DNA of 64,000 nucleotides, taken from positions 24,506 through 88,505 of the forward strand of contig JAFUDQ010000017.1 in assembly GCA_017459075.1 (NCBI GenBank), written 5' to 3'. The DNA is from Bacteroidales bacterium. GTDB lineage: Bacteria > Bacteroidota > Bacteroidia > Bacteroidales > UBA932. How positions within the stretch are numbered: the stretch's first letter is position 1; every line of letters begins with the position of its first letter. Position numbers and translations under genes: made by a program. Below, piece by piece: positions 1 through 64,000 of this stretch. The notes below the pieces were generated by a model. It was not told the origin of the DNA. It saw nothing but the letters and a program-made list of their open reading frames with translations, and did not search any database.

Positions 1-413
1 ATCTGGCCGCAGGTATTCCTCTTACCAGGATGAATCTTGGCGTGCCTTTCTATGGCAAGGCAGAGAAGAATCCTTCCGAGAGTTCCAAGGTTTATGACTA
101 CGAGGTCAATTACAATGAGATGTATGACATCCTTCACAACAACTGGTACAAGAAGAGAAGCCTTGACGTGACGGGCAAGAACAACCGTGCCTGGGACGAT
201 GTCGCCAAGGTTCCCTTCCTTACGGACAATCTTGGCCGCAACCTTCTTTCTTACGATGACCCCGAGTCCGTCAGCTGGAAGGGCCGTTATGTTGTGGAGA
301 AGAAACTCCTCGGAGCTATGTTCTGGGAGTATCGCCACGATGACAGCAATCAGTCCCTGCTGAAAGCCCTCGTGAGCGCCGTCTATGGCAAGAATACAGT
401 TATGGATGAATAA
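1..413 (+). CDS. Glycoside hydrolase family 18 protein, C-terminal part (cut by window edge)
   Basis: The reading frame is open from the first bases of the window, so the gene starts upstream; only the last 137 or so codons are seen. The piece carries typical late GH18 features: NLGVPFYGK (the strand-6 region of the TIM barrel), a tryptophan-rich stretch and the near-C-terminal GAMFWEYRHDD, which matches GAFGWEYRED in the complete GH18 lipoprotein at 15029. The two are clearly paralogues. The catalytic DxxDxDxE motif would lie upstream and cannot be checked. It ends 22 bases before the first SusC gene and is probably co-transcribed with it. Likely a surface endo-acting enzyme on a GlcNAc polymer or N-glycan. 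Confidence 0.85.
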   Translation, partial: LAAGIPLTRMNLGVPFYGKAEKNPSESSKVYDYEVNYNEMYDILHNNWYKKRSLDVTGKNNRAWDDVAKVPFLTDNLGRNLLSYDDPESVSWKGRYVVEKKLLGAMFWEYRHDDSNQSLLKALVSAVYGKNTVMDE

Positions 414-434
414 ATTAATTAATACTAACACTTT

Positions 435-3400
435 ATGAAACACAAAACAGTCCAATTGACAAGACTGGTTGTTGTATTCTTCCTGATTCTGGGAATGTGC
501 CCGGCACTGCATGCGCAGAACCGGAGCATCGCCTTGAAAGGAACCATCGTAGACACCGAGGGCCTTCCCGTCATCGGTGCCAGCGTCCTTATCAAGGGTA
601 CGACAACCGGTGTGGCTGCCGATATGGATGGAAAGTTTGAGCTTTCCGTTCCCGGAGAAGCCACTATCCTGGAGGTGTCAGCCCTCGGCTACGTCGCCCA
701 GGAAGTCAAGGTCGGCAAACAAAGGGTTTTGAATATCGTCCTCAGGGAGGATTCGGAATCCATTGAAGCGACCGTAGTCGTGGCGTATGGTACCCAGACC
801 AAAGCAACGGTCACCGGTGCCCTTACCTCCATCGACTCAAAAGCACTGGTCAAGGCTCCTGTAGCAGACGTTACCAACGTCCTTGCAGGCCAGATGCCGG
901 GTGTAACCACCGTCCAGCTCAGCGGCCAGCCTGGTGAAGACTACGCAGAAATCTACATCCGTGGTGTGAGCTCGCTCTCCGACGGCGCCTCTACCCCTCT
1001 TATCCTTGTGGATGGCGTAGAGCGTTCGCTGAACACTGTAGACCCTAACGAAATCGAGAGCCTGTCCATCCTTAAGGATGCTGCCTCTACCGCTGTATTC
1101 GGTGTGCGTGGTGCAAACGGTGTTATCATTGTTACAACCAAGCGCGGTGATGCCGGCAAGCCGAAGATTTCAGTTACCTCAATCACCGGTGTACAGGTTC
1201 CCCTGTCCTTCATCAAGCAGGCAAGCAGCTACGAGTACTCCAAGTACTACAATGTCTTCCAGTGGAACGATGACAACCCTGACCAGGGCGCTTACTTTAC
1301 CAAAGAGGCTATCGAGGCTTACCGCACAGGTTCAGACCCTCTGATGTTCCCTAACCAGAACTGGACGGACCTTATGTTCCGCAAGTCGTTCCTTCAGACC
1401 AAGAACAACATCAATATTTCCGGCGGTTCAGAGAACGTTCGTTACTTCGTGTCCCTGGGTTATATGTTCCAGAACGGTCTGCTCAAGCAGATGCCTGGTC
1501 TGAATTATGACAACAACTACTCCTACGACCGTTACAACTACCGTGCGAACCTTGACTTCAAGCTTACCGGTACAACCGACATGAAGTTCAACATCAGCGG
1601 TGTTATCGGAGATACCCAGGAGCCTATCTATAACGCTTCCAACATCTGGATGCGTACGATGCTCTGGTCCCAGGCATTCTCCAGCCCTGGTATCGTAAAC
1701 GGTTTCCCTATCACCCAGGTATCAGAGAATGCTGTTCCTGACGGCCTTACCCGCTGGAACGGTTTCGAGTACTGGTACGGCTACGGTTATCAGGAGAAAT
1801 ACAAGACATCCCTCAGTACCGACATGACCATTACCCAACGCCTGGACTTCCTGACGGAAGGCCTCAGCGTTAGCGTCAAGGGTAGCTACGGTACCGATAT
1901 GTATATTACAAAGAAGCACAAGGGAAGCGGCGCTATGAAGCAGACCGTAGAGTACAAGTCCTGGAAGGACGGCTCCAATCTTGACATGACGGATCCTGAC
2001 TTTGACAAGACTTATCTCTTTGTCATCTCTGGCAGCAACTATCCGCTTTCTTATGATGAGTCTACAGACAATGACAAGGACTGGTATCTTGAGGCCCGCC
2101 TGGACTATAAGCGCAAATTCGGTGGCAAGCATTCCGTCTCCGGCCTTGTTCTTTACAACCAGTCCCGCAATTATTATCCTGATTCATACGACTGGCTCCC
2201 CCGCGGCTACGTTGGCTGGGTAGGACGTGCAACCTATTCTTATGCAGACAAATACATGGTTGACGTAAGTGCAGGTTACAATGGTTCTGAGAACTTCGCC
2301 CCCGGCAAGAAGCGTTACGGTCTCTTCCCTTCAATCTCCCTCGGTTGGGTTGCATCTGAAGAGAAATTTATAAAGAATCTCGGAATAATCGACTTCCTGA
2401 AGCTCCGTGCTTCCATCGGAAAGGTTGGTAACGACCTTGGTACTTCATCCCGATTCATGTATATGGAGGGTATCTGGACGGAAGCTGGTTCCTATCCTTT
2501 CGGTACCGGTAGCTCTTCAAGCGTTCCCCGTTACGGCCTTGGTACTCCCGGCAACCCTGGAGTTACATGGGAGACTTCCACAAAGGGTAACGTCGGTTTG
2601 GACCTTGAAATGTTCAACAGCAAGCTGCGCATGACCCTGGATTTGTTCAAGGAGCATCGTACCGGAATCCTCATCTCTCCTAACACCCTTCCTTCAATCA
2701 TCGCCACAAGCCTTCCCAACATGAACCTTGGTAAGGTAGACAACAAGGGTTATGAGTTTGAAATCGGCTGGAGAGACAATATCGGCGCATTCCGTTATGA
2801 TATCAATGCAAACGTAACCTTCGCCCGCAACAAGATTATCTACATGGACGAGGTTGAACCGAACTATGAGTATCAGCGCCGTACCGGCGGTTCTACCGGA
2901 AGGTACAGCCTGTTCCAGTTTGAGCGTCTGTATCAGTATGACGATTTCTATACCGATGAGAATGGTGTATATCGCGTAAAGCCCAGCCTTCCCCAGCCTA
3001 ACGGTACGGTAAAGCCTGGTGACGCCATGTACAAAGACCTTAACGGTGACGGCATCATCGACGATGAAGACCAGATGATTGACGGTTATCCCAACAGGCC
3101 TGAATACCTGTTCGGTTCCAACTGGAAATTCGGATACAAGGGCTTCAGCCTCAACCTCAACTGGATTGCAGCTACCAATGTATGCCGTGTTTACAACGAA
3201 GACTACCGTGTTCCTTTCACCAACACCGGTCACCGCGGACTCCTCAAGATGTTCGCAGAGAAGTGCTGGCTTCCTGAGAACTGCGAATGGACGGAGCCTC
3301 GTACAAACGGAACACTGCCCCGTATGACAAAGACTAACTACAAGTGGAATGCTAAGGACTCCACCCTTTGGACTGTGGACGCTTCCTACATCCGTCTTAA

Positions 3401-3605
3401 GAGTGCAAGCTTCGGTTATACATTCACAAATGGCAAACTCCTCAAGACTCTGGGTATCAGCAGCCTTGGTGTGATGTTTACCGGTTACAACCTTCTCACC
3501 TTCTCCAAGATGAAGCTTCAGGACCCTGAGGCCAAGTCAAGCAGTTCAAATGGTGAGTATCCTCTGGTCAAGACTTACAATATGTCACTCAATATCAATT
3601 TCTAA
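435..3605 (+). CDS. SusC/RagA-family TonB-linked outer-membrane transporter
   Basis: A 1056-residue TonB-dependent porin that imports oligosaccharides with its SusD partner just downstream. A signal peptide covers residues 1-28 (cleavage after LHA). Residues about 33-100 form the CarboxypepD_reg-like domain typical of SusC (GTIVDTEGLPVIGASV). The plug domain follows at about 115-235 (VVVAYGTQ, LVDGVERS, SILKDAAST, GVIIVTTKRG), then a 22-strand barrel ending in the aromatic NINF. The length is normal for the family. The next gene begins within 12 bases. The glycan specificity cannot be read from the protein; GH18 neighbours suggest a GlcNAc-containing substrate. Confidence 0.96.
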   Translation: MKHKTVQLTRLVVVFFLILGMCPALHAQNRSIALKGTIVDTEGLPVIGASVLIKGTTTGVAADMDGKFELSVPGEATILEVSALGYVAQEVKVGKQRVLNIVLREDSESIEATVVVAYGTQTKATVTGALTSIDSKALVKAPVADVTNVLAGQMPGVTTVQLSGQPGEDYAEIYIRGVSSLSDGASTPLILVDGVERSLNTVDPNEIESLSILKDAASTAVFGVRGANGVIIVTTKRGDAGKPKISVTSITGVQVPLSFIKQASSYEYSKYYNVFQWNDDNPDQGAYFTKEAIEAYRTGSDPLMFPNQNWTDLMFRKSFLQTKNNINISGGSENVRYFVSLGYMFQNGLLKQMPGLNYDNNYSYDRYNYRANLDFKLTGTTDMKFNISGVIGDTQEPIYNASNIWMRTMLWSQAFSSPGIVNGFPITQVSENAVPDGLTRWNGFEYWYGYGYQEKYKTSLSTDMTITQRLDFLTEGLSVSVKGSYGTDMYITKKHKGSGAMKQTVEYKSWKDGSNLDMTDPDFDKTYLFVISGSNYPLSYDESTDNDKDWYLEARLDYKRKFGGKHSVSGLVLYNQSRNYYPDSYDWLPRGYVGWVGRATYSYADKYMVDVSAGYNGSENFAPGKKRYGLFPSISLGWVASEEKFIKNLGIIDFLKLRASIGKVGNDLGTSSRFMYMEGIWTEAGSYPFGTGSSSSVPRYGLGTPGNPGVTWETSTKGNVGLDLEMFNSKLRMTLDLFKEHRTGILISPNTLPSIIATSLPNMNLGKVDNKGYEFEIGWRDNIGAFRYDINANVTFARNKIIYMDEVEPNYEYQRRTGGSTGRYSLFQFERLYQYDDFYTDENGVYRVKPSLPQPNGTVKPGDAMYKDLNGDGIIDDEDQMIDGYPNRPEYLFGSNWKFGYKGFSLNLNWIAATNVCRVYNEDYRVPFTNTGHRGLLKMFAEKCWLPENCEWTEPRTNGTLPRMTKTNYKWNAKDSTLWTVDASYIRLKSASFGYTFTNGKLLKTLGISSLGVMFTGYNLLTFSKMKLQDPEAKSSSSNGEYPLVKTYNMSLNINF

Positions 3606-3617
3606 TCCGTGCAAGCT

Positions 3618-5441
3618 ATGAAAAAGTATATTATAAGATTGATGTCAGTCCTGCTTGGTGCAGGTGCCCTGATTGCTTGCGAGAGCTTGAAACTTGGTGA
3701 CGAGGGTCTGAGCAAGGCTCCGGAGACCTCCGGCGCAACAGTCGACACTCTGTTTGCAACCCTCAAGGATGCGGACAAGGTACTTGCACAGGCTTACTGG
3801 TTCCTTCCTTACGGCATAGTCTCAGACTTTGACAACAGGATGGGAAGCGACCAGCTGGAAGCCCTTACAGACCATTATATCAGCAATAAGGTAACGGACA
3901 GCGACGGGCCCAACCTCCTTTATTACAACGGCGCCCTGAGCGCAAGTACAAGCATGCGCAAATACATGGCATACAACTTCGGAGGCACTTCCGACGACCG
4001 TGACTATTACGCAATACGTTATGGCTGGCTCTTTCTTGAGAATGCGGACAGGATTCCCAACGCTTCCCCGGCAGAGGTTGCCCGCAAGAAGGCAGAGGCA
4101 AAGGTTTGTATCGCCCTCGCATATTCAAATATGCTTCGTTACGTAGGCGGTGTCCCGCTTATTGACCATGCGGTACGTGCCGACGAAACAATGGAATATC
4201 CCCGTGCTACATTCGCAGAGACCGTAGACTTCATCGTCAAGCTTTGTGACGAGGCTGCCCCGGACCTGCCCTGGTACACCAATCAGACCGATGACGGCCG
4301 CATGACCCGCGCCGCCGCCCTGGGCCTCAAGCTCCGTGTCCTTTGCTTCGCTGCCAGCCCTACCTTCAACTCTGCAACTCCCTGGAGGTCCGATGCCAAC
4401 GAGTATCATTGCTATACCAACTATGATGCAAACCGCTGGAAAAGGGCCAAGGATGCAGCTGACGAGTTCATGACCCAACTCATCAACAACGGTTACTACC
4501 AGATGGTTCAGGCAACTCCTGATGCCACCGGCGTCATCAGCCCGCGTCAGTATCGTCTTGCATACCGCAAGGGTTATTTCAACCGCGGTACAACAGAGTG
4601 CATCATTTCTACCCGCAAGAGCAACAGCACCAGCTATCATGACTCCATGATTAAGGATGCCGGCAACTATGGAAACGGCTGTACCCTTAATTATGTGAAC
4701 AAGTTCGGTTGGGCCGATGGTTCCGATTTCCCTGAGAACTTCGACTGGGAGAATCCTCCCCAGGAGCCTTTCTTCAGAGCTGATCCCGCAGGAACCCTTG
4801 TTGTAGGCGGTATGGCATTCACAGAAACCCGCGACCCCCGTCTTTATGAGAATGTTGCCGTTCCCGGCGATATCTGGAGAGACGGTACCGTAGGCCGTGC
4901 TTACGACAACCACCGTTATCGTCAGGCAAACTGCCCCGGTTTCCTCCAGATGAAGTACGTCCTTCAGCAGAGCACAGACCGTAACACTCCTCCTCACTGG
5001 TGCCTGATGCGTCTCCCTGAGGTTCTCCTTAGTGCAGCAGAGGCATACAACGAGGCTGACGGAGGCCCTTCAGAGAAGCCTTACGGATGGGTTAACGCCG
5101 TCCGTGCACGCGTCGGCCTTAGCCCTCTCCAGGACGGTATGTCCAAGGAAGAGTTCCGCAAGGCTATCCTTCGTGAGCGCGACTGTGAGTTCGGCTTCGA
5201 GGAAGTCCGCTGGTTCGATATGGTCCGCTGGGGCCTTACCGAAGCCTTCACCACTCCGCTTTCCGCCCTTTCTTCCATTGGAAACAAGGACAGCGAGGCT
5301 ACTTCATTCACATTCAAGGTCAGAGCTTCCTTCCCTGCCCGTAGCTGGTGGACAAACTGGGATACCAAGTGGTATCTTTGCCCTATCCCCACTGTAGAGA
5401 TTAACAAGGGTTACGGAATGACTCAGAATCCGGGTTGGTAA
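3618..5441 (+). CDS. SusD/RagB-family surface glycan-binding lipoprotein
   Basis: About 607 residues. I chose ATG 3618 over GTG 3609 because it gives a clean lipoprotein signal peptide (MKKYIIRL...GALIAC, lipobox cysteine at about 21). The SusD fold is shown by the TPR-like helical pattern (LLENADRIP, AKVCIALAYSNMLRYVGG), the late LPEVLLSAAEAYNEADG helix, AVRARVGL, and the C-terminal ERDCEFGFEEVRWFDMVRWG followed by a YLCPIPTVEIN ending, all hallmarks of RagB/SusD. It caps the SusC encoded at 435-3605 and captures oligosaccharide at the surface. The two genes are separated by 12 bases, so translation is likely coupled. Confidence 0.95.
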   Translation: MKKYIIRLMSVLLGAGALIACESLKLGDEGLSKAPETSGATVDTLFATLKDADKVLAQAYWFLPYGIVSDFDNRMGSDQLEALTDHYISNKVTDSDGPNLLYYNGALSASTSMRKYMAYNFGGTSDDRDYYAIRYGWLFLENADRIPNASPAEVARKKAEAKVCIALAYSNMLRYVGGVPLIDHAVRADETMEYPRATFAETVDFIVKLCDEAAPDLPWYTNQTDDGRMTRAAALGLKLRVLCFAASPTFNSATPWRSDANEYHCYTNYDANRWKRAKDAADEFMTQLINNGYYQMVQATPDATGVISPRQYRLAYRKGYFNRGTTECIISTRKSNSTSYHDSMIKDAGNYGNGCTLNYVNKFGWADGSDFPENFDWENPPQEPFFRADPAGTLVVGGMAFTETRDPRLYENVAVPGDIWRDGTVGRAYDNHRYRQANCPGFLQMKYVLQQSTDRNTPPHWCLMRLPEVLLSAAEAYNEADGGPSEKPYGWVNAVRARVGLSPLQDGMSKEEFRKAILRERDCEFGFEEVRWFDMVRWGLTEAFTTPLSALSSIGNKDSEATSFTFKVRASFPARSWWTNWDTKWYLCPIPTVEINKGYGMTQNPGW

Positions 5442-5461
5442 ACTAAAAATTGTACCCGAAG

Positions 5462-8197
5462 ATGAAAAGATTATACGCATATATTATTGTTCCTCTGATG
5501 TTGCTGGGCTTTATCGCTTCCGCGCAGGAAACGACCGCCTACACCCAGATGGACTCCATAGTGATTGGCAATCCTTTCCGGATCAAGGCTGTCGGGACTG
5601 CGTCCAAATGCGAGGCTGTCTTTGACAAGAGCCCGGAGATTGACATTGCCAAGGCCCTTTATGGACAGTTCTCCGGACTCCTTGTAAAGCAGGGAACCGG
5701 AAGAAGCGAAGAGAATCAGTCCAAGTTGAGGCTTCACGGCCATAGCCCGCTGATCCTGGTAGACGGTTATCCGCGCGAGCTCAATGACCTGACAGGTGTA
5801 GAGATTGAATCGATATCCGTCCTCAAGGATGCTGCTTCGGCTGCAATTTACGGTGTACGCGGTGGTAACGGAGTTATCATGATTACTACCAAACGTGGCA
5901 AGATTACCCCTCTCAAGGTAACTGCAAAATACCAGTATGGTATGGCTACCATGTTCCGCGCACCTGAATTTGCAGATGCTTATACCTACGGTTATTTCGT
6001 AAACCAGGCCCGTGAGCTTGACGGCCTTGCTGCAAAATACACAAACAACGAGCTTTACGCCCTGTACACCGGAGGTTATCCTTACGCTTATCCTAATGTA
6101 GACTGGTGGGATCAGGTTTACCGTAGTCACGGAGACAACCATCGCGCCCAGTTCACTTTCACAGGCGGTAACCAGAACTTCCGTTACTTCGCCGCCCTTG
6201 ATTACTACAAGGATGACGCCCTTTACGTCAAACCTACGGCCGACGACCGCTACAACGCAAAGGTTTATGACAACCGTCTTGGCCTCCGCGCCAATGTAGA
6301 CGTGAACCTCACGGAGACAACTTCCATGAAGCTCGGCGTCATGGCCCGCCTGTCAGAGTTCAATACTCCCAACTGGGACACCCGCATAGAAAAGGTTCTC
6401 TACAACCTGCCCGCAGCAGCCTTCCCCATCAAACAGGAAGACGGTACTTACGGCGGCTCTTCAATCTATGGTGCAAACAACCCCGTAGCCATCCTGAACG
6501 AAACCGGTCAGCATCAGTATTCACAGACCAAGGTTCTTGCCGATATGGTTCTCCGCCAGGACCTGAGTGGCCTTACTCCCGGCCTGTCAGCCGATGCCAA
6601 CATCGCCTTTGACTATCTTGGTAAGATGACTGAAGTGGCATCCAAGGAGTACCAGTATTCAGAGCTTGTCGGCCGTGTTTACATGAACGGCGCCAATACT
6701 ATGATTCGTACGGAGCAGAAATACTACGGAAACAACTCCAAGAACGTAAGCTTCGACCACTGGTTCAACAGCCTCCTCATGAAATTTGAGGTCCAGGGCC
6801 GCGTCAACTGGGAACGCAATTTCGGCAAAAACCATGTAGATGCCCATGTTGCATACCGCCAGCGTTCATGGATTGAGAATGAGCGTAATGCCTCCCAGAA
6901 GACCCAGGAAATCCTTGGTAGCGTAAGCTGGAACTATGACAACCGATTCTTCGCAGACGTAGTCCTGAACTATTCAGGTACCGCTTATCTCCCGGAGGGT
7001 GACAGGTTCAACTTCTATCCTGCCATCAACCTTGCCGCTATCGTATCCCGCGAGCCTTATGTTAAGGTTTACGGTTCTGCCGGCCTCTCAGGTGCAGACT
7101 TTGACATGGAGCACGAACTTTTCCGTCAGGGCTACGGCAGCAGCAACGGCCACGGCTTCTACTTTGTAGATGGCTCATCCTCTTCAGGAAGGGCGGAAGG
7201 AGACATGGCAGCCCTTACCCTTGCTCCTGAGCTCTCAAAGAAGGTTAACTTCGGAGTGGATGCCAAATTCTTCAAGAACAGGCTTGCAGTAAACGCAGAG
7301 GCCTTCTATGAGAAGAGGGAAAACATCCTCATCGACCCTTCCAATATCTCCGGTGTCATCGGTATTGGTGTAAGCGAGCAGAGCCTTGGCGAAGAAAGCT
7401 ACAAGGGTGCTGATTTGAGTCTCTCCTGGGATGACAAGATCGGCAATGTAACCTACGGAGTTTACGCCAACGGAGGATGGCTCACCAGCGAAGTTATCAA
7501 TGACGGTCAGGCTTATCAGCCATTCGACTACCTTTACCATAAGGGCAACCGCGTAGGCCAGCGCTATGGTCTTGAGGTTATCGGCATCTTCCAGAATCAG
7601 CTGGAAATCAACAACAGCCCCCGTCAGACCTTCAGCGACGTAAGGCCCGGTGACCTTAAGTATCGCGACCAGAACGGTGACGGCGTAATTGACAAGCAGG
7701 ACGTTGTAAAGATGTTCGGTTCCACGTTGCCTCTGTTCAACTTCGGATTCGGCTTCAATGTGGGTTGGAAGGGATTTAAGGTATTTGCAGACTTCCAGGG
7801 TGCTACGGGTGTAACCGTAAGCCTGCTGGATTCCCCTCTGTACCAGCCTCTCGTCAGCAACAGCACCATCTCAACAACCTTCCTTTCACGTGAGATTCCC
7901 TGGACTCCGGAGAATGCAGAGATTGCTACAATGCCTCGTCTGACAACTCTTGAGAACAGCAACAACTACCGTGCAAACTCCCTGTGGTACCGCGACGGCT
8001 CTTACATCAAACTGCGCAACGTAGGCGTTTCCTACACCTTCGGCAAGAAGATGCTCAAGCTTTGCGATGCTACGCTTACCCTTAGTGCAACCAACGTATT
8101 CAGCCTTGATAACATCAAGTTCGCCGATCCTGAGCAGTTGGGCGCATATTATCCTACTACCCGCGTCTTCTGGGCCGGTGTCAAGTTTAATTTCTAA
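5462..8197 (+). CDS. SusC-like TonB-linked outer-membrane transporter lacking the N-terminal regulatory-like domain
   Basis: About 911 residues from ATG 5462, preferred over TTG 5450 because it starts a normal signal peptide (MKRLYAYIIV...ASAQ). Unlike the first SusC it has no CarboxypepD_reg-like domain: the mature protein goes almost directly to the plug (LILVDGYPRE, VEIESISVLKDAAS, GVIMITTKRG at about 100-150). The barrel follows, ending in VKFNF. This explains the length, about 145 residues shorter than the first copy. It lies 20 bases after the first SusD and 13 bases before the second SusD. It probably imports a different part or size of the same glycan. Confidence 0.95.
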   Translation: MKRLYAYIIVPLMLLGFIASAQETTAYTQMDSIVIGNPFRIKAVGTASKCEAVFDKSPEIDIAKALYGQFSGLLVKQGTGRSEENQSKLRLHGHSPLILVDGYPRELNDLTGVEIESISVLKDAASAAIYGVRGGNGVIMITTKRGKITPLKVTAKYQYGMATMFRAPEFADAYTYGYFVNQARELDGLAAKYTNNELYALYTGGYPYAYPNVDWWDQVYRSHGDNHRAQFTFTGGNQNFRYFAALDYYKDDALYVKPTADDRYNAKVYDNRLGLRANVDVNLTETTSMKLGVMARLSEFNTPNWDTRIEKVLYNLPAAAFPIKQEDGTYGGSSIYGANNPVAILNETGQHQYSQTKVLADMVLRQDLSGLTPGLSADANIAFDYLGKMTEVASKEYQYSELVGRVYMNGANTMIRTEQKYYGNNSKNVSFDHWFNSLLMKFEVQGRVNWERNFGKNHVDAHVAYRQRSWIENERNASQKTQEILGSVSWNYDNRFFADVVLNYSGTAYLPEGDRFNFYPAINLAAIVSREPYVKVYGSAGLSGADFDMEHELFRQGYGSSNGHGFYFVDGSSSSGRAEGDMAALTLAPELSKKVNFGVDAKFFKNRLAVNAEAFYEKRENILIDPSNISGVIGIGVSEQSLGEESYKGADLSLSWDDKIGNVTYGVYANGGWLTSEVINDGQAYQPFDYLYHKGNRVGQRYGLEVIGIFQNQLEINNSPRQTFSDVRPGDLKYRDQNGDGVIDKQDVVKMFGSTLPLFNFGFGFNVGWKGFKVFADFQGATGVTVSLLDSPLYQPLVSNSTISTTFLSREIPWTPENAEIATMPRLTTLENSNNYRANSLWYRDGSYIKLRNVGVSYTFGKKMLKLCDATLTLSATNVFSLDNIKFADPEQLGAYYPTTRVFWAGVKFNF

Positions 8198-8210
8198 ACC
8201 GGGAAACGAT

Positions 8211-9890
8211 ATGAAAAAGTTATTTTACATTTTATCGACAGTCCTGATGATGTCAGGATGCAACTTCCTGGACTTCGACGAGACCTCCGGACTCTATAAC
8301 CGGGAAGATATGTATGCTACGTTCAGTAACATAAAGAGTATGCTTACCAATATCTATGGCTATCTGCCAAACAAGGATATTGTAGACGTCGGTGAAGCGA
8401 TGAGGGAATGCGGCAGCGATGACGCAGAATTCGGAGATCCCGATGCAAGCGTACAGAACTTCAACAACGGCAACTGGTCCGCCCTTTCCACCCTGGATAC
8501 CAAGTGGTCTTTGTACAACGGAATCCGCAGTGCAAACGAGTTCCTTGAGTCTTTTGAGAAAGTAGACCTGAGCCTATACCAGTATGATGGAAGTTACGAT
8601 CTCTGGCAGGAACACATGAAGTATTTCCCTTACCAGGCCCGCGTACTTCGCGCATACTTCTTCTTTGACCTCGCCCGCCGTTACGGAGACATTCCTATGC
8701 CTCTTAAAATGCTCTCCATCGAGGAGGCTAACAGCATAGAAAAGACCCCTTTCGCCGATGTTATCGCCTTCATCGTTTCAGAGTGCAACGACTGTATCGC
8801 CAACCTTCCTGCTACTTACGTAGGCTTGCAGAATAATGAGTATGGCCGTGCAACCAAGGGTTTTGCCATGGCTCTCAAGGCAAAGGCCCTCCTTTACGCC
8901 GCCAGCCCTCTGCATAATCCTTCAAACGACAAGAGCAAGTGGCTTGCAGCTGCAGTCGCCGCCCAGGATATCATCGACTCCGGTCTTTATACACTTGACC
9001 CGGGCCAGAAGGTTAATAAAATCGACTCTCCTGAAAACATTTTCATCATAATGCGTTCAGAAAGCTCCAGCTTCGAGCTGTACAACTTCCCGCCACGCTT
9101 TACTGAAGGAAAACGTACTTATATTTCAGGAACCTATCCTACACAGAACCTTGTAGATGCCTTTGAGACAGAGAACGGATACGACATCACCCTCACCGCC
9201 AACGGTTGGTCTACCGCCGATCCTGACTTTGACCTTTCAGAGCCTTACAAGGGACGTGATCCTCGTTTTGAGCAGACAATACTTGCTAACGGTATGACTT
9301 TCAAAGGCGCCAAGATTGAGACCTTCGAGGGTGGAGCCGATTACTCTGCCACCCGTGCAGACCTTGGTACTCCTACCGGCTACTATCTGCGCAAGTATAT
9401 AGAGGAATCTACCAGCTTCGTTTCAGAGGCTACCGTCAAGAACAAACACCACTGGGTTGTATTCCGTTACGCAGAGGCCCTTCTTGCTTACGCAGAGGCT
9501 GCCAATGAGTACTTTGGCAATCCTGACCAGTCCGACGGTACCCTCAAACTGTCAGCCGCCGCTGCCATCAATCAGGTAAGGGCAAATGCCGGAATGCCTG
9601 ATGTAAGGGCAACGGATTATGCAAGCTTCCAGGATGCCGTAAGGCGTGAGTGGAGGGTTGAGTTCGCATTTGAAGACCATCGTTTCTGGGATGTACGCCG
9701 ATGGAAGATTGGTGGCAACACCCAGACCCAGATCGACGGCGCCCATATCGCCAAAGTAGGCAACAGGCTGGAATACGGCCGTATGATGGTTGAGCGCAGG
9801 ACATGGTCAGAGAAGATGAACCTTTATCCTATCCCTCAGTCAGAGCTTTACGTCAACACGAATCTTAATCCTCAAAATACCGGATGGTAG
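8211..9890 (+). CDS. SusD/RagB-family surface glycan-binding lipoprotein (second pair)
   Basis: About 559 residues. ATG 8211 gives the lipoprotein signal MKKLFYILSTVLMMSGC; a longer reading into the preceding SusC gene is an artefact. SusD hallmarks: ARVLRAYFFFDLARRYGDIP, the TPR-like helices around it, FRYAEALLAYAEAANE, AINQVRANAGMP, and the final REWRVEFAFEDHRFWDVRRW with LYPIPQSEL. Partner of the SusC at 5462. It shares only the fold pattern with the first SusD, so the two pairs are divergent paralogues rather than a recent duplication. Confidence 0.95.
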   Translation: MKKLFYILSTVLMMSGCNFLDFDETSGLYNREDMYATFSNIKSMLTNIYGYLPNKDIVDVGEAMRECGSDDAEFGDPDASVQNFNNGNWSALSTLDTKWSLYNGIRSANEFLESFEKVDLSLYQYDGSYDLWQEHMKYFPYQARVLRAYFFFDLARRYGDIPMPLKMLSIEEANSIEKTPFADVIAFIVSECNDCIANLPATYVGLQNNEYGRATKGFAMALKAKALLYAASPLHNPSNDKSKWLAAAVAAQDIIDSGLYTLDPGQKVNKIDSPENIFIIMRSESSSFELYNFPPRFTEGKRTYISGTYPTQNLVDAFETENGYDITLTANGWSTADPDFDLSEPYKGRDPRFEQTILANGMTFKGAKIETFEGGADYSATRADLGTPTGYYLRKYIEESTSFVSEATVKNKHHWVVFRYAEALLAYAEAANEYFGNPDQSDGTLKLSAAAAINQVRANAGMPDVRATDYASFQDAVRREWRVEFAFEDHRFWDVRRWKIGGNTQTQIDGAHIAKVGNRLEYGRMMVERRTWSEKMNLYPIPQSELYVNTNLNPQNTGW

Positions 9891-9922
9891 AAGTCTTAAT
9901 CCTGAAAAAAACAAAAAGCTAT

Positions 9923-11665
9923 ATGAAAACAATATTCAAAACCGTAGCATGCATGTCACTCCTCCTGCTCAGTTTATCCGCCTGCCAGGAGTTCAAGATT
10001 GACACGCAGATGACTCCCGAAAAGGAAGCTGCTTCAGTGCGCCTGGAAAGTGACGCCCTTGAATCTTACACCATTTCGGCTACGAATCCACAGCCTATTT
10101 CTTTCAAGGTGGCTTCTAACACACCTTGGACCATTTCCCGTTCAGACAATGCAGAATGGCTCGCAGTTTCTCCTGCATCCAGCTCTGTATCAAGTCTTAA
10201 TGTGGATGTTACCGTAAACGCTGTAGAGAACACAACTTATGAAGACCGCAGTGTAACTCTCACCATCAGCGCAGAAAAAGTAGATAAAACATACACCGTC
10301 GTCATTACCCAGAACCGTTTGGGAAAACTCTTTGTCCAGCCTGTAACAGACGCCCTCAGCGCCCTTGGAGCTGATGCAGAGTTCACCATCGAGACCAACC
10401 TTCCCTGGGAAGTTCATTCAAGTGAGGCATGGCTTACATTTGATGAGACTTCAGGTGAGGCAGAAGAGGGTATAAAGACAATAACCGCAACTGCTGAGGC
10501 CAGCAACGTAATAGAGCGCAAGGCTACCGTTACCGTTACCGCAGGTGCAGACACAGAGACCTTTGAAGTAATCCAGAAGGGTAAACTCATTGTTGTTCCC
10601 GTTGCCGATGCAATTGTTGCCGACGGCGGTTCACAGGACTTTACCATCGAGACTGATCTCCCGTGGGAGGCCCGTTCAAGCGAAATGTGGCTTAACCTTG
10701 ACAAGACTTCAGGAGAAGGCGACGGCTCTGTCATTACCGTCAAGGCTACCGCAGACCCCAACACTTCCATCATGCGCAAAGCCAAGGTTACAGTAACCGT
10801 AGGCGGCAAGGAAGAGACCTTTGACGTTACCCAGAAGGGTATGACCCTTGAAATCGTTCCTCCCGCAGAGACTGCAATCGACCGTACGGGCGGTGAGCTC
10901 ATCCTTGATGTAGATGCTTCAATGGAGTGGGAGCCTGTAACAGATACAGAGTGGATTACCGTAGAGAAACTCAGTGCAACCCAGTTCAAGGTAACCGGTG
11001 CATGGAACAACAAGTTCGCACCCCGTACCGGCGTTGTTGCAGTTAAACCTGTATCCACTTCTTACGGCGATGTCAAGAGCGTAATTGAACTCACCCAGGA
11101 TATCAACTTCAAGTTTGAAGGCGACTACGTTATCAATGAAGACGGCTCCATCCGCATCAACAGCGGTGTTAAGACCAGGGTAACCACTCTGGATAATTTC
11201 AGGTATGCAAGCATGACCCTTAAGTTCGGAGACGTCAACTTTGGTACAAAGGGTGAGCTTTGGGCTGTTACAAACGCAGCCGGCTGTAACATTTACAACC
11301 AGCTCTCACTTGGCGGCAACCTTCGTATCCGTCAGGACGGTAACCTGCCTAACTCCGGCAAGTCTACTTACAAGAACCAGAGCCTGTCAGGAATGAACCA
11401 GGAAGCCCTGAATGCCATGACAGAGTATCGCTTTGAGGTTGTTCCCGACGGCACTGTTGACCCGAGCTATGACAACGTATTCTATCATTTTGTAAGATTC
11501 TGGTATAACGGAACCCTTAACACCGAGCTTAACTTCCGCTCTGTATACGAGGACGATCCTACTGCAGCGGGTGCTTACTGGTTCGGCTTCTACAATACTG
11601 TCACTGACGGTACATGGTATGTCGTCAAATCTTGTGACATCACTGTTTACCCGGAAGGAGAATAA
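9923..11665 (+). CDS. Multi-BACON-domain surface lipoprotein
   Basis: About 580 residues from ATG 9923, which starts a lipoprotein signal (lipobox LSAC, cysteine 21). Four BACON-like Ig-fold repeats follow at roughly 40-130, 137-218, 223-305 and 308-393, each with the NxPWxxxxSxxWL core and a closing TxxQ strand; repeats 2 and 3 are very alike. A distinct beta-rich domain of unknown family fills 395-580. BACON domains are common in Bacteroidetes glycan-locus lipoproteins and act as rigid spacers or as binding modules. In this position, after two SusCD pairs, a surface glycan-binding role (SusE/F-like) is likely. No catalytic motif was seen. Confidence 0.85.
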   Translation: MKTIFKTVACMSLLLLSLSACQEFKIDTQMTPEKEAASVRLESDALESYTISATNPQPISFKVASNTPWTISRSDNAEWLAVSPASSSVSSLNVDVTVNAVENTTYEDRSVTLTISAEKVDKTYTVVITQNRLGKLFVQPVTDALSALGADAEFTIETNLPWEVHSSEAWLTFDETSGEAEEGIKTITATAEASNVIERKATVTVTAGADTETFEVIQKGKLIVVPVADAIVADGGSQDFTIETDLPWEARSSEMWLNLDKTSGEGDGSVITVKATADPNTSIMRKAKVTVTVGGKEETFDVTQKGMTLEIVPPAETAIDRTGGELILDVDASMEWEPVTDTEWITVEKLSATQFKVTGAWNNKFAPRTGVVAVKPVSTSYGDVKSVIELTQDINFKFEGDYVINEDGSIRINSGVKTRVTTLDNFRYASMTLKFGDVNFGTKGELWAVTNAAGCNIYNQLSLGGNLRIRQDGNLPNSGKSTYKNQSLSGMNQEALNAMTEYRFEVVPDGTVDPSYDNVFYHFVRFWYNGTLNTELNFRSVYEDDPTAAGAYWFGFYNTVTDGTWYVVKSCDITVYPEGE

Positions 11666-11680
11666 TAACCCGGACAGCTT

Positions 11681-13186
11681 ATGAAAAGGTTTATTTATAT
11701 GATTCTTGCAGCTGCAGCCCTGCTCCCAGGGCTGTGGAGCTGCTCGGATAAGGACGAGAAAGAAGACCTGAAGACCGTTGAGCTTCGCTACCGCGTAGCC
11801 GACAGTTACAGCCTTGACGCTGTGTCTCCGAAGGCCTTCAGCATCATCGTTGCGTCCACTGACCCCTGGACGATAACCAGCGCCCACCCGGACTGGTGCA
11901 TCATCACCCAGGAGGAAGGTGCCGGCTCGGACCCGGAGCTGGTCCGTTACGGCAAAGGAGAAAAGACTTCTGTAAAAGTCCAGTATTACGACAATACAGA
12001 GCTTGACGACCGTACAGACATCATCGAAATCCGCAGTGATTTCTGGCTTGGAAAGAGGGTGACAATTACCCAGAAGGGTATTGCATACCTTAATGTACCG
12101 GAAGAGGATCTCAACCTTGATATAGAGAAAGACGGAGGCGAGCTTTACGTTCACGTCAATTCCAACCAGAATTGGTCTGCCGCCGTTACGTCAGGCAGCT
12201 GGCTTTCCATCGAGGAAGGCGCTACGGGCTCCCTTGACGGCACTGTTACCCTTCTCGCAGAAGAGAATACCGGTGAGAAACGCTATGCAACTGTTGAGGT
12301 TTATGACCGTCATAGTGAGCTTATGGCAACCATCAACATTACTCAGGATGGTGTACAGCTTGATCCGGAGGCCCTTGAAATCCGTGCAGGTTACGACCAG
12401 CTTGCAGCAGACCTCGGCATCGTCTCCAACGGTACCTGGGAGGCTGTCAAGGACAATGAGGCTGATGACTGGTACACAATTGAGAATCCTAAGAATACCG
12501 GTGACGCAACCCTGCACATCACCCTCAATGAGAATACCGGTGAGCAGATGCGCTCCGCAGGCATTATCATCAAGACAGTCGCAGCCAGCGAAGACGACTT
12601 CGTAGTCCAGAGAGTTGTTACCCTCAAGCAGGCATACAAGATTACTCCTCAGAGGATAGTATTCAACAATGACGAGATGGGCAAGTGGAAGTCAGACAAG
12701 ACCAACAACCCTGTATACCAGGCCGGTGTGGGTATGCTGTTCCCTGGCTATGCCCGACTGAACAACAGCAGCATGCCTTTCGGTACTTACACCTTCCACT
12801 GGACCAACATTTCTGCCGATGCCCGCGTACGTCTGTGGTTCTGCTACAGCGACAGCGAGGAAATCAAGTACGACATCAAGGCCGCTTCCGCTGAAACTTC
12901 AGTTTCTGTAAACAAGGGCTCCGGTGCTGCTCCTACACTTACTAATACTAAGGTGGATATCAGCCAGCCTGTAGACATGACCTACAAGTTCGACCCGAGC
13001 GGCTCGCAGTATTGCCACGTTACCTTCCTGCTTAACGGCGTGGAATTCAGCAGCTTCGACTCCAGCGACGCTGTGATGCCTGCCGTTCTCTGGGGCAAGA
13101 GCGTCAATATGTACCTTGGCTGCGAAACCGGCAGCGCCGTACTTGAGTGGTACGAATATACACCTCCTATGAACTGGGACGAGTAA
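11681..13186 (+). CDS. BACON-type surface glycan-binding lipoprotein (predicted)
   Basis: 501 residues with lipobox GLWSC (cysteine 21). Three BACON-like Ig-fold units are visible: about 33-132 (ASTDPWTI...ITQKG), 135-228 (NSNQNWSAAV...NITQDG) and 230-322 (NGTWEAV...TLKQA). A C-terminal beta-sandwich-like region of about 175 residues, rich in W, Y and G, is a candidate carbohydrate-binding module; I do not recognise its family. It starts 15 bases after the previous BACON protein and has the same architecture, so the two look like paralogues of the SusE/F position in this locus. Confidence 0.8.
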   Translation: MKRFIYMILAAAALLPGLWSCSDKDEKEDLKTVELRYRVADSYSLDAVSPKAFSIIVASTDPWTITSAHPDWCIITQEEGAGSDPELVRYGKGEKTSVKVQYYDNTELDDRTDIIEIRSDFWLGKRVTITQKGIAYLNVPEEDLNLDIEKDGGELYVHVNSNQNWSAAVTSGSWLSIEEGATGSLDGTVTLLAEENTGEKRYATVEVYDRHSELMATINITQDGVQLDPEALEIRAGYDQLAADLGIVSNGTWEAVKDNEADDWYTIENPKNTGDATLHITLNENTGEQMRSAGIIIKTVAASEDDFVVQRVVTLKQAYKITPQRIVFNNDEMGKWKSDKTNNPVYQAGVGMLFPGYARLNNSSMPFGTYTFHWTNISADARVRLWFCYSDSEEIKYDIKAASAETSVSVNKGSGAAPTLTNTKVDISQPVDMTYKFDPSGSQYCHVTFLLNGVEFSSFDSSDAVMPAVLWGKSVNMYLGCETGSAVLEWYEYTPPMNWDE

Positions 13187-13194
13187 ACGATTAA

Positions 13195-15015
13195 ATGAAT
13201 GAGATTATGAAATACTTTTATAGAATCGCAATACTCTTTACCGTGCTGATGGCCGTCGCCTGCAAGAAGGACAAAGACGCCCCTGTAGAGCCGGTAGATC
13301 CGGTAGAACCTGCCGTATCCCTTAATCTTAGCTTTGTGCTCCCTGAAGGAGCCGGCAAGACCGTCTGGGAAGCAGGTGACAAAATCATCGTCCACGGCGA
13401 ATATGCCAAGGACCAGGTAACAGTAACTCTTTCCGCCGCTGACATCAGCAGCGACGGAAAGACTGCTGCCCTCAAAGTAGACGGCCTCAGGCCTTACAAG
13501 AGGACGGATTGTACAAGCAACCTTTATGCAGCCTATCCTGCAGAGGCCGTAGACAATCTTACCCACTGCTTCTTCTACAGCAAGTTCAGCGGAACCAATC
13601 AGGAACTCCTGGCTGCATGCAACGACGGCACCACATTCAATTTCAAGCCCGTATGCGGTACGCTTACCTTCTCTGTCGATGAGGCTCTCGGCGTTGATTC
13701 CTATGAGTTCTTTGCAAACAAGAAAGAGGCTGTAGGCTATGAATTCCTTCAGGTTAAGATTACAGACAACGAGACCAATCTTTCCCAGTACAAGGGAGAG
13801 CCTGTCCTGACTCTTACCGGAAACCTTGAGGATGTAACAAAGATTTGCATCCCCAACGGTACAACCCTGAAGGGCGGCTTCACCATGAAGTTCAGGAAGG
13901 ACGGAAAGCCCGTGAAGATTTTCAAAGTATCCGAAAAGGCTGACTTCGTTTCCGGGGAAACCATCGAACTTGGAGACATTTCCGAGGATATCAATGACTA
14001 TGACGACCCCTTCTCTGACGACATCATTGACATCGATGCCAACGGTAACGCAAACTGCTATATCGTAACAGAACCCGGAACATACAAGTTCAAAGCCGTT
14101 AAAGGCAACAGTTCAGTATCTTACCTTGAGGATGTAGACCATGCATCCATCATCTGGGAGACCTGGAACAATCAGGAGGACGTAACTGCCAACAGCATTG
14201 TAGCATCCGTTTCTTATGCCGAGGATTATATGATATTCCACACTCCTGAGACCCTGCGTCCCGGCAATGCCCTCATCGCAGCCGTTGCAGAAAGCGGAGA
14301 CGTTCTCTGGAGCTGGCATATATGGGTTCCCAGGACCGCCATTACAACCAGTTCGTACGGCGATATCATGGGCGCTCCTCTTATGAGCCGCGACCTTGGT
14401 GCCCTTGTCGATGCTGCTTCTGATACAGAGACAGCCCAGTCTTCAGAAGCCTTCGGCCTTAGCTACCAGTGGGGTAACAAGAACCCTTATCCGGCTCCTG
14501 CTGCCCTCAAGAGTTCTTCGCCTGCTACCGTTGCCGGTCTCAAGTCAACAGTGGCTCCCGGGCAGATTACCCTTGCTCAGGCTACCGCCGACCCTACTCT
14601 CCTTGGCCATATCAACAATGGCGACTGGCTGAATGCGGCGGACAATACCCTGTGGTCTGACGATGAGAAGACAATCTATGACCCTTGCCCTGCAGGCTAC
14701 CGTGTGCCTAAGCGCGACTCTTCCAAGCCTTTCTGGAGCAGCAACCTGTTTACTGCCGCAGGATGGAACGGAAACACGACTGTAGGCTGGTTTACAATTG
14801 GTAATCCTGTTGCAACCTTCCCGCTTGCCGGATACCGCGACGACTACGGTGTTAGCGGCTTTACCCATGTTTACGACCGCGTGCTTTACTGGACTTCTTA
14901 TGCTTCATCGGCAGCAAGCGGTTACGGTTCCGATATCCGCTATGGAAGCTCGGCAAAACTGAAGGAATGCCCCAAGGCACGTGCCGGTTATGTACGTTGT
15001 GTTGTAGAACAATAA
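13195..15015 (+). CDS. Lipoprotein with fimbrillin-like N-terminus and FISUMP-like C-terminal domain
   Basis: 602-606 residues; ATG 13207 (MKYFYRIAIL...AVAC) is a better lipoprotein start than ATG 13195, twelve bases earlier. A short EPVDPVEP linker follows the lipid anchor. Residues about 40-110 resemble fimbrillin-like domains (VWEAGDKIIV). The last 230 or so residues match the pattern of the Fibrobacter succinogenes major paralogous (FISUMP) domain: SYQWGNKNPYP, YDPCPAGYRVPKRD, and the terminal AGYVRCV. Such proteins are surface-exposed and of unknown function. Its place between glycan-binding lipoproteins and a GH18 enzyme suggests adhesion to, or capture of, the substrate. Confidence 0.75.
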   Translation: MNEIMKYFYRIAILFTVLMAVACKKDKDAPVEPVDPVEPAVSLNLSFVLPEGAGKTVWEAGDKIIVHGEYAKDQVTVTLSAADISSDGKTAALKVDGLRPYKRTDCTSNLYAAYPAEAVDNLTHCFFYSKFSGTNQELLAACNDGTTFNFKPVCGTLTFSVDEALGVDSYEFFANKKEAVGYEFLQVKITDNETNLSQYKGEPVLTLTGNLEDVTKICIPNGTTLKGGFTMKFRKDGKPVKIFKVSEKADFVSGETIELGDISEDINDYDDPFSDDIIDIDANGNANCYIVTEPGTYKFKAVKGNSSVSYLEDVDHASIIWETWNNQEDVTANSIVASVSYAEDYMIFHTPETLRPGNALIAAVAESGDVLWSWHIWVPRTAITTSSYGDIMGAPLMSRDLGALVDAASDTETAQSSEAFGLSYQWGNKNPYPAPAALKSSSPATVAGLKSTVAPGQITLAQATADPTLLGHINNGDWLNAADNTLWSDDEKTIYDPCPAGYRVPKRDSSKPFWSSNLFTAAGWNGNTTVGWFTIGNPVATFPLAGYRDDYGVSGFTHVYDRVLYWTSYASSAASGYGSDIRYGSSAKLKECPKARAGYVRCVVEQ

Positions 15016-15028
15016 AAACGCTTTCAAG

Positions 15029-16249
15029 ATGCTTCGTATTATAAAAATATTGTTGAGCTTTTGCCTTGTCATGGGAGCCTTTTCCTGTACGCAGGACAAT
15101 AGCTTCAAGATTGCACCGCCAAAGAAGGTGGACGACCCCAGTAACAATACTGGAGGCGGCTCCGGCGGCGGTACTGGCGGAGGATCTGCAGATTCAGACG
15201 CTGCGCGCCTGGCCCGTCTGGGCCAGACGCCGGTAGTCTGCGTCTACCTTACGGAATACACTCCGGAGTCTGAATTCCCGGATGAGACTGAAATCCGTTA
15301 CTATACCCATATCAACTACGGTCACGCCCGTTTTGTAGACAAGAAAGCCGGAACTGGCCTTGAGGTGGCAAATACTGCTTACCTTAAGAAACTTGCCTCT
15401 TACAAAACCAATTACCCCAAGCTCAAGATTCTGCTTATGGTAGGAGGCTGGGGCAAGAATGCCGACGGTTTTTCCATGATGGCCCGTGACCCTGACAAAC
15501 GCAAGGAATTCTGCCAGAACTGCGCAAAGATTTGCGACGAGTACGGGATTGACGGAGTAGACCTTGACTGGGAGTATCCCGGTTACGGGGCAAAGGACGG
15601 AGACTACGTCAACGGCTATTCTACAGAGGATGAGAAGAACTTCACCATCCTTGTGAAGGAACTCCGCGACGCCCTTGGCATTAACAGGCTTATTTCCTAT
15701 GCGGCATCGGACAGTGGCAAGTATATGGATCATAAGGCCGCCCTGGAATATGTAGACTACATCAACGTAATGACCTATTCCATGGGAGACCCGCCATACA
15801 GGCACAACTCTCCTCTTTACAAGTCTTTCCAGAATGCCCGCGGTGGCGCAGAGAGCATAGAAATATTCTATGGGAAGGGCGTCCCTTACGACAGGATGAA
15901 CTATGGAATCGCTTATTACGGCCATGGCGACGGCAATATCTACCCCTCATCTGTTCAGTATCACAGAATCAACCAGATCTTGACCCAGGGTACATGGACT
16001 GACAAGGGTGTAACCCACGATGTTTCCGGATACAACAAGAGGTATTGGGATGCAGTGGGAATGGTTCCTTACCTTGGAGATGCCAGCGGAAGAATGTACG
16101 CAAGCTATGAAGACCTTGAGTCGATAGAGATAAAAATCAAGTACATCAAGAACAAGGGCCTCCTGGGCGCTTTCGGCTGGGAATACCGTGAAGATGAGAG
16201 TACGGGAACCCTCCGCCATGCTGTTTTTAACGGATTAAGAGGAAAATAA
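15029..16249 (+). CDS. GH18 lipoprotein (chitinase / endo-beta-N-acetylglucosaminidase type)
   Basis: 406 residues. Lipobox GAFSC (cysteine 20), then a Gly/Ser-rich linker (about 40-54) and a GH18 TIM barrel. The catalytic signature DGVDLDWE is intact at 175-182, with Glu182 as the expected acid. LLMVGGWG (136-142) and the late GAFGWEYRED are further GH18 marks. GH18 enzymes use substrate-assisted retaining cleavage at GlcNAc-beta-1,4 bonds. The lipid anchor and linker put the enzyme on the cell surface, where it would make oligosaccharides for the two SusCD pairs. Chitinase versus N-glycan endoglycosidase cannot be settled by eye. It is the last gene of the locus. Confidence 0.92.
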   Translation: MLRIIKILLSFCLVMGAFSCTQDNSFKIAPPKKVDDPSNNTGGGSGGGTGGGSADSDAARLARLGQTPVVCVYLTEYTPESEFPDETEIRYYTHINYGHARFVDKKAGTGLEVANTAYLKKLASYKTNYPKLKILLMVGGWGKNADGFSMMARDPDKRKEFCQNCAKICDEYGIDGVDLDWEYPGYGAKDGDYVNGYSTEDEKNFTILVKELRDALGINRLISYAASDSGKYMDHKAALEYVDYINVMTYSMGDPPYRHNSPLYKSFQNARGGAESIEIFYGKGVPYDRMNYGIAYYGHGDGNIYPSSVQYHRINQILTQGTWTDKGVTHDVSGYNKRYWDAVGMVPYLGDASGRMYASYEDLESIEIKIKYIKNKGLLGAFGWEYREDESTGTLRHAVFNGLRGK

Positions 16250-16260
16250 GCAAAATATTC

Positions 16261-16289
16261 TTGATTTATCGATTTAATAGCTATCTTTG
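16261..16289 (+). promoter_or_regulatory. Predicted Bacteroidetes-type promoter for citCG
   Basis: TTG at 16261-16263, an 18-base spacer and TATCTTTG at 16282-16289, matching the TTG / TAnnTTTG pattern. Transcription would start a few bases after 16289, about 40 bases before ATG 16339. Confidence 0.65.
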
Positions 16290-16338
16290 CATCATCAATC
16301 ACAGGTAGAACCGGGAGTATTGGAAAGCCTGAAAGGTG

Positions 16339-18183
16339 ATGGACACATACGAAGAAAAGCAAATACAGGAACTGCCTCTGAGCGTTCCGCTATTCAGAAT
16401 AAAAGTAGAAAACTTTCTCAAGGCTAATGAACTTAGACTTGAGAAAGTTGATTCGTATTTGGCTGTCCAGGATTCAGAAGGAGAAATCCTTGCCAGCGGC
16501 GGTATTAGCAAGGATGTCATAAAGTGTATAGCGGTATCTGAAAAGGCCCGTTCGGAAGGTCTTGCAACCCCGCTTATCTCCCGTCTTATATCCCTTGGGG
16601 CTGAGCGCGGCTATACCAACATCAAGGTGTTTACAAAGCCCGGCAACAGGAAGATTTTTGAAAGCCTGGGCTTCAAGGTGCTGGCAGAGGCTCCCAAGGC
16701 CATTTTCATGGAAAACGGCCGCGGCCTCTCACAGTATTGTGATTACCTTCAGAGATGTCTCGACTCCGCTCGACATGACAAGTCATTTCGACCGGAGGCC
16801 GAAGGCTGGAGCGGAGAAATCTCCTCCACCGTCATAATAATGAACGCCAACCCCTTCCACCTTGGTCACCGGAGCCTTGTGGAAAGGGCAGCGGCACTTG
16901 GCAAGCCCGTGTGTGTGATTGTCGTCAAGGAAGACGCTTCGCGTTTTTCATATCAGGAGCGCCTGGCGATGGTGCGTGCCGGACTTGACGCAATGCCCAA
17001 TGTGGTAGTTTGCGAAGGCAGCGACTATCAGATATCAGCAGCCACCTTCCCCACATATTTTTTGAAGGAACTGACCGATGCTTCCGAGACCCAGATGCGT
17101 CTGGACCTTGACCTTTTCTGCCGCCACATCGCTCCTGCCCTTAATGCCGATGTTCGCGTTGTGGGCAGTGAACCAACCGACGCCCTTACAGCCCGTTATA
17201 ACGCCCTTATGGCGGAAATCCTTCCTTCCCACGGCATTTCCGTACAGGAATTTCCCCGTTTTGGAGATGTCTCGGCTTCGCTCGACATGACAAGTCATTT
17301 CGACCGGACAATAGATTGTCATTTCGACCGGACACCGGGTTGTCATTTCGACCGGACAATGGGTTGTCATTTCGACCGGAGGCCGAAGGCCGAAGTGGAG
17401 AAATCTCCAATCTGCGGCTCCGACATCCGCACCCTTTTGGACAGCGAAGACGGCTTCCGCCAGGCGCTGGAAATGGTGCCGGAAACCACGCGCCCTTATC
17501 TTCTTGCAGACCGCGCAATATGGGCCCTGCAAAAAGAACTCTCCATCCCTTGCAAGCCAGGCCTTGTTGGCCCTGACGGCAGCGGAGCCCATTCAGACAT
17601 GGATTACGCCCTGATGCTCAAAGGCATCGGCGCACTCCGCCCCTGGTTTGTTAAAATGACGGTGGCTGGTTCCGTGGAAGAATTGCGGAACCTTGGCATC
17701 GGCGCAGAAAAAGCAATGCTTGAAGCAACTGGAGGCATCAATACCCACAAAGGTGCAATCTTCGCCCTTGGACTGGCGCTTTTTGGAAAGGACATGGCTA
17801 AGACTGCATCGGCTTTGGATAATGGATCTGCAAAGCATAGGGAAGGCGTTATTGGTGCCATGCAAATGGCAAAAGAAGGCTATACAGACCTGTTCCGCGA
17901 CTGGCTCCCTTATTACAGGTCCGTCAAGAAAGAAGATAGCGGTGTGCATAAGACGCTTCTTCGCATAATGTCATCCCTGGACGATACCTGCGTAATTCAC
18001 AGGGCAGGCTATGAAAGGGCACTGGAGGTAAAGAAAGAAGCATCGGCATTACTGGAAAACTTCAGCCGGGAAGGGCTGGAACTGCTTTGCCGTAAATATA
18101 GAGAAGAGCGCATATCCCCCGGCGGCGCCGCAGATATGCTTGCTTTGACACTTTTTATAGACAGTATAGAAGTAAATAATTAA
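16339..18183 (+). CDS. citCG: CitC-CitG fusion: [citrate lyase] ligase joined to triphosphoribosyl-dephospho-CoA synthase
   Basis: About 614 residues. The N-terminal 130 residues are the acetyltransferase-like domain of CitC (VIKCIAVSEKARSEGLA). The adenylyltransferase domain follows, with NANPFHLGH as nucleotide-binding motif and VKEDASRF. The last 270 or so residues are CitG: GPDGSGAHSDMD and EATGGINTHKGAIF. CitC acetylates the citrate lyase cofactor; CitG makes the cofactor precursor from dephospho-CoA and ATP. The CitC part is interrupted twice, in frame, by repeat-derived peptides (nucleotides 16752-16823 and 17264-17407), the second just before the conserved GSDIRTLL. All recognisable motifs are intact, so the gene may be functional. 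A gene 37 bases downstream encodes an aconitase-family hydratase. Confidence 0.92.
   Translation: MDTYEEKQIQELPLSVPLFRIKVENFLKANELRLEKVDSYLAVQDSEGEILASGGISKDVIKCIAVSEKARSEGLATPLISRLISLGAERGYTNIKVFTKPGNRKIFESLGFKVLAEAPKAIFMENGRGLSQYCDYLQRCLDSARHDKSFRPEAEGWSGEISSTVIIMNANPFHLGHRSLVERAAALGKPVCVIVVKEDASRFSYQERLAMVRAGLDAMPNVVVCEGSDYQISAATFPTYFLKELTDASETQMRLDLDLFCRHIAPALNADVRVVGSEPTDALTARYNALMAEILPSHGISVQEFPRFGDVSASLDMTSHFDRTIDCHFDRTPGCHFDRTMGCHFDRRPKAEVEKSPICGSDIRTLLDSEDGFRQALEMVPETTRPYLLADRAIWALQKELSIPCKPGLVGPDGSGAHSDMDYALMLKGIGALRPWFVKMTVAGSVEELRNLGIGAEKAMLEATGGINTHKGAIFALGLALFGKDMAKTASALDNGSAKHREGVIGAMQMAKEGYTDLFRDWLPYYRSVKKEDSGVHKTLLRIMSSLDDTCVIHRAGYERALEVKKEASALLENFSREGLELLCRKYREERISPGGAADMLALTLFIDSIEVNN
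16752..16823 (+). repeat. In-frame palindromic repeat inside citCG (copy 1, 72 nt)
   Basis: Begins GAGATGTCTCG and ends GAGAAATCTC, with inner arms CTCGACATGAC and GTCATTTCGACCGG. It has the same arms as the intergenic element at 57100-57169. Its length, 72 nt, is 24 codons, so the frame is kept; it encodes a hydrophilic peptide between the acetyltransferase-like and adenylyltransferase domains of CitC. Confidence 0.8.
17264..17407 (+). repeat. In-frame palindromic repeat with four 24-nt units inside citCG (copy 2, 144 nt)
   Basis: Starts GAGATGTCTCGG, ends GAGAAATCTC. Between the arms lie four 24-nt tandem units beginning GTCATTTCGACCGGA at 17294, 17318, 17342 and 17366. Total 144 nt is 48 codons, so the frame is kept; the peptide repeats CHFDRT. 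It sits just before the conserved GSDIRTLL segment of CitC. Confidence 0.85.
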
Positions 18184-18220
18184 AATATAAACAATTAAAA
18201 CATCACTAAAACAAACTATT

Positions 18221-20455
18221 ATGGTAGAATTGATTCCCCACGGTGTTTACCTTCTTGACGGCAAGACCATTGCCGACAAGGCCGCCCTCACTCCCGATGA
18301 GGCCCGTGAAAACACCATTACCTACGGTATCCTCCGCGCACACGATGTAGACGGAAGCAAAGGTAAGAAAATGCGCATCCGCTTCGATGCCATGGTTTCC
18401 CACGACATTACCTACGTAGGAATCATCCAGACAGCACGCGCAAGCGGACTGGAGAAATTCCCTCTCCCTTACGCCATGACCAACTGTCACAACTCACTCT
18501 GCGCTGTAGGCGGAACTATCAACGAGGATGACCACGTCTTCGGCCTTTCCGCTGCAAAGAAGTACGGCGGTATCTATGTTCCTGCAAACCAGGCAGTTAT
18601 TCATCAGTATGCACGCGAAGCCCTCACCCGCTGCGGCAACATGATTCTTGGTTCCGACAGCCACACCCGTTATGGCTCACTCGGTAACATGGGTGTAGGC
18701 GAAGGTGGTGGCGAGCTTGTAAAACAGCTCCTCCGCAACACCTGGGACATCAATGCCCCTGAGGTTGTTCTCGTATGGCTCGAAGGCAAACCCCGCAAGG
18801 GTATCGGCCCTCATGATGTAGCCATCTCCCTTGTAAAAGCTGTGTTCGAGAGCGGTTTCGTAAAGAACAAGGTTCTTGAGTTCGCAGGCCCCGGCGTAGC
18901 TAACCTGCCTATCGACTTCCGTAACGGTATCGATGTAATGACAACTGAGACCACCTGCCTCAGCTCTATCTGGATTACCGACGGTGAGGTAGAGAACTAC
19001 TTCAAGATGCATGAGCGCCCTGAGGCTTACAAAGAGCTCAAACCCGGTGCAGTTGCATACTATGACAGCATGATTCGCATCGACCTTGGCACACAGGAGA
19101 GCATGATCGCCCTTCCTTTCCACCCCTCAAACGCTTACACAATCCACGAGCTTCAGGCAGACCCTAAGGGAATTCTTTCCGCTATTGAAGAAGACGCCCG
19201 CAAGCGCTTCGGCGACAAGATTCAGATTGACCTCCTGAGCAAGATTAAGGACGGCAAAGTAGTTGCAGACCAGGGCATTATCGCAGGTTGCTCCGGCGGT
19301 ACTTATGACAACCTCAGCGAGGCTGCCACCATTCTCAAAGGCAAGTCTATCGGCAACGGATATTTCACAATGAGCGCATATCCCCAGTCAACTCCGGTTT
19401 ACCTTGCAACAACACGCAATCATATCGCAGAGGAACTCCTTGAGGCCGGCGTAGTTATCAAGCCCGCTTTCTGCGGACCTTGCTTCGGCGCAGGCGACGT
19501 TCCTTCTAACAACGGTTTCTCCATCCGCCACACCACACGTAACTTCCCTAACCGTGAGGGTTCAAAGCCCGGCCAGGGCCAGATTTCACTCGTATCCCTC
19601 ATGGATGCCCGTTCAATTGCTGCAACAGCTGCCAACGGCGGCGTAATCACTGCTGCTACCGATATCGACTACAACGATACCCACGCACCTTACAGCTTCG
19701 ACGGACGTATCTACAAGAGCCGTATCTTCAACGGTTATGGTAAGGCCGATGCTGACGTAGAGCTCCGCTACGGTCCCAATATCAAGGACTGGCCCAAGAT
19801 GTATCCTATGGAGGAGAACATGCTTGTAGAGCTTGCAGCCGTTATTCACGACCCTGTTACCACTACCGATGAGCTCATCCCTTCAGGTGAGACCTCTTCT
19901 TACCGTTCCAACCCTCTCAAGCTCTCTGAGTTTGCCCTCAGCCGCCGCGTACCTGAGTATGTAGGCATTTCCAAGAGAATCCAGGCCCAGGATCTTGAGC
20001 GTCGTGCCGGTAATGTTCCTGCAAATGTGGCCGAGGCTCTTGCAAAGGTTGGCGCCAGCGCAGACAACACATCCTTTGGTTCATGCGTATTCGCTAACAA
20101 ACCTGGTGACGGTTCTGCCCGTGAGCAGGCTGCTTCCTGCCAGAAGGTGCTGGGCGGCGATGCCAACATCTGCTACGAATATGCAACCAAACGCTACCGC
20201 AGCAACTGTATCAACTGGGGTATCGTTCCTTTCACCATCGGCAAAGAGACAGAATTTAACTATGTTCCCGGAGACTTCGTATTTGTAAAGGGTATCCGCG
20301 AAGCTATCCTTGCCGGCAAGGAAGAAATTGATGCTCAGGTTATTACAAAGGATGGCGTTAAGCCTATCCACCTGTTCTTCCAGAACCTTACTGCCGATGA
20401 GCGTGAAATCCTCGCCGACGGCTGCCTTATGAATTATTATAAAAATAGGAAGTAG
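18221..20455 (+). CDS. acn: Aconitase-family hydratase (probable aconitate hydratase, YbhJ-like branch)
   Basis: 744 residues, one polypeptide with all aconitase domains. GSDSHTR at 144-150 matches the substrate-site GxDSHT motif. Three cysteines placed like the 4Fe-4S ligands are present: Cys357 in AGCSGGTYDN and Cys418/Cys421 in AFCGPCFG. The first is normally in SCTN; here it reads GCSGG, as in the YbhJ-like group, so substrate identity is less certain than for classical AcnA. The next gene is isocitrate dehydrogenase, which supports citrate-isocitrate interconversion in an oxidative partial TCA branch. It lies 37 bases after citCG and is probably co-transcribed with it. Confidence 0.85.
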   Translation: MVELIPHGVYLLDGKTIADKAALTPDEARENTITYGILRAHDVDGSKGKKMRIRFDAMVSHDITYVGIIQTARASGLEKFPLPYAMTNCHNSLCAVGGTINEDDHVFGLSAAKKYGGIYVPANQAVIHQYAREALTRCGNMILGSDSHTRYGSLGNMGVGEGGGELVKQLLRNTWDINAPEVVLVWLEGKPRKGIGPHDVAISLVKAVFESGFVKNKVLEFAGPGVANLPIDFRNGIDVMTTETTCLSSIWITDGEVENYFKMHERPEAYKELKPGAVAYYDSMIRIDLGTQESMIALPFHPSNAYTIHELQADPKGILSAIEEDARKRFGDKIQIDLLSKIKDGKVVADQGIIAGCSGGTYDNLSEAATILKGKSIGNGYFTMSAYPQSTPVYLATTRNHIAEELLEAGVVIKPAFCGPCFGAGDVPSNNGFSIRHTTRNFPNREGSKPGQGQISLVSLMDARSIAATAANGGVITAATDIDYNDTHAPYSFDGRIYKSRIFNGYGKADADVELRYGPNIKDWPKMYPMEENMLVELAAVIHDPVTTTDELIPSGETSSYRSNPLKLSEFALSRRVPEYVGISKRIQAQDLERRAGNVPANVAEALAKVGASADNTSFGSCVFANKPGDGSAREQAASCQKVLGGDANICYEYATKRYRSNCINWGIVPFTIGKETEFNYVPGDFVFVKGIREAILAGKEEIDAQVITKDGVKPIHLFFQNLTADEREILADGCLMNYYKNRK

Positions 20456-20460
20456 ATTTT

Positions 20461-20572
20461 TCGCTTCGCTCAAAATGACAACAATTGTCATGTTGAGCCA
20501 ACAATTGTCATGTCGAAACAACATTGTCATGTTGAGCCAACAATTGTCATGTCGAGCGAAGTCGAGACATCT
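20461..20572. repeat. Intergenic palindromic/tandem repeat cluster between acn and icd
   Basis: Opens with TTCGCTTCGCTCAAAATGAC, continues with about four 20-base units of the type ACAATTGTCATGTTGAGCC, and closes with CGAGCGAAGTCGAGACATCT. It shares arms with the repeats at 57100 and inside citCG. Nothing else is seen in this 147-base gap. Confidence 0.8.
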
Positions 20573-20602
20573 AAAAAGACAAACAACTAAATTACTATAG
20601 AA

Positions 20603-21814
20603 ATGAAAAAAATCCAGATGACCACCCCTCTCGTAGAGATGGACGGTGATGAAATGACAAGAATCCTTTGGAAGATGATTAAGGACGAGCTCGTGCTCCC
20701 TTTCGTTGACCTTAAGAGCGAATATTATGACCTTGGTCTTGAATATCGTGACAAGACGGGTGACCAGGTTACCATCGACTCTGCAAACGCTACCAAGAAG
20801 TATGGTGTAGCAGTAAAATGCGCTACCATTACTCCTAACGTACAGCGTATGAGCGAGTACAACCTCCATGAGATGTGGAAGAGCCCTAACGGAACCATCC
20901 GTGCAATGCTTGACGGTACCGTTTTCCGTTGCCCTATCACCATCCCTTCAATCCACCCCGCAGTTAAATTCTGGAAGAAGCCTATCACCATCGCCCGTCA
21001 TGCTTACGGCGACGTTTACCGTGATGTTGAAATCCAGACCACTGAGCCCGGAGTTGCAAAGCTCGTATTCGAAGGTGAGAGCGGAAAGAAAGAGGAAATG
21101 GTTATCCATAAGTTCGCAGGCCCCGGCGTTATCGAGGGTATGCACAACACCGACGCTTCTATCCGCAGCTTCGCACATTCTTGCTTCAAGTATGCCCTTG
21201 ACGTTAAGCAGACTATCTGGTTCGCTACCAAGGATACTATCTCCAAGAAGTATGACGGCCGCTTCAAGGCTATCTTCGAGGAAGTTTTCCAGGAGTACAA
21301 AGATGCTTTCGAGAAAGCTGGCATCGAGTATTTCTATACTCTTATCGACGACGCTGTTGCACGTGTTATGCGTTCTGAGGGTGGCTTTATCTGGGCTTGC
21401 AAGAACTATGACGGCGACGTTATGTCCGACATGGTTTCAACAGCCTTCGGTTCACTTGCCATGATGACATCCGTTCTTGTAAGCCCTGACGGCAAATACG
21501 AGTACGAGGCTGCTCACGGCACAGTAACCCGCCACTATTACAAGTATCTTAAGGGTGAAGAGACCTCTACCAACCCTATGGCTACTATCTTCGCATGGAG
21601 CGGCGCATTCCGCAAACGTGGCGAACTTGACAACCTCCCGGAGCTTGTCAACTACGCAAACCAGCTTGAGGCTGCCTGCTTCGACACCCTAAACGAGGGT
21701 CTCGTAACCAAGGACCTTGTAAACCTCATCGAGGGCATGACTCCTACCGCCCTCAACTCACTTGACTTCCTCAAGGCCATCCGCACCCGTCTTGAGAAAC
21801 GTCTTGGCTGCTAA
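20603..21814 (+). CDS. icd: NADP-dependent isocitrate dehydrogenase (mammalian/IDH1-type)
   Basis: 403 residues; converts isocitrate to 2-oxoglutarate and CO2 with reduction of NADP. It belongs to the homodimeric type related to eukaryotic cytosolic IDH: start [11 protein letters not shown], substrate loop SPNGTIR at 94-100, the [11 protein letters not shown] region, and the late [22 protein letters not shown] block. The length is normal. It follows the aconitase-family gene by 147 bases of repeat. The two likely make 2-oxoglutarate for glutamate synthesis. A clear terminator follows the stop codon. Confidence 0.96.
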
Positions 21815-21830
21815 GTATTTGGTACACACG

Positions 21831-21872
21831 AAAAAAGAAGAAGTTAGCTTCGGTTAACCTCTTCTTTTTTTT
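21831..21872 (+). terminator. Rho-independent terminator after icd
   Basis: An 18-base stem (AAAAAAGAAGAAGTTAGC against GTTAACCTCTTCTTTTTT, with G-T pairs) closed by a TTCG tetraloop and ending in a T-run. The A-rich 5' side may let it work for the minus-strand gene ending at 21900 as well. Confidence 0.85.
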
Positions 21873-21899
21873 CTGTACCTCGGACGGGACTCAAAGCCG

Positions 21900-22613
21900 T
21901 TAAAATCTGGCAAGGGTGAGGCCGACGTGGAAGCCAAGGCCGCCGTATTCGAAACAAGGGCCCAAGGTAAATGAAAGGCCTTTATACAGCTTGAACCTTA
22001 CTCCCGGGCACCAGCTGAAGTAAAAATCGGTCTGACCCTTCTTCAAAAGGTCGCTGTTTTGGGTGTCTGATTTGTAGCAATATGCAAGTCCGAAGCGAAG
22101 GTCGTTGTACACACTTACCGTCGCTTTGCCAAAATAACGCCTGTATCCAAGGAAAAATATGCGGTCGTGCTCCGTGGCCGGCTGGCTGTCCTGATATTGA
22201 GACAAGGTCCCAATGCCGATGGTGGCCACTCTCGTGTCATTAAAGCTTATGCCGGCTGTAAGGCTTGCAGACTTAACAAAGCCGACTATCCCGGATATAG
22301 AAAACTCCGGTTTGATATTTTGTGCCGATGCCTGCTTAACCCCGCAAATAAGAACAAGAAAGATAGCAGAAATAGTGGATACACAGCGTAGTATTGCATC
22401 CCAATCCATGTCTGTATGCGATTTCCTAAAGTCTTTAGATAGCTTATAAACACTTTCTCCTATACATTGTAGATTATAAATCACTGCATGACAGAGAATT
22501 TTATCTGATATGAAGGAATCACAGCTATAAGTTCCTTTTAGAAACTGATTAATGTTTTCGATAGACTCTTTCATTAGCTCTATACGGGCCGGATCGTTTA
22601 CCTTATCTCTCAT
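21900..22613 (-). CDS. Chimeric ORF: truncated HepT-like toxin joined to a small outer-membrane-type protein
   Basis: 237 residues. Residues 1-75 read like HepT/DUF86 proteins (IELMKESIENINQFLKG, AVIYNLQCIGESVYKLS, MDWDAIL). They stop exactly where HepT should continue into its RxxxxH catalytic motif, which is missing. The frame then runs into an unrelated hydrophobic signal-like segment (about 79-97, ending KQASA) and a beta-rich barrel-like protein of about 140 residues (GFVKSASLTAGISF, FFLGYRRYFG, GPCFEYGG). The barrel part may be the only functional product, starting at the internal Met of MDWD. It overlaps the upstream nucleotidyltransferase gene by 11 bases. It looks like a recombination scar rather than a designed fusion. 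Confidence 0.7.
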   Translation of the reverse strand: MRDKVNDPARIELMKESIENINQFLKGTYSCDSFISDKILCHAVIYNLQCIGESVYKLSKDFRKSHTDMDWDAILRCVSTISAIFLVLICGVKQASAQNIKPEFSISGIVGFVKSASLTAGISFNDTRVATIGIGTLSQYQDSQPATEHDRIFFLGYRRYFGKATVSVYNDLRFGLAYCYKSDTQNSDLLKKGQTDFYFSWCPGVRFKLYKGLSFTLGPCFEYGGLGFHVGLTLARF

Positions 22614-23148
22614 AAATCAAATATTTATCCCGTTCCGCAGAAGCAGCGGCAAATGGCTTTAAATAGCCGTTTGAAACCAGATCTACCTCTCTGCCGATGA
22701 TTTTTTCAAGGTCTAATTTAAAGCGAACTATATCAAGAAGTGAAACCCTACTGTCTTTGTCGTAATCTACTAAAAGGTCCAGATCGCTATTGGAAGTCTC
22801 TTCACCACGCGCAAAAGACCCAAACACCCAAGCCCTTAATACTGGGATGGTTGCCAGATAATTTTGTGTCGCAGAGAACATTCTTATCCTATTTTCGTTT
22901 ATTGATGATAGTGAGACCGATATTTCTTCTGACACACCCCGTCTTGTAGCATAGCGATGCAGACGGTTCATATTGACAGGAAACACTTCCAGTGCTTTTT
23001 GAAGTTCAAAAGAAAAAGACTCTTTCATCTCTCTATGTCTGCAATAATCATCTACGAGTTTCTTTTCCAATGAATGAATCTTTATGTCATCATATTCAAT
23101 CAAGGGAGAATCAGACACCATTGGGCCGATGATAATATAGCCTTCCAA
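22603..23148 (-). CDS. mntA: MNT-type nucleotidyltransferase with an AbiEi/DUF6577-like N-terminal remnant
   Basis: 181 residues from TTG 23148; the frame stays open about 60 bases further upstream without an ATG, so the true start is unclear. Residues about 88-181 are a minimal nucleotidyltransferase: GSFARG at 110-115 and the SDLDLLV acidic pair (Asp122, Asp124). In HepT-MntA systems this protein AMPylates and silences HepT. Residues 1-85 (IKIHSLEKKLVDDYCRHRE, RLHRYATRRG) look like the C-terminal half of AbiEi/DUF6577 antitoxins, a family often next to other nucleotidyltransferases. That assignment is from memory of the pattern. The partner toxin downstream is broken. Confidence 0.7.
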   Translation of the reverse strand: MEGYIIIGPMVSDSPLIEYDDIKIHSLEKKLVDDYCRHREMKESFSFELQKALEVFPVNMNRLHRYATRRGVSEEISVSLSSINENRIRMFSATQNYLATIPVLRAWVFGSFARGEETSNSDLDLLVDYDKDSRVSLLDIVRFKLDLEKIIGREVDLVSNGYLKPFAAASAERDKYLIYER

Positions 23149-23211
23149 TGTTGCAGGGAAACGGTCAGCATCCTTTTTTAAAACTATTTTTGAAAGGCTT
23201 GGTTATACCGG

Positions 23212-23997
23212 TTAAATCTCGTCCGGCTCAATGAAAATTGTGCAGGATTTTCCGGAGGTGCCCCCGTTATACATATAGGCAAGGCCGGTATTGGCCTCTT
23301 TCAGCTGCTTTATCAGGGTTTTCATCAGCGGGTCGTTGGCATTGTTAAGCTCTCCGCGAAGTGCCTCTTTTACAGTATCATAGCTTGCCTGAATGAGGTC
23401 AATTGTATAAAGATTCTCATCGCACTGGTAGCTGTAGTACCAATAACCATCCCTGATGAAAACATCCGTCAGTACAAGACCGTTGTCGATAGTCGTAGGC
23501 AGGGTCATTTTGGTGCTGGACAGGGTAGCCTCAAGCAGTTTCATGGGGTCTGCAACATCAGGTTTTGCTTTTAGCTCTTCAGCCGTAAAGTGATTGACCA
23601 GAGATTTTCCCTCTATGTTGCGGAAGACAATTTCAAGATCTGCATCAGCTTCCAGAATAGCATCCAAGACAAGTTTCATGTTCCTGTCCGGATTGTTGAC
23701 AAGGCCCTGAAGAATGTTCTTGCGATACTCATCCCCAAACTGGCTCACTTTGTCAATGTCGATGATATCGTTATTCAATATCAAATAGTTGAAGGCGACG
23801 GTTTCATTGTCATAGGTGACGCTTTCCATGGACAGGCCTTCGGTGATTTTGACAGGGCAAACCTTATTGGCTGCTGAAACCAGTTTTTTGATTTTGCCGC
23901 TTCCGCTGTTGCAGCCGTTGAAAGCCATTGATACAACCAGGAATGCTGCGATAAACCCAAAGATAAAACCGATTAATGATTTGATACTTTTTTTCAT
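23212..23997 (-). CDS. Hypothetical membrane-anchored protein or lipoprotein
   Basis: 261 residues. A hydrophobic segment at about 7-27 ends in MAFNGC, which could be a lipobox or a single membrane anchor. The rest is soluble, mixed alpha/beta, with many acidic residues and no motif I recognise. It has its own probable promoter (TATATTTG, minus strand, 24020-24027) and lies 63 bases before the nucleotidyltransferase frame. No function is proposed. Confidence 0.65.
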   Translation of the reverse strand: MKKSIKSLIGFIFGFIAAFLVVSMAFNGCNSGSGKIKKLVSAANKVCPVKITEGLSMESVTYDNETVAFNYLILNNDIIDIDKVSQFGDEYRKNILQGLVNNPDRNMKLVLDAILEADADLEIVFRNIEGKSLVNHFTAEELKAKPDVADPMKLLEATLSSTKMTLPTTIDNGLVLTDVFIRDGYWYYSYQCDENLYTIDLIQASYDTVKEALRGELNNANDPLMKTLIKQLKEANTGLAYMYNGGTSGKSCTIFIEPDEI

Positions 23998-24019
23998 GGA
24001 GTTAAGATTTAAAAACGAA

Positions 24020-24027
24020 CAAATATA
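24020..24027 (-). promoter_or_regulatory. Predicted -7 element for the gene at 23212-23997
   Basis: TATATTTG on the minus strand, about 23 bases before the ATG at 23997. No clear -33 TTG was found. Confidence 0.4.
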
Positions 24028-24070
24028 ATAATTAATGCCCTAAAATTTTTCTTTTGTGAGGAAAAAGGGA

Positions 24071-24078
24071 TATTTTTG
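24071..24078 (+). promoter_or_regulatory. Predicted -7 element for the citDEFX operon
   Basis: TATTTTTG fits TAnnTTTG and lies 37 bases before citD. A TTTTG further upstream is closer than usual for a -33 box, so the upstream element is uncertain. Confidence 0.55.
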
Positions 24079-24115
24079 TATGATTTATAGAATTTATCGA
24101 TAAACACACATAATT

Positions 24116-24397
24116 ATGGAAATTAAAAACGCCGTAGCAGGCACACTCGAATCGGGTGACATCATGGTCCAAATCGGCCCCGCAAAGGAAGGAGAAGGAC
24201 TTGTTGTAGACCTTGAAAGTTCGGTGGCAGCGCAGTTTGGCAAACAGATTCGCGCCCTTATCACCGATACCCTTAAAGATCTTGGAATTGACAATGCTGC
24301 AGTAAAGGCCACCGATAAAGGCGCCCTTGACTGCACAATCCGCGCACGCGTGACCGCAGCTGCCGTCCGCGCCACCGGAAAAGACGTTTGGAAGTAG
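24116..24397 (+). CDS. citD: Citrate lyase acyl carrier protein (gamma subunit)
   Basis: 93 residues, the usual CitD length. AVAGTLESGDI contains Ser13, equivalent to the serine that carries the phosphoribosyl-dephospho-CoA group. The central and C-terminal pattern (LESSVAAQFGKQI, TDKGALDCTIRARV) fits the family. First gene of the citDEFX operon; CitE starts ten bases after its end, behind a strong Shine-Dalgarno site. CitX encoded downstream attaches the cofactor; CitC acetylates it. Confidence 0.95.
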   Translation: MEIKNAVAGTLESGDIMVQIGPAKEGEGLVVDLESSVAAQFGKQIRALITDTLKDLGIDNAAVKATDKGALDCTIRARVTAAAVRATGKDVWK

Positions 24398-24401
24398 GAG
24401 G
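24396..24401 (+). promoter_or_regulatory. Canonical Shine-Dalgarno site before citE
   Basis: AGGAGG five bases before ATG 24407, overlapping the end of citD. Unusual here: the other genes of the window start without such a site. Confidence 0.8.
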
Positions 24402-24406
24402 TAAAC

Positions 24407-25297
24407 ATGGACAGACTAAGAAGAACTATGATGTTCGTTCCGGGAAACAACCCCGGAATGATGGCAGACGCCCACATCTACGGTCCTGATTCAATCATGC
24501 TGGACCTTGAAGATTCCGTAACGATGGCAGAGAAAGACGCTGCCCGTCTTCTCGTTTACAACGCCCTTAAATCCATTGACTACGGCGATACAGAGATGGT
24601 TGTCCGTATCAACCCCCTTAACACTCCTTACGGAAAGAAAGACGTGGAGGCTGTTGTAAAGGCCGGCGTAGACGTCATCCGTATGCCTAAGACAGAAACC
24701 GCAGACGAGGTTCGTGAGCTTGAGGCAGAGATTCTTAAGGTAGAGACCGAGCTCGGCTGCGTAGGCCGCACCCAGATTATGGCTGCCATAGAGAGCGCCC
24801 TTGGCGTAGTAAATGCCTATGAAATCGCGACAGCATCAAAGAGAATGATGGGTATCGCCCTTGGAGCAGAAGACTACAGCGCAAACCTCAAGACCCAGCG
24901 TACTCCGGAAGGAAACGAGCTGCTTCTTGCACGTGAGACCATAGTTGTCGCAGCCCGCGCCGCCGGCATCTGCTGCTTCGACACCGTTTACTCCAACCTG
25001 GACGACATGGAGACCTTCCGCAAAGAGGTAGAGCTTATCAAGACCCTCGGCTTTGACGGCAAGTCTATCATCAACCCTCGCCAGATAGAGGTTGTAAATC
25101 AGGTATTTGCACCTACTGCAAAGGCCATTGAGAAGGCACTCAAGATTATCGCCGCCATCAAGGAGGCACAGGCAAAAGGCTCCGGCGTCATCGCCGTAAA
25201 CGGCAAGATGGTAGACCGCCCGGTTGTTATCCGCGCAGAGAGAACCATCGCCCTTGCAATTGCATCAGGAATCTTAAATAAGGAGGACGTACAATGA
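24407..25297 (+). CDS. citE: Citrate lyase beta subunit (citryl-ACP oxaloacetate-lyase)
   Basis: 296 residues. CitE splits citryl-ACP into oxaloacetate and acetyl-ACP. HpcH/HpaI-aldolase-family features: RTMMFVPGNNPGMM at the start, MLDLEDSV (metal/substrate acid), VVRINPL, IRMPKTE, MAAIESALGVVNA, GAEDYSANL and GKSIINPRQIE. Length is normal. Its last codon overlaps the start of citF (ATGA), so the two are translationally coupled. Confidence 0.96.
   Translation: MDRLRRTMMFVPGNNPGMMADAHIYGPDSIMLDLEDSVTMAEKDAARLLVYNALKSIDYGDTEMVVRINPLNTPYGKKDVEAVVKAGVDVIRMPKTETADEVRELEAEILKVETELGCVGRTQIMAAIESALGVVNAYEIATASKRMMGIALGAEDYSANLKTQRTPEGNELLLARETIVVAARAAGICCFDTVYSNLDDMETFRKEVELIKTLGFDGKSIINPRQIEVVNQVFAPTAKAIEKALKIIAAIKEAQAKGSGVIAVNGKMVDRPVVIRAERTIALAIASGILNKEDVQ
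25281..25286 (+). promoter_or_regulatory. Canonical Shine-Dalgarno site before citF
   Basis: AGGAGG seven bases before ATG 25294, inside the end of citE. Second such site in the same operon. Confidence 0.8.
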
Positions 25298-26715
25298 GAA
25301 ATTCAAAACTCACAACCCTTGAAGAGGCAATCCGTAAATCCGGTCTTAAGGATGGCATGACCATCTCATTCCACCATCATTTCCGTGGCGGAGACAAGGT
25401 TGTAAACATGGTTGTTGCAAAGCTGGCAGAGATGGGTTTCAAGAACCTTCATCTTGCTGCATCCAGCCTCTCGGACGTTCACGCCCCGCTTATTGAGCAT
25501 ATCAAGAACGGCGTCATCACCAAGATTTCCACTTCCGGCCTTCGTGGAGAGCTCGCTAACGAGATTTCCCACGGCCTTATGAAAGAGCCTGTCATCTTCC
25601 GCTCCCATGGCGGCCGCGGCAGTGCTATCGCTACCGGCGAGCTCCATATTGACGTTGCCTTCCTTGGCGCTTCTTCCGCCGATGAACTTGGTAACGCCTG
25701 CGGTTATTCCCGCAGCGAGAATGCGAAGAGCATCTGCGGCTCCCTTGGCTACGCACTTCCCGACGCCCGTTATGCAGACCACGTTGTTGTCATTACCGAT
25801 GACCTTGTAGCATACCCCAACGTCCCCAAGTCTATCTCCGCTGCCGATGTTGAATCAGTGGTTGTTGTTGATTCTGTTGGCGACAGCTCCAAGATTTCCG
25901 CAGGTGCAATCCGCGATTCCAAGAATCCGCGCGACATCCTCCTTGCAAAATCCGCTGCAAAAGTTGTCATCAACTCCGGCTATTTTGAGGATGGTTTCTC
26001 TATCCAGACCGGTACAGGCGGTGCATCACTGGCTGTTGTCAAGTACATACGTGAGAGCATGCTTGAGAAGGGCATCAAGGCTTCATTTGCCCTCGGCGGC
26101 ATCACCGCCCACATGGTAAAACTCCATGAAGAAGGTCTCATCGGCCGTCTTATTGACGTTCAGTCTTTTGACAAGGTTGCCGCTGAGTCCATCAAGAACG
26201 ATCCTTTCCATCAGGAGGTTTCCGCAGTAGAATACGCCAGCGGCATGCACCAGGGTTCTGCCGTTCATGCCCTTGACATTGTAATTCTCTCTGCCCTTGA
26301 GGTCGATGTCAACTTCAACGTTAATGTTTTGGTTGGTTCCGATGGTATCATCCGTGGCGCTATCGGTGGCCATCAGGACACCGCTGCTGATTCCGCCCTT
26401 TCAATCATCGTTTGCCCTCTGCTCCGCGGACGCATCCCTTGCGTAGTGCCTAAGGTTACTACCCTTATCACTCCCGGAAAGAGCGTGGATGTAGTTGTTA
26501 CTGAGTACGGCATTGCCGTTAACCCTAACCGTCCCGAGGTGGCTGAGCGTCTTCGCGCCGCCGGCCTTAACGTTGTGGATATCAATGACCTGGCTGCCAA
26601 GGCTACCTCTATCATAGGTACTCCTGACGCCCTTCCTTTCGGTGACAAGGTGGTAGGAATCGTTTACAACCGTGACGGCAAGGTTCTGGACGAGATTCAT
26701 AACATCGTAGAATAA
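25294..26715 (+). CDS. citF: Citrate lyase alpha subunit (citrate:acetyl-ACP transferase)
   Basis: 473 residues, somewhat shorter than the roughly 500 of enterobacterial CitF. CitF exchanges acetyl for citryl on the CitD cofactor. Family marks: MTISFHHHFRGGD, SHGGRGSAIATGE, GASSADELGNACGYS, GTGGASLAVVKY, VGSDGIIRGAIGGHQDTAA and DVVVTEYGIAVNPNRPE. It overlaps citE by four bases and citX by one base (TAATG), a tight operon. No citrate transporter gene is seen nearby. Confidence 0.96.
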   Translation: MRNSKLTTLEEAIRKSGLKDGMTISFHHHFRGGDKVVNMVVAKLAEMGFKNLHLAASSLSDVHAPLIEHIKNGVITKISTSGLRGELANEISHGLMKEPVIFRSHGGRGSAIATGELHIDVAFLGASSADELGNACGYSRSENAKSICGSLGYALPDARYADHVVVITDDLVAYPNVPKSISAADVESVVVVDSVGDSSKISAGAIRDSKNPRDILLAKSAAKVVINSGYFEDGFSIQTGTGGASLAVVKYIRESMLEKGIKASFALGGITAHMVKLHEEGLIGRLIDVQSFDKVAAESIKNDPFHQEVSAVEYASGMHQGSAVHALDIVILSALEVDVNFNVNVLVGSDGIIRGAIGGHQDTAADSALSIIVCPLLRGRIPCVVPKVTTLITPGKSVDVVVTEYGIAVNPNRPEVAERLRAAGLNVVDINDLAAKATSIIGTPDALPFGDKVVGIVYNRDGKVLDEIHNIVE

Positions 26716-27254
26716 TGGAGATTACCCTCACAGAACTGCTGGCCAGCAGGGACGCACGGGTAGAGCATCAGAAGAAGCTCGCGAGAGAATTCCCGCGGGC
26801 TTCTTTAATATGTTTTACCGTAATTCTTCCTGGTTCCGTCAAAAGGGACGACCGGTCCCTCACCGTCGCCAAAGCCGGTGTCCATGCCATCCGGCAAACT
26901 TTTCAAACTTGTCATTCTGAACGAAGTGAAGAATCTCTTATCCTATATCAGGAGGAAAGGGACCTTGTGACGGGGTTTGAGGCGTACTTCGTGGTGGATT
27001 TACCGGCTGTGGATGTCAAGAGAATTTGCTGCGAAATCGAAGACAATCACCCCCTTGGCCGTCTAATGGACATCGATGTCATTGCAGGACCGGAAATCCG
27101 GCCGCTGAGCCGGGCGGAAAGCGGACTGCCTGAGCGCCGCTGCCTCTTATGCGAAAAACCCGCACGCGAATGCATGCGGGCTCACAGACATACTCAGGCA
27201 GAACTACACGCCGCCATCGACACTTTAATAAAATATGCCGGCAAGCCTGAATAA
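26715..27254 (+). CDS. citX: Apo-citrate lyase phosphoribosyl-dephospho-CoA transferase, with repeat-encoded insert
   Basis: 179 residues. CitX attaches the cofactor precursor to apo-CitD. Conserved DNHPLGRLMDIDVI and RRCLLCEKPARECMRAHRH are intact. Residues about 66-75 (TCHSERSEES) are encoded by a dispersed repeat arm, placed between the helix VHAIRQTFQ and the strand leading to DLVTGFEAY. Length stays normal, so the repeat may have replaced native sequence as much as added to it. Its ATG overlaps the citF stop. Convergent with the kinase gene that ends at 27271. Confidence 0.92.
   Translation: MEITLTELLASRDARVEHQKKLAREFPRASLICFTVILPGSVKRDDRSLTVAKAGVHAIRQTFQTCHSERSEESLILYQEERDLVTGFEAYFVVDLPAVDVKRICCEIEDNHPLGRLMDIDVIAGPEIRPLSRAESGLPERRCLLCEKPARECMRAHRHTQAELHAAIDTLIKYAGKPE
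26911..26937 (+). repeat. Repeat arm inside citX
   Basis: GTCATTCTGAACGAAGTGAA followed by GAATCTC: a single arm of the family seen complete in the ketosynthase gene at 40619. It encodes HSERSEES in frame. No matching opposite arm is seen. Confidence 0.75.
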
Positions 27255-27270
27255 AGGCGCCGGCAAACAA

Positions 27271-28158
27271 TTAAAGAAACAAGGATGCTGCTCCAAGCAT
27301 TGCGGCTTTGTCCAAAAGGACAGAGCCTTTTACGTCTACAGTCAGGCCAACCTGGCCGTAAGCCCTCTGGAGGGCCTGCATAAAGAGCGGCAGGCTCCTG
27401 GAAATATTGCCACCAAGAACAAGAGTACGGCTGTTAAACTTATTCAGCCATGGCGTTGTAAACTCTGCCAGGCGGTAACCAAACTCATTGAAAAGCTGCT
27501 TTGCGGCATCATCGAACTCAAAACGCATTGCAACATCCTTTGCACCCTGAACCTGCTTACCGGTAAGCTCACTGTAACGCCCTACAACCCAGCGGGTGGA
27601 GAAAGCTTCATCCACTATACCCTCATGGAAGGGGAGATTCCAGACTTCCCCTCCCGGGGGAACAGAGTCTCCGCTGCGGACAATGGTGTGGTTGGCGATG
27701 AATCCTGAACCTACACCTGTACCAAGGGTAAGGACAATCACGCGGTCTATATTCTTGGCTGCGCCAAAACTGCTCTCTCCCAGGGCGAAAGCACCTGCAT
27801 CGTTAACGAACTTAAACTCCAAATCCTTAAATTCCAGCAGTCTGGCGGCAAGGGTCTGGCCGATGTTTATTCCATAAATAGCCTGGAATTTATGCTCCAT
27901 CCAGGAAATGCCCTTGTCATAGTCAAAAGGCCCCGGGAAAGCCATTCCAATCTGTTTCACCGGCAGGCCGGACTCGTTAATGAGCAGGCGGAGGTTCTCT
28001 GTCCATGCAGAAAAAATAACCTCTGCCGGAGAGGTATGGTCTACATCGGTCGTGACGGGATGTCCTACGATAACGCCTTCTTCCAGGTCTACAACGGCAG
28101 AAGTAATGTGGCTGCCACCAATGTCAACGCCAATTGCGTATTTCTTTTCAGGATTCAT
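27271..28158 (-). CDS. ROK-family sugar kinase (substrate unknown)
   Basis: 295 residues. N-terminal phosphate-binding loop IGVDIGGSHITSAVVD, the catalytic-region FVNDAGAFALGE with its aspartate, and TLGTGVGSGF place it in the ROK/hexokinase-fold group. The CxCGxxGCxE zinc motif of classical ROK glucokinases and NagC-type proteins is absent; PPGGEVWNLPFHEG stands where it would be. It could phosphorylate glucose or another hexose. Convergent with citX (16-base gap) and divergent from feoAB, so it appears to be a single-gene unit with its own promoter. Confidence 0.85.
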   Translation of the reverse strand: MNPEKKYAIGVDIGGSHITSAVVDLEEGVIVGHPVTTDVDHTSPAEVIFSAWTENLRLLINESGLPVKQIGMAFPGPFDYDKGISWMEHKFQAIYGINIGQTLAARLLEFKDLEFKFVNDAGAFALGESSFGAAKNIDRVIVLTLGTGVGSGFIANHTIVRSGDSVPPGGEVWNLPFHEGIVDEAFSTRWVVGRYSELTGKQVQGAKDVAMRFEFDDAAKQLFNEFGYRLAEFTTPWLNKFNSRTLVLGGNISRSLPLFMQALQRAYGQVGLTVDVKGSVLLDKAAMLGAASLFL

Positions 28159-28205
28159 ATGTTAAATAGTGTTGATATTCAGTAAAACTGTACTCTAAAC
28201 CGTTA

Positions 28206-28236
28206 CAAATATAGCAATATTGGATTAAAATCCCAA
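28206..28236 (-). promoter_or_regulatory. Predicted promoter of the ROK kinase gene
   Basis: On the minus strand: TTG (28236-28234), 20-base spacer, TATATTTG (28213-28206). The spacer holds GGATT-AA-AATCC when read on the + strand (28222-28233), a short inverted repeat that could be an operator. Confidence 0.6.
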
Positions 28237-28269
28237 TAAATGGGGATGGAGCGGCAATGGAAAATACTT

Positions 28270-28290
28270 TAATTTTGCAACGCAAAATTA
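28270..28290 (+). promoter_or_regulatory. Palindrome overlapping the feoAB promoter (candidate iron-responsive operator)
   Basis: TAATTTTGC-AAC-GCAAAATTA, a perfect 9-3-9 inverted repeat. Its left half is also a TAnnTTTG -7 element (28270-28277), so a bound repressor would block RNA polymerase. It lies 55 bases before the FeoAB start. A Fur- or DtxR-type regulator is the natural guess but is inferred. Confidence 0.6.
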
Positions 28291-28344
28291 CGGGACGGGG
28301 CAACCCGGGTCCTGAAACAGAAACAAAAGAACAGAAACCGCATA

Positions 28345-30801
28345 ATGTTATTAGCAGAACTTGGAACCGGAAGTACCGGCGTAATAGCTAAGGTAAATGG
28401 CCACGGAAGCTTCCGGAAAAGACTTATAGAAATGGGCTTCATCGCCGGAAAGAAGGTGAAAGTGGTGCTTAACGCTCCGCTGCAGGACCCTATCGAATAT
28501 GAAATAATGGGATACAAGCTGTCCCTCAGGAGGGAAGAAGCCAGGATGATAGAAGTCATCGGCGAAGAAGAAGCCCGTGAATATCTTGGCAAGTCGGCAG
28601 GGGATACCGCCCCGATTCCCTCTGGGGAACCGTATGCAGAGACGGCAATCCAGCTTGAGATGGAAGACCTGGCAGACAAGCGTCACCGCCAGATAAGGGT
28701 GGCCCTGGTCGGCAATCCCAACTGCGGCAAGACCTCCCTCTTCAATGTCGCCTCTGGCAGCCGTGAGCATGTAGGAAACTACAGCGGCGTCACCGTAGAT
28801 GCCAAGGAAGGAAAATTCTCCTGGAAAGGCTTCGAAATCGTGCTTGTAGACCTGCCTGGCACATATTCGCTATCGGCATACAGTCCTGAAGAACTCTATG
28901 TCAGGCGGGCGCTTACGGACAAGACTCCGGATGTCGTAATCAACGTAGTGGACGCTTCCAACATAGAAAGGAACCTCTATCTGACCACTCAGATAATCGA
29001 CATGAACCTCAGGACGGTTATCGCCCTGAATATGTACGATGAGCTTATTTCCAAAGGCGATGAAATTGATACGGTTCAGCTTGGAAAGCTCTTCGGAGTG
29101 CCTGTGTGCCCCACAATCAGCAGGAACGGAGAGGGCATCGGCCAGTTGTTTGACACGGTGCTTGAAGTCTATAAGGGTGCAGATCCTTCCATCGCCAGGC
29201 ATATCCACATAAACCATGGCCCGGAGCTGGAGCAGAGCATAGACCGCATCAAACTGATGCTCCAGCGCGACGCCTCCCTGCGTACAAAATTCTCTACCAG
29301 ATACCTGGCTATCAAGTATTTGGAACATGACTCGGATATAGAAAAAATCCTTGAGACCCTGCCATTCGCGGAAGAACTCAATAAGGCTCGCGCCCAAGAG
29401 GATGCCCGCATAAAAGAAGTCCTTGACACAGACTGCGAATCGGCTATAGTAGACGCCAAATACGCCTTTATAAACGGCGCTCTTACAGAGACTTACAGGG
29501 AGCACAGGGACCTTAGGCCCAAGCGCACTGTAACGGATAAAATTGATGCTGTCGTAGCCAACAAATGGGCTGCGTTCCCGATTTTCATCCTTTTGCTTTA
29601 TATTATCTTCCAGGCCACCTTCACCCTTGGCCAGTACCCTATGGACTGGATTGACGCCGGCGTTGCGTGGCTGGGTGATACCCTTGGCGGCCTTATGTCC
29701 GACGGCTGGCTCAAAAACCTTGTCGTAGACGGAGTCATCGCCGGCGTTGGCAGTGTGCTTGTCTTCCTGCCTAACATCCTGATACTCTATTTCTTCATCT
29801 CCCTGTTGGAAGATTCCGGCTACATGGCCAGAGCCGCCTTCATCGTGGATAAAATGATGCACAGGCTTGGCCTTCACGGCAAGAGTTTTATACCGATGGT
29901 GATGGGTTTTGGCTGCAACGTTCCTGCCATCATGGCTTGCAGGACTATAGAGAGCCGCAAAAGCCGCCTTATCACTATATCTATCATCCCGTTCATGGCC
30001 TGCGCCGGCCGCCTGCCAATATTTGTGCTCTTTGCGGGGGCCTTCTTCCCCGGCAACGCTCCGCTGGTGCTGCTTGGAATTTACCTGCTTGGCATCATCC
30101 TGGCCATCCTTTCCGCCATGGTTATCAAGCGTTTTGTGAAGGACGATGACCTCCCGTTTGTGATGGAACTCCCGCCTTACCGCGTTCCTACGGCCAAGGC
30201 TATCTGGCGCCACACCTGGGAAAAGGGCCGGCAGTATCTTCAGAAGATGGCCACGACTATCCTGCTCTGCTCCATTGTGATTTGGTTCCTCGGATACTTC
30301 CCCCGCAGTCAGGAACTCACCGCTGCAACTGAGGTTTATCAGGAGACATTCTCTGATGCCGATGCTGCCAGGGTGAACGACTTGTATGAACAGCAACAGG
30401 CGAATTCTTACATTGGCCGGCTTGGAAGGGCTGTCGAGCCTGTTCTCGCGCCTATGGGCATCAATTGGAAGATGGGGGTAAGCTTGCTAACGGGTGTGGC
30501 TGCCAAAGAGCTGGTAGTCAGCTCGTTGGGTGTAATGTATTCGCAAGGGGCGAAGATTTCCCAGGGTGAAGACCTTGAAGACGATACGGCTCTTCAGTCG
30601 GCTCTTGCCCTGGATATCAGTTGGCCTACCGCCCTGGCTTTCATGGTCTTTGTACTGCTGTACTTTCCATGCATTGCCACCTTCGTTGCCATCAAACACG
30701 AAACCCACAGCTGGAAATGGGCTGCCGGCACCTGCGCCTACACCATGCTCATCGCCTGGCTGATGTCCTTCCTCACCTACACAATCTTCACTGCCTTCTG
30801 A
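28345..30801 (+). CDS. feoAB: Ferrous iron transporter, FeoA-FeoB fusion
   Basis: 818 residues. Residues 1-75 form a FeoA SH3-like domain (FRKRLIEMGFIAGKKV). After a linker comes the FeoB G domain: GNPNCGKTS at about 123-131 (P-loop), the VGNYSGVTVD switch, DLPGTYSLS (G3) and NVVDASN (G4). The membrane part has the Gate motifs, including GFGCNVPAIMACRTIE, and about ten helices. It imports Fe2+ across the inner membrane, coupled to GTP hydrolysis. A FeoA-FeoB fusion is the usual Bacteroidetes arrangement. The palindrome on its promoter suggests iron control. Confidence 0.96.
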   Translation: MLLAELGTGSTGVIAKVNGHGSFRKRLIEMGFIAGKKVKVVLNAPLQDPIEYEIMGYKLSLRREEARMIEVIGEEEAREYLGKSAGDTAPIPSGEPYAETAIQLEMEDLADKRHRQIRVALVGNPNCGKTSLFNVASGSREHVGNYSGVTVDAKEGKFSWKGFEIVLVDLPGTYSLSAYSPEELYVRRALTDKTPDVVINVVDASNIERNLYLTTQIIDMNLRTVIALNMYDELISKGDEIDTVQLGKLFGVPVCPTISRNGEGIGQLFDTVLEVYKGADPSIARHIHINHGPELEQSIDRIKLMLQRDASLRTKFSTRYLAIKYLEHDSDIEKILETLPFAEELNKARAQEDARIKEVLDTDCESAIVDAKYAFINGALTETYREHRDLRPKRTVTDKIDAVVANKWAAFPIFILLLYIIFQATFTLGQYPMDWIDAGVAWLGDTLGGLMSDGWLKNLVVDGVIAGVGSVLVFLPNILILYFFISLLEDSGYMARAAFIVDKMMHRLGLHGKSFIPMVMGFGCNVPAIMACRTIESRKSRLITISIIPFMACAGRLPIFVLFAGAFFPGNAPLVLLGIYLLGIILAILSAMVIKRFVKDDDLPFVMELPPYRVPTAKAIWRHTWEKGRQYLQKMATTILLCSIVIWFLGYFPRSQELTAATEVYQETFSDADAARVNDLYEQQQANSYIGRLGRAVEPVLAPMGINWKMGVSLLTGVAAKELVVSSLGVMYSQGAKISQGEDLEDDTALQSALALDISWPTALAFMVFVLLYFPCIATFVAIKHETHSWKWAAGTCAYTMLIAWLMSFLTYTIFTAF

Positions 30802-30825
30802 CGCTGACAATTCAGGATATTTTCC

Positions 30826-30833
30826 TAAATTTG
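30826..30833 (+). promoter_or_regulatory. Predicted -7 element at the head of the aryl-polyene-type cluster
   Basis: TAAATTTG, 27 bases before ATG 30861. No good -33 TTG is seen at the expected distance. Confidence 0.45.
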
Positions 30834-30860
30834 CATGTTTTTAGAATTTAGAGATTGATT

Positions 30861-31217
30861 ATGGTTGGAATGTTACCGATATGTTTGTTGCAGTGCTTGT
30901 TTTTGTGTGGTGGGCAGGTGATGCTGAAGTTGGCGCTGGCAAATTCGGGAAAATTTGAGTTCACTTGGAAATACTTCGTTTCACAACTGGATAACTGGTG
31001 GTTTCTTGGCTGCGGAATTTCCTTCCTCCTCGCCGGAGGCCTGTGGCTTTACATCCTCAAGAACTTCCCCCTGAGCCTGGCCTACACCGTATCGCATTTC
31101 AGCTACGTATTCGGGATGTTCGCCGCCATTTTAATCTTCAAGGAAACCATCACCTGGGTGCAATGGATAGGCGTAATCCTTGTTTTCCTTGGAACAGTAT
31201 TAGTCACGCTGAAATGA
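30861..31217 (+). CDS. Small EamA/SMR-type membrane protein
   Basis: 118 residues from ATG 30861 (TTG 30855 is a weaker choice). Four predicted membrane helices with GGQVMLKLALA in the first and FPLSLAYTVSHFSYVFGM in the third, the pattern of small drug/metabolite transporter-fold proteins such as EmrE-like and ArnE/F-like flippase subunits. It overlaps the LolA gene by four bases (ATGA), so it is the first gene of the polyene operon. A lipid- or product-flipping role is possible but inferred. Confidence 0.8.
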   Translation: MVGMLPICLLQCLFLCGGQVMLKLALANSGKFEFTWKYFVSQLDNWWFLGCGISFLLAGGLWLYILKNFPLSLAYTVSHFSYVFGMFAAILIFKETITWVQWIGVILVFLGTVLVTLK

Positions 31218-31708
31218 GACGCTGCCTTTTTTCAATAATAATTCTTCTGCTCACAGGCATCATCGCCTTTGGGCAGAACGTCACAGTAGATGACATAATC
31301 GCCGCGAACAAGCCGGAGCAATTCTCCGCCGCCTTTGTGCAGACCAAGCACTCCTCCCTACTGAAAGACAACCTTGTAAGCAAGGGCAGCATCGTCCTCA
31401 CAAAGCCCGGGAAAATACATATTGAAATGACAGCCCCGGAGGCGAAAGTATCTGATTATGACTCATTTGAAGAGATGAAAGGCTTTGGCCGCCGCAGCCC
31501 GTCGGAGAAAGATTTTGACATCACCCTCCTTGAGGGAGACGGCTACATCCTGAAGATGATCCCCCGCCGCAGCGCCCTTCGCCAGGCATTTACGCAAATA
31601 GTGGTTTATGTCAATGTCAACACCCTCATAGTCAATAAGATAATTGTTTATTCCCGCGGTGGCGACGTCACCACTTTGGAATTCTCTGATATAAAGACGG
31701 TAAAATGA
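31214..31708 (+). CDS. LolA-like outer-membrane lipoprotein carrier
   Basis: 164 residues; ATG 31214 overlaps the previous stop. Signal peptide MRRCLFSIII...AFGQ. The body fits the LolA fold (FSAAFVQTKHSSLL, SKGSIVLTKPGKIHIEM). Aryl-polyene clusters regularly carry a dedicated LolA-type chaperone, thought to move the lipid-linked pigment across the periplasm. The next gene, an MMPL exporter, starts four bases before this one ends, consistent with a joint export function. Confidence 0.82.
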   Translation: MRRCLFSIIILLLTGIIAFGQNVTVDDIIAANKPEQFSAAFVQTKHSSLLKDNLVSKGSIVLTKPGKIHIEMTAPEAKVSDYDSFEEMKGFGRRSPSEKDFDITLLEGDGYILKMIPRRSALRQAFTQIVVYVNVNTLIVNKIIVYSRGGDVTTLEFSDIKTVK

Positions 31709-34410
31709 AGGACTTTATCCTGAAGGTATATGATTATTTCAGCGTAAACAAAGGAAAAGCGGCGGCCCTGCTGGTTGCCATAATCCTTGTTTGCATCTTC
31801 TTCATTTTAAGGTCGAACTTCTCTGAAGACATATCCACTTTCCTGCCTCACAGCGAAAAGACGGAAAAGTATCAGGACGTTTATAAATACCTGGCCAGCA
31901 GTAAAATAGCCGTCTTCTTCCGAGGTGAATCAGAAGACGAAATACGTGAGGCGATGGATGCTTTTTCCTCCGCCGTCAGGGAAAAGGGCGCCGGGCAAAT
32001 CAGTGGCGATGCCGCCATGGATATCGACATTGATAAAGTTGTGGAATACATCGGCAAGAACGCCCCCGTTCTGCTGTCCGGGGCCGATATCGCCCGTGCG
32101 GATTCACTTCTTGAAGTAAAAGATTATATCCCTTCAAGGTTGGCGGAACTGAAAAACAGCCTTTACGGATTCGGCTCCACCTTATCTACAAATTATCTAA
32201 GGCACGACCCTCTGGGCCTTTTCCTTCCCGCTTTGGAGAAATTGCAAGCTCTCAATCCCCTGAAACAGGGACATTATGAAGACGGATATATTTTTACGGA
32301 AGACGGCGGCACCGGAATACTGTTCCTTGATTCGCCCGCCGGCGGCACAGAGACATCGGACAACCGCATTTTCCTGGACAAACTGAACACAGCGAAACTG
32401 GAAACATCGGCAGAGTGTCCGGAGGTTGAGATCTTTTCCACCGGAGCGCCGGAAGTGGCCGTTACCAATGCCGATTGCATAAGGACCGACGCCATGTGGA
32501 CGCTTGCGCTGGCGATGCTTATCATCATCACGCTTTTGTGGCTGAGTTTCAAGCGTTTGGCCGATGTCTTCTGGATATTCGCGACGATACTCTTCGGTGT
32601 CCTCTTTTCTCTTGGGGTATATGCCTCCGTCAGCAGTTCAGTGAGCCTAATCATAGTAGGAATCTGCACCGTGATAATGGGGCTTGCCGCCAATTATCCC
32701 ATTCATTTTGCGGACCACCTGAAATATCAGCCGGATAAGCGAAAGGCTCTTGCAGAGCAGGTGAATCCGCTGCTTGTTGGCAACATAACCACCGTGGGCG
32801 CCTTCCTGTCCCTGCTGTTGCTGCGCTCCCAGGCAATGCACGACTTTGGAATTGTAGGGGCGATAACCTTGGTGTGCACGATAGTGTTCGTGCTTGTTTT
32901 CCTGCCGGTATTCTTGCCCGTTCCTTCCAAGCCGCGAAAGACTCTGGAACTTAATATTTTCAGGAATGTAAAAGTCGAGGGCCCTGCCCGGGGCTTTCTT
33001 GTGGCGGCCTTTCTTGCCCTTACGTTGTTCTTTGCATGGAAGAGTACTAGCGTTTCTTTTGATGCCGATATCAGCCACATAAATTATATGACCGATGAGC
33101 AGAAGGAGGGCTTTGCCATCCTCTCATCCCTTACGAGTAAAAACAGCTCAGAGTCAACGCTTTACATAGTGTCTGAAGGCGATGATGCCGAAGCAGCCTT
33201 GCAGGCCGACGAGGCCGCCCCGGGCGCGGCCCGGAGGATTTCCCTGCTTGTTCCTTCCAAAAAGACTCAGGAAGAGAGAATTGCGGCCTGGAATGCGTTC
33301 AAGGAGCGTCATCCCGGCCTTGAAAAGTCACTTAAAACCGAGGCAGGAACGGCAGGTTTCACTGACGAAGCCTTTGAGCCTTTTTATGCCACTTTGGGAC
33401 AGGATTTTCAGCCGCAGGATGCTGATTATTTCCAGGGAATAATCTCCGCCGTGGGACAGCAAATGTTTTTTAAGGAAGAAGGTAAAACAATAATTATCAG
33501 TTATTTGGACGTTCCTAAAGAGGAAACGGAAACCATAACCGAAACCCTTTCGGCCACTCTGCCGGGGCAGTCCTTTGTCTTTTCCCAAAACGGGATGACA
33601 GCGAAGCTTATCGGCGGCTTGTCAGATGACTTCAATAACATCGGCTTTATCTGCGGAGCCATCGTCTTCATCTTCCTTTTGCTCAGCTTCCGGCGGGTGG
33701 AAATCACGCTTCTGGCCTTCCTCCCCCTGGCTATAGGCTGGCTGTGGATTCTTGGAATGATGAGTCTTCTGGACATCAAATTCAATATCGTCAATTTTAT
33801 CCTGGCCTCCTTCATCTTCGGCCAGGGCGATGATTACACGATTTTTATAACGGAAGGCCTGATTTATGAGTATGCGACCGGCAAAAAGATACTGTCGTCA
33901 TATAAAAATGCTGTAGCCCTTAGTGCGATAATAATGTTCGTGGCCATTGGCGTTCTTATTCTGTCAAGGCATCCGGCGCTAAGGTCACTTGCGGAACTGA
34001 CGATTGTGGGGATGTTCACTGTTGTTGTGATGGCGTGGTTCGTGCCTCCGATTGTTTTCAGGCTTCTTCTTAAGTACAAGCAGTACCGCCTGCGTAAGTG
34101 CCTTGCAAAGAGCCATGAGGGTGGTGCTGCAAGTTTTGCAGACGACGTCCGTCTGGAGTATTTGTACAAGGGCCATGAGGCTGGGCAGGAGTGCCGTAAA
34201 GTCTTGTGTAAGAGTACTTTTGAAAAGATAGACAACCTCCCTTCAGGTACGGCTGAGGTTCACGACGCCGGCTATGGTGTTTATGCCCTTCTTCTTGCCC
34301 TCACTCGTAAGGATATTACGGTTTATGCATACGAAGAGGATGAGGACAAGTTTCTGACCGCCTCCCGCTGCTCCCTCCGCCCCCGGAACCTCATCTGGAA
34401 ACAGGCCTGA
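31705..34410 (+). CDS. MMPL/RND-type exporter with an extra C-terminal Rossmann-like segment
   Basis: 901 residues. One N-terminal helix (20-37), a large periplasmic domain, then helices 2-6 with GLAANYPIHFADH near residue 330. A second periplasmic domain is followed by helices 7-12 with GQGDDYTIFI near 705, the RND proton-relay region. Such proteins export the pigment or its lipid carrier in aryl-polyene clusters. The last 65 or so residues (EVHDAGYGVYALLLALT, VYAYEEDEDK) look like the start of a SAM-methyltransferase Rossmann fold that then ends; it is too short to be active. A palindrome with T-run follows the gene. Confidence 0.88.
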   Translation: MKDFILKVYDYFSVNKGKAAALLVAIILVCIFFILRSNFSEDISTFLPHSEKTEKYQDVYKYLASSKIAVFFRGESEDEIREAMDAFSSAVREKGAGQISGDAAMDIDIDKVVEYIGKNAPVLLSGADIARADSLLEVKDYIPSRLAELKNSLYGFGSTLSTNYLRHDPLGLFLPALEKLQALNPLKQGHYEDGYIFTEDGGTGILFLDSPAGGTETSDNRIFLDKLNTAKLETSAECPEVEIFSTGAPEVAVTNADCIRTDAMWTLALAMLIIITLLWLSFKRLADVFWIFATILFGVLFSLGVYASVSSSVSLIIVGICTVIMGLAANYPIHFADHLKYQPDKRKALAEQVNPLLVGNITTVGAFLSLLLLRSQAMHDFGIVGAITLVCTIVFVLVFLPVFLPVPSKPRKTLELNIFRNVKVEGPARGFLVAAFLALTLFFAWKSTSVSFDADISHINYMTDEQKEGFAILSSLTSKNSSESTLYIVSEGDDAEAALQADEAAPGAARRISLLVPSKKTQEERIAAWNAFKERHPGLEKSLKTEAGTAGFTDEAFEPFYATLGQDFQPQDADYFQGIISAVGQQMFFKEEGKTIIISYLDVPKEETETITETLSATLPGQSFVFSQNGMTAKLIGGLSDDFNNIGFICGAIVFIFLLLSFRRVEITLLAFLPLAIGWLWILGMMSLLDIKFNIVNFILASFIFGQGDDYTIFITEGLIYEYATGKKILSSYKNAVALSAIIMFVAIGVLILSRHPALRSLAELTIVGMFTVVVMAWFVPPIVFRLLLKYKQYRLRKCLAKSHEGGAASFADDVRLEYLYKGHEAGQECRKVLCKSTFEKIDNLPSGTAEVHDAGYGVYALLLALTRKDITVYAYEEDEDKFLTASRCSLRPRNLIWKQA

Positions 34411-34447
34411 ATCCTGCCATATTTATTGAGAGATGCCTTGCTAAAGG

Positions 34448-34477
34448 CCAAATACGATTGTATTTGGTATTTTTTTA
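34448..34477 (+). terminator. Palindrome plus T-run after the MMPL gene (terminator or operator)
   Basis: CCAAATAC-GATT-GTATTTGG (perfect 8-4-8, 34448-34467) followed by TATTTTTTTA. As RNA this is a weak, AU-rich terminator. Its right half overlaps the -33 box of the next promoter, so it may instead, or also, be an operator. Confidence 0.5.
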
Positions 34478-34486
34478 CTATCTTTA
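34458..34486 (+). promoter_or_regulatory. Predicted internal promoter before the ketoreductase gene
   Basis: TTG at 34458-34460, an 18-base spacer and TATCTTTA at 34479-34486 (one mismatch from TAnnTTTG), 27 bases before ATG 34514. Confidence 0.5.
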
Positions 34487-34513
34487 CAAGTTGATTAAAA
34501 AGATGCGACTGAA

Positions 34514-35245
34514 ATGAAATATATTCTTGTAACAGGTGGCTCAAGGGGTATTGGCAGGGCTGTATGCGTGCGGCTTGCGCGCATTGGCTTGCCGGTACTG
34601 ATTAATTTCAAATCCAATGCCGATGCCGCCCGGGAAACCCTTTCACAGGTTGAGGCTGCAGGGGGCAGGGGAGAACTCTTTCCTTTTGATGTGGCAGACC
34701 AGGAGGCTGTGGACGCCGCCATCGACAAATGGGAGGCGGAGCATCCTGAAGACTACATTTCCATCCTTGTGAACAACGCCGGCATCAGGGACGACAATGT
34801 CCTGTTCATGATGTCTGACGAGCAGTGGAAAAACGTGCTGGATACCACTCTGAACGGCTTTTTCTATCTTACAAGAAGACTTCTTAAGCATATGATGCCC
34901 CGCAGGCGCGGCGGCCGCATAATCAACATAAGCTCCCTCTCCGGAGTAAAAGGCCTTCCTGGCCAGGTTAACTATAGTGCCGCCAAAGCCGGCCTTATCG
35001 GGGCAACCAAGGCTCTGGCACAGGAAGCCGCTCCAAGAGGGGTAACAGTAAATGCCGTCGCTCCCGGCTTTATTGAGACAGACATGACAGCCGGCCTCCC
35101 CAAGGAAGAACTGGTGAAAATGATTCCGGCAGGCCGCTTCGGCACACCTGAAGAGGTAGCTGCGGCTGTAGCCTTCCTTGCAAGCGACGAAGCCTCCTAC
35201 ATTACCGGGGAAGTAATTAACATAAACGGAGGCCTTTATACGTAA
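34514..35245 (+). CDS. 3-oxoacyl-ACP reductase (FabG-type ketoreductase of the polyene pathway)
   Basis: 243 residues, classical short-chain dehydrogenase. TGGSRGIG at 7-14 binds NADPH; NNAG at 87-90; the catalytic set is Ser141, Tyr154 and Lys158 (YSAAK). The C-terminal EVININGG is typical of FabG. It would reduce each beta-keto intermediate as the polyene chain is built. It starts the second part of the cluster behind its own promoter and lies five bases before a ketosynthase gene. Confidence 0.93.
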   Translation: MKYILVTGGSRGIGRAVCVRLARIGLPVLINFKSNADAARETLSQVEAAGGRGELFPFDVADQEAVDAAIDKWEAEHPEDYISILVNNAGIRDDNVLFMMSDEQWKNVLDTTLNGFFYLTRRLLKHMMPRRRGGRIINISSLSGVKGLPGQVNYSAAKAGLIGATKALAQEAAPRGVTVNAVAPGFIETDMTAGLPKEELVKMIPAGRFGTPEEVAAAVAFLASDEASYITGEVININGGLYT

Positions 35246-35250
35246 AATCT

Positions 35251-36474
35251 ATGGAAAGACGAGTTGTTATAACAGGAACGGGCATTTGGTCTTGCCTTGG
35301 AACAGACACTGCATCGGTGAAGGAGTCCCTCTACGCGGGCCGCTCCGGCATCGGCCTTCAGAAAGAAAGGCTTGAATATGGTTATCGCTCAGGCCTTTGC
35401 GGTATCGTTCCTGAACCTGTAATCACGAAAGACATGCTTGACCGCCACACCCGTGCTGGAATGCCGGAGGAGGCAAGATATGCATATATGGCTTCCCGCC
35501 AGGCTTTTGCAGAGGCCGGAATTGATGACGCCTACCTCAGGGCAAACGAGGTTGGATGTATTTTCGGCAACGATTCCTCTGCGAAACCTGTGATAGAGGC
35601 GGCCAAAATCATGGATGAAAAGCACGACTCCGCCATGCTGGGTTACGGTACTGTTTTCCAGTCAATGAACTCTACCGTAAACATGAACCTAAGCACAATC
35701 TTCCATCTTCGCGGAGTAAACTTCACCCTGAGCGCAGCTTGCGCCAGCGGCAGTCACTCTATTGGCATAGGCTATCTGCTTATCCGCCAGGGCCTTCAGG
35801 ATATGGTCCTTTGCGGTGGAGCACAGGAAACTAACTACTACTCCATGGCATCTTTTGATGCCCTCGGAGCTTTTTCCGTACGGATGGACGAGCCTGCCAA
35901 GGCCAGCCGTCCCTTTGACAGGGACCGTGACGGCCTTATCCCCGGAGGCGGGGCCGCAGCCCTTGTACTTGAGGAATATGAGCACGCTGTAAAGAGGGGC
36001 GCCACCATCCTTTGCGAGGTTACAGGATACGGCTTTTCAAGCAATGGCGGCGGTATTGCAGAGCCCAGTGACGACGGCAGCGTAAAAGCCATTACCCGAG
36101 CCCTGGCGGATGCCGGCATCGGCCCTGATGATGTAGACTACATCAACGCGCACGCCACTTCCACGAAGCAGGGCGATATGTATGAGGCCATCGCCCTGGA
36201 CCGTATTTTCCGTGGCAAGAGGGCTCTTATCAGTTCCACAAAGTCAATGACAGGGCACGAGTGCTGGATGGCCGGGGCAAGCGAAATAGTATACTCAATT
36301 CTGATGATGCAGGGCGGCTTCGTGGCTCCGAACATCAACTTCGAGAACCCGGACGAGTACTCGCAGCACCTGAATATTGCAAGGCAAACAATTGAAACAA
36401 AGGTAGATACGGTTCTTAGCAACTCCTTCGGCTTCGGAGGTACCAACTCTGCCCTTGTGATAAAAAAGATTTAG
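35251..36474 (+). CDS. Beta-ketoacyl-ACP synthase (complete KS, polyene elongation)
   Basis: 407 residues, FabF-type. The catalytic triad is complete: Cys164 in SAACASGSHS, His301 in NAHATSTKQGD and His336 in KSMTGHE. The C-terminal NSFGFGGTN is normal. Like the other two synthases of the cluster it keeps the active cysteine, but it is the only one without a C-terminal extension. It catalyses decarboxylative condensation of malonyl-ACP with the growing chain. Confidence 0.94.
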   Translation: MERRVVITGTGIWSCLGTDTASVKESLYAGRSGIGLQKERLEYGYRSGLCGIVPEPVITKDMLDRHTRAGMPEEARYAYMASRQAFAEAGIDDAYLRANEVGCIFGNDSSAKPVIEAAKIMDEKHDSAMLGYGTVFQSMNSTVNMNLSTIFHLRGVNFTLSAACASGSHSIGIGYLLIRQGLQDMVLCGGAQETNYYSMASFDALGAFSVRMDEPAKASRPFDRDRDGLIPGGGAAALVLEEYEHAVKRGATILCEVTGYGFSSNGGGIAEPSDDGSVKAITRALADAGIGPDDVDYINAHATSTKQGDMYEAIALDRIFRGKRALISSTKSMTGHECWMAGASEIVYSILMMQGGFVAPNINFENPDEYSQHLNIARQTIETKVDTVLSNSFGFGGTNSALVIKKI

Positions 36475-36478
36475 GCCG

Positions 36479-37579
36479 ATGAAACTTCCATCCTCACTGG
36501 ACAAATATACAAAAGACAGCCTAAGGGCAATTGACGCCCAGCGTCAGGCGGAATTCATCGCATGGGGACCGGTGGTCTTCCAGGTGTCCAGGCTCATGAT
36601 AAAATTCGGCATTTTTGAGCTGATGGACAATTCTGCGGAAGGCCTGACCCGCGAAGAGATAGTAAAGGCAACCGGCTTGTCAGACTACGCCGTGAAGTGC
36701 ATGACGGAAGCTTCCTTAAGCATCGGAACGATAATAATAGACCCTGAAACGGAACGTTTCTCACTTTCAAAGACCGGATGGTTCCTGCTTAACGACAAGG
36801 CTACAAGGGCCAACATCGACTTTAATCATGATGTGAATTATGAGGCCTGGTTCCGCCTGGAAGAGTCTTTCAGGGAGGGCCGCCCCGCCGGGCTGGAGCA
36901 CTTCGGCCCCTGGCCCACGGTGTACGAAGGCCTTTCCAGTCTTCCGCCTCAGGTTCAGAAAAGCTGGTTCGGCTTTGACCATCTGTACAGCGATTTATCC
37001 TTCCCGGAAGCGCTGGAAGTCGTTTTCCGGCAGCATCGGACCAAAACCCTTTATGACGTAGGTGGGAACACCGGCAAATGGGCCCTGCAGTGCGTTGGTT
37101 TTGACAAAGATGTAAAGGTGACCATCCTTGATTTGCCGCAGCAGATAGAGCTGATGAGGGCTAATGTGGCCGGTAAGCCGGGGGCTGGGAGAATCAGCGG
37201 CCATGGAATCAATCTTCTGGACAAGGAGGCGGAATTCCCTACGGATATTGTCCCGGATGCTATTTGGATGAGCCAGTTCCTGGACTGCTTCAGCATGGAA
37301 GAGATAACCGGAATACTTAAATGTGCTGCAAAGGCCATGGGGCCGCAGACGAACCTCTTTATCATGGAGACCCTTTGGGACAGGCAGCGTTTTGAGACGG
37401 CTACATTCTGCCTTACCATGACCAGCCTGTATTTTACGGCGGTGGCAAACGGCAATTCAAAGATGTACAATACAAGCGACCTTACGTCTTGCATTGAAGC
37501 CGCCGGGCTTAAGGTAGAGAAGATTGTTGACAACCTTGGCCGTGGCCATTCAATACTTGTTTGCCGCAAAGAGAACTAA
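36479..37579 (+). CDS. SAM-dependent O-methyltransferase-like protein
   Basis: 366 residues. An N-terminal helical/winged-helix dimerisation domain (about 25-110; GLTREEIVKATGLSDYAVK) precedes a class I methyltransferase domain with YDVGGNTGKW at 192-201 as SAM motif I and VTILDLPQQ as motif II. The architecture is that of plant/bacterial small-molecule O-methyltransferases. In the cluster it could methylate the aryl head-group; C- and O-methylation are both known on aryl polyenes, so the site is not predicted. The next gene encodes an ACP. Confidence 0.88.
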   Translation: MKLPSSLDKYTKDSLRAIDAQRQAEFIAWGPVVFQVSRLMIKFGIFELMDNSAEGLTREEIVKATGLSDYAVKCMTEASLSIGTIIIDPETERFSLSKTGWFLLNDKATRANIDFNHDVNYEAWFRLEESFREGRPAGLEHFGPWPTVYEGLSSLPPQVQKSWFGFDHLYSDLSFPEALEVVFRQHRTKTLYDVGGNTGKWALQCVGFDKDVKVTILDLPQQIELMRANVAGKPGAGRISGHGINLLDKEAEFPTDIVPDAIWMSQFLDCFSMEEITGILKCAAKAMGPQTNLFIMETLWDRQRFETATFCLTMTSLYFTAVANGNSKMYNTSDLTSCIEAAGLKVEKIVDNLGRGHSILVCRKEN

Positions 37580-37605
37580 TTGAATATTAATTATTTACAG
37601 ATATT

Positions 37606-37860
37606 ATGACACGTAGCGAAATTGAAGAGAAGGTAAAGAATTTCCTTATTGAAGATTTGGAAATTGACGAGGAAAAGATTTCTCCCGATGCCAGCCTTAA
37701 GGAAGGGCTTGGAATTGACAGCCTTGACTTTGTAGACATTGTGGTTATTGTAGAGAGGCAGTTCGGCTTCAAGATTAAACCTGAGGAAATGGTGGGCGTA
37801 ACCACCCTGAAGCAGTTCTGCGATTACATAGAGAAGAAGGTTAATACCCCGGCAGAATAA
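37606..37860 (+). CDS. Acyl carrier protein (first of two)
   Basis: 84 residues, four-helix ACP with phosphopantetheine Ser39 in GIDSLDFVD. Acidic, normal length. It ends one base before the start of the LpxL-like acyltransferase gene. It probably carries the growing polyene. Confidence 0.94.
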   Translation: MTRSEIEEKVKNFLIEDLEIDEEKISPDASLKEGLGIDSLDFVDIVVIVERQFGFKIKPEEMVGVTTLKQFCDYIEKKVNTPAE

Positions 37861-37861
37861 G

Positions 37862-38743
37862 ATGGCGGACAAGGTGTGGAAGGGAACGACCTATGGCAAC
37901 GGCTGGATGCATGCATGGCTTGTCCGTTTGCTCAAGGTCCTGGATGTGAGGATATTGTACGTATTCTCCGATATCTTTGTGATTCCTTTCTTCATGCTTT
38001 TTAACAGCGGCGCCGGCTATGTGCGCAGGTTTTATCGGGAGGGACTCGGGATGTCCCGCTTCAAGGCTTGGAGGATGTCGTGGAAAAACCTTTGCAAGTT
38101 TTCCCAGGCTGTCATTGACAAGTTTGCAATGTATGCCGGCAAGAAATTCAAGCTGGAAATAGTTGGCTATGAGTACTTTAAAGTGCTTGCGGAAAGGCCG
38201 GAAGGTTTTGTGCAGCTGAGCTCCCACCTTGGTAATTATGAAATTGCAGGATATACGCTTGTGGCAAGGCAGAAAAGGCTCAATGCGGTTGTTTTTGCCG
38301 GAGAGAAGGAAAGCGTCATGGAATCCCGCCAGAAAATGTTCGAGGGTACAAATGTACGCATGATTCCGGTCCGTGAAGACATGAGCCATCTCTTCCTGAT
38401 AGACAAGGCCCTTTCTGACGGAGAAACTGTAAGCATCCCTGCGGACAGGGTATTTGGCTCTCCCAAAGTGCTGAAAGCCAGCTTCTTGGGGAAAGAAGCC
38501 AGCCTCCCGGCCGGGCCCTTCAGCGTAGCGGCAATGCGCGGCCTTGATGTAATTTGCGTAAACGTGCTTAAGACGGCGGCTAAGGCTTACAAGATATGTG
38601 TTACCCCCCTGCCTTATGACAGGCAGGCCGGACGCAAAACCCAGCTTAGCCAGCTTGCGGCCGGCTACAGTGCAGAAATAGAAAGGCTTGTAAGGGAATA
38701 TCCCGGCCAGTGGTACAATTATTTTGATTTTTGGGCTCAATGA
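37862..38743 (+). CDS. LpxL/HtrB-like lipid acyltransferase
   Basis: 293 residues. N-terminal amphipathic/hydrophobic segment (30-50) and the HxxxxE catalytic pattern at His122-Glu127 (SSHLGNYEIAG), which fits lipid A late acyltransferases. IPADRVFGSPK corresponds to the second conserved block. In aryl-polyene clusters such enzymes may attach the polyene to the lipid anchor. The gene overlaps the next one by four bases (ATGA). Confidence 0.87.
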   Translation: MADKVWKGTTYGNGWMHAWLVRLLKVLDVRILYVFSDIFVIPFFMLFNSGAGYVRRFYREGLGMSRFKAWRMSWKNLCKFSQAVIDKFAMYAGKKFKLEIVGYEYFKVLAERPEGFVQLSSHLGNYEIAGYTLVARQKRLNAVVFAGEKESVMESRQKMFEGTNVRMIPVREDMSHLFLIDKALSDGETVSIPADRVFGSPKVLKASFLGKEASLPAGPFSVAAMRGLDVICVNVLKTAAKAYKICVTPLPYDRQAGRKTQLSQLAAGYSAEIERLVREYPGQWYNYFDFWAQ

Positions 38744-39195
38744 CGGTGGATTTTACCAAATATGACAGCGACTTCCTGCGGGGGCTTGACGTACACGACC
38801 TGATTCCGCAGCAGGAACCCTTTGTCATGGTTGGCAGGCTGGTCTCTGCGAGCCAGAGCGGTGCTGTAACCGAAACCACCATCGCCAAAGATAATTTTTT
38901 TGCCGATGACGGCCGTTTCTCAGCCCCCGGACTGCTGGAAAATATGGCTCAGACGCATGCCGTAAGGCTTGGCTTCATAAACAAATACATCCTTGGAAAA
39001 GAAATGCAGGTGGGTTTTATAGGCGCCATCCGCAATGCCGATGTCTTCGCACTGCCCTCCGTGGGAGAAACCATAAGGACGGAAGCCGTAATAAGGGAAG
39101 AGGTTTTTGGCGTGATACTGTCCGATGTCACCATAACCTGCGGCGGCAGGCAGATTGCCAGGGCGGAACTTAAAATTGCAATGAAAGATAACTGA
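38740..39195 (+). CDS. Hotdog-fold 3-hydroxyacyl-ACP dehydratase (FabZ/ApeP-like)
   Basis: 151 residues; ATG 38740 overlaps the preceding stop, better than TTG 38731. HDLIPQQEPFVMVGRL is the start pattern of cluster-type FabZ-like dehydratases, and FSAPGLLENMAQTHA matches the helix carrying the active acid region. The usual HFPG is replaced by RFSAPG. It would remove water from 3-hydroxyacyl-ACP to create each double bond. A second dehydratase-like domain sits at the start of the fusion protein at 43233. Confidence 0.82.
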   Translation: MTVDFTKYDSDFLRGLDVHDLIPQQEPFVMVGRLVSASQSGAVTETTIAKDNFFADDGRFSAPGLLENMAQTHAVRLGFINKYILGKEMQVGFIGAIRNADVFALPSVGETIRTEAVIREEVFGVILSDVTITCGGRQIARAELKIAMKDN

Positions 39196-39196
39196 T

Positions 39197-39610
39197 ATGG
39201 AACTTAAGGCTTCAAAAATACTGGATATACGCTTTAGCGAGGTAGACGCCATGAATATTGTGTGGAACGGCTCCTACCCGCTGTATTTTGAGGATGCCCG
39301 CGAGGCTTTCGGCGCCAAATATGACCTTGGCTACATGCGGATTTTTGGCGAAGGCTATTTCGCCCCGCTGGTGGAGATGTCCTTCCAGTTCAAAAAGCCT
39401 ATCCGCTATGAAATGCATCCCCGGATTGACATTTTCTATCGCCCCACCGCTGCCGCAAAAATAGTCTTCGACTATGAGATAAGGGATAATGACGATGATT
39501 CTTTGCTGGCTACAGGCCGTTCCGTCCAGGTTTTCATGGACAAGAATTATCAGCTTGTGTGGGATAATCCGGATTTTTATCTTGAATGGAAAAAACGCTG
39601 GGAGGTTTAG
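39197..39610 (+). CDS. Hotdog-fold acyl-CoA/ACP thioesterase (4-hydroxybenzoyl-CoA thioesterase type)
   Basis: 137 residues. FSEVDAMNIVWNGSYPLYFEDARE has Asp17 at the position of the catalytic aspartate of 4HBT thioesterases and the following long helix. It is the usual thioesterase of aryl-polyene clusters and may release or edit chains. It starts one base after the dehydratase gene. Confidence 0.88.
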   Translation: MELKASKILDIRFSEVDAMNIVWNGSYPLYFEDAREAFGAKYDLGYMRIFGEGYFAPLVEMSFQFKKPIRYEMHPRIDIFYRPTAAAKIVFDYEIRDNDDDSLLATGRSVQVFMDKNYQLVWDNPDFYLEWKKRWEV

Positions 39611-39619
39611 CAGCAGGAT

Positions 39620-41233
39620 ATGATTTACGCTTTGGCAGATAATACGATAACCCCAGGGGGGCTAAAGGCAGGACAGACTGTCCCGTGCCTTCCTTACCCC
39701 GTATGCGCCAGCCTTATGGAGGGTTCGTACGAAGACCTTGTCTGCCGCAGCGCCTCTGCTTCATTGGCCGATGCCGGAGTGGACCCCTCCCGGAGTGACG
39801 TTGTGCTGATTCTTAGCACTACCAAGGGAGAAATCGGGGTTTCGCCAGGGGAGTCAGCCGTCAGGATTGCTTCCCGCCTTGGCGTAAAAACCTGTCCTGT
39901 AACTGTTTGCAACGCCTGCGCCTCCGGCGCATCGGCGATAATACTGGCCCTAAGGCTTCTTGAGGCAGGGGAGTATTCCTATGCAATTGTGGTAGGGGCA
40001 GATGTGCCGGGCCGCTTTATTTTTTCCGGCTTCGGGGCCCTGCAATCCCTTTCGCCTGAGCTCTGCCGGCCCTTTGACATAGAACGCAACGGGCTTAATC
40101 TTGGCACTGCTGTAGCCAGCGTGGTTTTTGGCAGGGAACCCTCTGCAAATACCTTGTTTACAGTACTTTCCGGGGCTTCAAGGAATGACGCCTACCATAT
40201 TAGCGCCCCGTCCCCCAAGGGGGAAGGCCTGAAACAGGCCGCAGAAGCCGCGCTTTCCGCTGCCGGAGTGCTTCCTGAGGAGCTGGCCCTTGTAAACGCC
40301 CATGGCACGGCAACTCTTTTCAATGACCAGATGGAGTCTGTGGCTTTTGAGCGGGCCGGGCTTGGAAATGTGCCTGTGAATGCCCTGAAGGGCTATTTTG
40401 GCCATACTCTTGGGGCGGCCGGTCTGCTTGAGACAGTGGTTAGCGCCAGGGAACTCAGGGAGGGCAGGATACCCGGCACCATCGGCTATAAAGAGCATGG
40501 CGTTTCCGGGAAAATCAGGGTTGTAAAGGAGTCTGAGGCTGCAAAGGGGAAGACTTTCCTTAAGACGGTTTCGGGCTTCGGGGGCTGCAATGCCGCTGTC
40601 GTTGTCACTATGGATGATAGATTCTTCGGTGGGTGTTACCCTCCTCAGAATGACAGTTCAAGTCATTCTGAGCGCGCATTTTGTCATTCTGAGCGAGCAT
40701 TTTGTCATTCTGAGCGAAGCGAAGAATCTCCTACCCTGTCAAAAAAAGCCCATGTACAAATAGTTCCCGGCAGCATCGGCCTGAATGAAATATACCGTCA
40801 GAGCGGCGTGCAGTGGCCAAAATTCTTTAAAATGGACCCCCTCTCAAAGCTGGGCTTCCTGGCAGCCGAAAAGCTGCTGGAAGGTGCCACGAAGGACAGC
40901 AGCCGTGCCGTAATACTCTTTAACAGGACATCGTCCCTTCATACAGACAGGGAATATTTGCAGACGCTGAGCTCGCCGGAAGGCTTTTTCCCATCGCCGT
41001 CGCTCTTTGTATACACCCTTCCCAACATTGTAACGGGCGAAATTGCCATAAGGCACGGCCTGCACGGGGAAACATCGTTCTATATCCTTCCGGAAAAGAA
41101 CGAAGAGCTGATGTGGCGCATTGTGGCTGCTTCGATGCAGGACAGCGGGCTTGGAAGCGCCGTTTGCGGCTGGCTTGATTATGAGGATGAGGGCCATTAT
41201 GAGGCCGATTTTTATTTGATTGAAAAAAATTGA
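39620..41233 (+). CDS. Beta-ketoacyl synthase with C-terminal synthase-like domain and repeat-encoded linker
   Basis: 537 residues. Residues 1-333 form a KS with Cys100 (CNACASG), His228 (NAHGTA) and His262 (GYFGHTLG) all in place. The start is shorter than usual (no ITGxG leader). Residues about 375-537 resemble the N-terminal-like ketoacyl-synthase fragment family (Ketoacyl-synt_2: FNRTSSLHTD, YTLPNIVTGEIAIRHGLHG). Between them, residues about 334-370 are encoded by a palindromic repeat (HSERAFC twice, then HSERSEES). The insert falls exactly at the domain border. It lies ten bases after the thioesterase gene and seven before the second ACP gene. Confidence 0.88.
   Translation: MIYALADNTITPGGLKAGQTVPCLPYPVCASLMEGSYEDLVCRSASASLADAGVDPSRSDVVLILSTTKGEIGVSPGESAVRIASRLGVKTCPVTVCNACASGASAIILALRLLEAGEYSYAIVVGADVPGRFIFSGFGALQSLSPELCRPFDIERNGLNLGTAVASVVFGREPSANTLFTVLSGASRNDAYHISAPSPKGEGLKQAAEAALSAAGVLPEELALVNAHGTATLFNDQMESVAFERAGLGNVPVNALKGYFGHTLGAAGLLETVVSARELREGRIPGTIGYKEHGVSGKIRVVKESEAAKGKTFLKTVSGFGGCNAAVVVTMDDRFFGGCYPPQNDSSSHSERAFCHSERAFCHSERSEESPTLSKKAHVQIVPGSIGLNEIYRQSGVQWPKFFKMDPLSKLGFLAAEKLLEGATKDSSRAVILFNRTSSLHTDREYLQTLSSPEGFFPSPSLFVYTLPNIVTGEIAIRHGLHGETSFYILPEKNEELMWRIVAASMQDSGLGSAVCGWLDYEDEGHYEADFYLIEKN
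40619..40729 (+). repeat. Complete in-frame palindromic repeat inside a ketosynthase gene (111 nt)
   Basis: Perfect 10-base ends AGATTCTTCG and CGAAGAATCT enclose a left arm CTCAGAATGACA and three units starting GTCATTCTGAGCG, two of them followed by a 21-nt period. 111 nt is 37 codons, so the frame is kept. Confidence 0.85.
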
Positions 41234-41239
41234 TACGAT

Positions 41240-41497
41240 ATGGAAGGACTTATCAAAGAACTTAAGGAACAGGTGATTGAAGCCTTGAACCTGGAGGACA
41301 TGACTCCGGAAGACATCGACGAGAACGCACCCCTTTTCGGGACCGGACTCGGCCTGGATTCAATTGATGCACTTGAACTTATAGTGCTTCTGGAGAAAAA
41401 GTACGGGGTAAAGCTTGCAAATCCCGCCCAGGGAAAGGAAATATTCAAGAGCATAGCCACAATGGCTGCTTATGTCAGTGAGCACAGGACAAAATAA
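41240..41497 (+). CDS. Acyl carrier protein (second)
   Basis: 85 residues with Ser41 in GLGLDSIDALE as phosphopantetheine site; helix II continues ELIVLLEKKYG. Its end overlaps the following ketosynthase gene by 26 bases. Having two different ACPs is common in aryl-polyene clusters. Confidence 0.94.
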   Translation: MEGLIKELKEQVIEALNLEDMTPEDIDENAPLFGTGLGLDSIDALELIVLLEKKYGVKLANPAQGKEIFKSIATMAAYVSEHRTK

Positions 41498-43229
41498 GGG
41501 CATAGCCATTACCGGCTGCGGCATCGTCTCTTCAATTGGAACAGGCAAAGAGGCGGTGGCGGAGGCTTTGCGCAGCGGCAGGCCCGGAATCAGGGCTCCA
41601 AAACATCTCGCCACGGTTCACAAAGAGCTTCCGGTAGGGGAGGTGGACCTTTCAAACGAAGAGTTGAGAGCTCTTGCCGGCATTTCGCAGGGAGAGGAAA
41701 TCAGCAGGACCATCCTTCTTGGCATCATCGCCGCAAAAGAAGCATTGGAGCAGGCCGGCCTGTCCGGAGGAGCGAAGGGTAAGAGAATCGCCCTTGTCTC
41801 CGGAACCACCGTAGGCGGAATGGACATGACGGAAAAGTTCTACCGCACAGGGGAAGAGGTGAGTCCGGAATATGCCAACTGCCTGAATTACCATGACTGC
41901 GGGGGCTGCACTGCCGGCATCGCCACCCATTTTGGAATATTTTCATTTTATACGACGGTATCAACCGCCTGCTCATCGGCCGCAAACGCCATTGCAGTAG
42001 GGGCGGACCTCCTGAAAACTGGGAAGGCCGATATCGTCCTGGCCGGCGGCACGGAAGCCCTTTCAAAATTCCATCTGAACGGCTTTAATTCGCTGATGAT
42101 CCTGGATTCGCAGCCTTGCAGGCCTTTTGATGCGCTTCGCGCCGGCCTGAATCTTGGCGAGGGGGCGGCGTATCTTGTCCTTGAACCGGCTGGCAGCAGT
42201 GAGCTTAAGCCGCTGGCCTGGCTTACAGGTTACGGAATAAGTTGCGATGCCTTCCACCAGACAGCATCGTCAGATAACGGGGAAGGAGCCTTCCTGGCAA
42301 TGCGGGAGGCCTTGCTCATGGCCGGAATGAAGCCATCGCAGATAGATTATATTAACGCCCACGGCACAGGTACAGAGAATAATGACAGAAGCGAAAGCGC
42401 TGCCGTAATAAGGCTTTTTGGGGATGCCTATCCGCCCATTTCCAGCACTAAATCCTACACCGGGCACACTACAAGCGCATCCGGCAGTATAGAGGCCGTA
42501 ATCTGCCTTCTGGCAATGCAGGGCGGCTTCATTCCGGCCAGCCTTGGCTGGGAAAACCCAATGCCGGGCGGCGTAATCCCCACCCTTGGAAAGAGCGGCT
42601 ATACTCTTAAGAATGTCATGTGCAACTCCTTCGGCTTCGGGGGCAATGACACCTCGCTCATCTTCTCTTCCGCTCCGCAGGAGCCGCAGCCCCTTGAAAG
42701 CCATAAGGCTGTCCTGCTGTCCCGGGAAGAGATTTCAGATGCCGCAGACCTTTCCGGCCTTTCTGAATTTATTAAGCCGATGGAAGCCCGTCGCATGGAT
42801 AAACTTATGCGCGGGGCCATGTTGGTTTCACTGAGGGCGCTTAAAGCCGCTGGCCTTGAAAAGCCGGATGCCATTATTGCCGGAACTTCCCTTGGCAGCC
42901 TTGAGTCCAGCATGCTTCTTCTTAACCAAATGCTGGAGGAAGGGGAGTCCACCCTTAAGCCGACCCTGTTTATGCAGAGCACGCATAACACCATGGCCGG
43001 AAGCCTTGCGATAAGGCTTGGCTGCCATGGTTGCAACCTAACTTTCTCCCAGAGGGATGAATCCCTGTACTGGGCAGAGGAGTATGCCCGGCTGCTTATT
43101 GCAACCGGCCGTTCCAAGACCGTGCTGGTGGGCTGTTTCGATACCAGTACTCCAAGATACAACAAGGCAATGGGAAAGGACCTGCCACTGCTTCATGTAA
43201 TTGCTAAAGTTTTCGGAAGGGAGGATTAA
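41472..43229 (+). CDS. Beta-ketoacyl-ACP synthase with C-terminal synthase-like domain
   Basis: 585 residues. KS domain 8-400 with Cys167 (STACSSA), His297 (NAHGTGT) and His332 (SYTGHTT). A C-terminal region (about 410-585; FIKPMEARRMDKLMRG, IIAGTSLGSLESS, MQSTHNTMAGSLAIRLGCHG) is of the same synthase-fragment type as in the protein at 39620. Residues 440-585 carry no active cysteine in a KS context, so a structural or partner-binding role is likely. The start lies inside the ACP gene; a later GTG at 41478 is also possible. Confidence 0.9.
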   Translation: MSVSTGQNKGIAITGCGIVSSIGTGKEAVAEALRSGRPGIRAPKHLATVHKELPVGEVDLSNEELRALAGISQGEEISRTILLGIIAAKEALEQAGLSGGAKGKRIALVSGTTVGGMDMTEKFYRTGEEVSPEYANCLNYHDCGGCTAGIATHFGIFSFYTTVSTACSSAANAIAVGADLLKTGKADIVLAGGTEALSKFHLNGFNSLMILDSQPCRPFDALRAGLNLGEGAAYLVLEPAGSSELKPLAWLTGYGISCDAFHQTASSDNGEGAFLAMREALLMAGMKPSQIDYINAHGTGTENNDRSESAAVIRLFGDAYPPISSTKSYTGHTTSASGSIEAVICLLAMQGGFIPASLGWENPMPGGVIPTLGKSGYTLKNVMCNSFGFGGNDTSLIFSSAPQEPQPLESHKAVLLSREEISDAADLSGLSEFIKPMEARRMDKLMRGAMLVSLRALKAAGLEKPDAIIAGTSLGSLESSMLLLNQMLEEGESTLKPTLFMQSTHNTMAGSLAIRLGCHGCNLTFSQRDESLYWAEEYARLLIATGRSKTVLVGCFDTSTPRYNKAMGKDLPLLHVIAKVFGRED

Positions 43230-43232
43230 GAG

Positions 43233-45086
43233 ATGATGCTTAAGGACAGTATGTACAAAGTAGTTTCAAGGGAGGGGGCCGTTTTCGGGCTTTCCCTTAA
43301 CGCCTCGCATACTGTTTACAAAGCCCATTTCCCTGGGCTTCCAATAACCCCGGGCGTCTGCATGGTGCAGATGGCAAAAGAGCTTGCGGAAGAATACCTC
43401 GGCCGTGAGACAGAGATAGCATCGGTCCGTAATGCAAAATATCAGACCGTCCTGTCCCCTGTGGAATTGCCATCGCTTAACTGCCTGTTAGACAAGTTCT
43501 CAGAAGAAGACGGCCTTCAAAAGGTTCGTGCCACTTTTTATAAGGCCGATGTCTCTTTTGCCACCATTTCCCTTACTCTTAAGGACGCTTTCAGGGAAGA
43601 CCCTGCGGCCGAAAGACTTCAGTCCAGGGGCATCTGCGTCATTATTCCGGTTTACAATAACGAGGGCACGATAGCCAGGGTGATTAAGGAAACGCGCCCG
43701 TACTGCCGGGATATAATTGTTGTGAACGATGGTTCCACGGACGGGACAACAGAGATATTAAAAGCCACGAAAGGGGTTACCCTTGTGGAACTAAGCCACA
43801 ATAAAGGCAAGGGGGCGGCCCTTAAGGCCGGATTTAGGAAGGCGTTGTCGATGGGCTTCGCCTATGCAATTACCCTTGATGCCGACGGCCAGCATCTTCC
43901 TTCTGACATTCCCGCTTTTTTGCAGGCCAACATAGATGCTCCCGGCTCCCTTATACTTGGAGCCCGGAATCTGGAGAATGCAGACCGCTCAAAAGGCAGC
44001 AGTTTTGCCAATAAGTTTTCCAACTTCTGGTTCACCGTCCAGACTCTTCGCCGCGTCCCGGACACCCAGACCGGTTACAGGCTGTATCCGCTCCGGAAAC
44101 TGCACGGCCTGGGGCTTCTGACCTCTCGTTACGAGGCTGAGCTGGAACTGCTGGTTTTTGCATCATGGCATGGGGTGAAACTCGTATCCATCCCCATAAA
44201 CGTATATTATCCTCCGAAGGAGGAAAGGGTGTCGCACTTCCGTCCCGGGAAAGATTTTGCACGCATAAGTGTCTTGAACACAGTTCTTTGCGTGCTGGCG
44301 CTGGTCTACGGTCTGCCGCTAATGGTCTTCCGTTTTCTGGCGGCTGTGGTAAGAAGCGTTTACTCCCTGCTTTTCTTTGTTTTCTTCAGCGTGCTTGTGG
44401 TGACTCCCGCCGCCTGGGTTTACGTAAACATCGGCAAAAAAACACCGGAAAAGACCCGCAAACTGCATGGGCTTATATACCGGATTGCGCGTTTCCTGAT
44501 GCTGGAGCACGGGATTCCGGGTATCCGTTTCACCTGGTCCCGCCACAGGGATGTTGATTTTGAGAAGCCTAAGGTGCTGGTTTGCAATCACCAGTCGCAT
44601 CTTGACCTTATGTGCATGCTGATTTATTCTCCCAAGATGGTTTTCCTTACCAACGACTGGGTGTGGAACAATGTTTTCTACGGTTTCCTGATTCGCAGCG
44701 CAGAGTATTATCCCGTTTCGCAGGGGCTTGACGTTATAATGCCAAAGCTTAAGGATTTGGTGGCCAGGGGGTACAGCATTGCCGTTTTCCCGGAAGGGAC
44801 GCGTTCCGCAGACTGCAAGATACGCCGCTTCCATCAGGGGGCCTTCCATATTGCCTCCGAGCTTGGACTGGACGTTGAGCCCATGTGCCTTTACGGGGCC
44901 GGCAGGGTTTTGCCAAAAACAGGCCGCTGGCTAAGGAAGGGGCGCATTCATATAGATGCCGCCGCTCCTTTTACGCGGGCTTCGCTTGATGCCGTGGGCA
45001 CAGAGCTTGAGCAGGCGGCTTTTGCCCGGGCCCGCTGCCAGGAACAGTACAGACGGATTTCAGATAAGGTAGACCAATATGTCTAA
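43233..45086 (+). CDS. Trifunctional fusion: hotdog dehydratase - GT2 glycosyltransferase - PlsC-type acyltransferase
   Basis: 617 residues. (1) 1-125: hotdog domain with HFPGLPITPG (His32), FabZ/ApeI-like. (2) About 133-345: GT2 domain (CVIIPVYNNEGTIARVI, VVNDGSTDGT, TLDADGQH, with DAD at 216-218). (3) Two or three membrane helices at about 346-400. (4) About 405-600: acyltransferase with NHQSHLD (His453, Asp458) and FPEGTRS at 519-525. In proteobacterial aryl-polyene clusters these activities are encoded by separate or pairwise-fused genes. The domain order suggests that glycosylation and acylation of the product occur at the inner membrane. It overlaps the following gene by eight bases. 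Confidence 0.9.
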   Translation: MMLKDSMYKVVSREGAVFGLSLNASHTVYKAHFPGLPITPGVCMVQMAKELAEEYLGRETEIASVRNAKYQTVLSPVELPSLNCLLDKFSEEDGLQKVRATFYKADVSFATISLTLKDAFREDPAAERLQSRGICVIIPVYNNEGTIARVIKETRPYCRDIIVVNDGSTDGTTEILKATKGVTLVELSHNKGKGAALKAGFRKALSMGFAYAITLDADGQHLPSDIPAFLQANIDAPGSLILGARNLENADRSKGSSFANKFSNFWFTVQTLRRVPDTQTGYRLYPLRKLHGLGLLTSRYEAELELLVFASWHGVKLVSIPINVYYPPKEERVSHFRPGKDFARISVLNTVLCVLALVYGLPLMVFRFLAAVVRSVYSLLFFVFFSVLVVTPAAWVYVNIGKKTPEKTRKLHGLIYRIARFLMLEHGIPGIRFTWSRHRDVDFEKPKVLVCNHQSHLDLMCMLIYSPKMVFLTNDWVWNNVFYGFLIRSAEYYPVSQGLDVIMPKLKDLVARGYSIAVFPEGTRSADCKIRRFHQGAFHIASELGLDVEPMCLYGAGRVLPKTGRWLRKGRIHIDAAAPFTRASLDAVGTELEQAAFARARCQEQYRRISDKVDQYV

Positions 45087-46575
45087 GGGAAGGGTTGTCA
45101 TAATAGGAAGCGGCCTTGGGGGCCTGTCCGGCGGGGTTATCCTTGCTGCGAACGGCTATGAGGTTACCGTCCTGGAACAGGCTCCCGTGCCCGGGGGCTG
45201 CCTGCAATGCTTCGTCCGCAAGGGTGTAAAGTTCGAGACTGGCATGCATTATATCGGCAGCGCCGCCCCTGACCAGGTCCTTGGCCGCCTGCTTGGCTAC
45301 CTTGGCGTCCTTAAAGACCTGACCCTGTCTCCTTTGGACACATCGGCTTATGATATAATATCCCTTGGCGGACAGGATTTCCCTTTCGCAAACGGAAGGG
45401 AGGCTTTCATTGAGACCCTTGGCGGATATTTCCCTTCGCATAAGGATGCCCTTGTGCGGTATTTTGACCTTGTGGACAGGGTGGCAGCGGCGTCGGCAAT
45501 GCACAGCCTTGATTTTGCCGGTGCCAATGAGGCCGATATTATGAAATACCAGCTTACTTCCGTTGGCGATGTTCTGGACGATATTACCGGTGAGCCGATG
45601 CTTTCAGGAGTCCTTGCCGGTAACCTTCCGCTTTATGCGGGAGTGAGGAACAGAACTCCTTTTGCAACCCATGCTTTCATAACCAAGTTCTTCAATACCA
45701 GCGCCTTCCGCATTGCCGGAGGCAGCGATGCCGTAGCTGAATCCCTTATTGGTACGCTGCGGCGCTTTGGCGGCCGCCTTGTGACGTCCTGCCGGGCAAC
45801 AAGGATTCTGTGCGATGGCGGAAAGGCAACCGGAGTTTTTGCCGGTGAGGAATTCTTCCCTGCCGATGTTGTCATTTCCAACGCTCATCCGGCCCGTACG
45901 GTGGAACTCTTTGATGACGGGGTGCTTCGCCCTGCCTACAGGAAGCGCGTTCAGGGTGCCCCGCAGACTGTGGGAGCCTTCTGCCTGTACCTTGATTTCA
46001 AGGACGGAGAGGTGCCTTACATGAACAGCAATTACTATTTTTATGACAAGGAAAGCCCCTGGTACTGTGAGAATTACACTGCGTCTTCATGGCCTGAGGG
46101 TTGGCTGTACATGCATTTCTGCCACGAGGCGGCTCCGGTTTTTGCTAAGTCCGGAGTAGTCATTTCTTATATGCGCCCGGATGAGCTGGAGCCTTGGAAG
46201 GATACTGTAACCGGCCACAGGGGAGAGTCTTACGCCGCTTTCAAGGAAGAGAAGGCACGGCGGCTTCTGGATTCGCTGGAAAAGCGTTTCCCGGGAATTA
46301 AAGGGAAGATAGCAAATTATTATACATCAACTCCACTCACTTACAGGGATTATACCGGCACTCAGGATGGCTCAATGTACGGGCTGCTTCATGACGTTAC
46401 CCTTGGCCCGGCGTCAAGAATTTCTTACAAGACAAGGGTCCCCAATGTGCTCTTGACCGGCCAGAATATCAATTCCCACGGCATCCTGGGGGTACTTGTG
46501 GGTACAATTATAACTTGTAGCGAGATTCTTGGAGCCAAGGAATTATTCACCCAAATGCAAACGAAGAGGCTATGA
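45079..46575 (+). CDS. FAD-dependent desaturase-like oxidoreductase (phytoene dehydrogenase family), copy 1
   Basis: 498 residues. N-terminal dinucleotide-binding VVIIGSGLGGLSGG at about 6-19, EQAPVPGGCLQCF, and FETGMHYIG. A late FAD-binding block reads LLTGQNINSHGILGV. This is the CrtI/COG1233 class, whose members desaturate, isomerise or saturate polyenes and lipids. Two tandem copies sit in this cluster; they could adjust the polyene chain or head-group, but this is inference. It overlaps the second copy by four bases. Confidence 0.88.
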   Translation: MSKGRVVIIGSGLGGLSGGVILAANGYEVTVLEQAPVPGGCLQCFVRKGVKFETGMHYIGSAAPDQVLGRLLGYLGVLKDLTLSPLDTSAYDIISLGGQDFPFANGREAFIETLGGYFPSHKDALVRYFDLVDRVAAASAMHSLDFAGANEADIMKYQLTSVGDVLDDITGEPMLSGVLAGNLPLYAGVRNRTPFATHAFITKFFNTSAFRIAGGSDAVAESLIGTLRRFGGRLVTSCRATRILCDGGKATGVFAGEEFFPADVVISNAHPARTVELFDDGVLRPAYRKRVQGAPQTVGAFCLYLDFKDGEVPYMNSNYYFYDKESPWYCENYTASSWPEGWLYMHFCHEAAPVFAKSGVVISYMRPDELEPWKDTVTGHRGESYAAFKEEKARRLLDSLEKRFPGIKGKIANYYTSTPLTYRDYTGTQDGSMYGLLHDVTLGPASRISYKTRVPNVLLTGQNINSHGILGVLVGTIITCSEILGAKELFTQMQTKRL

Positions 46576-48065
46576 AAACAGTGCTTATCATAGGAGCCGG
46601 AGTAGGAGGTTTGTTTACAGGCGCCCTTCTTGCAAAGGAGGGATTCAGGGTAACTGTGCTTGAGAAAAACGCCACCATTGGCGGCGGCCTCCAGAATTTC
46701 ACCCGCTTCGGGGAGGTTTTCGATACCGGAATGCATGTAATTGGCGGCATGCAGCCGGGTGGCAATGTGCGTAAGATTTGTGAATTCCTTGGTATTCTGG
46801 ACAAGGTTTCAGTGGTGGATGTGGACGATGACTGCATGGACAGGCTGTATTTCGCTGAAGATAGGGCCACTTACCGCCTTGCCAAGGGAAAGGAGGCTTT
46901 CGTGGAATCACTCTCTGGCTACTTCCCTTCAGAAAGGGATAATCTTGAGCGGTATGTATCGGCGATTTATGATATTGCCGGCGAAGTGGATCTTTTCAAC
47001 CTTCGCCCATCCGCTCCTGAGCTAAGGGCACCATCGGCAGAGTTTCTTATGGCGGCCGATGATTTCATCGCCAAATACATAAAAGACAGGCGTTTACGTA
47101 GTGTGCTCGCTTATATGAATCCGCTTTATGGCGGGCGTGGAGGGCAAACGCCGGCTTATATTCACTCAATAATCAACGTACTGTATATCAATGGTGCCAG
47201 CCGTTTTGCGGGCGGAAGCGCCAGGTTTGCAGACCTTCTGGCCGATGTTATCAAAGACGCCGGCGGAGACGTCCTTCCGGGAGACGGGGTGGAGTCCATC
47301 AGCCTTGAAAACGGGGCAGTCTGCGGAGTCCGGACGGTTAAGGGTAATTTTTATACCGCCGATTATTACATTAGCGCCATCCATCCGTGCGCTCTTTTGG
47401 AACTCATTCCCCCTGAAGCATTTACCAAGGCCTTCAGGAACAGGATTTCATCGGTTCCCAATGCGTACTCTGCCTTCTCCATGTACATAAAGCTGAAGCC
47501 GTCGGCCTTCCCGTATATCAATTATTCAGAGTATTTTATGACCCGGTACGATGATATATGGAATTTTGGCAGGCAGGATAAAGCCTGGCCTCTTGGCTTT
47601 ATGTGCATGACGCCTCCGGATGCCGTTCCCGGGCCGTGGGCCAGCAAGATGCTGGTTACAGCGCCGATGCTTTTTGATGAAGTAAGGCAGTGGGAAAATA
47701 CGTCTGTAGGCCATCGTGGGGCAGATTACAGGGCGTGGAAAGAGGAAAGGAAGGATGTGCTTCTTGGGATGATGGAAGAGCTTCATCCCGGCTTTTGCTC
47801 CTGCGTGCAGGATGTGAATGCATCGTCCCCCCTTACAATCCGGGATTATTACGCAGTGAAAGAAGGCAGCATCTGCGGCTTCAGCAAAGACTGCAACAAT
47901 ATAATGCTTTCCCAACTTCCGGTTGTGACGAAGGTGCCCAACCTGCTTCTTACCGGACAGAACAACAACCTTCACGGCTTTTGCGGGGTGTCGCTTACGG
48001 CCATAACCACCTGCGAAGCCATTCTTGGGCGCAACAGTTTAATTGAAAAAATAGGCAGAATCTGA
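46572..48065 (+). CDS. FAD-dependent desaturase-like oxidoreductase (phytoene dehydrogenase family), copy 2
   Basis: 497 residues with the same layout as copy 1: VLIIGAGVGGLFTG at 4-17, EKNATIGGGLQNF, FDTGMHVIGG and LLTGQNNNLHGFCGV. The two proteins align along their length but are clearly diverged, so this is an old tandem duplication; they may act as a pair, as CrtI-type heterodimers or successive steps do. It is coupled to copy 1 by an ATGA overlap and followed one base later by the acyltransferase-ACP gene. Confidence 0.88.
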   Translation: MKTVLIIGAGVGGLFTGALLAKEGFRVTVLEKNATIGGGLQNFTRFGEVFDTGMHVIGGMQPGGNVRKICEFLGILDKVSVVDVDDDCMDRLYFAEDRATYRLAKGKEAFVESLSGYFPSERDNLERYVSAIYDIAGEVDLFNLRPSAPELRAPSAEFLMAADDFIAKYIKDRRLRSVLAYMNPLYGGRGGQTPAYIHSIINVLYINGASRFAGGSARFADLLADVIKDAGGDVLPGDGVESISLENGAVCGVRTVKGNFYTADYYISAIHPCALLELIPPEAFTKAFRNRISSVPNAYSAFSMYIKLKPSAFPYINYSEYFMTRYDDIWNFGRQDKAWPLGFMCMTPPDAVPGPWASKMLVTAPMLFDEVRQWENTSVGHRGADYRAWKEERKDVLLGMMEELHPGFCSCVQDVNASSPLTIRDYYAVKEGSICGFSKDCNNIMLSQLPVVTKVPNLLLTGQNNNLHGFCGVSLTAITTCEAILGRNSLIEKIGRI

Positions 48066-48066
48066 T

Positions 48067-49419
48067 ATGGATACTTTCGAAGATATAAGACCTTACACAG
48101 ACGAAGAGATGACGTCGGCAATGAAAAGGATTGTGGAAAGTGAGTATTTTCCGCTCCTGGCCGGTTTTATTTTCCCGGACATGCCGCTGCCGGCGGTGAA
48201 GGACAGGGTTTTGTCCTATCGCACTGTGAGGGAGTTTCAGCACGATACGATGTTTGAGCTGAACAAGCAGATTATCTCCCGCAGCACGGACGGCCTGTCT
48301 TGCGAGGGCCTTGACTTCCTGGAGCCGGGTAAGCCTTATCTTTTCATTTCCAATCACCGGGATATAATGCTGGATTCTTGCCTGCTGCAATACTTGTTTG
48401 TGGCTGCCGGTCTTGAAACGACCCAGATTACCTTTGGGGCGAATCTTATGACAAACCCTCTTGTGGTTGACATTGGAAAATCCAACAGAATGTTCAAGGT
48501 AGAGCGTCCGGGAGGCAGTATCCGCGAATTCTACAACAGTTCAAAACGGCTTTCTACCTATATCAGGAAGGTTATTCAGGAGGACAGGGAGTCTCTTTGG
48601 ATAGCCCAGAGAAACGGGCGCACTAAAGACGGCTGTGATTCCACGGACCAGGGAATTATCAAGATGTTCGGCATGTCCGGGAAGGGGGACCGTGTTGAGG
48701 CCCTTGCTCAGCTTAACATTGTTCCGGTAGCGGTTTCCTATGAGTGGGAGTCTTGCGACGGGGCGAAGGCTGCGGAGCTTTTGAAGTCCCGTTCCGCCAA
48801 GTATGAGAAGGCTCCGGACGAGGACCTTCGCAGCATCCTTTCGGGCATCGTTTCCCCCAAGGGACGGGTGACTATAAGAATATGCAAACCTCTTTCTTAT
48901 GACGATATCGCTGCCTGCGGCGCCGGGAATTTGCCTGACGGAGAATTCCACAAGGCCGTGGCCGCCCTTATTGACAGTCGGATACTCCCTGCATGCAAGC
49001 TGTATCCTAATAACTTTATAGCCAGGGATTTACTGGAAGGAACGTCTTCCGGGGCCATCTATGACGAGGCTCAGCAGGCGGCTTTCCTGGAACATATGGA
49101 CAAGGCTCTCTCCGGCCTTGAAGGGCAGCGTGAAGAGCTGGAGAAAATCTTCCTTGGAATATATGCGAATCCTGTCCGTCTTGTGCATGACAGCCTCAGG
49201 GCGCGCGTGCGCGGCATTTTGGAAGAGGCTGTGCCACTTGCCGACATCGACTCGGAATTCCTGTTTTCTGAACTTGATTCGCTTGGCATAATGTCAATTC
49301 TGCTGGCTCTTTCCGGGGAGTTCGGCCTGGAACTCAGCGCCGTGGATGCTACCCCTCGAAATCTTATGAATTTGGACAGTGTGGTTGCAATGGTTGTTAA
49401 AAAATTGTCAAAGAAATGA
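48067..49419 (+). CDS. PlsB/LPLAT-like acyltransferase with a C-terminal carrier-protein domain
   Basis: 450 residues. Acyltransferase block with FISNHRDIMLDS (about 93-104), RPGGSIREFYNSSKRLS and WIAQRNGRTKDG, typical of large glycerol-3-phosphate/1-acylglycerol acyltransferases. The last 75 residues form an ACP-like helical domain with SELDSLGIMSILL; Ser405 would be the phosphopantetheine site. A fused carrier could present the polyene chain directly to the acyltransferase. The gene starts one base after the second desaturase-like gene and overlaps the AMP-ligase gene by four bases. Confidence 0.85.
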   Translation: MDTFEDIRPYTDEEMTSAMKRIVESEYFPLLAGFIFPDMPLPAVKDRVLSYRTVREFQHDTMFELNKQIISRSTDGLSCEGLDFLEPGKPYLFISNHRDIMLDSCLLQYLFVAAGLETTQITFGANLMTNPLVVDIGKSNRMFKVERPGGSIREFYNSSKRLSTYIRKVIQEDRESLWIAQRNGRTKDGCDSTDQGIIKMFGMSGKGDRVEALAQLNIVPVAVSYEWESCDGAKAAELLKSRSAKYEKAPDEDLRSILSGIVSPKGRVTIRICKPLSYDDIAACGAGNLPDGEFHKAVAALIDSRILPACKLYPNNFIARDLLEGTSSGAIYDEAQQAAFLEHMDKALSGLEGQREELEKIFLGIYANPVRLVHDSLRARVRGILEEAVPLADIDSEFLFSELDSLGIMSILLALSGEFGLELSAVDATPRNLMNLDSVVAMVVKKLSKK

Positions 49420-50729
49420 CTCTTGAAGGCTATTTAAGGCGTAACGCTCAGGATTTTCCGGATAAGCCGGCCGTAATCTGCGGAGGGGTTTCAGAGTCTT
49501 ATTCCAGCCTCTGGGCCCGCGTTCAGGCAGAGGCTGCGGCTCTGCTTTCTTCCGGAGTCCGTCCAGGACAGGTGGTGCCTTTCCGCTCTATGCAGTCTTC
49601 TGATTTTCTTGTCCGGTATTTTGCAATTCATCTGGCCGGGGCTGTAGCCCTTCCTTTGGAAAAAGATATCCCCCAGGAGGCTTTTGACGGCATCGGCAAA
49701 TTATATAAAGAATTCATTCCTCCCGCCGGCACGGCGGATATCCTTTACACAACCGGCACTACAGGGCGTTCCAAGGGCGTTATGATAAGTGAGGATACCA
49801 TTATTGCAGATGCGGAGAATCTGATTGGTGCTATGGGTTTTGACGGGGATGTGACCTTTATCGTTAACGGGCCGCTGAATCATATCGGCAGTCTGTCAAA
49901 GATTTATCCGGTTATTCTGAATGGCGGGACTCTGCATATCCTTGATGGCATGAAGGATCTGGCTGCTTTCTTTGCAGCAGTGGATTCCGCCCCGGGGCAG
50001 GTGGCTACGTTCCTGGTACCATCGGCAATAAGAATGCTGCTGGGGCTTGCCAAACAGGAGCTGGCTGCAAGGAGCGGAAAGTTTGCCTTTATTGAGACCG
50101 GGGCTGCGCCAATGGCACATTCGGATATGCTGTTATTGTGCTCTGTACTGCCTTCTACGCGGCTTTTTAACACTTACGCATCTACTGAAACCGGTATTTG
50201 CTGCACCTATGATTACAATGACGGGGAGTGCCTGGCTGGCTGTCTTGGCCGCCCGATGCGTAATTCCTCGGTATTCATTACCCCCGACGGCAAGGTGGCT
50301 TGCAAGGGGCGGACTCTCATGACTGGTTATGCCGCCGAGCCTGAGCTTACGGCCTCTGTGCTTCGGGACGGCACTGTTTACACGGCTGACAATGCTTATA
50401 TCGATGACGCCGGCCGCCTGCATCTTCTTGGGCGTGATGACGATGTTATCAATATCGGCGGCTTCAAGGTTGCTCCTTCTGAAGTTGAGGATGTGGCTCT
50501 TGGCTTTCCTTCTGTTAAAGACTGCATCTGTATCTGCGAGAGCGGCCCTCTTGGCAATGCTCTTGCCCTGCTTGTGGTTACGGAAGATGGTGCACCCCTG
50601 GACAAACGCGCCCTGGCGCTACACCTTTCCCAAAAGCTTGAGCGCTACAAAGTTCCGCTCCGCTACAAAGTCGTCGACTCCATCACCCGCACCTTCAACG
50701 GCAAACTTGACCGCAAAGCCTATCGCTAG
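49416..50729 (+). CDS. AMP-dependent acyl-ACP/CoA ligase (ANL family)
   Basis: 437 residues, shorter than the usual 500 or more because the N-terminal subdomain is compact. P-loop YTTGTTGRSKG at 111-121, the YASTETG core motif, GRDDDVINIGGFKV hinge region, and a C-terminal FNGKLDRK with the catalytic lysine. It probably activates the aryl (for example hydroxybenzoate or cinnamate) starter and loads it onto an ACP. It is the last gene of the cluster. Confidence 0.9.
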   Translation: MTLEGYLRRNAQDFPDKPAVICGGVSESYSSLWARVQAEAAALLSSGVRPGQVVPFRSMQSSDFLVRYFAIHLAGAVALPLEKDIPQEAFDGIGKLYKEFIPPAGTADILYTTGTTGRSKGVMISEDTIIADAENLIGAMGFDGDVTFIVNGPLNHIGSLSKIYPVILNGGTLHILDGMKDLAAFFAAVDSAPGQVATFLVPSAIRMLLGLAKQELAARSGKFAFIETGAAPMAHSDMLLLCSVLPSTRLFNTYASTETGICCTYDYNDGECLAGCLGRPMRNSSVFITPDGKVACKGRTLMTGYAAEPELTASVLRDGTVYTADNAYIDDAGRLHLLGRDDDVINIGGFKVAPSEVEDVALGFPSVKDCICICESGPLGNALALLVVTEDGAPLDKRALALHLSQKLERYKVPLRYKVVDSITRTFNGKLDRKAYR

Positions 50730-50761
50730 CTTCGCGCCCTTATCGTTAAAGAAATAATTCA

Positions 50762-50769
50762 TATATTTG
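50762..50769 (+). promoter_or_regulatory. Predicted -7 element before the Gfo/Idh/MocA gene
   Basis: TATATTTG, 25 bases before ATG 50795, in the only gap after the polyene cluster. The -33 region has GTTA rather than TTG. Confidence 0.45.
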
Positions 50770-50794
50770 TTGAGAACATAAAACTACAGGCAAT

Positions 50795-51688
50795 ATGTTG
50801 AAAGTGGGACTCATAGGCTTGGGAGAAATCGCAAAGCATCACAAGCTGGGACTAGAAAAGAGCGCCGTTCTGGAATTGGTTTCTGTATGTGACAGAAACC
50901 CTAAGGCTGCGGCCAGAAACCTTTTCCCTGGGCTTCCTTTTTATACTGATTCCCATGAAATGATTGAGAGGGAACCTCTTGATATAGTGGTAATAGCCAC
51001 TCCTCCAGAAACTCATACTTCCTTGATTCAGGACTGTATCAGACACGGGATTTTCGCCCTTTCAGAGAAGCCTCTGGATACAAGCTGGGACAACTGCCTT
51101 AAACTTCTTCCGAACATCAACAAATCCTTTGATATCATTTATCATTGGATGTTTTCCCAGGAAGTCCTGTGGTTCAAAAGATGCATCAGGCTGCGAAAAA
51201 TACAAAAAATTGTTATCGCTGTAAGTGATCCTTATGCCGATGCCAACGGAAACATCGACCCGGAAAAGCGCGCCCTTGGCGGCAGTTGGATTGACAGCGG
51301 GGTGAATGTTCTTTCGATGCTGTCTCTGTGGGTCGATATCCGCAGGATTAAGTCTTTGGATATTTGCCATGAGCGGGATGCCTCGTGCGGTATTCCTTAT
51401 CACACGCAAGCTGTTTCAAAAGAGGGTGATCTCCCTGAAATTGTGCTGGATATAAGATGGGACTGCGGGGTTAATTTCAAGCAGACTAGGATAGTAACGG
51501 AAAAACATACCTATATCCTTAATCACACGCAGCAGGCAGTCTTCCGTGACGATGAAGAGATTTTCCGGGACAATTCAATCAGCAGGCTGGACAGGCATTA
51601 TTACAATTTTTATACTTTGTACCCGTCGTCCCTGATTCCAGGAAAGACCTCTACCAGAATTCACGAACTTATTTTTAAAAACCTCTGA
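50795..51688 (+). CDS. Gfo/Idh/MocA-family oxidoreductase
   Basis: 297 residues, on the short side for the family. NAD(P)-binding VGLIGLGEIAKHH at the N-terminus and the family signature SEKPLD (with the catalytic-region lysine) are present; VVIATPPETH precedes it. The C-terminal half (GGSWIDSGVNVLS) fits the substrate domain. Substrates are usually sugars or sugar derivatives. It starts 65 bases after the polyene cluster and one base before the PP2C-like gene, so the two form a small operon of unknown role. Confidence 0.87.
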   Translation: MLKVGLIGLGEIAKHHKLGLEKSAVLELVSVCDRNPKAAARNLFPGLPFYTDSHEMIEREPLDIVVIATPPETHTSLIQDCIRHGIFALSEKPLDTSWDNCLKLLPNINKSFDIIYHWMFSQEVLWFKRCIRLRKIQKIVIAVSDPYADANGNIDPEKRALGGSWIDSGVNVLSMLSLWVDIRRIKSLDICHERDASCGIPYHTQAVSKEGDLPEIVLDIRWDCGVNFKQTRIVTEKHTYILNHTQQAVFRDDEEIFRDNSISRLDRHYYNFYTLYPSSLIPGKTSTRIHELIFKNL

Positions 51689-51689
51689 T

Positions 51690-53777
51690 ATGGAGCGGAC
51701 CTTCCAACAGTTTCACGATACTTTCCTTAAGCGTCGTCCGTACATTTTAGCCATCCTGATTATACTGTTCGCCGCTGCAATCGGCTGCTCTGTTTATTTT
51801 TATTGGGATAGGGTAGGTGAGTTGTTAATCAATATTTTAGCTTCTCTGCTGGCCTTCTTGGGTAGTGCTCTGCTACTCTTTGTAGCGACGATTCTTCTTC
51901 GGAAAAAAGAAGATGTCATCAAGGTTTCTTATGAGGATGAGAAGATGTATCGTCAGTATAAAAACAATTATCATCACTCATTTTTACTTCGCGCAGACAG
52001 CAAAAAGAAGATTAATCTTTATTGCGAAAAGCTGTTTCAGATTAAGCCTGATACTGCTTTTACCATCAATGATAACCCGGCGGAGCGTTTTGAATTGGAT
52101 GACTTCATCAAGACCCAGTGCCTGGAATTGCTGAAGGCTCACAAAAACAGTAAGATAGAGCATTGTGACACCGTCCGCCTGAATGGATGCAATGTTTCGG
52201 ACGATGGTTCTGTAAGCATCGACACAATCCGCAGTTCTTATCTGGCCCACATGCTTACAAACAGGGCTATCGATTATCCTTTGTCCGATGGCATATCAGT
52301 CCGCTCGCTTTATGAAAACAAGGCTGTGCTTACGCCGCTTAAGGATTCCAGGTTGTCGAACCATATTGGTATTAATGCGCTGATTTTCATCCATGACGGA
52401 AATAAGGTGTACCTTTTGCTCCCGGAAAGGGATAAGACCGGTACAATAGCCAAGGAGAGGCTTACGGCTTCCCTTGCCACCAGGCTTAAAATGGATGACT
52501 ATAAGGGCATCCTGACGGCGGATTATTTAAAAAAGGATTATGTGTCCGGCTGTATTTCTGAGGTGTTAAGGACAGGGGAGGGCTTCAGCTACAGTGCTCC
52601 GAAAATTTCTTTTTTGGGTGCCGGCAGGGATGTCTATGAAGGGGGAAAGCCTACTTTCTTTTATCGTGTAGACATTAATGCTTCCATTGAAGAGTATCTC
52701 AGGGAGAAGGAATTATTTGAAATTCAGACGCAGCAGCGTTTTTCCGGTGAGCCTGCGACGATGGACAAGATTAAACACGTCCATGTGGCTGTCTGGGATA
52801 CCGTTGAGCTGAAAAAGGAGGGTGTGCTTACTTTTACATCCCTTGTGAAGAAAGGCTATTCCGTCAAAACCAAGAAGATTTCTTCGCTTTGCGAGAAGAA
52901 TCTGCTTGGTAATTTCTGGTTCAATGCGGATTGCATGGAGTACTCAGAGGCCACACGCTCCAATGTGCGTTATAATCCGATTGAGTCTCTCTGTTTATCA
53001 AAAACCGGCCGGGACGATGCCTGTGAGGATGGTCTTGTGCGTACGAAGGATTTTGTTGCCGTTATTGACGGGGTTACAAGCAAGAGCGGTGCTTTGTTCA
53101 ATGGTAAAACCGGCGGTCGTATAGCGATGGAGCTGATTAAGGACTGTTTTGAGGATGGCTCTGTCCCAAGGGATAGCGATGCCAAAGCTACGGCTTTGCA
53201 GCTTCAGGCTCTGTTGAAAAAGTATTCAGAAGAGAATCAGCTGGAAGAAAAGGATGTTCACCTGTGTGCTTCTGTGCTTGTTTACAGCGCGGCCAAGCAG
53301 CAGATTTGGGCTATAGGGGACTGCCAGTATATGCTTAACGGAATTCCTTCCTGCCTGGAAAAGAGGGGAGACCGGGTTCTTTCCGAGGCGCGTTCGCTGG
53401 CTATTCATGCCATGTTGGCGGATGGAAAAACAGAGGCTGACCTGCGCAAAAATGATTTGGCAAGGGAGGCCATTCTTTCCGGCCTTAAGTTGCAGGAGAA
53501 ACTGGAGAATACAGAAGGGGATTATGGCTTCAGCGCCATTTCCAGCAGGGGCCGGGTAGACGATGTGGTCATCATAAATGTTCCTGACGGAGCAGAGGTC
53601 GTGCTGGCTTCTGACGGATATCCGGTGCTGTTCCCCACCCTTGATGCCAGCGAGGCCTACCTTAATATGCTTATCAAGGAAGACCCGCTCTGTTACAAGC
53701 TTTTCAAATCCACCAAGGGCCTTGCCCCGGGTTGCAACAGCTTCGACGACCGAACCTACATCCGTTTCACCATCTAG
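51690..53777 (+). CDS. Membrane protein with a C-terminal PP2C-like phosphatase domain
   Basis: 695 residues. Two membrane helices at about 17-38 and 45-70. The middle part (about 225-345: LIFIHDGNKVYLLLPERD, KERLTASLATRLK) has a faint Nudix-like look, without a confirmed Nudix box. The last 245 residues carry the PP2C metal-site motifs in order: AVIDGV (Asp460), AIGDCQYML (Asp544), VLASDGYPV (Asp642) and FDDRTY (Asp686/687). PP2C proteins dephosphorylate Ser/Thr proteins. No kinase partner is seen beside it. It begins one base after the oxidoreductase gene. The overall architecture is unknown to me. Confidence 0.78.
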   Translation: MERTFQQFHDTFLKRRPYILAILIILFAAAIGCSVYFYWDRVGELLINILASLLAFLGSALLLFVATILLRKKEDVIKVSYEDEKMYRQYKNNYHHSFLLRADSKKKINLYCEKLFQIKPDTAFTINDNPAERFELDDFIKTQCLELLKAHKNSKIEHCDTVRLNGCNVSDDGSVSIDTIRSSYLAHMLTNRAIDYPLSDGISVRSLYENKAVLTPLKDSRLSNHIGINALIFIHDGNKVYLLLPERDKTGTIAKERLTASLATRLKMDDYKGILTADYLKKDYVSGCISEVLRTGEGFSYSAPKISFLGAGRDVYEGGKPTFFYRVDINASIEEYLREKELFEIQTQQRFSGEPATMDKIKHVHVAVWDTVELKKEGVLTFTSLVKKGYSVKTKKISSLCEKNLLGNFWFNADCMEYSEATRSNVRYNPIESLCLSKTGRDDACEDGLVRTKDFVAVIDGVTSKSGALFNGKTGGRIAMELIKDCFEDGSVPRDSDAKATALQLQALLKKYSEENQLEEKDVHLCASVLVYSAAKQQIWAIGDCQYMLNGIPSCLEKRGDRVLSEARSLAIHAMLADGKTEADLRKNDLAREAILSGLKLQEKLENTEGDYGFSAISSRGRVDDVVIINVPDGAEVVLASDGYPVLFPTLDASEAYLNMLIKEDPLCYKLFKSTKGLAPGCNSFDDRTYIRFTI

Positions 53778-53780
53778 GAA

Positions 53781-53920
53781 CAAGGTTTCCAGGTGCAAAA
53801 GGGCTCCTTTTGCACCGCGATGGCCGAAAAACAAGGGTTCCAGGTGCAGAATGGCCCCTTTTGCACCGCGAGACCTCTTGCCTGGCACCTGGAGTCCTAT
53901 TGTTTAGAACCAGGAGTCCT
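53781..53920. repeat. Palindromic repeat block A (between convergent genes)
   Basis: Two hairpin units, the first GGTGCAAAAGG-gct-CCTTTTGCACC (53792-53816), then CCTGGCACCTGGAGTCCTAT and a second GGAGTCCTATTGT. A 45-base core (53859-53903) is the exact reverse complement of 60483-60527. The block separates the ends of the PP2C-like gene and pepT. Confidence 0.9.
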
Positions 53921-53925
53921 ATTGT

Positions 53926-55146
53926 CTATTCTGCGTACAGAGAGATGATGTTCAGGATTACCTCTGAGGCTTTTTCTATGCTCTCAAGGGGCACGAACTC
54001 CATCTTGCCGTGGAAGTTGAGGCCGCCGGCAAAGATGTTGGGGCAAGGCAGGCCTTTGAAGGAGAGATTGGCGCCGTCAGTGCCGCCGCGTATAGGCTGA
54101 ACCTTTGGCTTGATACCAGCCATCTCAATAGCCTTGATGGCCTTTTCCACCACGTGGAAGTGCGGCTCTACCTGCTCACGCATATTGTAGTACTGATCCT
54201 TAAGTGTCAAAGCAGCGGTTCCGTCGCCATACTTGACATTTATGAAATCGCAAACCTGGGTCATCAGGGCCTTCTTCTGCTCGAACTTCCCGCGGTCATG
54301 GTCTCGGATAATATAAGCGATATCGGCATTCTCTACACTTCCGTTAAAGGCGATAAGGTGGAAGAAGCCCTCATAGCCCTCTGTATACTCCGGCCTCTGC
54401 TCAACCGGCAACAGACCATTCAGTTCCGTGGCAATCAGGATGGCATTGCGCATCTTGCCTTTGGCGCTTCCCGGGTGCACATTCCTACCCTGAATATGTA
54501 TTTTTGCCGATGCAGCATTGAAGTTTTCATACTCCAGCTCTCCAACCTCGCCGCCATCCATTGTATAAGCGAAATCAGCTCCGAAACGGGAAACGTCGAA
54601 CTTAACCACACCGCGGCCAATCTCCTCGTCCGGAGTGAAGCCTATCTTGATGGGGCCATGCTTAAATTCCGGATGCTCAATTATGTACTGGACGGCATTC
54701 ATGATTTCCGCTACACCCGCTTTGTCATCAGCCCCAAGAAGGGTCGTACCATCAGTAGTGATAAGGGTCTGGCCCTTGTAATGAAGCATCTCCGGGAACT
54801 CTGAAGGCTTCAAAAACAGCCCGGGAACGCCACCCAGGGCAACATCGCCGCCATCGTAATTCTTAATAATCTGTGGCTTGACATCCTTTCCGGAAGCATC
54901 GGGGGCGGTATCCACATGTGCAATAAAACCAATAGCCGGAACCTTTTTGTCAATATTGGAAGGGATGCTGGCCATAACGTAACCGAACTCATCCAGGGTG
55001 ACATCGACACCAAGGGCGGCTAGTTCGTCGCGGAGCATCTTCAAAAGGTCCCACTCACGGGCAGCAGAAGGCTGGCTCTCTGAATTCTCATCGGATGTCG
55101 TCTCAACAGCGACATATCTTAAAAATCGGTCTAAAATATTTTCCAT
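53926..55146 (-). CDS. pepT: Peptidase T (tripeptide aminopeptidase)
   Basis: 406 residues, M20B metallopeptidase of normal length. Metal and catalytic residues: HVDTAPD (His77, Asp79), LLGADDKAG (Asp140) and TPDEEIGRG (Glu174/175). It removes N-terminal residues from tripeptides in the cytoplasm. It lies three bases after an OPT oligopeptide transporter gene on the same strand, which supports a peptide uptake and breakdown operon. Confidence 0.96.
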   Translation of the reverse strand: MENILDRFLRYVAVETTSDENSESQPSAAREWDLLKMLRDELAALGVDVTLDEFGYVMASIPSNIDKKVPAIGFIAHVDTAPDASGKDVKPQIIKNYDGGDVALGGVPGLFLKPSEFPEMLHYKGQTLITTDGTTLLGADDKAGVAEIMNAVQYIIEHPEFKHGPIKIGFTPDEEIGRGVVKFDVSRFGADFAYTMDGGEVGELEYENFNAASAKIHIQGRNVHPGSAKGKMRNAILIATELNGLLPVEQRPEYTEGYEGFFHLIAFNGSVENADIAYIIRDHDRGKFEQKKALMTQVCDFINVKYGDGTAALTLKDQYYNMREQVEPHFHVVEKAIKAIEMAGIKPKVQPIRGGTDGANLSFKGLPCPNIFAGGLNFHGKMEFVPLESIEKASEVILNIISLYAE

Positions 55147-55149
55147 AAA

Positions 55150-57084
55150 CTATTTATCTTTTTTCATTGAAGAGACTGTCATATAGATGATTAGGGCGAT
55201 GAAGGGGATGATTGCAACAGCCTCACCGTAATTGGTATTCCAATCCTTCAGGAAGATATTGACATTGGCAAACTTAAGGATGGCGCTAACAACACCCATG
55301 AGGGCGCCGCCGGCAATGAAACCGGAAGCGATAAGGGTGCCCTTGTTAAGACGGGCCTCGTTAACGGAAGCATCTTTGCTGCGTGTGCTGACGAACCAGG
55401 AAATTCCACCACCGATAAGAAGAGGAAGGTTCAGGTCCAAGGGAATAAACATTCCAAGAGCGAACGGCAGGGCCGGAATCTTAAGGAAGTTAAGGATAAG
55501 GGCAAGCACAGCACCAATGCCGTAAAGCATCCACGGAGCACCTTCACCACTCATAAGAGGGCCGATAAGGGCGGCCATTGCATTAGCCTGGGGAGCCACA
55601 AGGGCTTCATCGCCAGTAAAACCATAAGTCTTGTTAAGGACAAGCATCACTCCGCAAACGGTAACGGCGGAAACCGCCACGCCCAGGAACTTCCAAGTCT
55701 CCTGCTTGCGGGGAGTAGTACCAATCCAATAACCTATCTTAAGGTCTGTTATGAAAGAGCCCGCAACGGAAAGCGCCGTGCAGACAACGCCGCCGATAAT
55801 CAGCGCCGCAGCCATTCCGGCATTTCCCTTCAGGCCAACTGCAATCAGGACAACAGATGCGATGATAAGGGTCATGAGAGTCATGCCGCTGACAGGGTTG
55901 GAACCCACGATTGCGATTGCATTTGCGGCCACAGTGGTAAAGAGGAAGGCGATAACGCCAACGATTACAAGGCCGACCAGCGCCTGCCAGATATTCTCTA
56001 CAACGCCCCCGAAGGCGAAGAATGCAAAGATGGCGATAAGGGCGATGGCAATCCCGAAGACGATATTCTTCATAGGAATATCCTCGTCTGTTCGGGCAAC
56101 CTTGCCGGCGTCTTTCTTATCACCCTTGAACTCACTTACAGCCAGGCCCAGGGCTGATTTTATCACGCCGAAGGATTTTATTATGCCGATGATGCCGGCA
56201 GTTGCGATACCTCCGATGCCGATAGGCCTTGCGTAGGTGCTGAATATGTTTTCAGGGCTTAATGCCGCAGCCTGAGCCTCAGGAAGCACAAAACCAATCA
56301 GCGGAATGATGAAGAACCATACAAGGAAGGAGCCGCAGCAGATTATAAGGGCATACTTGAGGCCGATGATGAAACCAAGTCCCAGAACGGCCGCGCCGGT
56401 ATTGAGCTTGACAACAATCTTGGCTTTCTCTGCAATTGCAGCCCCGAATTCAACCACACGTGAAGTAAGGGTTTCGCTCCAGAGGCCTATGCTGGCTACG
56501 ATGAAGTCGTACAGACCGCCGATTAGGCCACTGAGTACCAGCACTTTGGCTCCTTTGCCGCCACTTTCTCCGTTAACCAGCACCTGGGTTGTGGCGGTGG
56601 CCTCCGGGAAAGGATATTTGCCATGCATTTCCTTGACAAAGTATTTGCGGAAAGGTATCAGGAACAGGATTCCGAGAACGCCGCCAAGAAGGGAGGACAG
56701 CACCATCTGGGTGAAGTTTATGTCCAGGCCCAGGATGTAAATTGCGGGCAGGGTGAAGATGGCGCCGGCAACTACAGCTCCGGAGCAGCCCCCGATAGAC
56801 TGGATAATCACGTTCTGGCTGAGCCTGTCGTTCTTGCGTACTGCCGCTGTAAGGCCTACTCCGATGATGGCGATAGGTATCGCCGCCTCGAATACCTGAC
56901 CTACTTTAAGGCCAAGGTAGGCGGCGGCAGCCGAAAACAGTATTACCATGAAGATACCCACAAGTACAGAGTAGGGGGTGACTTCGGCGTACTTTCTGCC
57001 GGGACTAAGGAGCGGTTTGTACTCTTCTCCTGGTTTTAGTTCGCGCTGCGCGTTCTCCGGCAGCTTCAGATTGTTTTCTTCCAT
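55150..57084 (-). CDS. OPT-family oligopeptide transporter
   Basis: 644 residues with about 15 hydrophobic helices. Family marks include FPEATATTQVLVNGE near the cytoplasmic side, GSNPVSGMTLMTLI, and PFALGMFIPLDLNLPLLIGG towards the C-terminus. Proton-driven import of small peptides (or of peptide-like metal chelates) is expected. First gene of the operon with pepT. Its minus-strand promoter (TAAGTTTG, 57182-57175) lies beyond a palindromic repeat, so its 5' leader contains that repeat. Confidence 0.93.
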   Translation of the reverse strand: MEENNLKLPENAQRELKPGEEYKPLLSPGRKYAEVTPYSVLVGIFMVILFSAAAAYLGLKVGQVFEAAIPIAIIGVGLTAAVRKNDRLSQNVIIQSIGGCSGAVVAGAIFTLPAIYILGLDINFTQMVLSSLLGGVLGILFLIPFRKYFVKEMHGKYPFPEATATTQVLVNGESGGKGAKVLVLSGLIGGLYDFIVASIGLWSETLTSRVVEFGAAIAEKAKIVVKLNTGAAVLGLGFIIGLKYALIICCGSFLVWFFIIPLIGFVLPEAQAAALSPENIFSTYARPIGIGGIATAGIIGIIKSFGVIKSALGLAVSEFKGDKKDAGKVARTDEDIPMKNIVFGIAIALIAIFAFFAFGGVVENIWQALVGLVIVGVIAFLFTTVAANAIAIVGSNPVSGMTLMTLIIASVVLIAVGLKGNAGMAAALIIGGVVCTALSVAGSFITDLKIGYWIGTTPRKQETWKFLGVAVSAVTVCGVMLVLNKTYGFTGDEALVAPQANAMAALIGPLMSGEGAPWMLYGIGAVLALILNFLKIPALPFALGMFIPLDLNLPLLIGGGISWFVSTRSKDASVNEARLNKGTLIASGFIAGGALMGVVSAILKFANVNIFLKDWNTNYGEAVAIIPFIALIIYMTVSSMKKDK

Positions 57085-57099
57085 ATATTATGTTTTTAC

Positions 57100-57169
57100 A
57101 TTTCTCCACTCACTTCGTTCGGTCGACATGACAAATAAACCTGTCATGTCGAGCGAAGTCGAGACATCT
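57100..57169. repeat. Palindromic repeat in the 5' leader of the OPT gene
   Basis: ATTTCTCC...GTCGACATGAC, a 10-base centre, then GTCATGTCGAGCGAAGTCGA and GACATCT. The same arms occur inside citCG (16752, 17264) and at 20461. Confidence 0.85.
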
Positions 57170-57174
57170 AATTG

Positions 57175-57182
57175 CAAACTTA
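57175..57182 (-). promoter_or_regulatory. Predicted -7 element for the OPT-pepT operon
   Basis: TAAGTTTG on the minus strand. The next 13 upstream bases are shared with the fucI promoter region, so the two operons diverge from one compact site. Confidence 0.5.
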
Positions 57183-57192
57183 GTAAAAACAA

Positions 57193-57223
57193 TTGTAAAA
57201 ACGTTTAAAAATCTCTATCTTGT
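57193..57223 (+). promoter_or_regulatory. Predicted promoter of fucIP
   Basis: TTG at 57193-57195, 20-base spacer, TATCTTGT at 57216-57223 (near TAnnTTTG). An ACGTTT sits between the boxes. Start of transcription near 57229 favours translation from ATG 57256. Confidence 0.5.
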
Positions 57224-57255
57224 GGGACAAAATGAAAACAAATACCACGTACTCT

Positions 57256-59076
57256 ATGAATAAATACCCAAAAATCGGCATCAGACCCACAATAGATGGC
57301 CGTCAGGGCGGTGTAAGAGAAGCCCTGGAAGAAAAAACAATGGCTTTGGCCGGCGCTGTCGCCAACCTTATCACCTCAAATCTTCGTAACGGAGACGGTT
57401 CACCGGTTGAATGCGTAATCGCAGACCATACCATCGGCCGTGTAGAAGAAGCCGCCGCGTGCGCGGAAAAATTTGAACGCGAAGGCGTTGGTGCCACAAT
57501 TACCGTAACCTCATGCTGGTGCTATGGTTCTGAAACCATGGACATGAACCCTCATTGGCCCAAAGCCGTCTGGGGATTCAACGGCACGGAGCGCCCGGGC
57601 GCAGTTTATCTGGCAGCAGTCCTTGCTGCCCATGCCCAGAAAGGCCTTCCGGCCTTTGGAATCTATGGCCATGATGTCCAGGATCTGAATGACAACACCA
57701 TTCCGGACGATGTTGCAGAGAAGATTCTCCGCTTTGCACGCGCAGCCCTGGCTGTATCCACCATGCGCGGAAAGAGCTACCTGTCAATGGGCGGAACCTG
57801 CATGGGAATCGCCGGCTCAATCGTCAATGCGGATTTCCTGCAGAACTATCTTGGAATGCGTACAGAGTACGTTTCCCTTGTAGAAATCCTGCGCCGCGTA
57901 GATTACGGCATCTATGACCACGAGGAATTCAAGAAGGCCATGGAATGGGTAGACAAATACTGCAAACCCCAGGAAGGCCATGATTATAACGAAGACCGCG
58001 CCCTCTTCCCCGGCACGCCGATGACTTATTTCAACGGCAAGGGTAAAGGCAAAAACCGCCAGGAGAAGGATGAAGACTGGGAGTTCACCGTAAAGAACAT
58101 GATGATTATCCGCGACCTTATGTGCGGAAACCCCAAGCTTCTTGAAATGGGCTATAAAGAGGAAGCCCTTGGGCACAATGCCATTGCAGGCGGCGTCCAG
58201 GGCCAGCGTCAGTGGACGGATTACAAGCCTAATTTTGACTTCCCGGAGTCCCTGATGTGCTCTTCCTTTGACTGGAACGGCATCCGCGAAGCCTACGTCC
58301 TTGCTACAGAGAATGATTTCCTTAACGGAATGTCGATGCTGTTTGGCCACCTTCTCACCGGCCGCGGCGTAATGTTCAGTGACGTACGTACTTACTGGAG
58401 CCCGGAAGCAGTTAAACGCGTTACCGGAAAGGCTCCTGAAGGCCTCGCCGCAGGCGGATTCATCCACCTTATCAACTCCGGAGCAACAACCCTTGATGCG
58501 ACCGGTGCAATGAAAGACGGGGAGGGAAATCCAACGATGAAGGAACCTTGGAATATGACAGAAGAAGACGTCCAGGCCTGCCTCAAGGCTACCAACTGGA
58601 TGCCGGCAGACCGAGACTACTTCCGCGGAGGCGGCTATTCATCCCACTTTGTAACCCGCGGCGGCATGCCCATGACCATGATGAGGCTTAACATCGTCAG
58701 CGGCCTTGGCCCCGTCCTTCAGATTGCAGAAGGCTGGAGTGCAGAGCTTCCCAAGGATATGCACGATATTCTTGACAAGCGTACTGACCCCACCTGGCCT
58801 ACCACCTGGTTCGTTCCGCGCCTTGACGCGAACAAAGACGCATTCAAGGATGTTTACAGCGTAATGAACAACTGGGGAGCAAATCACGGGGCGATAGCTT
58901 ACGGGCACATCGGAGCAGACCTCATTACCCTTTGCTCTATGCTCCGCATCCCTGTATGCATGCACAATGTTGCGGACGAAAAGATATTCCGACCTGCTGC
59001 ATGGAACGCCTTCGGAATGGACAAGGAGGGTGCTGATTACAGGGCTTGCGCTAATTTTGGACCAATTTATAAATGA
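57256..59076 (+). CDS. fucI: L-fucose isomerase
   Basis: 606 residues from ATG 57256; the sequence then reads [19 protein letters not shown], closely matching the start of E. coli FucI. ATG 57232 would add eight residues and leave almost no leader. Conserved blocks: [75 protein letters not shown] and GANHG. Converts L-fucose to L-fuculose using Mn2+. It overlaps fucP by four bases. No fucK or fucA is in view. Confidence 0.96.
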
Positions 59077-60371
59077 TAATGAAACAGAGACTGGTAGAAA
59101 AGCAGTACCTGCTGCCTTTCATACTTATTACAACACTCTTCGCCCTTTGGGGCTTTGCGAATGATATTACCAACCCGATGGTGGCCGGCTTCCAGACTAT
59201 TATGGAATTGTCGGCCGCCAAGGCTTCGCTTATCCAGTTCGCTTTTTACGGCGGATATGCGACGATGGCTATCCCTGCGGCACTTTTTGCCCGCAAGTAC
59301 AGCTATAAGAGCGGCATAATGTTGGGACTGACCCTGTATGCTCTGGGCGCGTTCCTGTTCATCCCCGCTGCGGCGCAGCAGAGTTTCACCTTCTTCTGCC
59401 TGTCTCTGTACATACTCACTTTCGGACTGGCTTTTCTGGAGACTACGGCCAATCCGTTCATATTGTCCCTCGGAAGCAAGGAGACCTCTACCCGCCGTCT
59501 GAATCTGGCTCAGGCGTTCAATCCCATGGGCTCCCTGGCTGGAATGGCGGTGGCATCCATGATTGTGCTTCCTTCCCTTATCAGCGACACTCACAGGGAT
59601 GCCGCAGGACAGCTGTTTTTCAGCGAACTTCCTGAGGCCCAGAAGGCTGTGGAAAGGGTGCATGACCTGGCGGTTATCCGCGATGCCTATGTGGCTTTGG
59701 GTATTGTTGTGCTGCTGGTTCTTGTTATCATCGGCATAACAAAAATGCCCAAAACCAGTACTACATCGGCACAGAAAACCAGTACAAAGGGCACCCTGAA
59801 GCGCCTGTGGAAGAATGTTGCTTACAGGGAGGGTGTGGTTGCACAGGTTTTCTATGTGGCCGCCCAGATTATGGTATGGACCTTCATCATACAGTATGCC
59901 GACAATCTTGGAATCAATAAGGCTACGGCGCAGACTTACAACATTGTAGCGATGGCTATGTTCCTGTGTTTCAGGTTTGTAGCCACCTTCCTTATGAAGT
60001 ATGTGAATTCCAGAAAGCTGCTGGCTATCTTCGGTACGATGGCGGCTCTTTGCACCATCGGCGCCATTCTGTTTGTAGGAATGGCCGGTCTAATCTGCCT
60101 TGTTGCCATCAGTGCTTTCATGAGCCTTATGTTCCCGACGATTTACGGTATTGCCTTGGAAGAGGTTTCTCCGGAGGACAGTACCCTTGGCGCGGCTTTC
60201 CTTGTTATGGCGATTGTTGGCGGGGCGCTTTTGCCGCCGCTTCAGGGTAGCATTATTGACAAGGGAATCATTCTGGGGCACCCGGCTGTGAACGTAAGCT
60301 TTGTACTGCCGCTCATCTGCTTCCTGGTAGTAACTATCTACGGCATCCGCCGCTTCCGCCAAGTACGCTAG
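59073..60371 (+). CDS. fucP: L-fucose:H+ symporter
   Basis: 430-432 residues (ATG 59073 or 59079), twelve helices, [18 protein letters not shown] is the FucP/GluP helix-1 signature with the proton-coupling Asp; [11 protein letters not shown] and [11 protein letters not shown] are further marks. Linked to fucI by overlap, so fucose is the likely substrate, although glucose/galactose symporters of the same family look similar. Followed by a 240-base repeat region. Confidence 0.92.
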
Positions 60372-60418
60372 GGTTCGCCAGAGTTTGCTAGGTTCGTCAG
60401 GGTTCGCCAGATTCGCCA
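60370..60418. repeat. Short tandem repeat after fucP
   Basis: Three to four imperfect units around GGGTTCGCCAGA (TAGGGTTCGCCAGAG, TAGGTTCGTCA, GGGTTCGCCAGA, TTCGCCA) directly after the fucP stop. Confidence 0.6.
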
Positions 60419-60434
60419 AAGCTAAGCCTTCCCT

Positions 60435-60610
60435 GGCTATCAATAGGACTCGCGGTTCAAACAATAGGTCTCCAGGTGCCAGACAATAGGACTCCAGGTG
60501 CCAGGCAAGAGGTCTCGCGGTGCAAAACCGGCTCTTTTGCACCTGGGGACCTTGTTTTTCGGCCTTAGCGGTGCAAAACAGGCTCTTTTGCACCTGGAGC
60601 CCTTGCCGGG
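60435..60610. repeat. Palindromic repeat block B, inverted copy of block A
   Basis: Repeated CAATAGGACTCC and CCAGGTGCCAG units, then hairpins GGTGCAAAA-n7-TTTTGCACC at 60519-60543 and 60570-60594. Bases 60483-60527 are the exact reverse complement of 53859-53903, and similarity extends over about 140 bases. It fills most of the gap between convergent fucP and the EamA gene. Confidence 0.9.
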
Positions 60611-60614
60611 GGCC

Positions 60615-61520
60615 TTATTTGGATTTAGGAACGAAGTTCACGAGGCTGACGCCGGTGAAGACCATCGCCGTAGCAAGAATTTTAAGGGAGTTCAGGGTGT
60701 CAAGCCCCATAGCCAGGGCAATAACCATGGCAATGACGGGCTGGACGTAAGTGTACATGCACACGACTACCGGACGAAGGCGCTTCTGGCCTATCGGAAT
60801 AAGGAAATAGGCCACGAAGGTCGCAAACACCACAACATACAGAACCTGCCATACCACCTCCATCGGCACAGAAGAAAGATTGGAAGCCCCGAAAGCACTG
60901 AAAGAGAAGGGCAGAGCCATCAGCGAAGAGAAAAGGAACATCCATTTCATGAAGGTCACAACCGAGTACTTCTGTATCAGCGGTTTGAAGATGCCAACAT
61001 AGGAAGCGAAGCTTAAGGTATTGATTATCATGCCGATGATGCCCCAGACTGAGGTGGACTCCGCTCCGCCTCGGATGGATACGCAGTTGAAAATGAGAAT
61101 CATTACGCCGATGAGGCTAAGAGTGATTCCGGTCACCCCGCTCCATGTTATTCTCTCTTTGATGACGATTGCCGATATGATCAGGGTCATAATGGGACTG
61201 AGCGTACTCATTATGGAAGCATCGATGGCGGTAGTCTTGGTGATGGCGAAGAGGAAGGAAACCTGCGTCAGAAACAGCCCCAGGAATGACGCCAGGGCTA
61301 TTTTCCGGAAATCGGCCTTCTCAATTCGCTCACGCTTTCCCGTAAACATCGACCATAACCAGAAAAGGATGGTAGCACCGAAAGACCGCAGGCAAAAAAG
61401 AGCCATCGGCGTAATATTTCCGTCAATCGCAATGTTCTTGCAGCTGATTATATTGAAGCCGAAAATGGCGTACGCTGCAAAGCACGCCAGGTTCCCAATC
61501 AATGTTCCGTTGTTCTTCAT
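60615..61520 (-). CDS. EamA-family (DMT superfamily) transporter
   Basis: 301 residues from the ATG at 61520; ten predicted helices in two EamA repeats. FAAYAIFGFNIISCKN in helix 1, STLSPIMTLIISAIVIKERIT closing the first half, and YTYVQPVIAMVIALAMGLD in the second are typical. Members export amino acids, nucleosides or other metabolites; the substrate is unknown. It stands alone, convergent with fucP. Confidence 0.9.
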   Translation of the reverse strand: MKNNGTLIGNLACFAAYAIFGFNIISCKNIAIDGNITPMALFCLRSFGATILFWLWSMFTGKRERIEKADFRKIALASFLGLFLTQVSFLFAITKTTAIDASIMSTLSPIMTLIISAIVIKERITWSGVTGITLSLIGVMILIFNCVSIRGGAESTSVWGIIGMIINTLSFASYVGIFKPLIQKYSVVTFMKWMFLFSSLMALPFSFSAFGASNLSSVPMEVVWQVLYVVVFATFVAYFLIPIGQKRLRPVVVCMYTYVQPVIAMVIALAMGLDTLNSLKILATAMVFTGVSLVNFVPKSK

Positions 61521-61568
61521 TACCTGTAAGTCAAAAACAGCCGCCAAAATTTGTAAAAATAATTGAGA

Positions 61569-61600
61569 TTGGCAATACTCACCGTTTTTTCTTATTTTTG
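61569..61600 (+). promoter_or_regulatory. Predicted promoter before the broken TPR-like gene
   Basis: TTG at 61569-61571, 21-base spacer, TATTTTTG at 61593-61600. About 75 bases before ATG 61675. Confidence 0.5.
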
Positions 61601-61674
61601 TCTGCACAAGCCTTGGTGCGGGGAACTACGCTGCAAATCTAAGGGTTGTAAAGTTGAAACAAACCGCAGCAGCA

Positions 61675-62254
61675 ATGAATGATAAACCCGCACCTGTGAA
61701 CCCCTGGATTGCAGAGGTCATCATGGAATACAGGCAGACACATCCTGATGATTACATAAGGATGCGATATCAGTCATTTCTTCAGGACTGGCCTGGAACC
61801 TCATGGATGGATTTCGTCGCAGAAGTTTCTTTGCAGTACAAGACGTACAAGCAACCACTGATTGTGACTCACCCCTGCAACTGCAATTCGAGATACTGAT
61901 GAGGTACGGAAAGCTGATGGAAGCATACATGGAAGAATTCCCATCCCTGACACCGACGCAGAATCTGTTGGCTGCCGTGCATGCTATTGCGCTGCATTGC
62001 TCTTCGGCCCCAATGCCCTGCGGACAGGCGGCGCCAACAACCTTTGTGGCTCCATACTTTTAAAACTTAACAAGGCCGATGATGCCTTGGCCCGCTATCT
62101 CCAGGCCGCTGATGTTTACAAGAATTTCCGGACTGAATACCGTACCCTGAAGTCTATTTATTCCGATATCGCCGATTGCTACCACCAGCTTGATGACCAC
62201 GAAAACGAAGAGAAATTCCACCTCCTCGCCTCCGCCACCAAGCCGATGGAATGA
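61675..62254 (+). pseudogene. Frameshifted gene for a small TPR-like hypothetical protein
   Basis: Three consecutive reading frames continue one another. The first, from ATG 61675 to about 61850, reads NPWIAEVIMEYRQTHPDDY and SWMDFVAEVSLQ. The second, about 61850-61990, reads QLQFEILMRYGKLMEAYMEE and LLAAVHAIAL. The third, about 61990-62254, reads LFGPNALRTGGANN, KADDALARYLQAADVY and SIYSDIADCYHQL. The last part looks like a TPR helix pair. Two frameshifts, real or assembly errors, break what would be a protein of about 190 residues. I do not know the family. Confidence 0.65.
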
Positions 62255-62294
62255 AATATTATGGAAGGAGTGAACATTTTTTAAATATAATTTA

Positions 62295-62302
62295 TATATT
62301 TG
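62295..62302 (+). promoter_or_regulatory. Predicted -7 element of the accessory operon
   Basis: TATATTTG in a very AT-rich context. No clear -33 TTG. Transcription from here would give a leader of about 270 bases before ATG 62581. Confidence 0.5.
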
Positions 62303-62358
62303 CAAAAGCAGAAATTGCGAATATTGAATACAGAAAGCGTTTAGCTTTTTCCATCTAG

Positions 62359-62548
62359 ATGAATCTGGACAATTCTTTAGACCGTGGAAAAATGGCAATA
62401 ACGCTTATGCTTGCTGTCATAGGCACGTCATGTGCCTTAGACAGCTAAGTGTGGGCATTATTATCTTTTCGGGTCTAAGGGCAGTCCAGAGCCAATCTAG
62501 CGAAAAAGATAAAAGGTCCACACTTTCTGCTTGTATTATTTCTGAATT
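62359..62548 (+). ncRNA. Structured leader RNA (candidate)
   Basis: This stretch between the promoter and the membrane-protein gene holds two stem-loops. The first is AGGCAC-gtcat-GTGCCT (62421-62437). The second is larger (62447-62525): AAGTGTGG pairs with CCACACTT and ATCTTTT with AAAAGAT, around an internal loop and a 40-base apical region. A 29-codon ORF (62359-62448) covers the first hairpin; its LMLAVIGTSC stretch is hydrophobic. The region could be a leader with regulatory structure. No known RNA family is recognised. Confidence 0.4.
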
Positions 62549-62580
62549 TGGACCGGTCAGAAGAAACACGTCGGCAAAAG

Positions 62581-63045
62581 ATGTTTTTGACGATACTTAT
62601 TTCGCTAGCTATTTCATTGGCTGCATTCGCTGTCATTTATTTGATAGCAAATGCAGTGAGCCCTGGGTTTGAATTTACTGAAAGACCTAGAATAGCATCC
62701 ATTTTTGCAGTTTTAATAAGCACTGGCGCGATAACCGCCTATACTTATCTGAGAAGAGTAAAATCAGTTACCGATTACTTTGAGGAAAGTATATTTGGCA
62801 ATGAAATAACAGGTCAATTTGTTCCCGGTTCCCTGAATGACGGGGCAAATACTGTCAGTAGCGGAGCTGGAGTCCTTTGTTATGGAGCATTAGCTGTAGC
62901 GGTTTTGGTAAATCTGTTTTTGCTTGTATTTTTTATCAATTCCGGGAAAAGAAATTCATACGCAAGGAGTCGGAGCGTATCCAAGGTGGGTAGCAGAGAT
63001 GCGGGAAGAGCCCGAAGCAGTTCAGGAATAAGACACAGAAGATAA
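62581..63045 (+). CDS. Small membrane protein next to a tubulin-like gene
   Basis: 154 residues from ATG 62581 (a TTG at 62548 would add eleven). Three hydrophobic segments: about 3-22, 37-52 and 98-118. The C-terminal 35 residues are rich in Arg and Ser (RNSYARSRSVSK, RARSSSGIRHRR) and probably cytoplasmic. No family recognised. Fifteen bases separate it from the tubulin-like gene, so the pair is likely an operon; a membrane anchor or remodelling target for the filament is a natural guess. Confidence 0.65.
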   Translation: MFLTILISLAISLAAFAVIYLIANAVSPGFEFTERPRIASIFAVLISTGAITAYTYLRRVKSVTDYFEESIFGNEITGQFVPGSLNDGANTVSSGAGVLCYGALAVAVLVNLFLLVFFINSGKRNSYARSRSVSKVGSRDAGRARSSSGIRHRR

Positions 63046-63060
63046 CTAAATCCAATAATT

Positions 63061-63882
63061 ATGTCTAAAAGCTATTGTAATACCAACCACATTTTAGTTG
63101 GACTGGGTGGAACCGGAGGAAAGATTCTTCGCGAATTTAAGATGCGAATGTTTGAAGAGTTTCCTACAAAAGAAGAAAGAAGAAAACAACCGGTCAGCAT
63201 TTTATATGTTGATTCTACAAAAGAAATGATGCCGAAAGAAGGAAGACCCAGACCTGATTTCAGGGTCATGGGCCAGGATGCATCGTTTACTAATGAGGAG
63301 TTTCTTTTTATAAAAGGGAGCGATGTTACATATCTTCTGGAGCACATTGACGCTTATCCAGCTTTGAAAGGTATTGTAAGTAATGCTTCATTGGTAAAAA
63401 CCGCGATTGGTAATCTTGGTGAGGCGGCAGGCCAAAAGAGACGAGCCGGACGTTTGTTGTTTGCAAGTAATGCGGTAGCTTTTACTAATGCGATGAAAAA
63501 TGCTTATTCTCGTTGTAGGGATATATCTGAAAATGAACGAGAATTAAATGTTCATATTTTTGCAGGATTAAGCGGCGGTACCGGCTCGGGCTCAATAATA
63601 GACGCAATCGTCCAAACGAGAAAGCTATTTCCATCGGCCGTAATAAGTGTCTATGCCATGATTCCAGAGATGCATCTCCCTAAGCCAAATATGGATAAAG
63701 GTCTATATTACCAAAATGGTTATGCTGCGTTAAACGAATTGAATGCTCTTCAGGCTGGCCGTTATATTCCTCATGATGTAACTGGCGCAGGTTATGAGGC
63801 TAATTTCTGGTCATCATCTGTACATGGAGTCGCAAATGGAATAACTTTATATAGCAATGTGTATATAAGCACTGATTTTTGA
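63061..63882 (+). CDS. Tubulin/FtsZ-like GTPase, 3'-truncated by an insertion element
   Basis: 273 codons before a stop, far shorter than the several hundred to about 1000 residues usual for Tubulin_2-type proteins. ILVGLGGTGGKILREF (11-26) is the N-terminal nucleotide-binding loop, and HIFAGLSGGTGSGS (about 167-180) is the tubulin signature GGTGSG. Further blocks: SILYVDSTKE and LFASNAVAFTNAM. The last three or four residues (TDF) and the stop codon come from the end of the adjacent element. Prokaryotic members of this type are tied to membrane remodelling or conflict systems. What followed originally lies beyond the element. Confidence 0.78.
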   Translation: MSKSYCNTNHILVGLGGTGGKILREFKMRMFEEFPTKEERRKQPVSILYVDSTKEMMPKEGRPRPDFRVMGQDASFTNEEFLFIKGSDVTYLLEHIDAYPALKGIVSNASLVKTAIGNLGEAAGQKRRAGRLLFASNAVAFTNAMKNAYSRCRDISENERELNVHIFAGLSGGTGSGSIIDAIVQTRKLFPSAVISVYAMIPEMHLPKPNMDKGLYYQNGYAALNELNALQAGRYIPHDVTGAGYEANFWSSSVHGVANGITLYSNVYISTDF

Positions 63883-64000
63883 GCCAGATTTTCACTGATT
63901 TGTGAGCCACGGGTAGGCTGCGCAAAGTTATACTTTTTCTTTATTTTTTTCAAACAACTGCTGCGTTTCTTTAAGTCTGTAGGACTCTCCTGACATGTTG
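63873..64000 (-). mobile_element. End of an IS21-family-like insertion sequence (partial)
   Basis: Two 16-base direct repeats, CACTGATTTTTGAGCC (63870-63885) and CACTGATTTGTGAGCC (63893-63908), 23 bases apart, mark the end. Multiple terminal repeats are typical of IS21-family ends. Inside lies the end of an IstB-like gene on the minus strand. The insertion cuts the tubulin-like gene. The family call rests on these two points only. Confidence 0.55.
63928..64000 (-). CDS. istB: IstB-like ATPase of an IS21-family element, C-terminal 23 codons only
   Basis: On the minus strand the frame reads MSGESYRLKETQQLFEKNKE and ends at TAA (63930-63928). The GESYRLK ending resembles the C-terminus of IstB helper ATPases of Bacteroidetes IS21 elements. 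Only the tail is in the window, so the call is tentative. Confidence 0.5.
   Translation of the reverse strand, partial: NMSGESYRLKETQQLFEKNKEKV

Follow-up and report, generated by a model that had tools for sequence, protein, structure and literature searches.

The window, a stretch of 64,000 nucleotides from a Bacteroidales genome of the UBA932 lineage, corresponds to positions 24506-88505 of contig C8, and its right edge is the end of that contig. At this end it carries a long structured leader, a gene for a small membrane protein and the 5′ part of a gene for a tubulin-like GTPase, which is broken off by the end of a repeat that resembles an insertion sequence (Table 1). As had been remarked from the letters, the region is richer in AT than the rest: 62255-63860 has a GC content of 39.9%, the window as a whole one of 50.5%, and only one of the 78 tiles of 800 nt to the left of the locus is as AT-rich as the tubulin part (40.5%).

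Table 1. Features at the right-hand end of the window (positions counted from its first base).
Feature	Position	Strand	Basis
Presumed Bacteroidetes-type -7 promoter element, TATATTTG	62295..62302	+	TAnnTTTG motif, 33 nt before the RNA
Leader RNA member: trunk helices i, d, e; lobe helices a, b, c, g, h; central hairpin	62328..62540	+	covariance models, fold z, covariation
Best-conserved motif, GAATCTGGACAATTC: a local hairpin, its loop pairing with distal GTCCAGA	62361..62375	+	helix d/d′ paired in 96.7% of cells (A4); double changes at 7/7 pairs
Last stem, 3′ strand (g′, 62516-62523), plus T-rich run, terminator-like	62516..62533	+	T counts in 65 copies
Small membrane protein, 154 aa	62581..63045	+	ORF (ATG to stop), hydropathy, position as in 9/12 relatives; no sequence match
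Tubulin_2/FtsZl1 gene, 5′ part (266 codons)	63061..63859	+	Pfam PF13809, E 6.4e-42; identity 62-79% to L003-L010
End of insertion-sequence-like repeat	63860..64000		140 bases identical to C30:1-140, flank differs; reaches contig end

A single frame of 273 codons (63061-63882) holds both a GLGGTGGKIL loop and the signature GGTGSG, from which the first-pass annotation had recognised a GTPase of the tubulin/FtsZ kind. Profile searches agree: the frame matches Tubulin_2 over profile positions 1-246 of 356 at 144.5 bits (cut-off 27), and the general Tubulin family (PF00091) weakly (E 0.0017). The GTP-binding loops T1 and T4 (GGTGSG) are invariant across 12 intact relatives, and GTPase activity and filament formation would be expected of a member of the family. 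NCBIfam, PADLOC and PHROGs yielded nothing useful for the window proteins. Judging by their titles, seven of nine named tubulin relatives belong to the Bacteroidetes group and the other two to Lachnospiraceae and Clostridiales.

Similarity to the window's protein ends at residue 267 in all nine related loci, and the gene breaks at 63860, after 266 codons, very near the point (about 270 codons) at which an insertion-sequence-like end had been suspected. The 140 bases that follow are also the start of contig C30 of the same genome, in the opposite reading direction and with an unrelated flank beyond. Two copies of an element would leave an assembly in just this state, so the shared bases are best read as a repeated mobile-element end; the ends of C8 and C30 show the repeated copy with different flanks that marks an insertion sequence, and a transposase was not seen. 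The element had no match in plasmids, viral contigs or 100 other genomes of the genus. A full-length relative used as query against the window's own assembly found the piece on C8 and no second tubulin fragment, so the rest of the gene has been lost or was not assembled.

The membrane protein begins 40 bases after the leader and ends 15 bases ahead of the tubulin frame. It had been described as a three-helix protein with an Arg/Ser tail; the spacing, a Ser/Arg/His tail and two clearly hydrophobic segments (residues 5-23 and 101-119) are all there, but the middle helix falls under the hydropathy cut-off, so the three-helix description is only partly shown. It had also been expected to be conserved beside uninterrupted homologues, and in placement it is: sequence clustering puts a small membrane protein before the tubulin gene in nine of the 12 intact relatives, most of them with a basic Ser/Arg/His tail. 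Sequence similarity did not follow. A profile of the nine relatives' proteins, applied at E up to 10, did not pick up the one in the window, no significant similarity emerged from direct comparison, and the idea that these are the same protein was rejected. The window's protein matches those of the relatives in place, with similar size, shape and tail; its sequence differs. Among 100 other genomes of the genus it found one weak match (E 5.9e-4).

What lay beyond the break can be read from the 12 uninterrupted relatives (L003-L010 from genome records, L033-L036 from a family search), in which the operon is conserved, in agreement with the earlier view that the window holds the start of a multi-gene operon. 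Their tubulin-like proteins are 1008-1040 aa long. The consensus of the 12 has a GYF-like segment within a Pro-rich C-terminal part, and the protein of L003, the sole type A tubulin scanned for GYF_2, carries this domain at 958-1003 (Pfam, E 2e-17). A model of the L003 protein from 12 sequences (mean pLDDT 70.6, pTM 0.59) suggests that an alpha/beta part at the N-terminus is followed by three long helices (32, 48 and 69 residues) at 475-637 and by a Pro-rich tail of low confidence; among solved structures, none matched a profile built from the 12 proteins at E up to 0.1. The tubulin gene is followed in all 12 relatives (ten via clustering, L007 and L008 read from frames) by a gene for a protein with an N-terminal zinc ribbon, for which Pfam support is weak (E 4e-4 in L003, below the cut-off), and one hydrophobic segment; its C-terminal pattern YxGxxxxGxPHGxG recalls MORN repeats by eye, not in Pfam. 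Further genes fall into cluster 1 (12/12), cluster 4 (9/12), cluster 5 (8/12) and the PEGA-type cluster 8 (5/12), whose L004 member combines PEGA with FGE-sulfatase (Pfam), and many of them begin with a hydrophobic stretch. Among ten type A genes Pfam found no effector domain, kinase, GTPase partner, GAP1 GTPase, HSP70 or vWA domain (for vWA at E up to 0.1), the window's own operon being cut off.

The same taxonomic family has a second kind of operon (L032, L037-L042), in which a lipoprotein-like gene accompanies a tubulin-like protein of 912-976 aa (truncated in L042 by the contig end) and, in six of seven, a partner of 1167-1233 aa. L038, a relative of this type B, shows a DVTLS motif by eye. 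Tubulin_2 exceeds the Pfam cut-off in 12 of 149 genomes of the taxonomic family. From this anatomy and from published work on FtsZl1, the operon product would be a membrane-anchored GTPase assembly, which the GYF and zinc-ribbon/TM parts would connect to exported envelope proteins.

The FtsZl1/Tubulin_2 family is described in passages of Makarova and Koonin (2010; PMC2875224), which also report a transposon-disrupted member in Sulfolobus and name Bacteroides caccae in a figure legend, with the family unspecified; a passage of another source sets Tubulin_2 sequences apart as "FtsZ-like" (PMC9871819). The resemblance to FtsZl1 as given in those passages of PMC2875224 extends to an N-terminal FtsZ-like GTP-binding part with GGTGSG, a length of about 1000 aa, patchy spread, long central helices (predicted in the model of an intact relative) and a membrane-linked multi-gene operon. 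The central coiled coil and helical C-terminal part that mark the family would lie beyond the break in the window. The window's operon type differs in that it adds a C-terminal GYF_2 domain (L003) and the zinc-ribbon/TM partner, and in that the ten type A genes scanned include no vWA domain, kinase or GTPase partner. GTPase-centred conflict systems with tubulin are set out in passages of Kaur et al. (2020; PMC7159879); there, too, a tubulin homologue and membrane parts stand together in accessory operons, with GYF domains in some, whereas the ten type A genes lack a GAP1 GTPase, HSP70 or known effector. The protein family to which the window's tubulin gene belongs is known but poorly understood, and the form of operon seen here is a less familiar one. 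Operons with GYF and zinc-ribbon partners open the function of FtsZl1 to testing in an order of which many members can be cultured.

The leader ahead of these genes is the more novel and surprising feature of the locus, and an earlier reader had taken it as a side detail. That it is long and structured was rightly seen: over 62310-62580 the minimum free energy is -91.2 kcal/mol (z -6.36), and none of 200 shuffles was as stable. The leader belongs to a family of RNAs. When 101 genomes were searched at the DNA level, several from the genus showed short conserved stretches of it, and one match of 67% covered most of its length. Eight aligned leaders, with double changes at 13 of 44 predicted pairs, were the basis of a covariance model (R1), which at E up to 0.01 found the RNA in 40 of the 101 sampled genus genomes, at up to six places per genome. 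Of the 72 places listed by R1, three lie antisense to true copies; the other 69 are in sense, and of these 63 were taken and six weak ones omitted. Removal of the duplicate L140 (identical to L141) and addition of L004, L038 and L041 gave an alignment of 65 copies, from which a second covariance model (R2) was built. The window scores 168.6 bits with R1 and 129.4 bits with R2, values that are high by construction since it is in both training sets. Reverse-strand R1 matches on true copies reach 14-33 bits, so a score near 30 proves nothing unless independently supported. The leader of L004, at 29.7 bits with R1, has the motifs and the position, and R2, whose training set included it, gives it 60.8.

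With R2 the RNA was found in at least 95 of 295 genomes and at least 63 of 183 genera of the order (E up to 1e-4) and, in a wider draw from the phylum, in at least 10 of 296 genomes including the window's own (E up to 1e-6), both being lower bounds because filters were strict and at most eight candidates were scored per genome. The phylum figure suggests that the RNA is sparse outside the order. The window's own genome has at least three copies (R2). A conserved leader with crossing helices, present in about a third of the sampled genomes of the order, would be a widespread and so far unassigned regulatory RNA of gut bacteria.

The family was compared with known RNAs. Matches of Rfam 15 to the window were at chance level, one of them (mir-210, E 0.29, 20.7 bits against a gathering score of 50) overlapping the RNA on the other strand, and no match overlapped leader copies in seven genus loci and L036 (E up to 1) or in 11 further sources (E up to 0.5). 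Like the new family, the motifs Bacteroidales-1, Bacteroides-1 and 6S-flavo, treated in parts of Weinberg et al. (2010; PMC2864571), are structured RNAs of the same phylum, whereas their Rfam models had no match to the window and the eight sources or the 11 further ones at these thresholds. The GUCCY-hairpin and Bacteroides-2 have no Rfam accession in the table of that paper and are thus outside the comparison. A narrow search of open-licence literature found no recognisable description of the leader, the relevant portions of PMC8040213, PMC7366714 and PMC2864571 included, and term counts in PMC8632094 and PMC11109978 are zero for the taxa tried; pieces of it could be among the unnamed candidate RNAs in the supplements of PMC8040213. 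On the evidence of sequence comparison the leader family is real, and it is apparently undescribed.

The fold was first approached as a simple rod (helices a/g′, a′/g and b′/h), which is the structure used in R1. For eleven possible helices, a partner-swap test set the pairing of each 5′ strand with the 3′ strand of its own sequence against its pairing with 3′ strands from the others (65 sequences, 500 shuffles; the statistic ignores relatedness). It gave z values of 24.9, 17.8 and 25.4 for trunk helices i, d and e, of 10.3, 11.7, 9.0 and 4.6 for lobe helices b, h, g and a, and of 1.9-3.6 for the rod alternatives b′/h, a′/g, a/g′ and b/h′, and the rod was rejected as unsupported by partner swapping. 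An alignment test used 41 pairs from helices i, d, a, b, c, g and h, the spacing of e being too variable to place it. In the 65 sequences 90.5% of 2631 cells were paired, compared with 74.8% in shuffled controls (0/500 as high) and 39-46% in slid ones, a control that takes relatedness into account. Double-change cells numbered 445 against 141 after shuffling, further pair types were in slight excess (94 versus 87.0; 5/500), and compensatory base changes, the mark of a cis-acting leader RNA, occurred at 29 of the 41 pairs and also in held-out sequences. Up to 39 of the 65 sequences carry changed letters in both strands of helix i, and its pairing is kept. Positions inside or next to the helix cores that are not Watson-Crick comprise 98 G-U, 18 A-C and 64 others; the G-U excess comes mostly from the lobes, helix d having no G-U and two A-C.

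The trunk is not encoded in R2, and in 22 held-out sequences its helices i and e nevertheless reached z 14.7 and 8.8. Among them were L164, which is the same sequence as L141 in the alignment, L166 and L175, which are 98% alike, and L036, which was anchored on helix i rather than d. When L164, L175 and L036 were omitted, the remaining 19 sequences gave 13.2 for i, 7.8 for e, 4.8 for b, 3.3 for a, 3.0 for g and 2.7 for h; helix d served as anchor and was outside the test, and the lobe values are biased because R2 selected most of the sequences by their lobes. The compensatory changes indicate that trunk and lobes are both conserved, and since the two sets cross each other the RNA would form either a large knot or two states. 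The full-length minimum free energy averages 14 kcal/mol below that of the separate halves. Close to where the transcript is expected to start there is a further small 5′ hairpin, with a mean stem of 6.6 in 57 copies and of 4.8 after shuffling.

The surroundings of the RNA are those of a leader, with a promoter motif upstream and a gene on the same strand downstream. The motif TAnnTTTG, which we take to be the -7 element of a Bacteroidetes-type promoter, is found within 75 nt upstream of 58 of the 65 copies, mostly 30-45 nt ahead of the aligned start. In 56 of 62 cases the first downstream ORF of at least 100 aa shares the strand of the RNA (binomial P 1.5e-11), compared with 19 of 38 for the nearest upstream ORF. 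The gap to this ORF has a median of 40.5 nt (24/56 at 30-50 nt, 20/56 at 37-44 nt, 7/56 above 200 nt), with ORFs and operons defined in these counts by a longest-ORF rule and not by a gene finder. At the 3′ end, the 10 nt after g′ contain 7.2 T on average, and T makes up 28% of the next 100 nt. A stem followed by a U-run, as in an attenuator, is thus present in the 57 of 65 copies with at least six T, and eight have no clear U-run.

Six of 21 Tubulin_2 sources have the leader (the window, L004, L036, L038, L040 and L041); L036 was in neither training set, and L038, L040, L041 and L004 were found by R1 before their use in R2. Five of the 21 are cut upstream by contig ends, which leaves six of 16 with the RNA and ten without it, a frequency that has a P of 7e-9 to 4e-7 under an assumed chance rate of 1-2%, this background being an estimate. 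Other copies, those named here being among the strongest, precede very different genes: SspB, SspC, SspD, PbeA and PbeC of an anti-phage system in L100; HmaB and HmaC, likewise anti-phage, in L111; an FtsK/SpoIIIE ATPase, a protein resembling WXG100 at a score under the Pfam cut-off and, by eye, PP2C- and kinase-like genes in L099; a 465-aa protein with a weak Tubulin match and a MotB/ZorB-like protein in L101; an SPFH protein with a GYF_2 domain in L104; and elsewhere surface LRR proteins and zinc-ribbon/FHA proteins. A survey of 86 RNAs gave 76 usable first genes. The commonest Pfam family among them, BspA-type LRR, accounts for seven, and the 25 PADLOC families that were matched occur once each. 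These counts argue against both a metabolite riboswitch for one pathway and a device confined to defence, and both ideas were rejected. The leader offers a way to approach, from sequence, the timing of expression of some defence, surface and FtsZl1 operons, and it flags uncharacterised operons whose control may be joint.

We propose with moderate confidence that the leader is a two-state switch with a conditional terminator ahead of the interrupted Tubulin_2/FtsZl1 operon. The transcript of this operon would begin with a structured RNA of the order-wide family. In a "stop" state the 3′ lobe (g/g′, h/h′) and the U-run would halt RNA polymerase before the operon; in a "go" state trunk helices i, d and e would join the loop of the 5′ lobe to the 3′ half and prevent or remodel that stem, so that transcription could proceed. 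Conditional termination is predicted from the order of the strands together with the U-run, which favour it. The 3′ lobe has long loops, unlike a textbook terminator, and because the full-length fold is on average the lower in energy by 14 kcal/mol, kinetics or a factor would be required for the "off" state. Trunk and lobes might also coexist as one knot rather than act as a switch. Since the genes behind the RNA share no family, a metabolite from a single pathway is a less probable signal than a common factor or a cell state.

Other roles for the leader were weighed against the two-state terminator. Leaders such as EAR, put and JUMPstart bring about processive antitermination, and RNAs of long operons such as EAR and JUMPstart/ops stand in leader position before unrelated genes, as the new family does; the new family differs in having no Rfam match, a stem with a U-run, and crossing helices. 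An element that alters RNA polymerase and so secures full reading of long accessory operons would be a general elongation device, of which unrelated targets are expected, and 34 of 56 same-strand copies lead at least three consecutive genes by a crude ORF rule. We nevertheless regard it as unlikely, since the other 22 lead one or two genes (some cut by contig or stretch ends) and the U-run directly after the last stem fits a terminator better. A link to UpxY-type antiterminators, which are NusG paralogues, was not found: 35 of 40 genomes with the RNA have a match to them, as do 48 of 61 others (Fisher P 0.30), in a weak test whose threshold admits ordinary NusG (9/14 control-ring genomes) and in which most matchless genomes are incomplete. 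A post-transcriptional role, in which the RNA stabilises the mRNA or controls translation via a masked start region, with or without an RNA-binding protein, would suit the 20 of 56 copies whose next ORF starts 37-44 nt on, as well as the extra 5′ hairpin; it leaves the conserved U-run unexplained and seems to us rather improbable.

That the RNA stands alone, as a 6S-like rod lying before genes by chance, is very hard to reconcile with genomes that have several copies, each ahead of a different gene and in the same orientation as that gene, and Rfam 6S models had no match at E up to 1; its rod-like minimum free energy fold, terminator-like end and length near 210 nt are the features that recall such an RNA. 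Least credible is a DNA element (a MITE, a cruciform or a recombination site). Copies are dispersed, some lie close together (G313:C706, G416:C817), one exact copy is common to three genomes (L140, L141 and L164) and one is on a contig classed as viral, but the orientation relative to genes and the predominance of G-U over A-C inside the helices speak for RNA. A viral origin of the leader was also considered and set aside, three patterns having found 0, 1 and 0 contigs in IMG/VR.

The leader also bears on what the operon is for. The first-pass annotation had called it possibly defence-related, and this is unproven: neither window protein matches a PADLOC family at E up to 1. A link to defence is indirect, through the leader RNA that SspBCD-Pbe and Hma systems share with it. 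Together with the patchy spread in the family and the tubulin homologues in the conflict systems covered by passages of PMC7159879, this makes an operon that is primarily an anti-phage or conflict system conceivable, and it is possible that the window operon is an undescribed defence system. Given the missing PADLOC match, the lack of an effector domain in ten genes of intact operons and the few first genes behind the leader that match PADLOC, we consider a primary role in defence doubtful compared with one as an envelope or membrane-remodelling machine.

More speculatively, the leaders might define a Bacteroidales regulon, in which knotted or two-state RNAs, several per genome, would let a shared trans factor or cell state open unrelated accessory operons. 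We offer this tentatively. Such a regulon would join FtsZl1 machines, surface proteins and phage defence, and envelope damage or phage attack are examples of cues to which it might respond.

The same leader RNA heads anti-phage systems at two other loci, SspBCD-PbeA/C at L100 and HmaB/HmaC at L111, and it also precedes a tubulin-like system (L101) consisting of genes for a lipoprotein with a vWA-like motif (judged by eye), a 465-aa protein with a weak Tubulin match, a 1067-aa protein and a MotB/ZorB-like protein. At a further locus, L099 (G159:C4), the genes behind the leader encode an FtsK/SpoIIIE ATPase and a WXG100-like protein, together with genes that by eye are PP2C-like and kinase-like; this gene set is possibly type VII-like.

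Leader RNA loci with their coordinates
Locus	Genome:contig:positions	Description	Source
L117	G000:C19:2129-2344	leader RNA copy	covariance model search, window's own genome
L180	G000:C34:107036-107258	leader RNA copy	covariance model search, window's own genome
L101	G186:C4:147000-157500	tubulin-like system behind leader RNA, differing from the window's	

The leader also recurs within single genomes: the window's own genome carries two copies besides the one in the window (L117 and L180), and on contigs G313:C706, G416:C817, G531:C8 and G320:C66 matches occur in pairs, about 1.2 kb apart at most. Three genomes share a copy that is identical across the aligned stretch (L140, G107:C18; L141, G244:C5; L164, G264:C7), and one of them belongs to a different family from the others; this sequence identity suggests recent transfer or a mobile element. 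Another copy (about 7107-7320) lies on a viral-classed contig, L181 (IMGVR_UViG_2802429514), where it precedes a gene for a 732-aa lipoprotein-like protein, with nearby ORFs judged integrase-like by eye.

Across the 65 aligned leader copies, a small, variable hairpin lies between the -7 motif and the leader RNA, close to the expected transcript start (mean stem 6.6, vs 4.8 in shuffled sequences; n = 57 copies). Two known RNA families occur near leader or tubulin loci: an RT-5 RNA (RF03026; L036:1270-1372, E 5e-13) shares its stretch with a type A tubulin locus, and a DUF805b RNA (RF02914; L160:2607-2641) shares a locus with a leader copy without overlapping it.

To the left of the leader promoter, the window holds two short ORFs (61654-62254). 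One has a Pfam TPR match below the cut-off (E 1e-5), and the pair looks like a decayed TPR gene.
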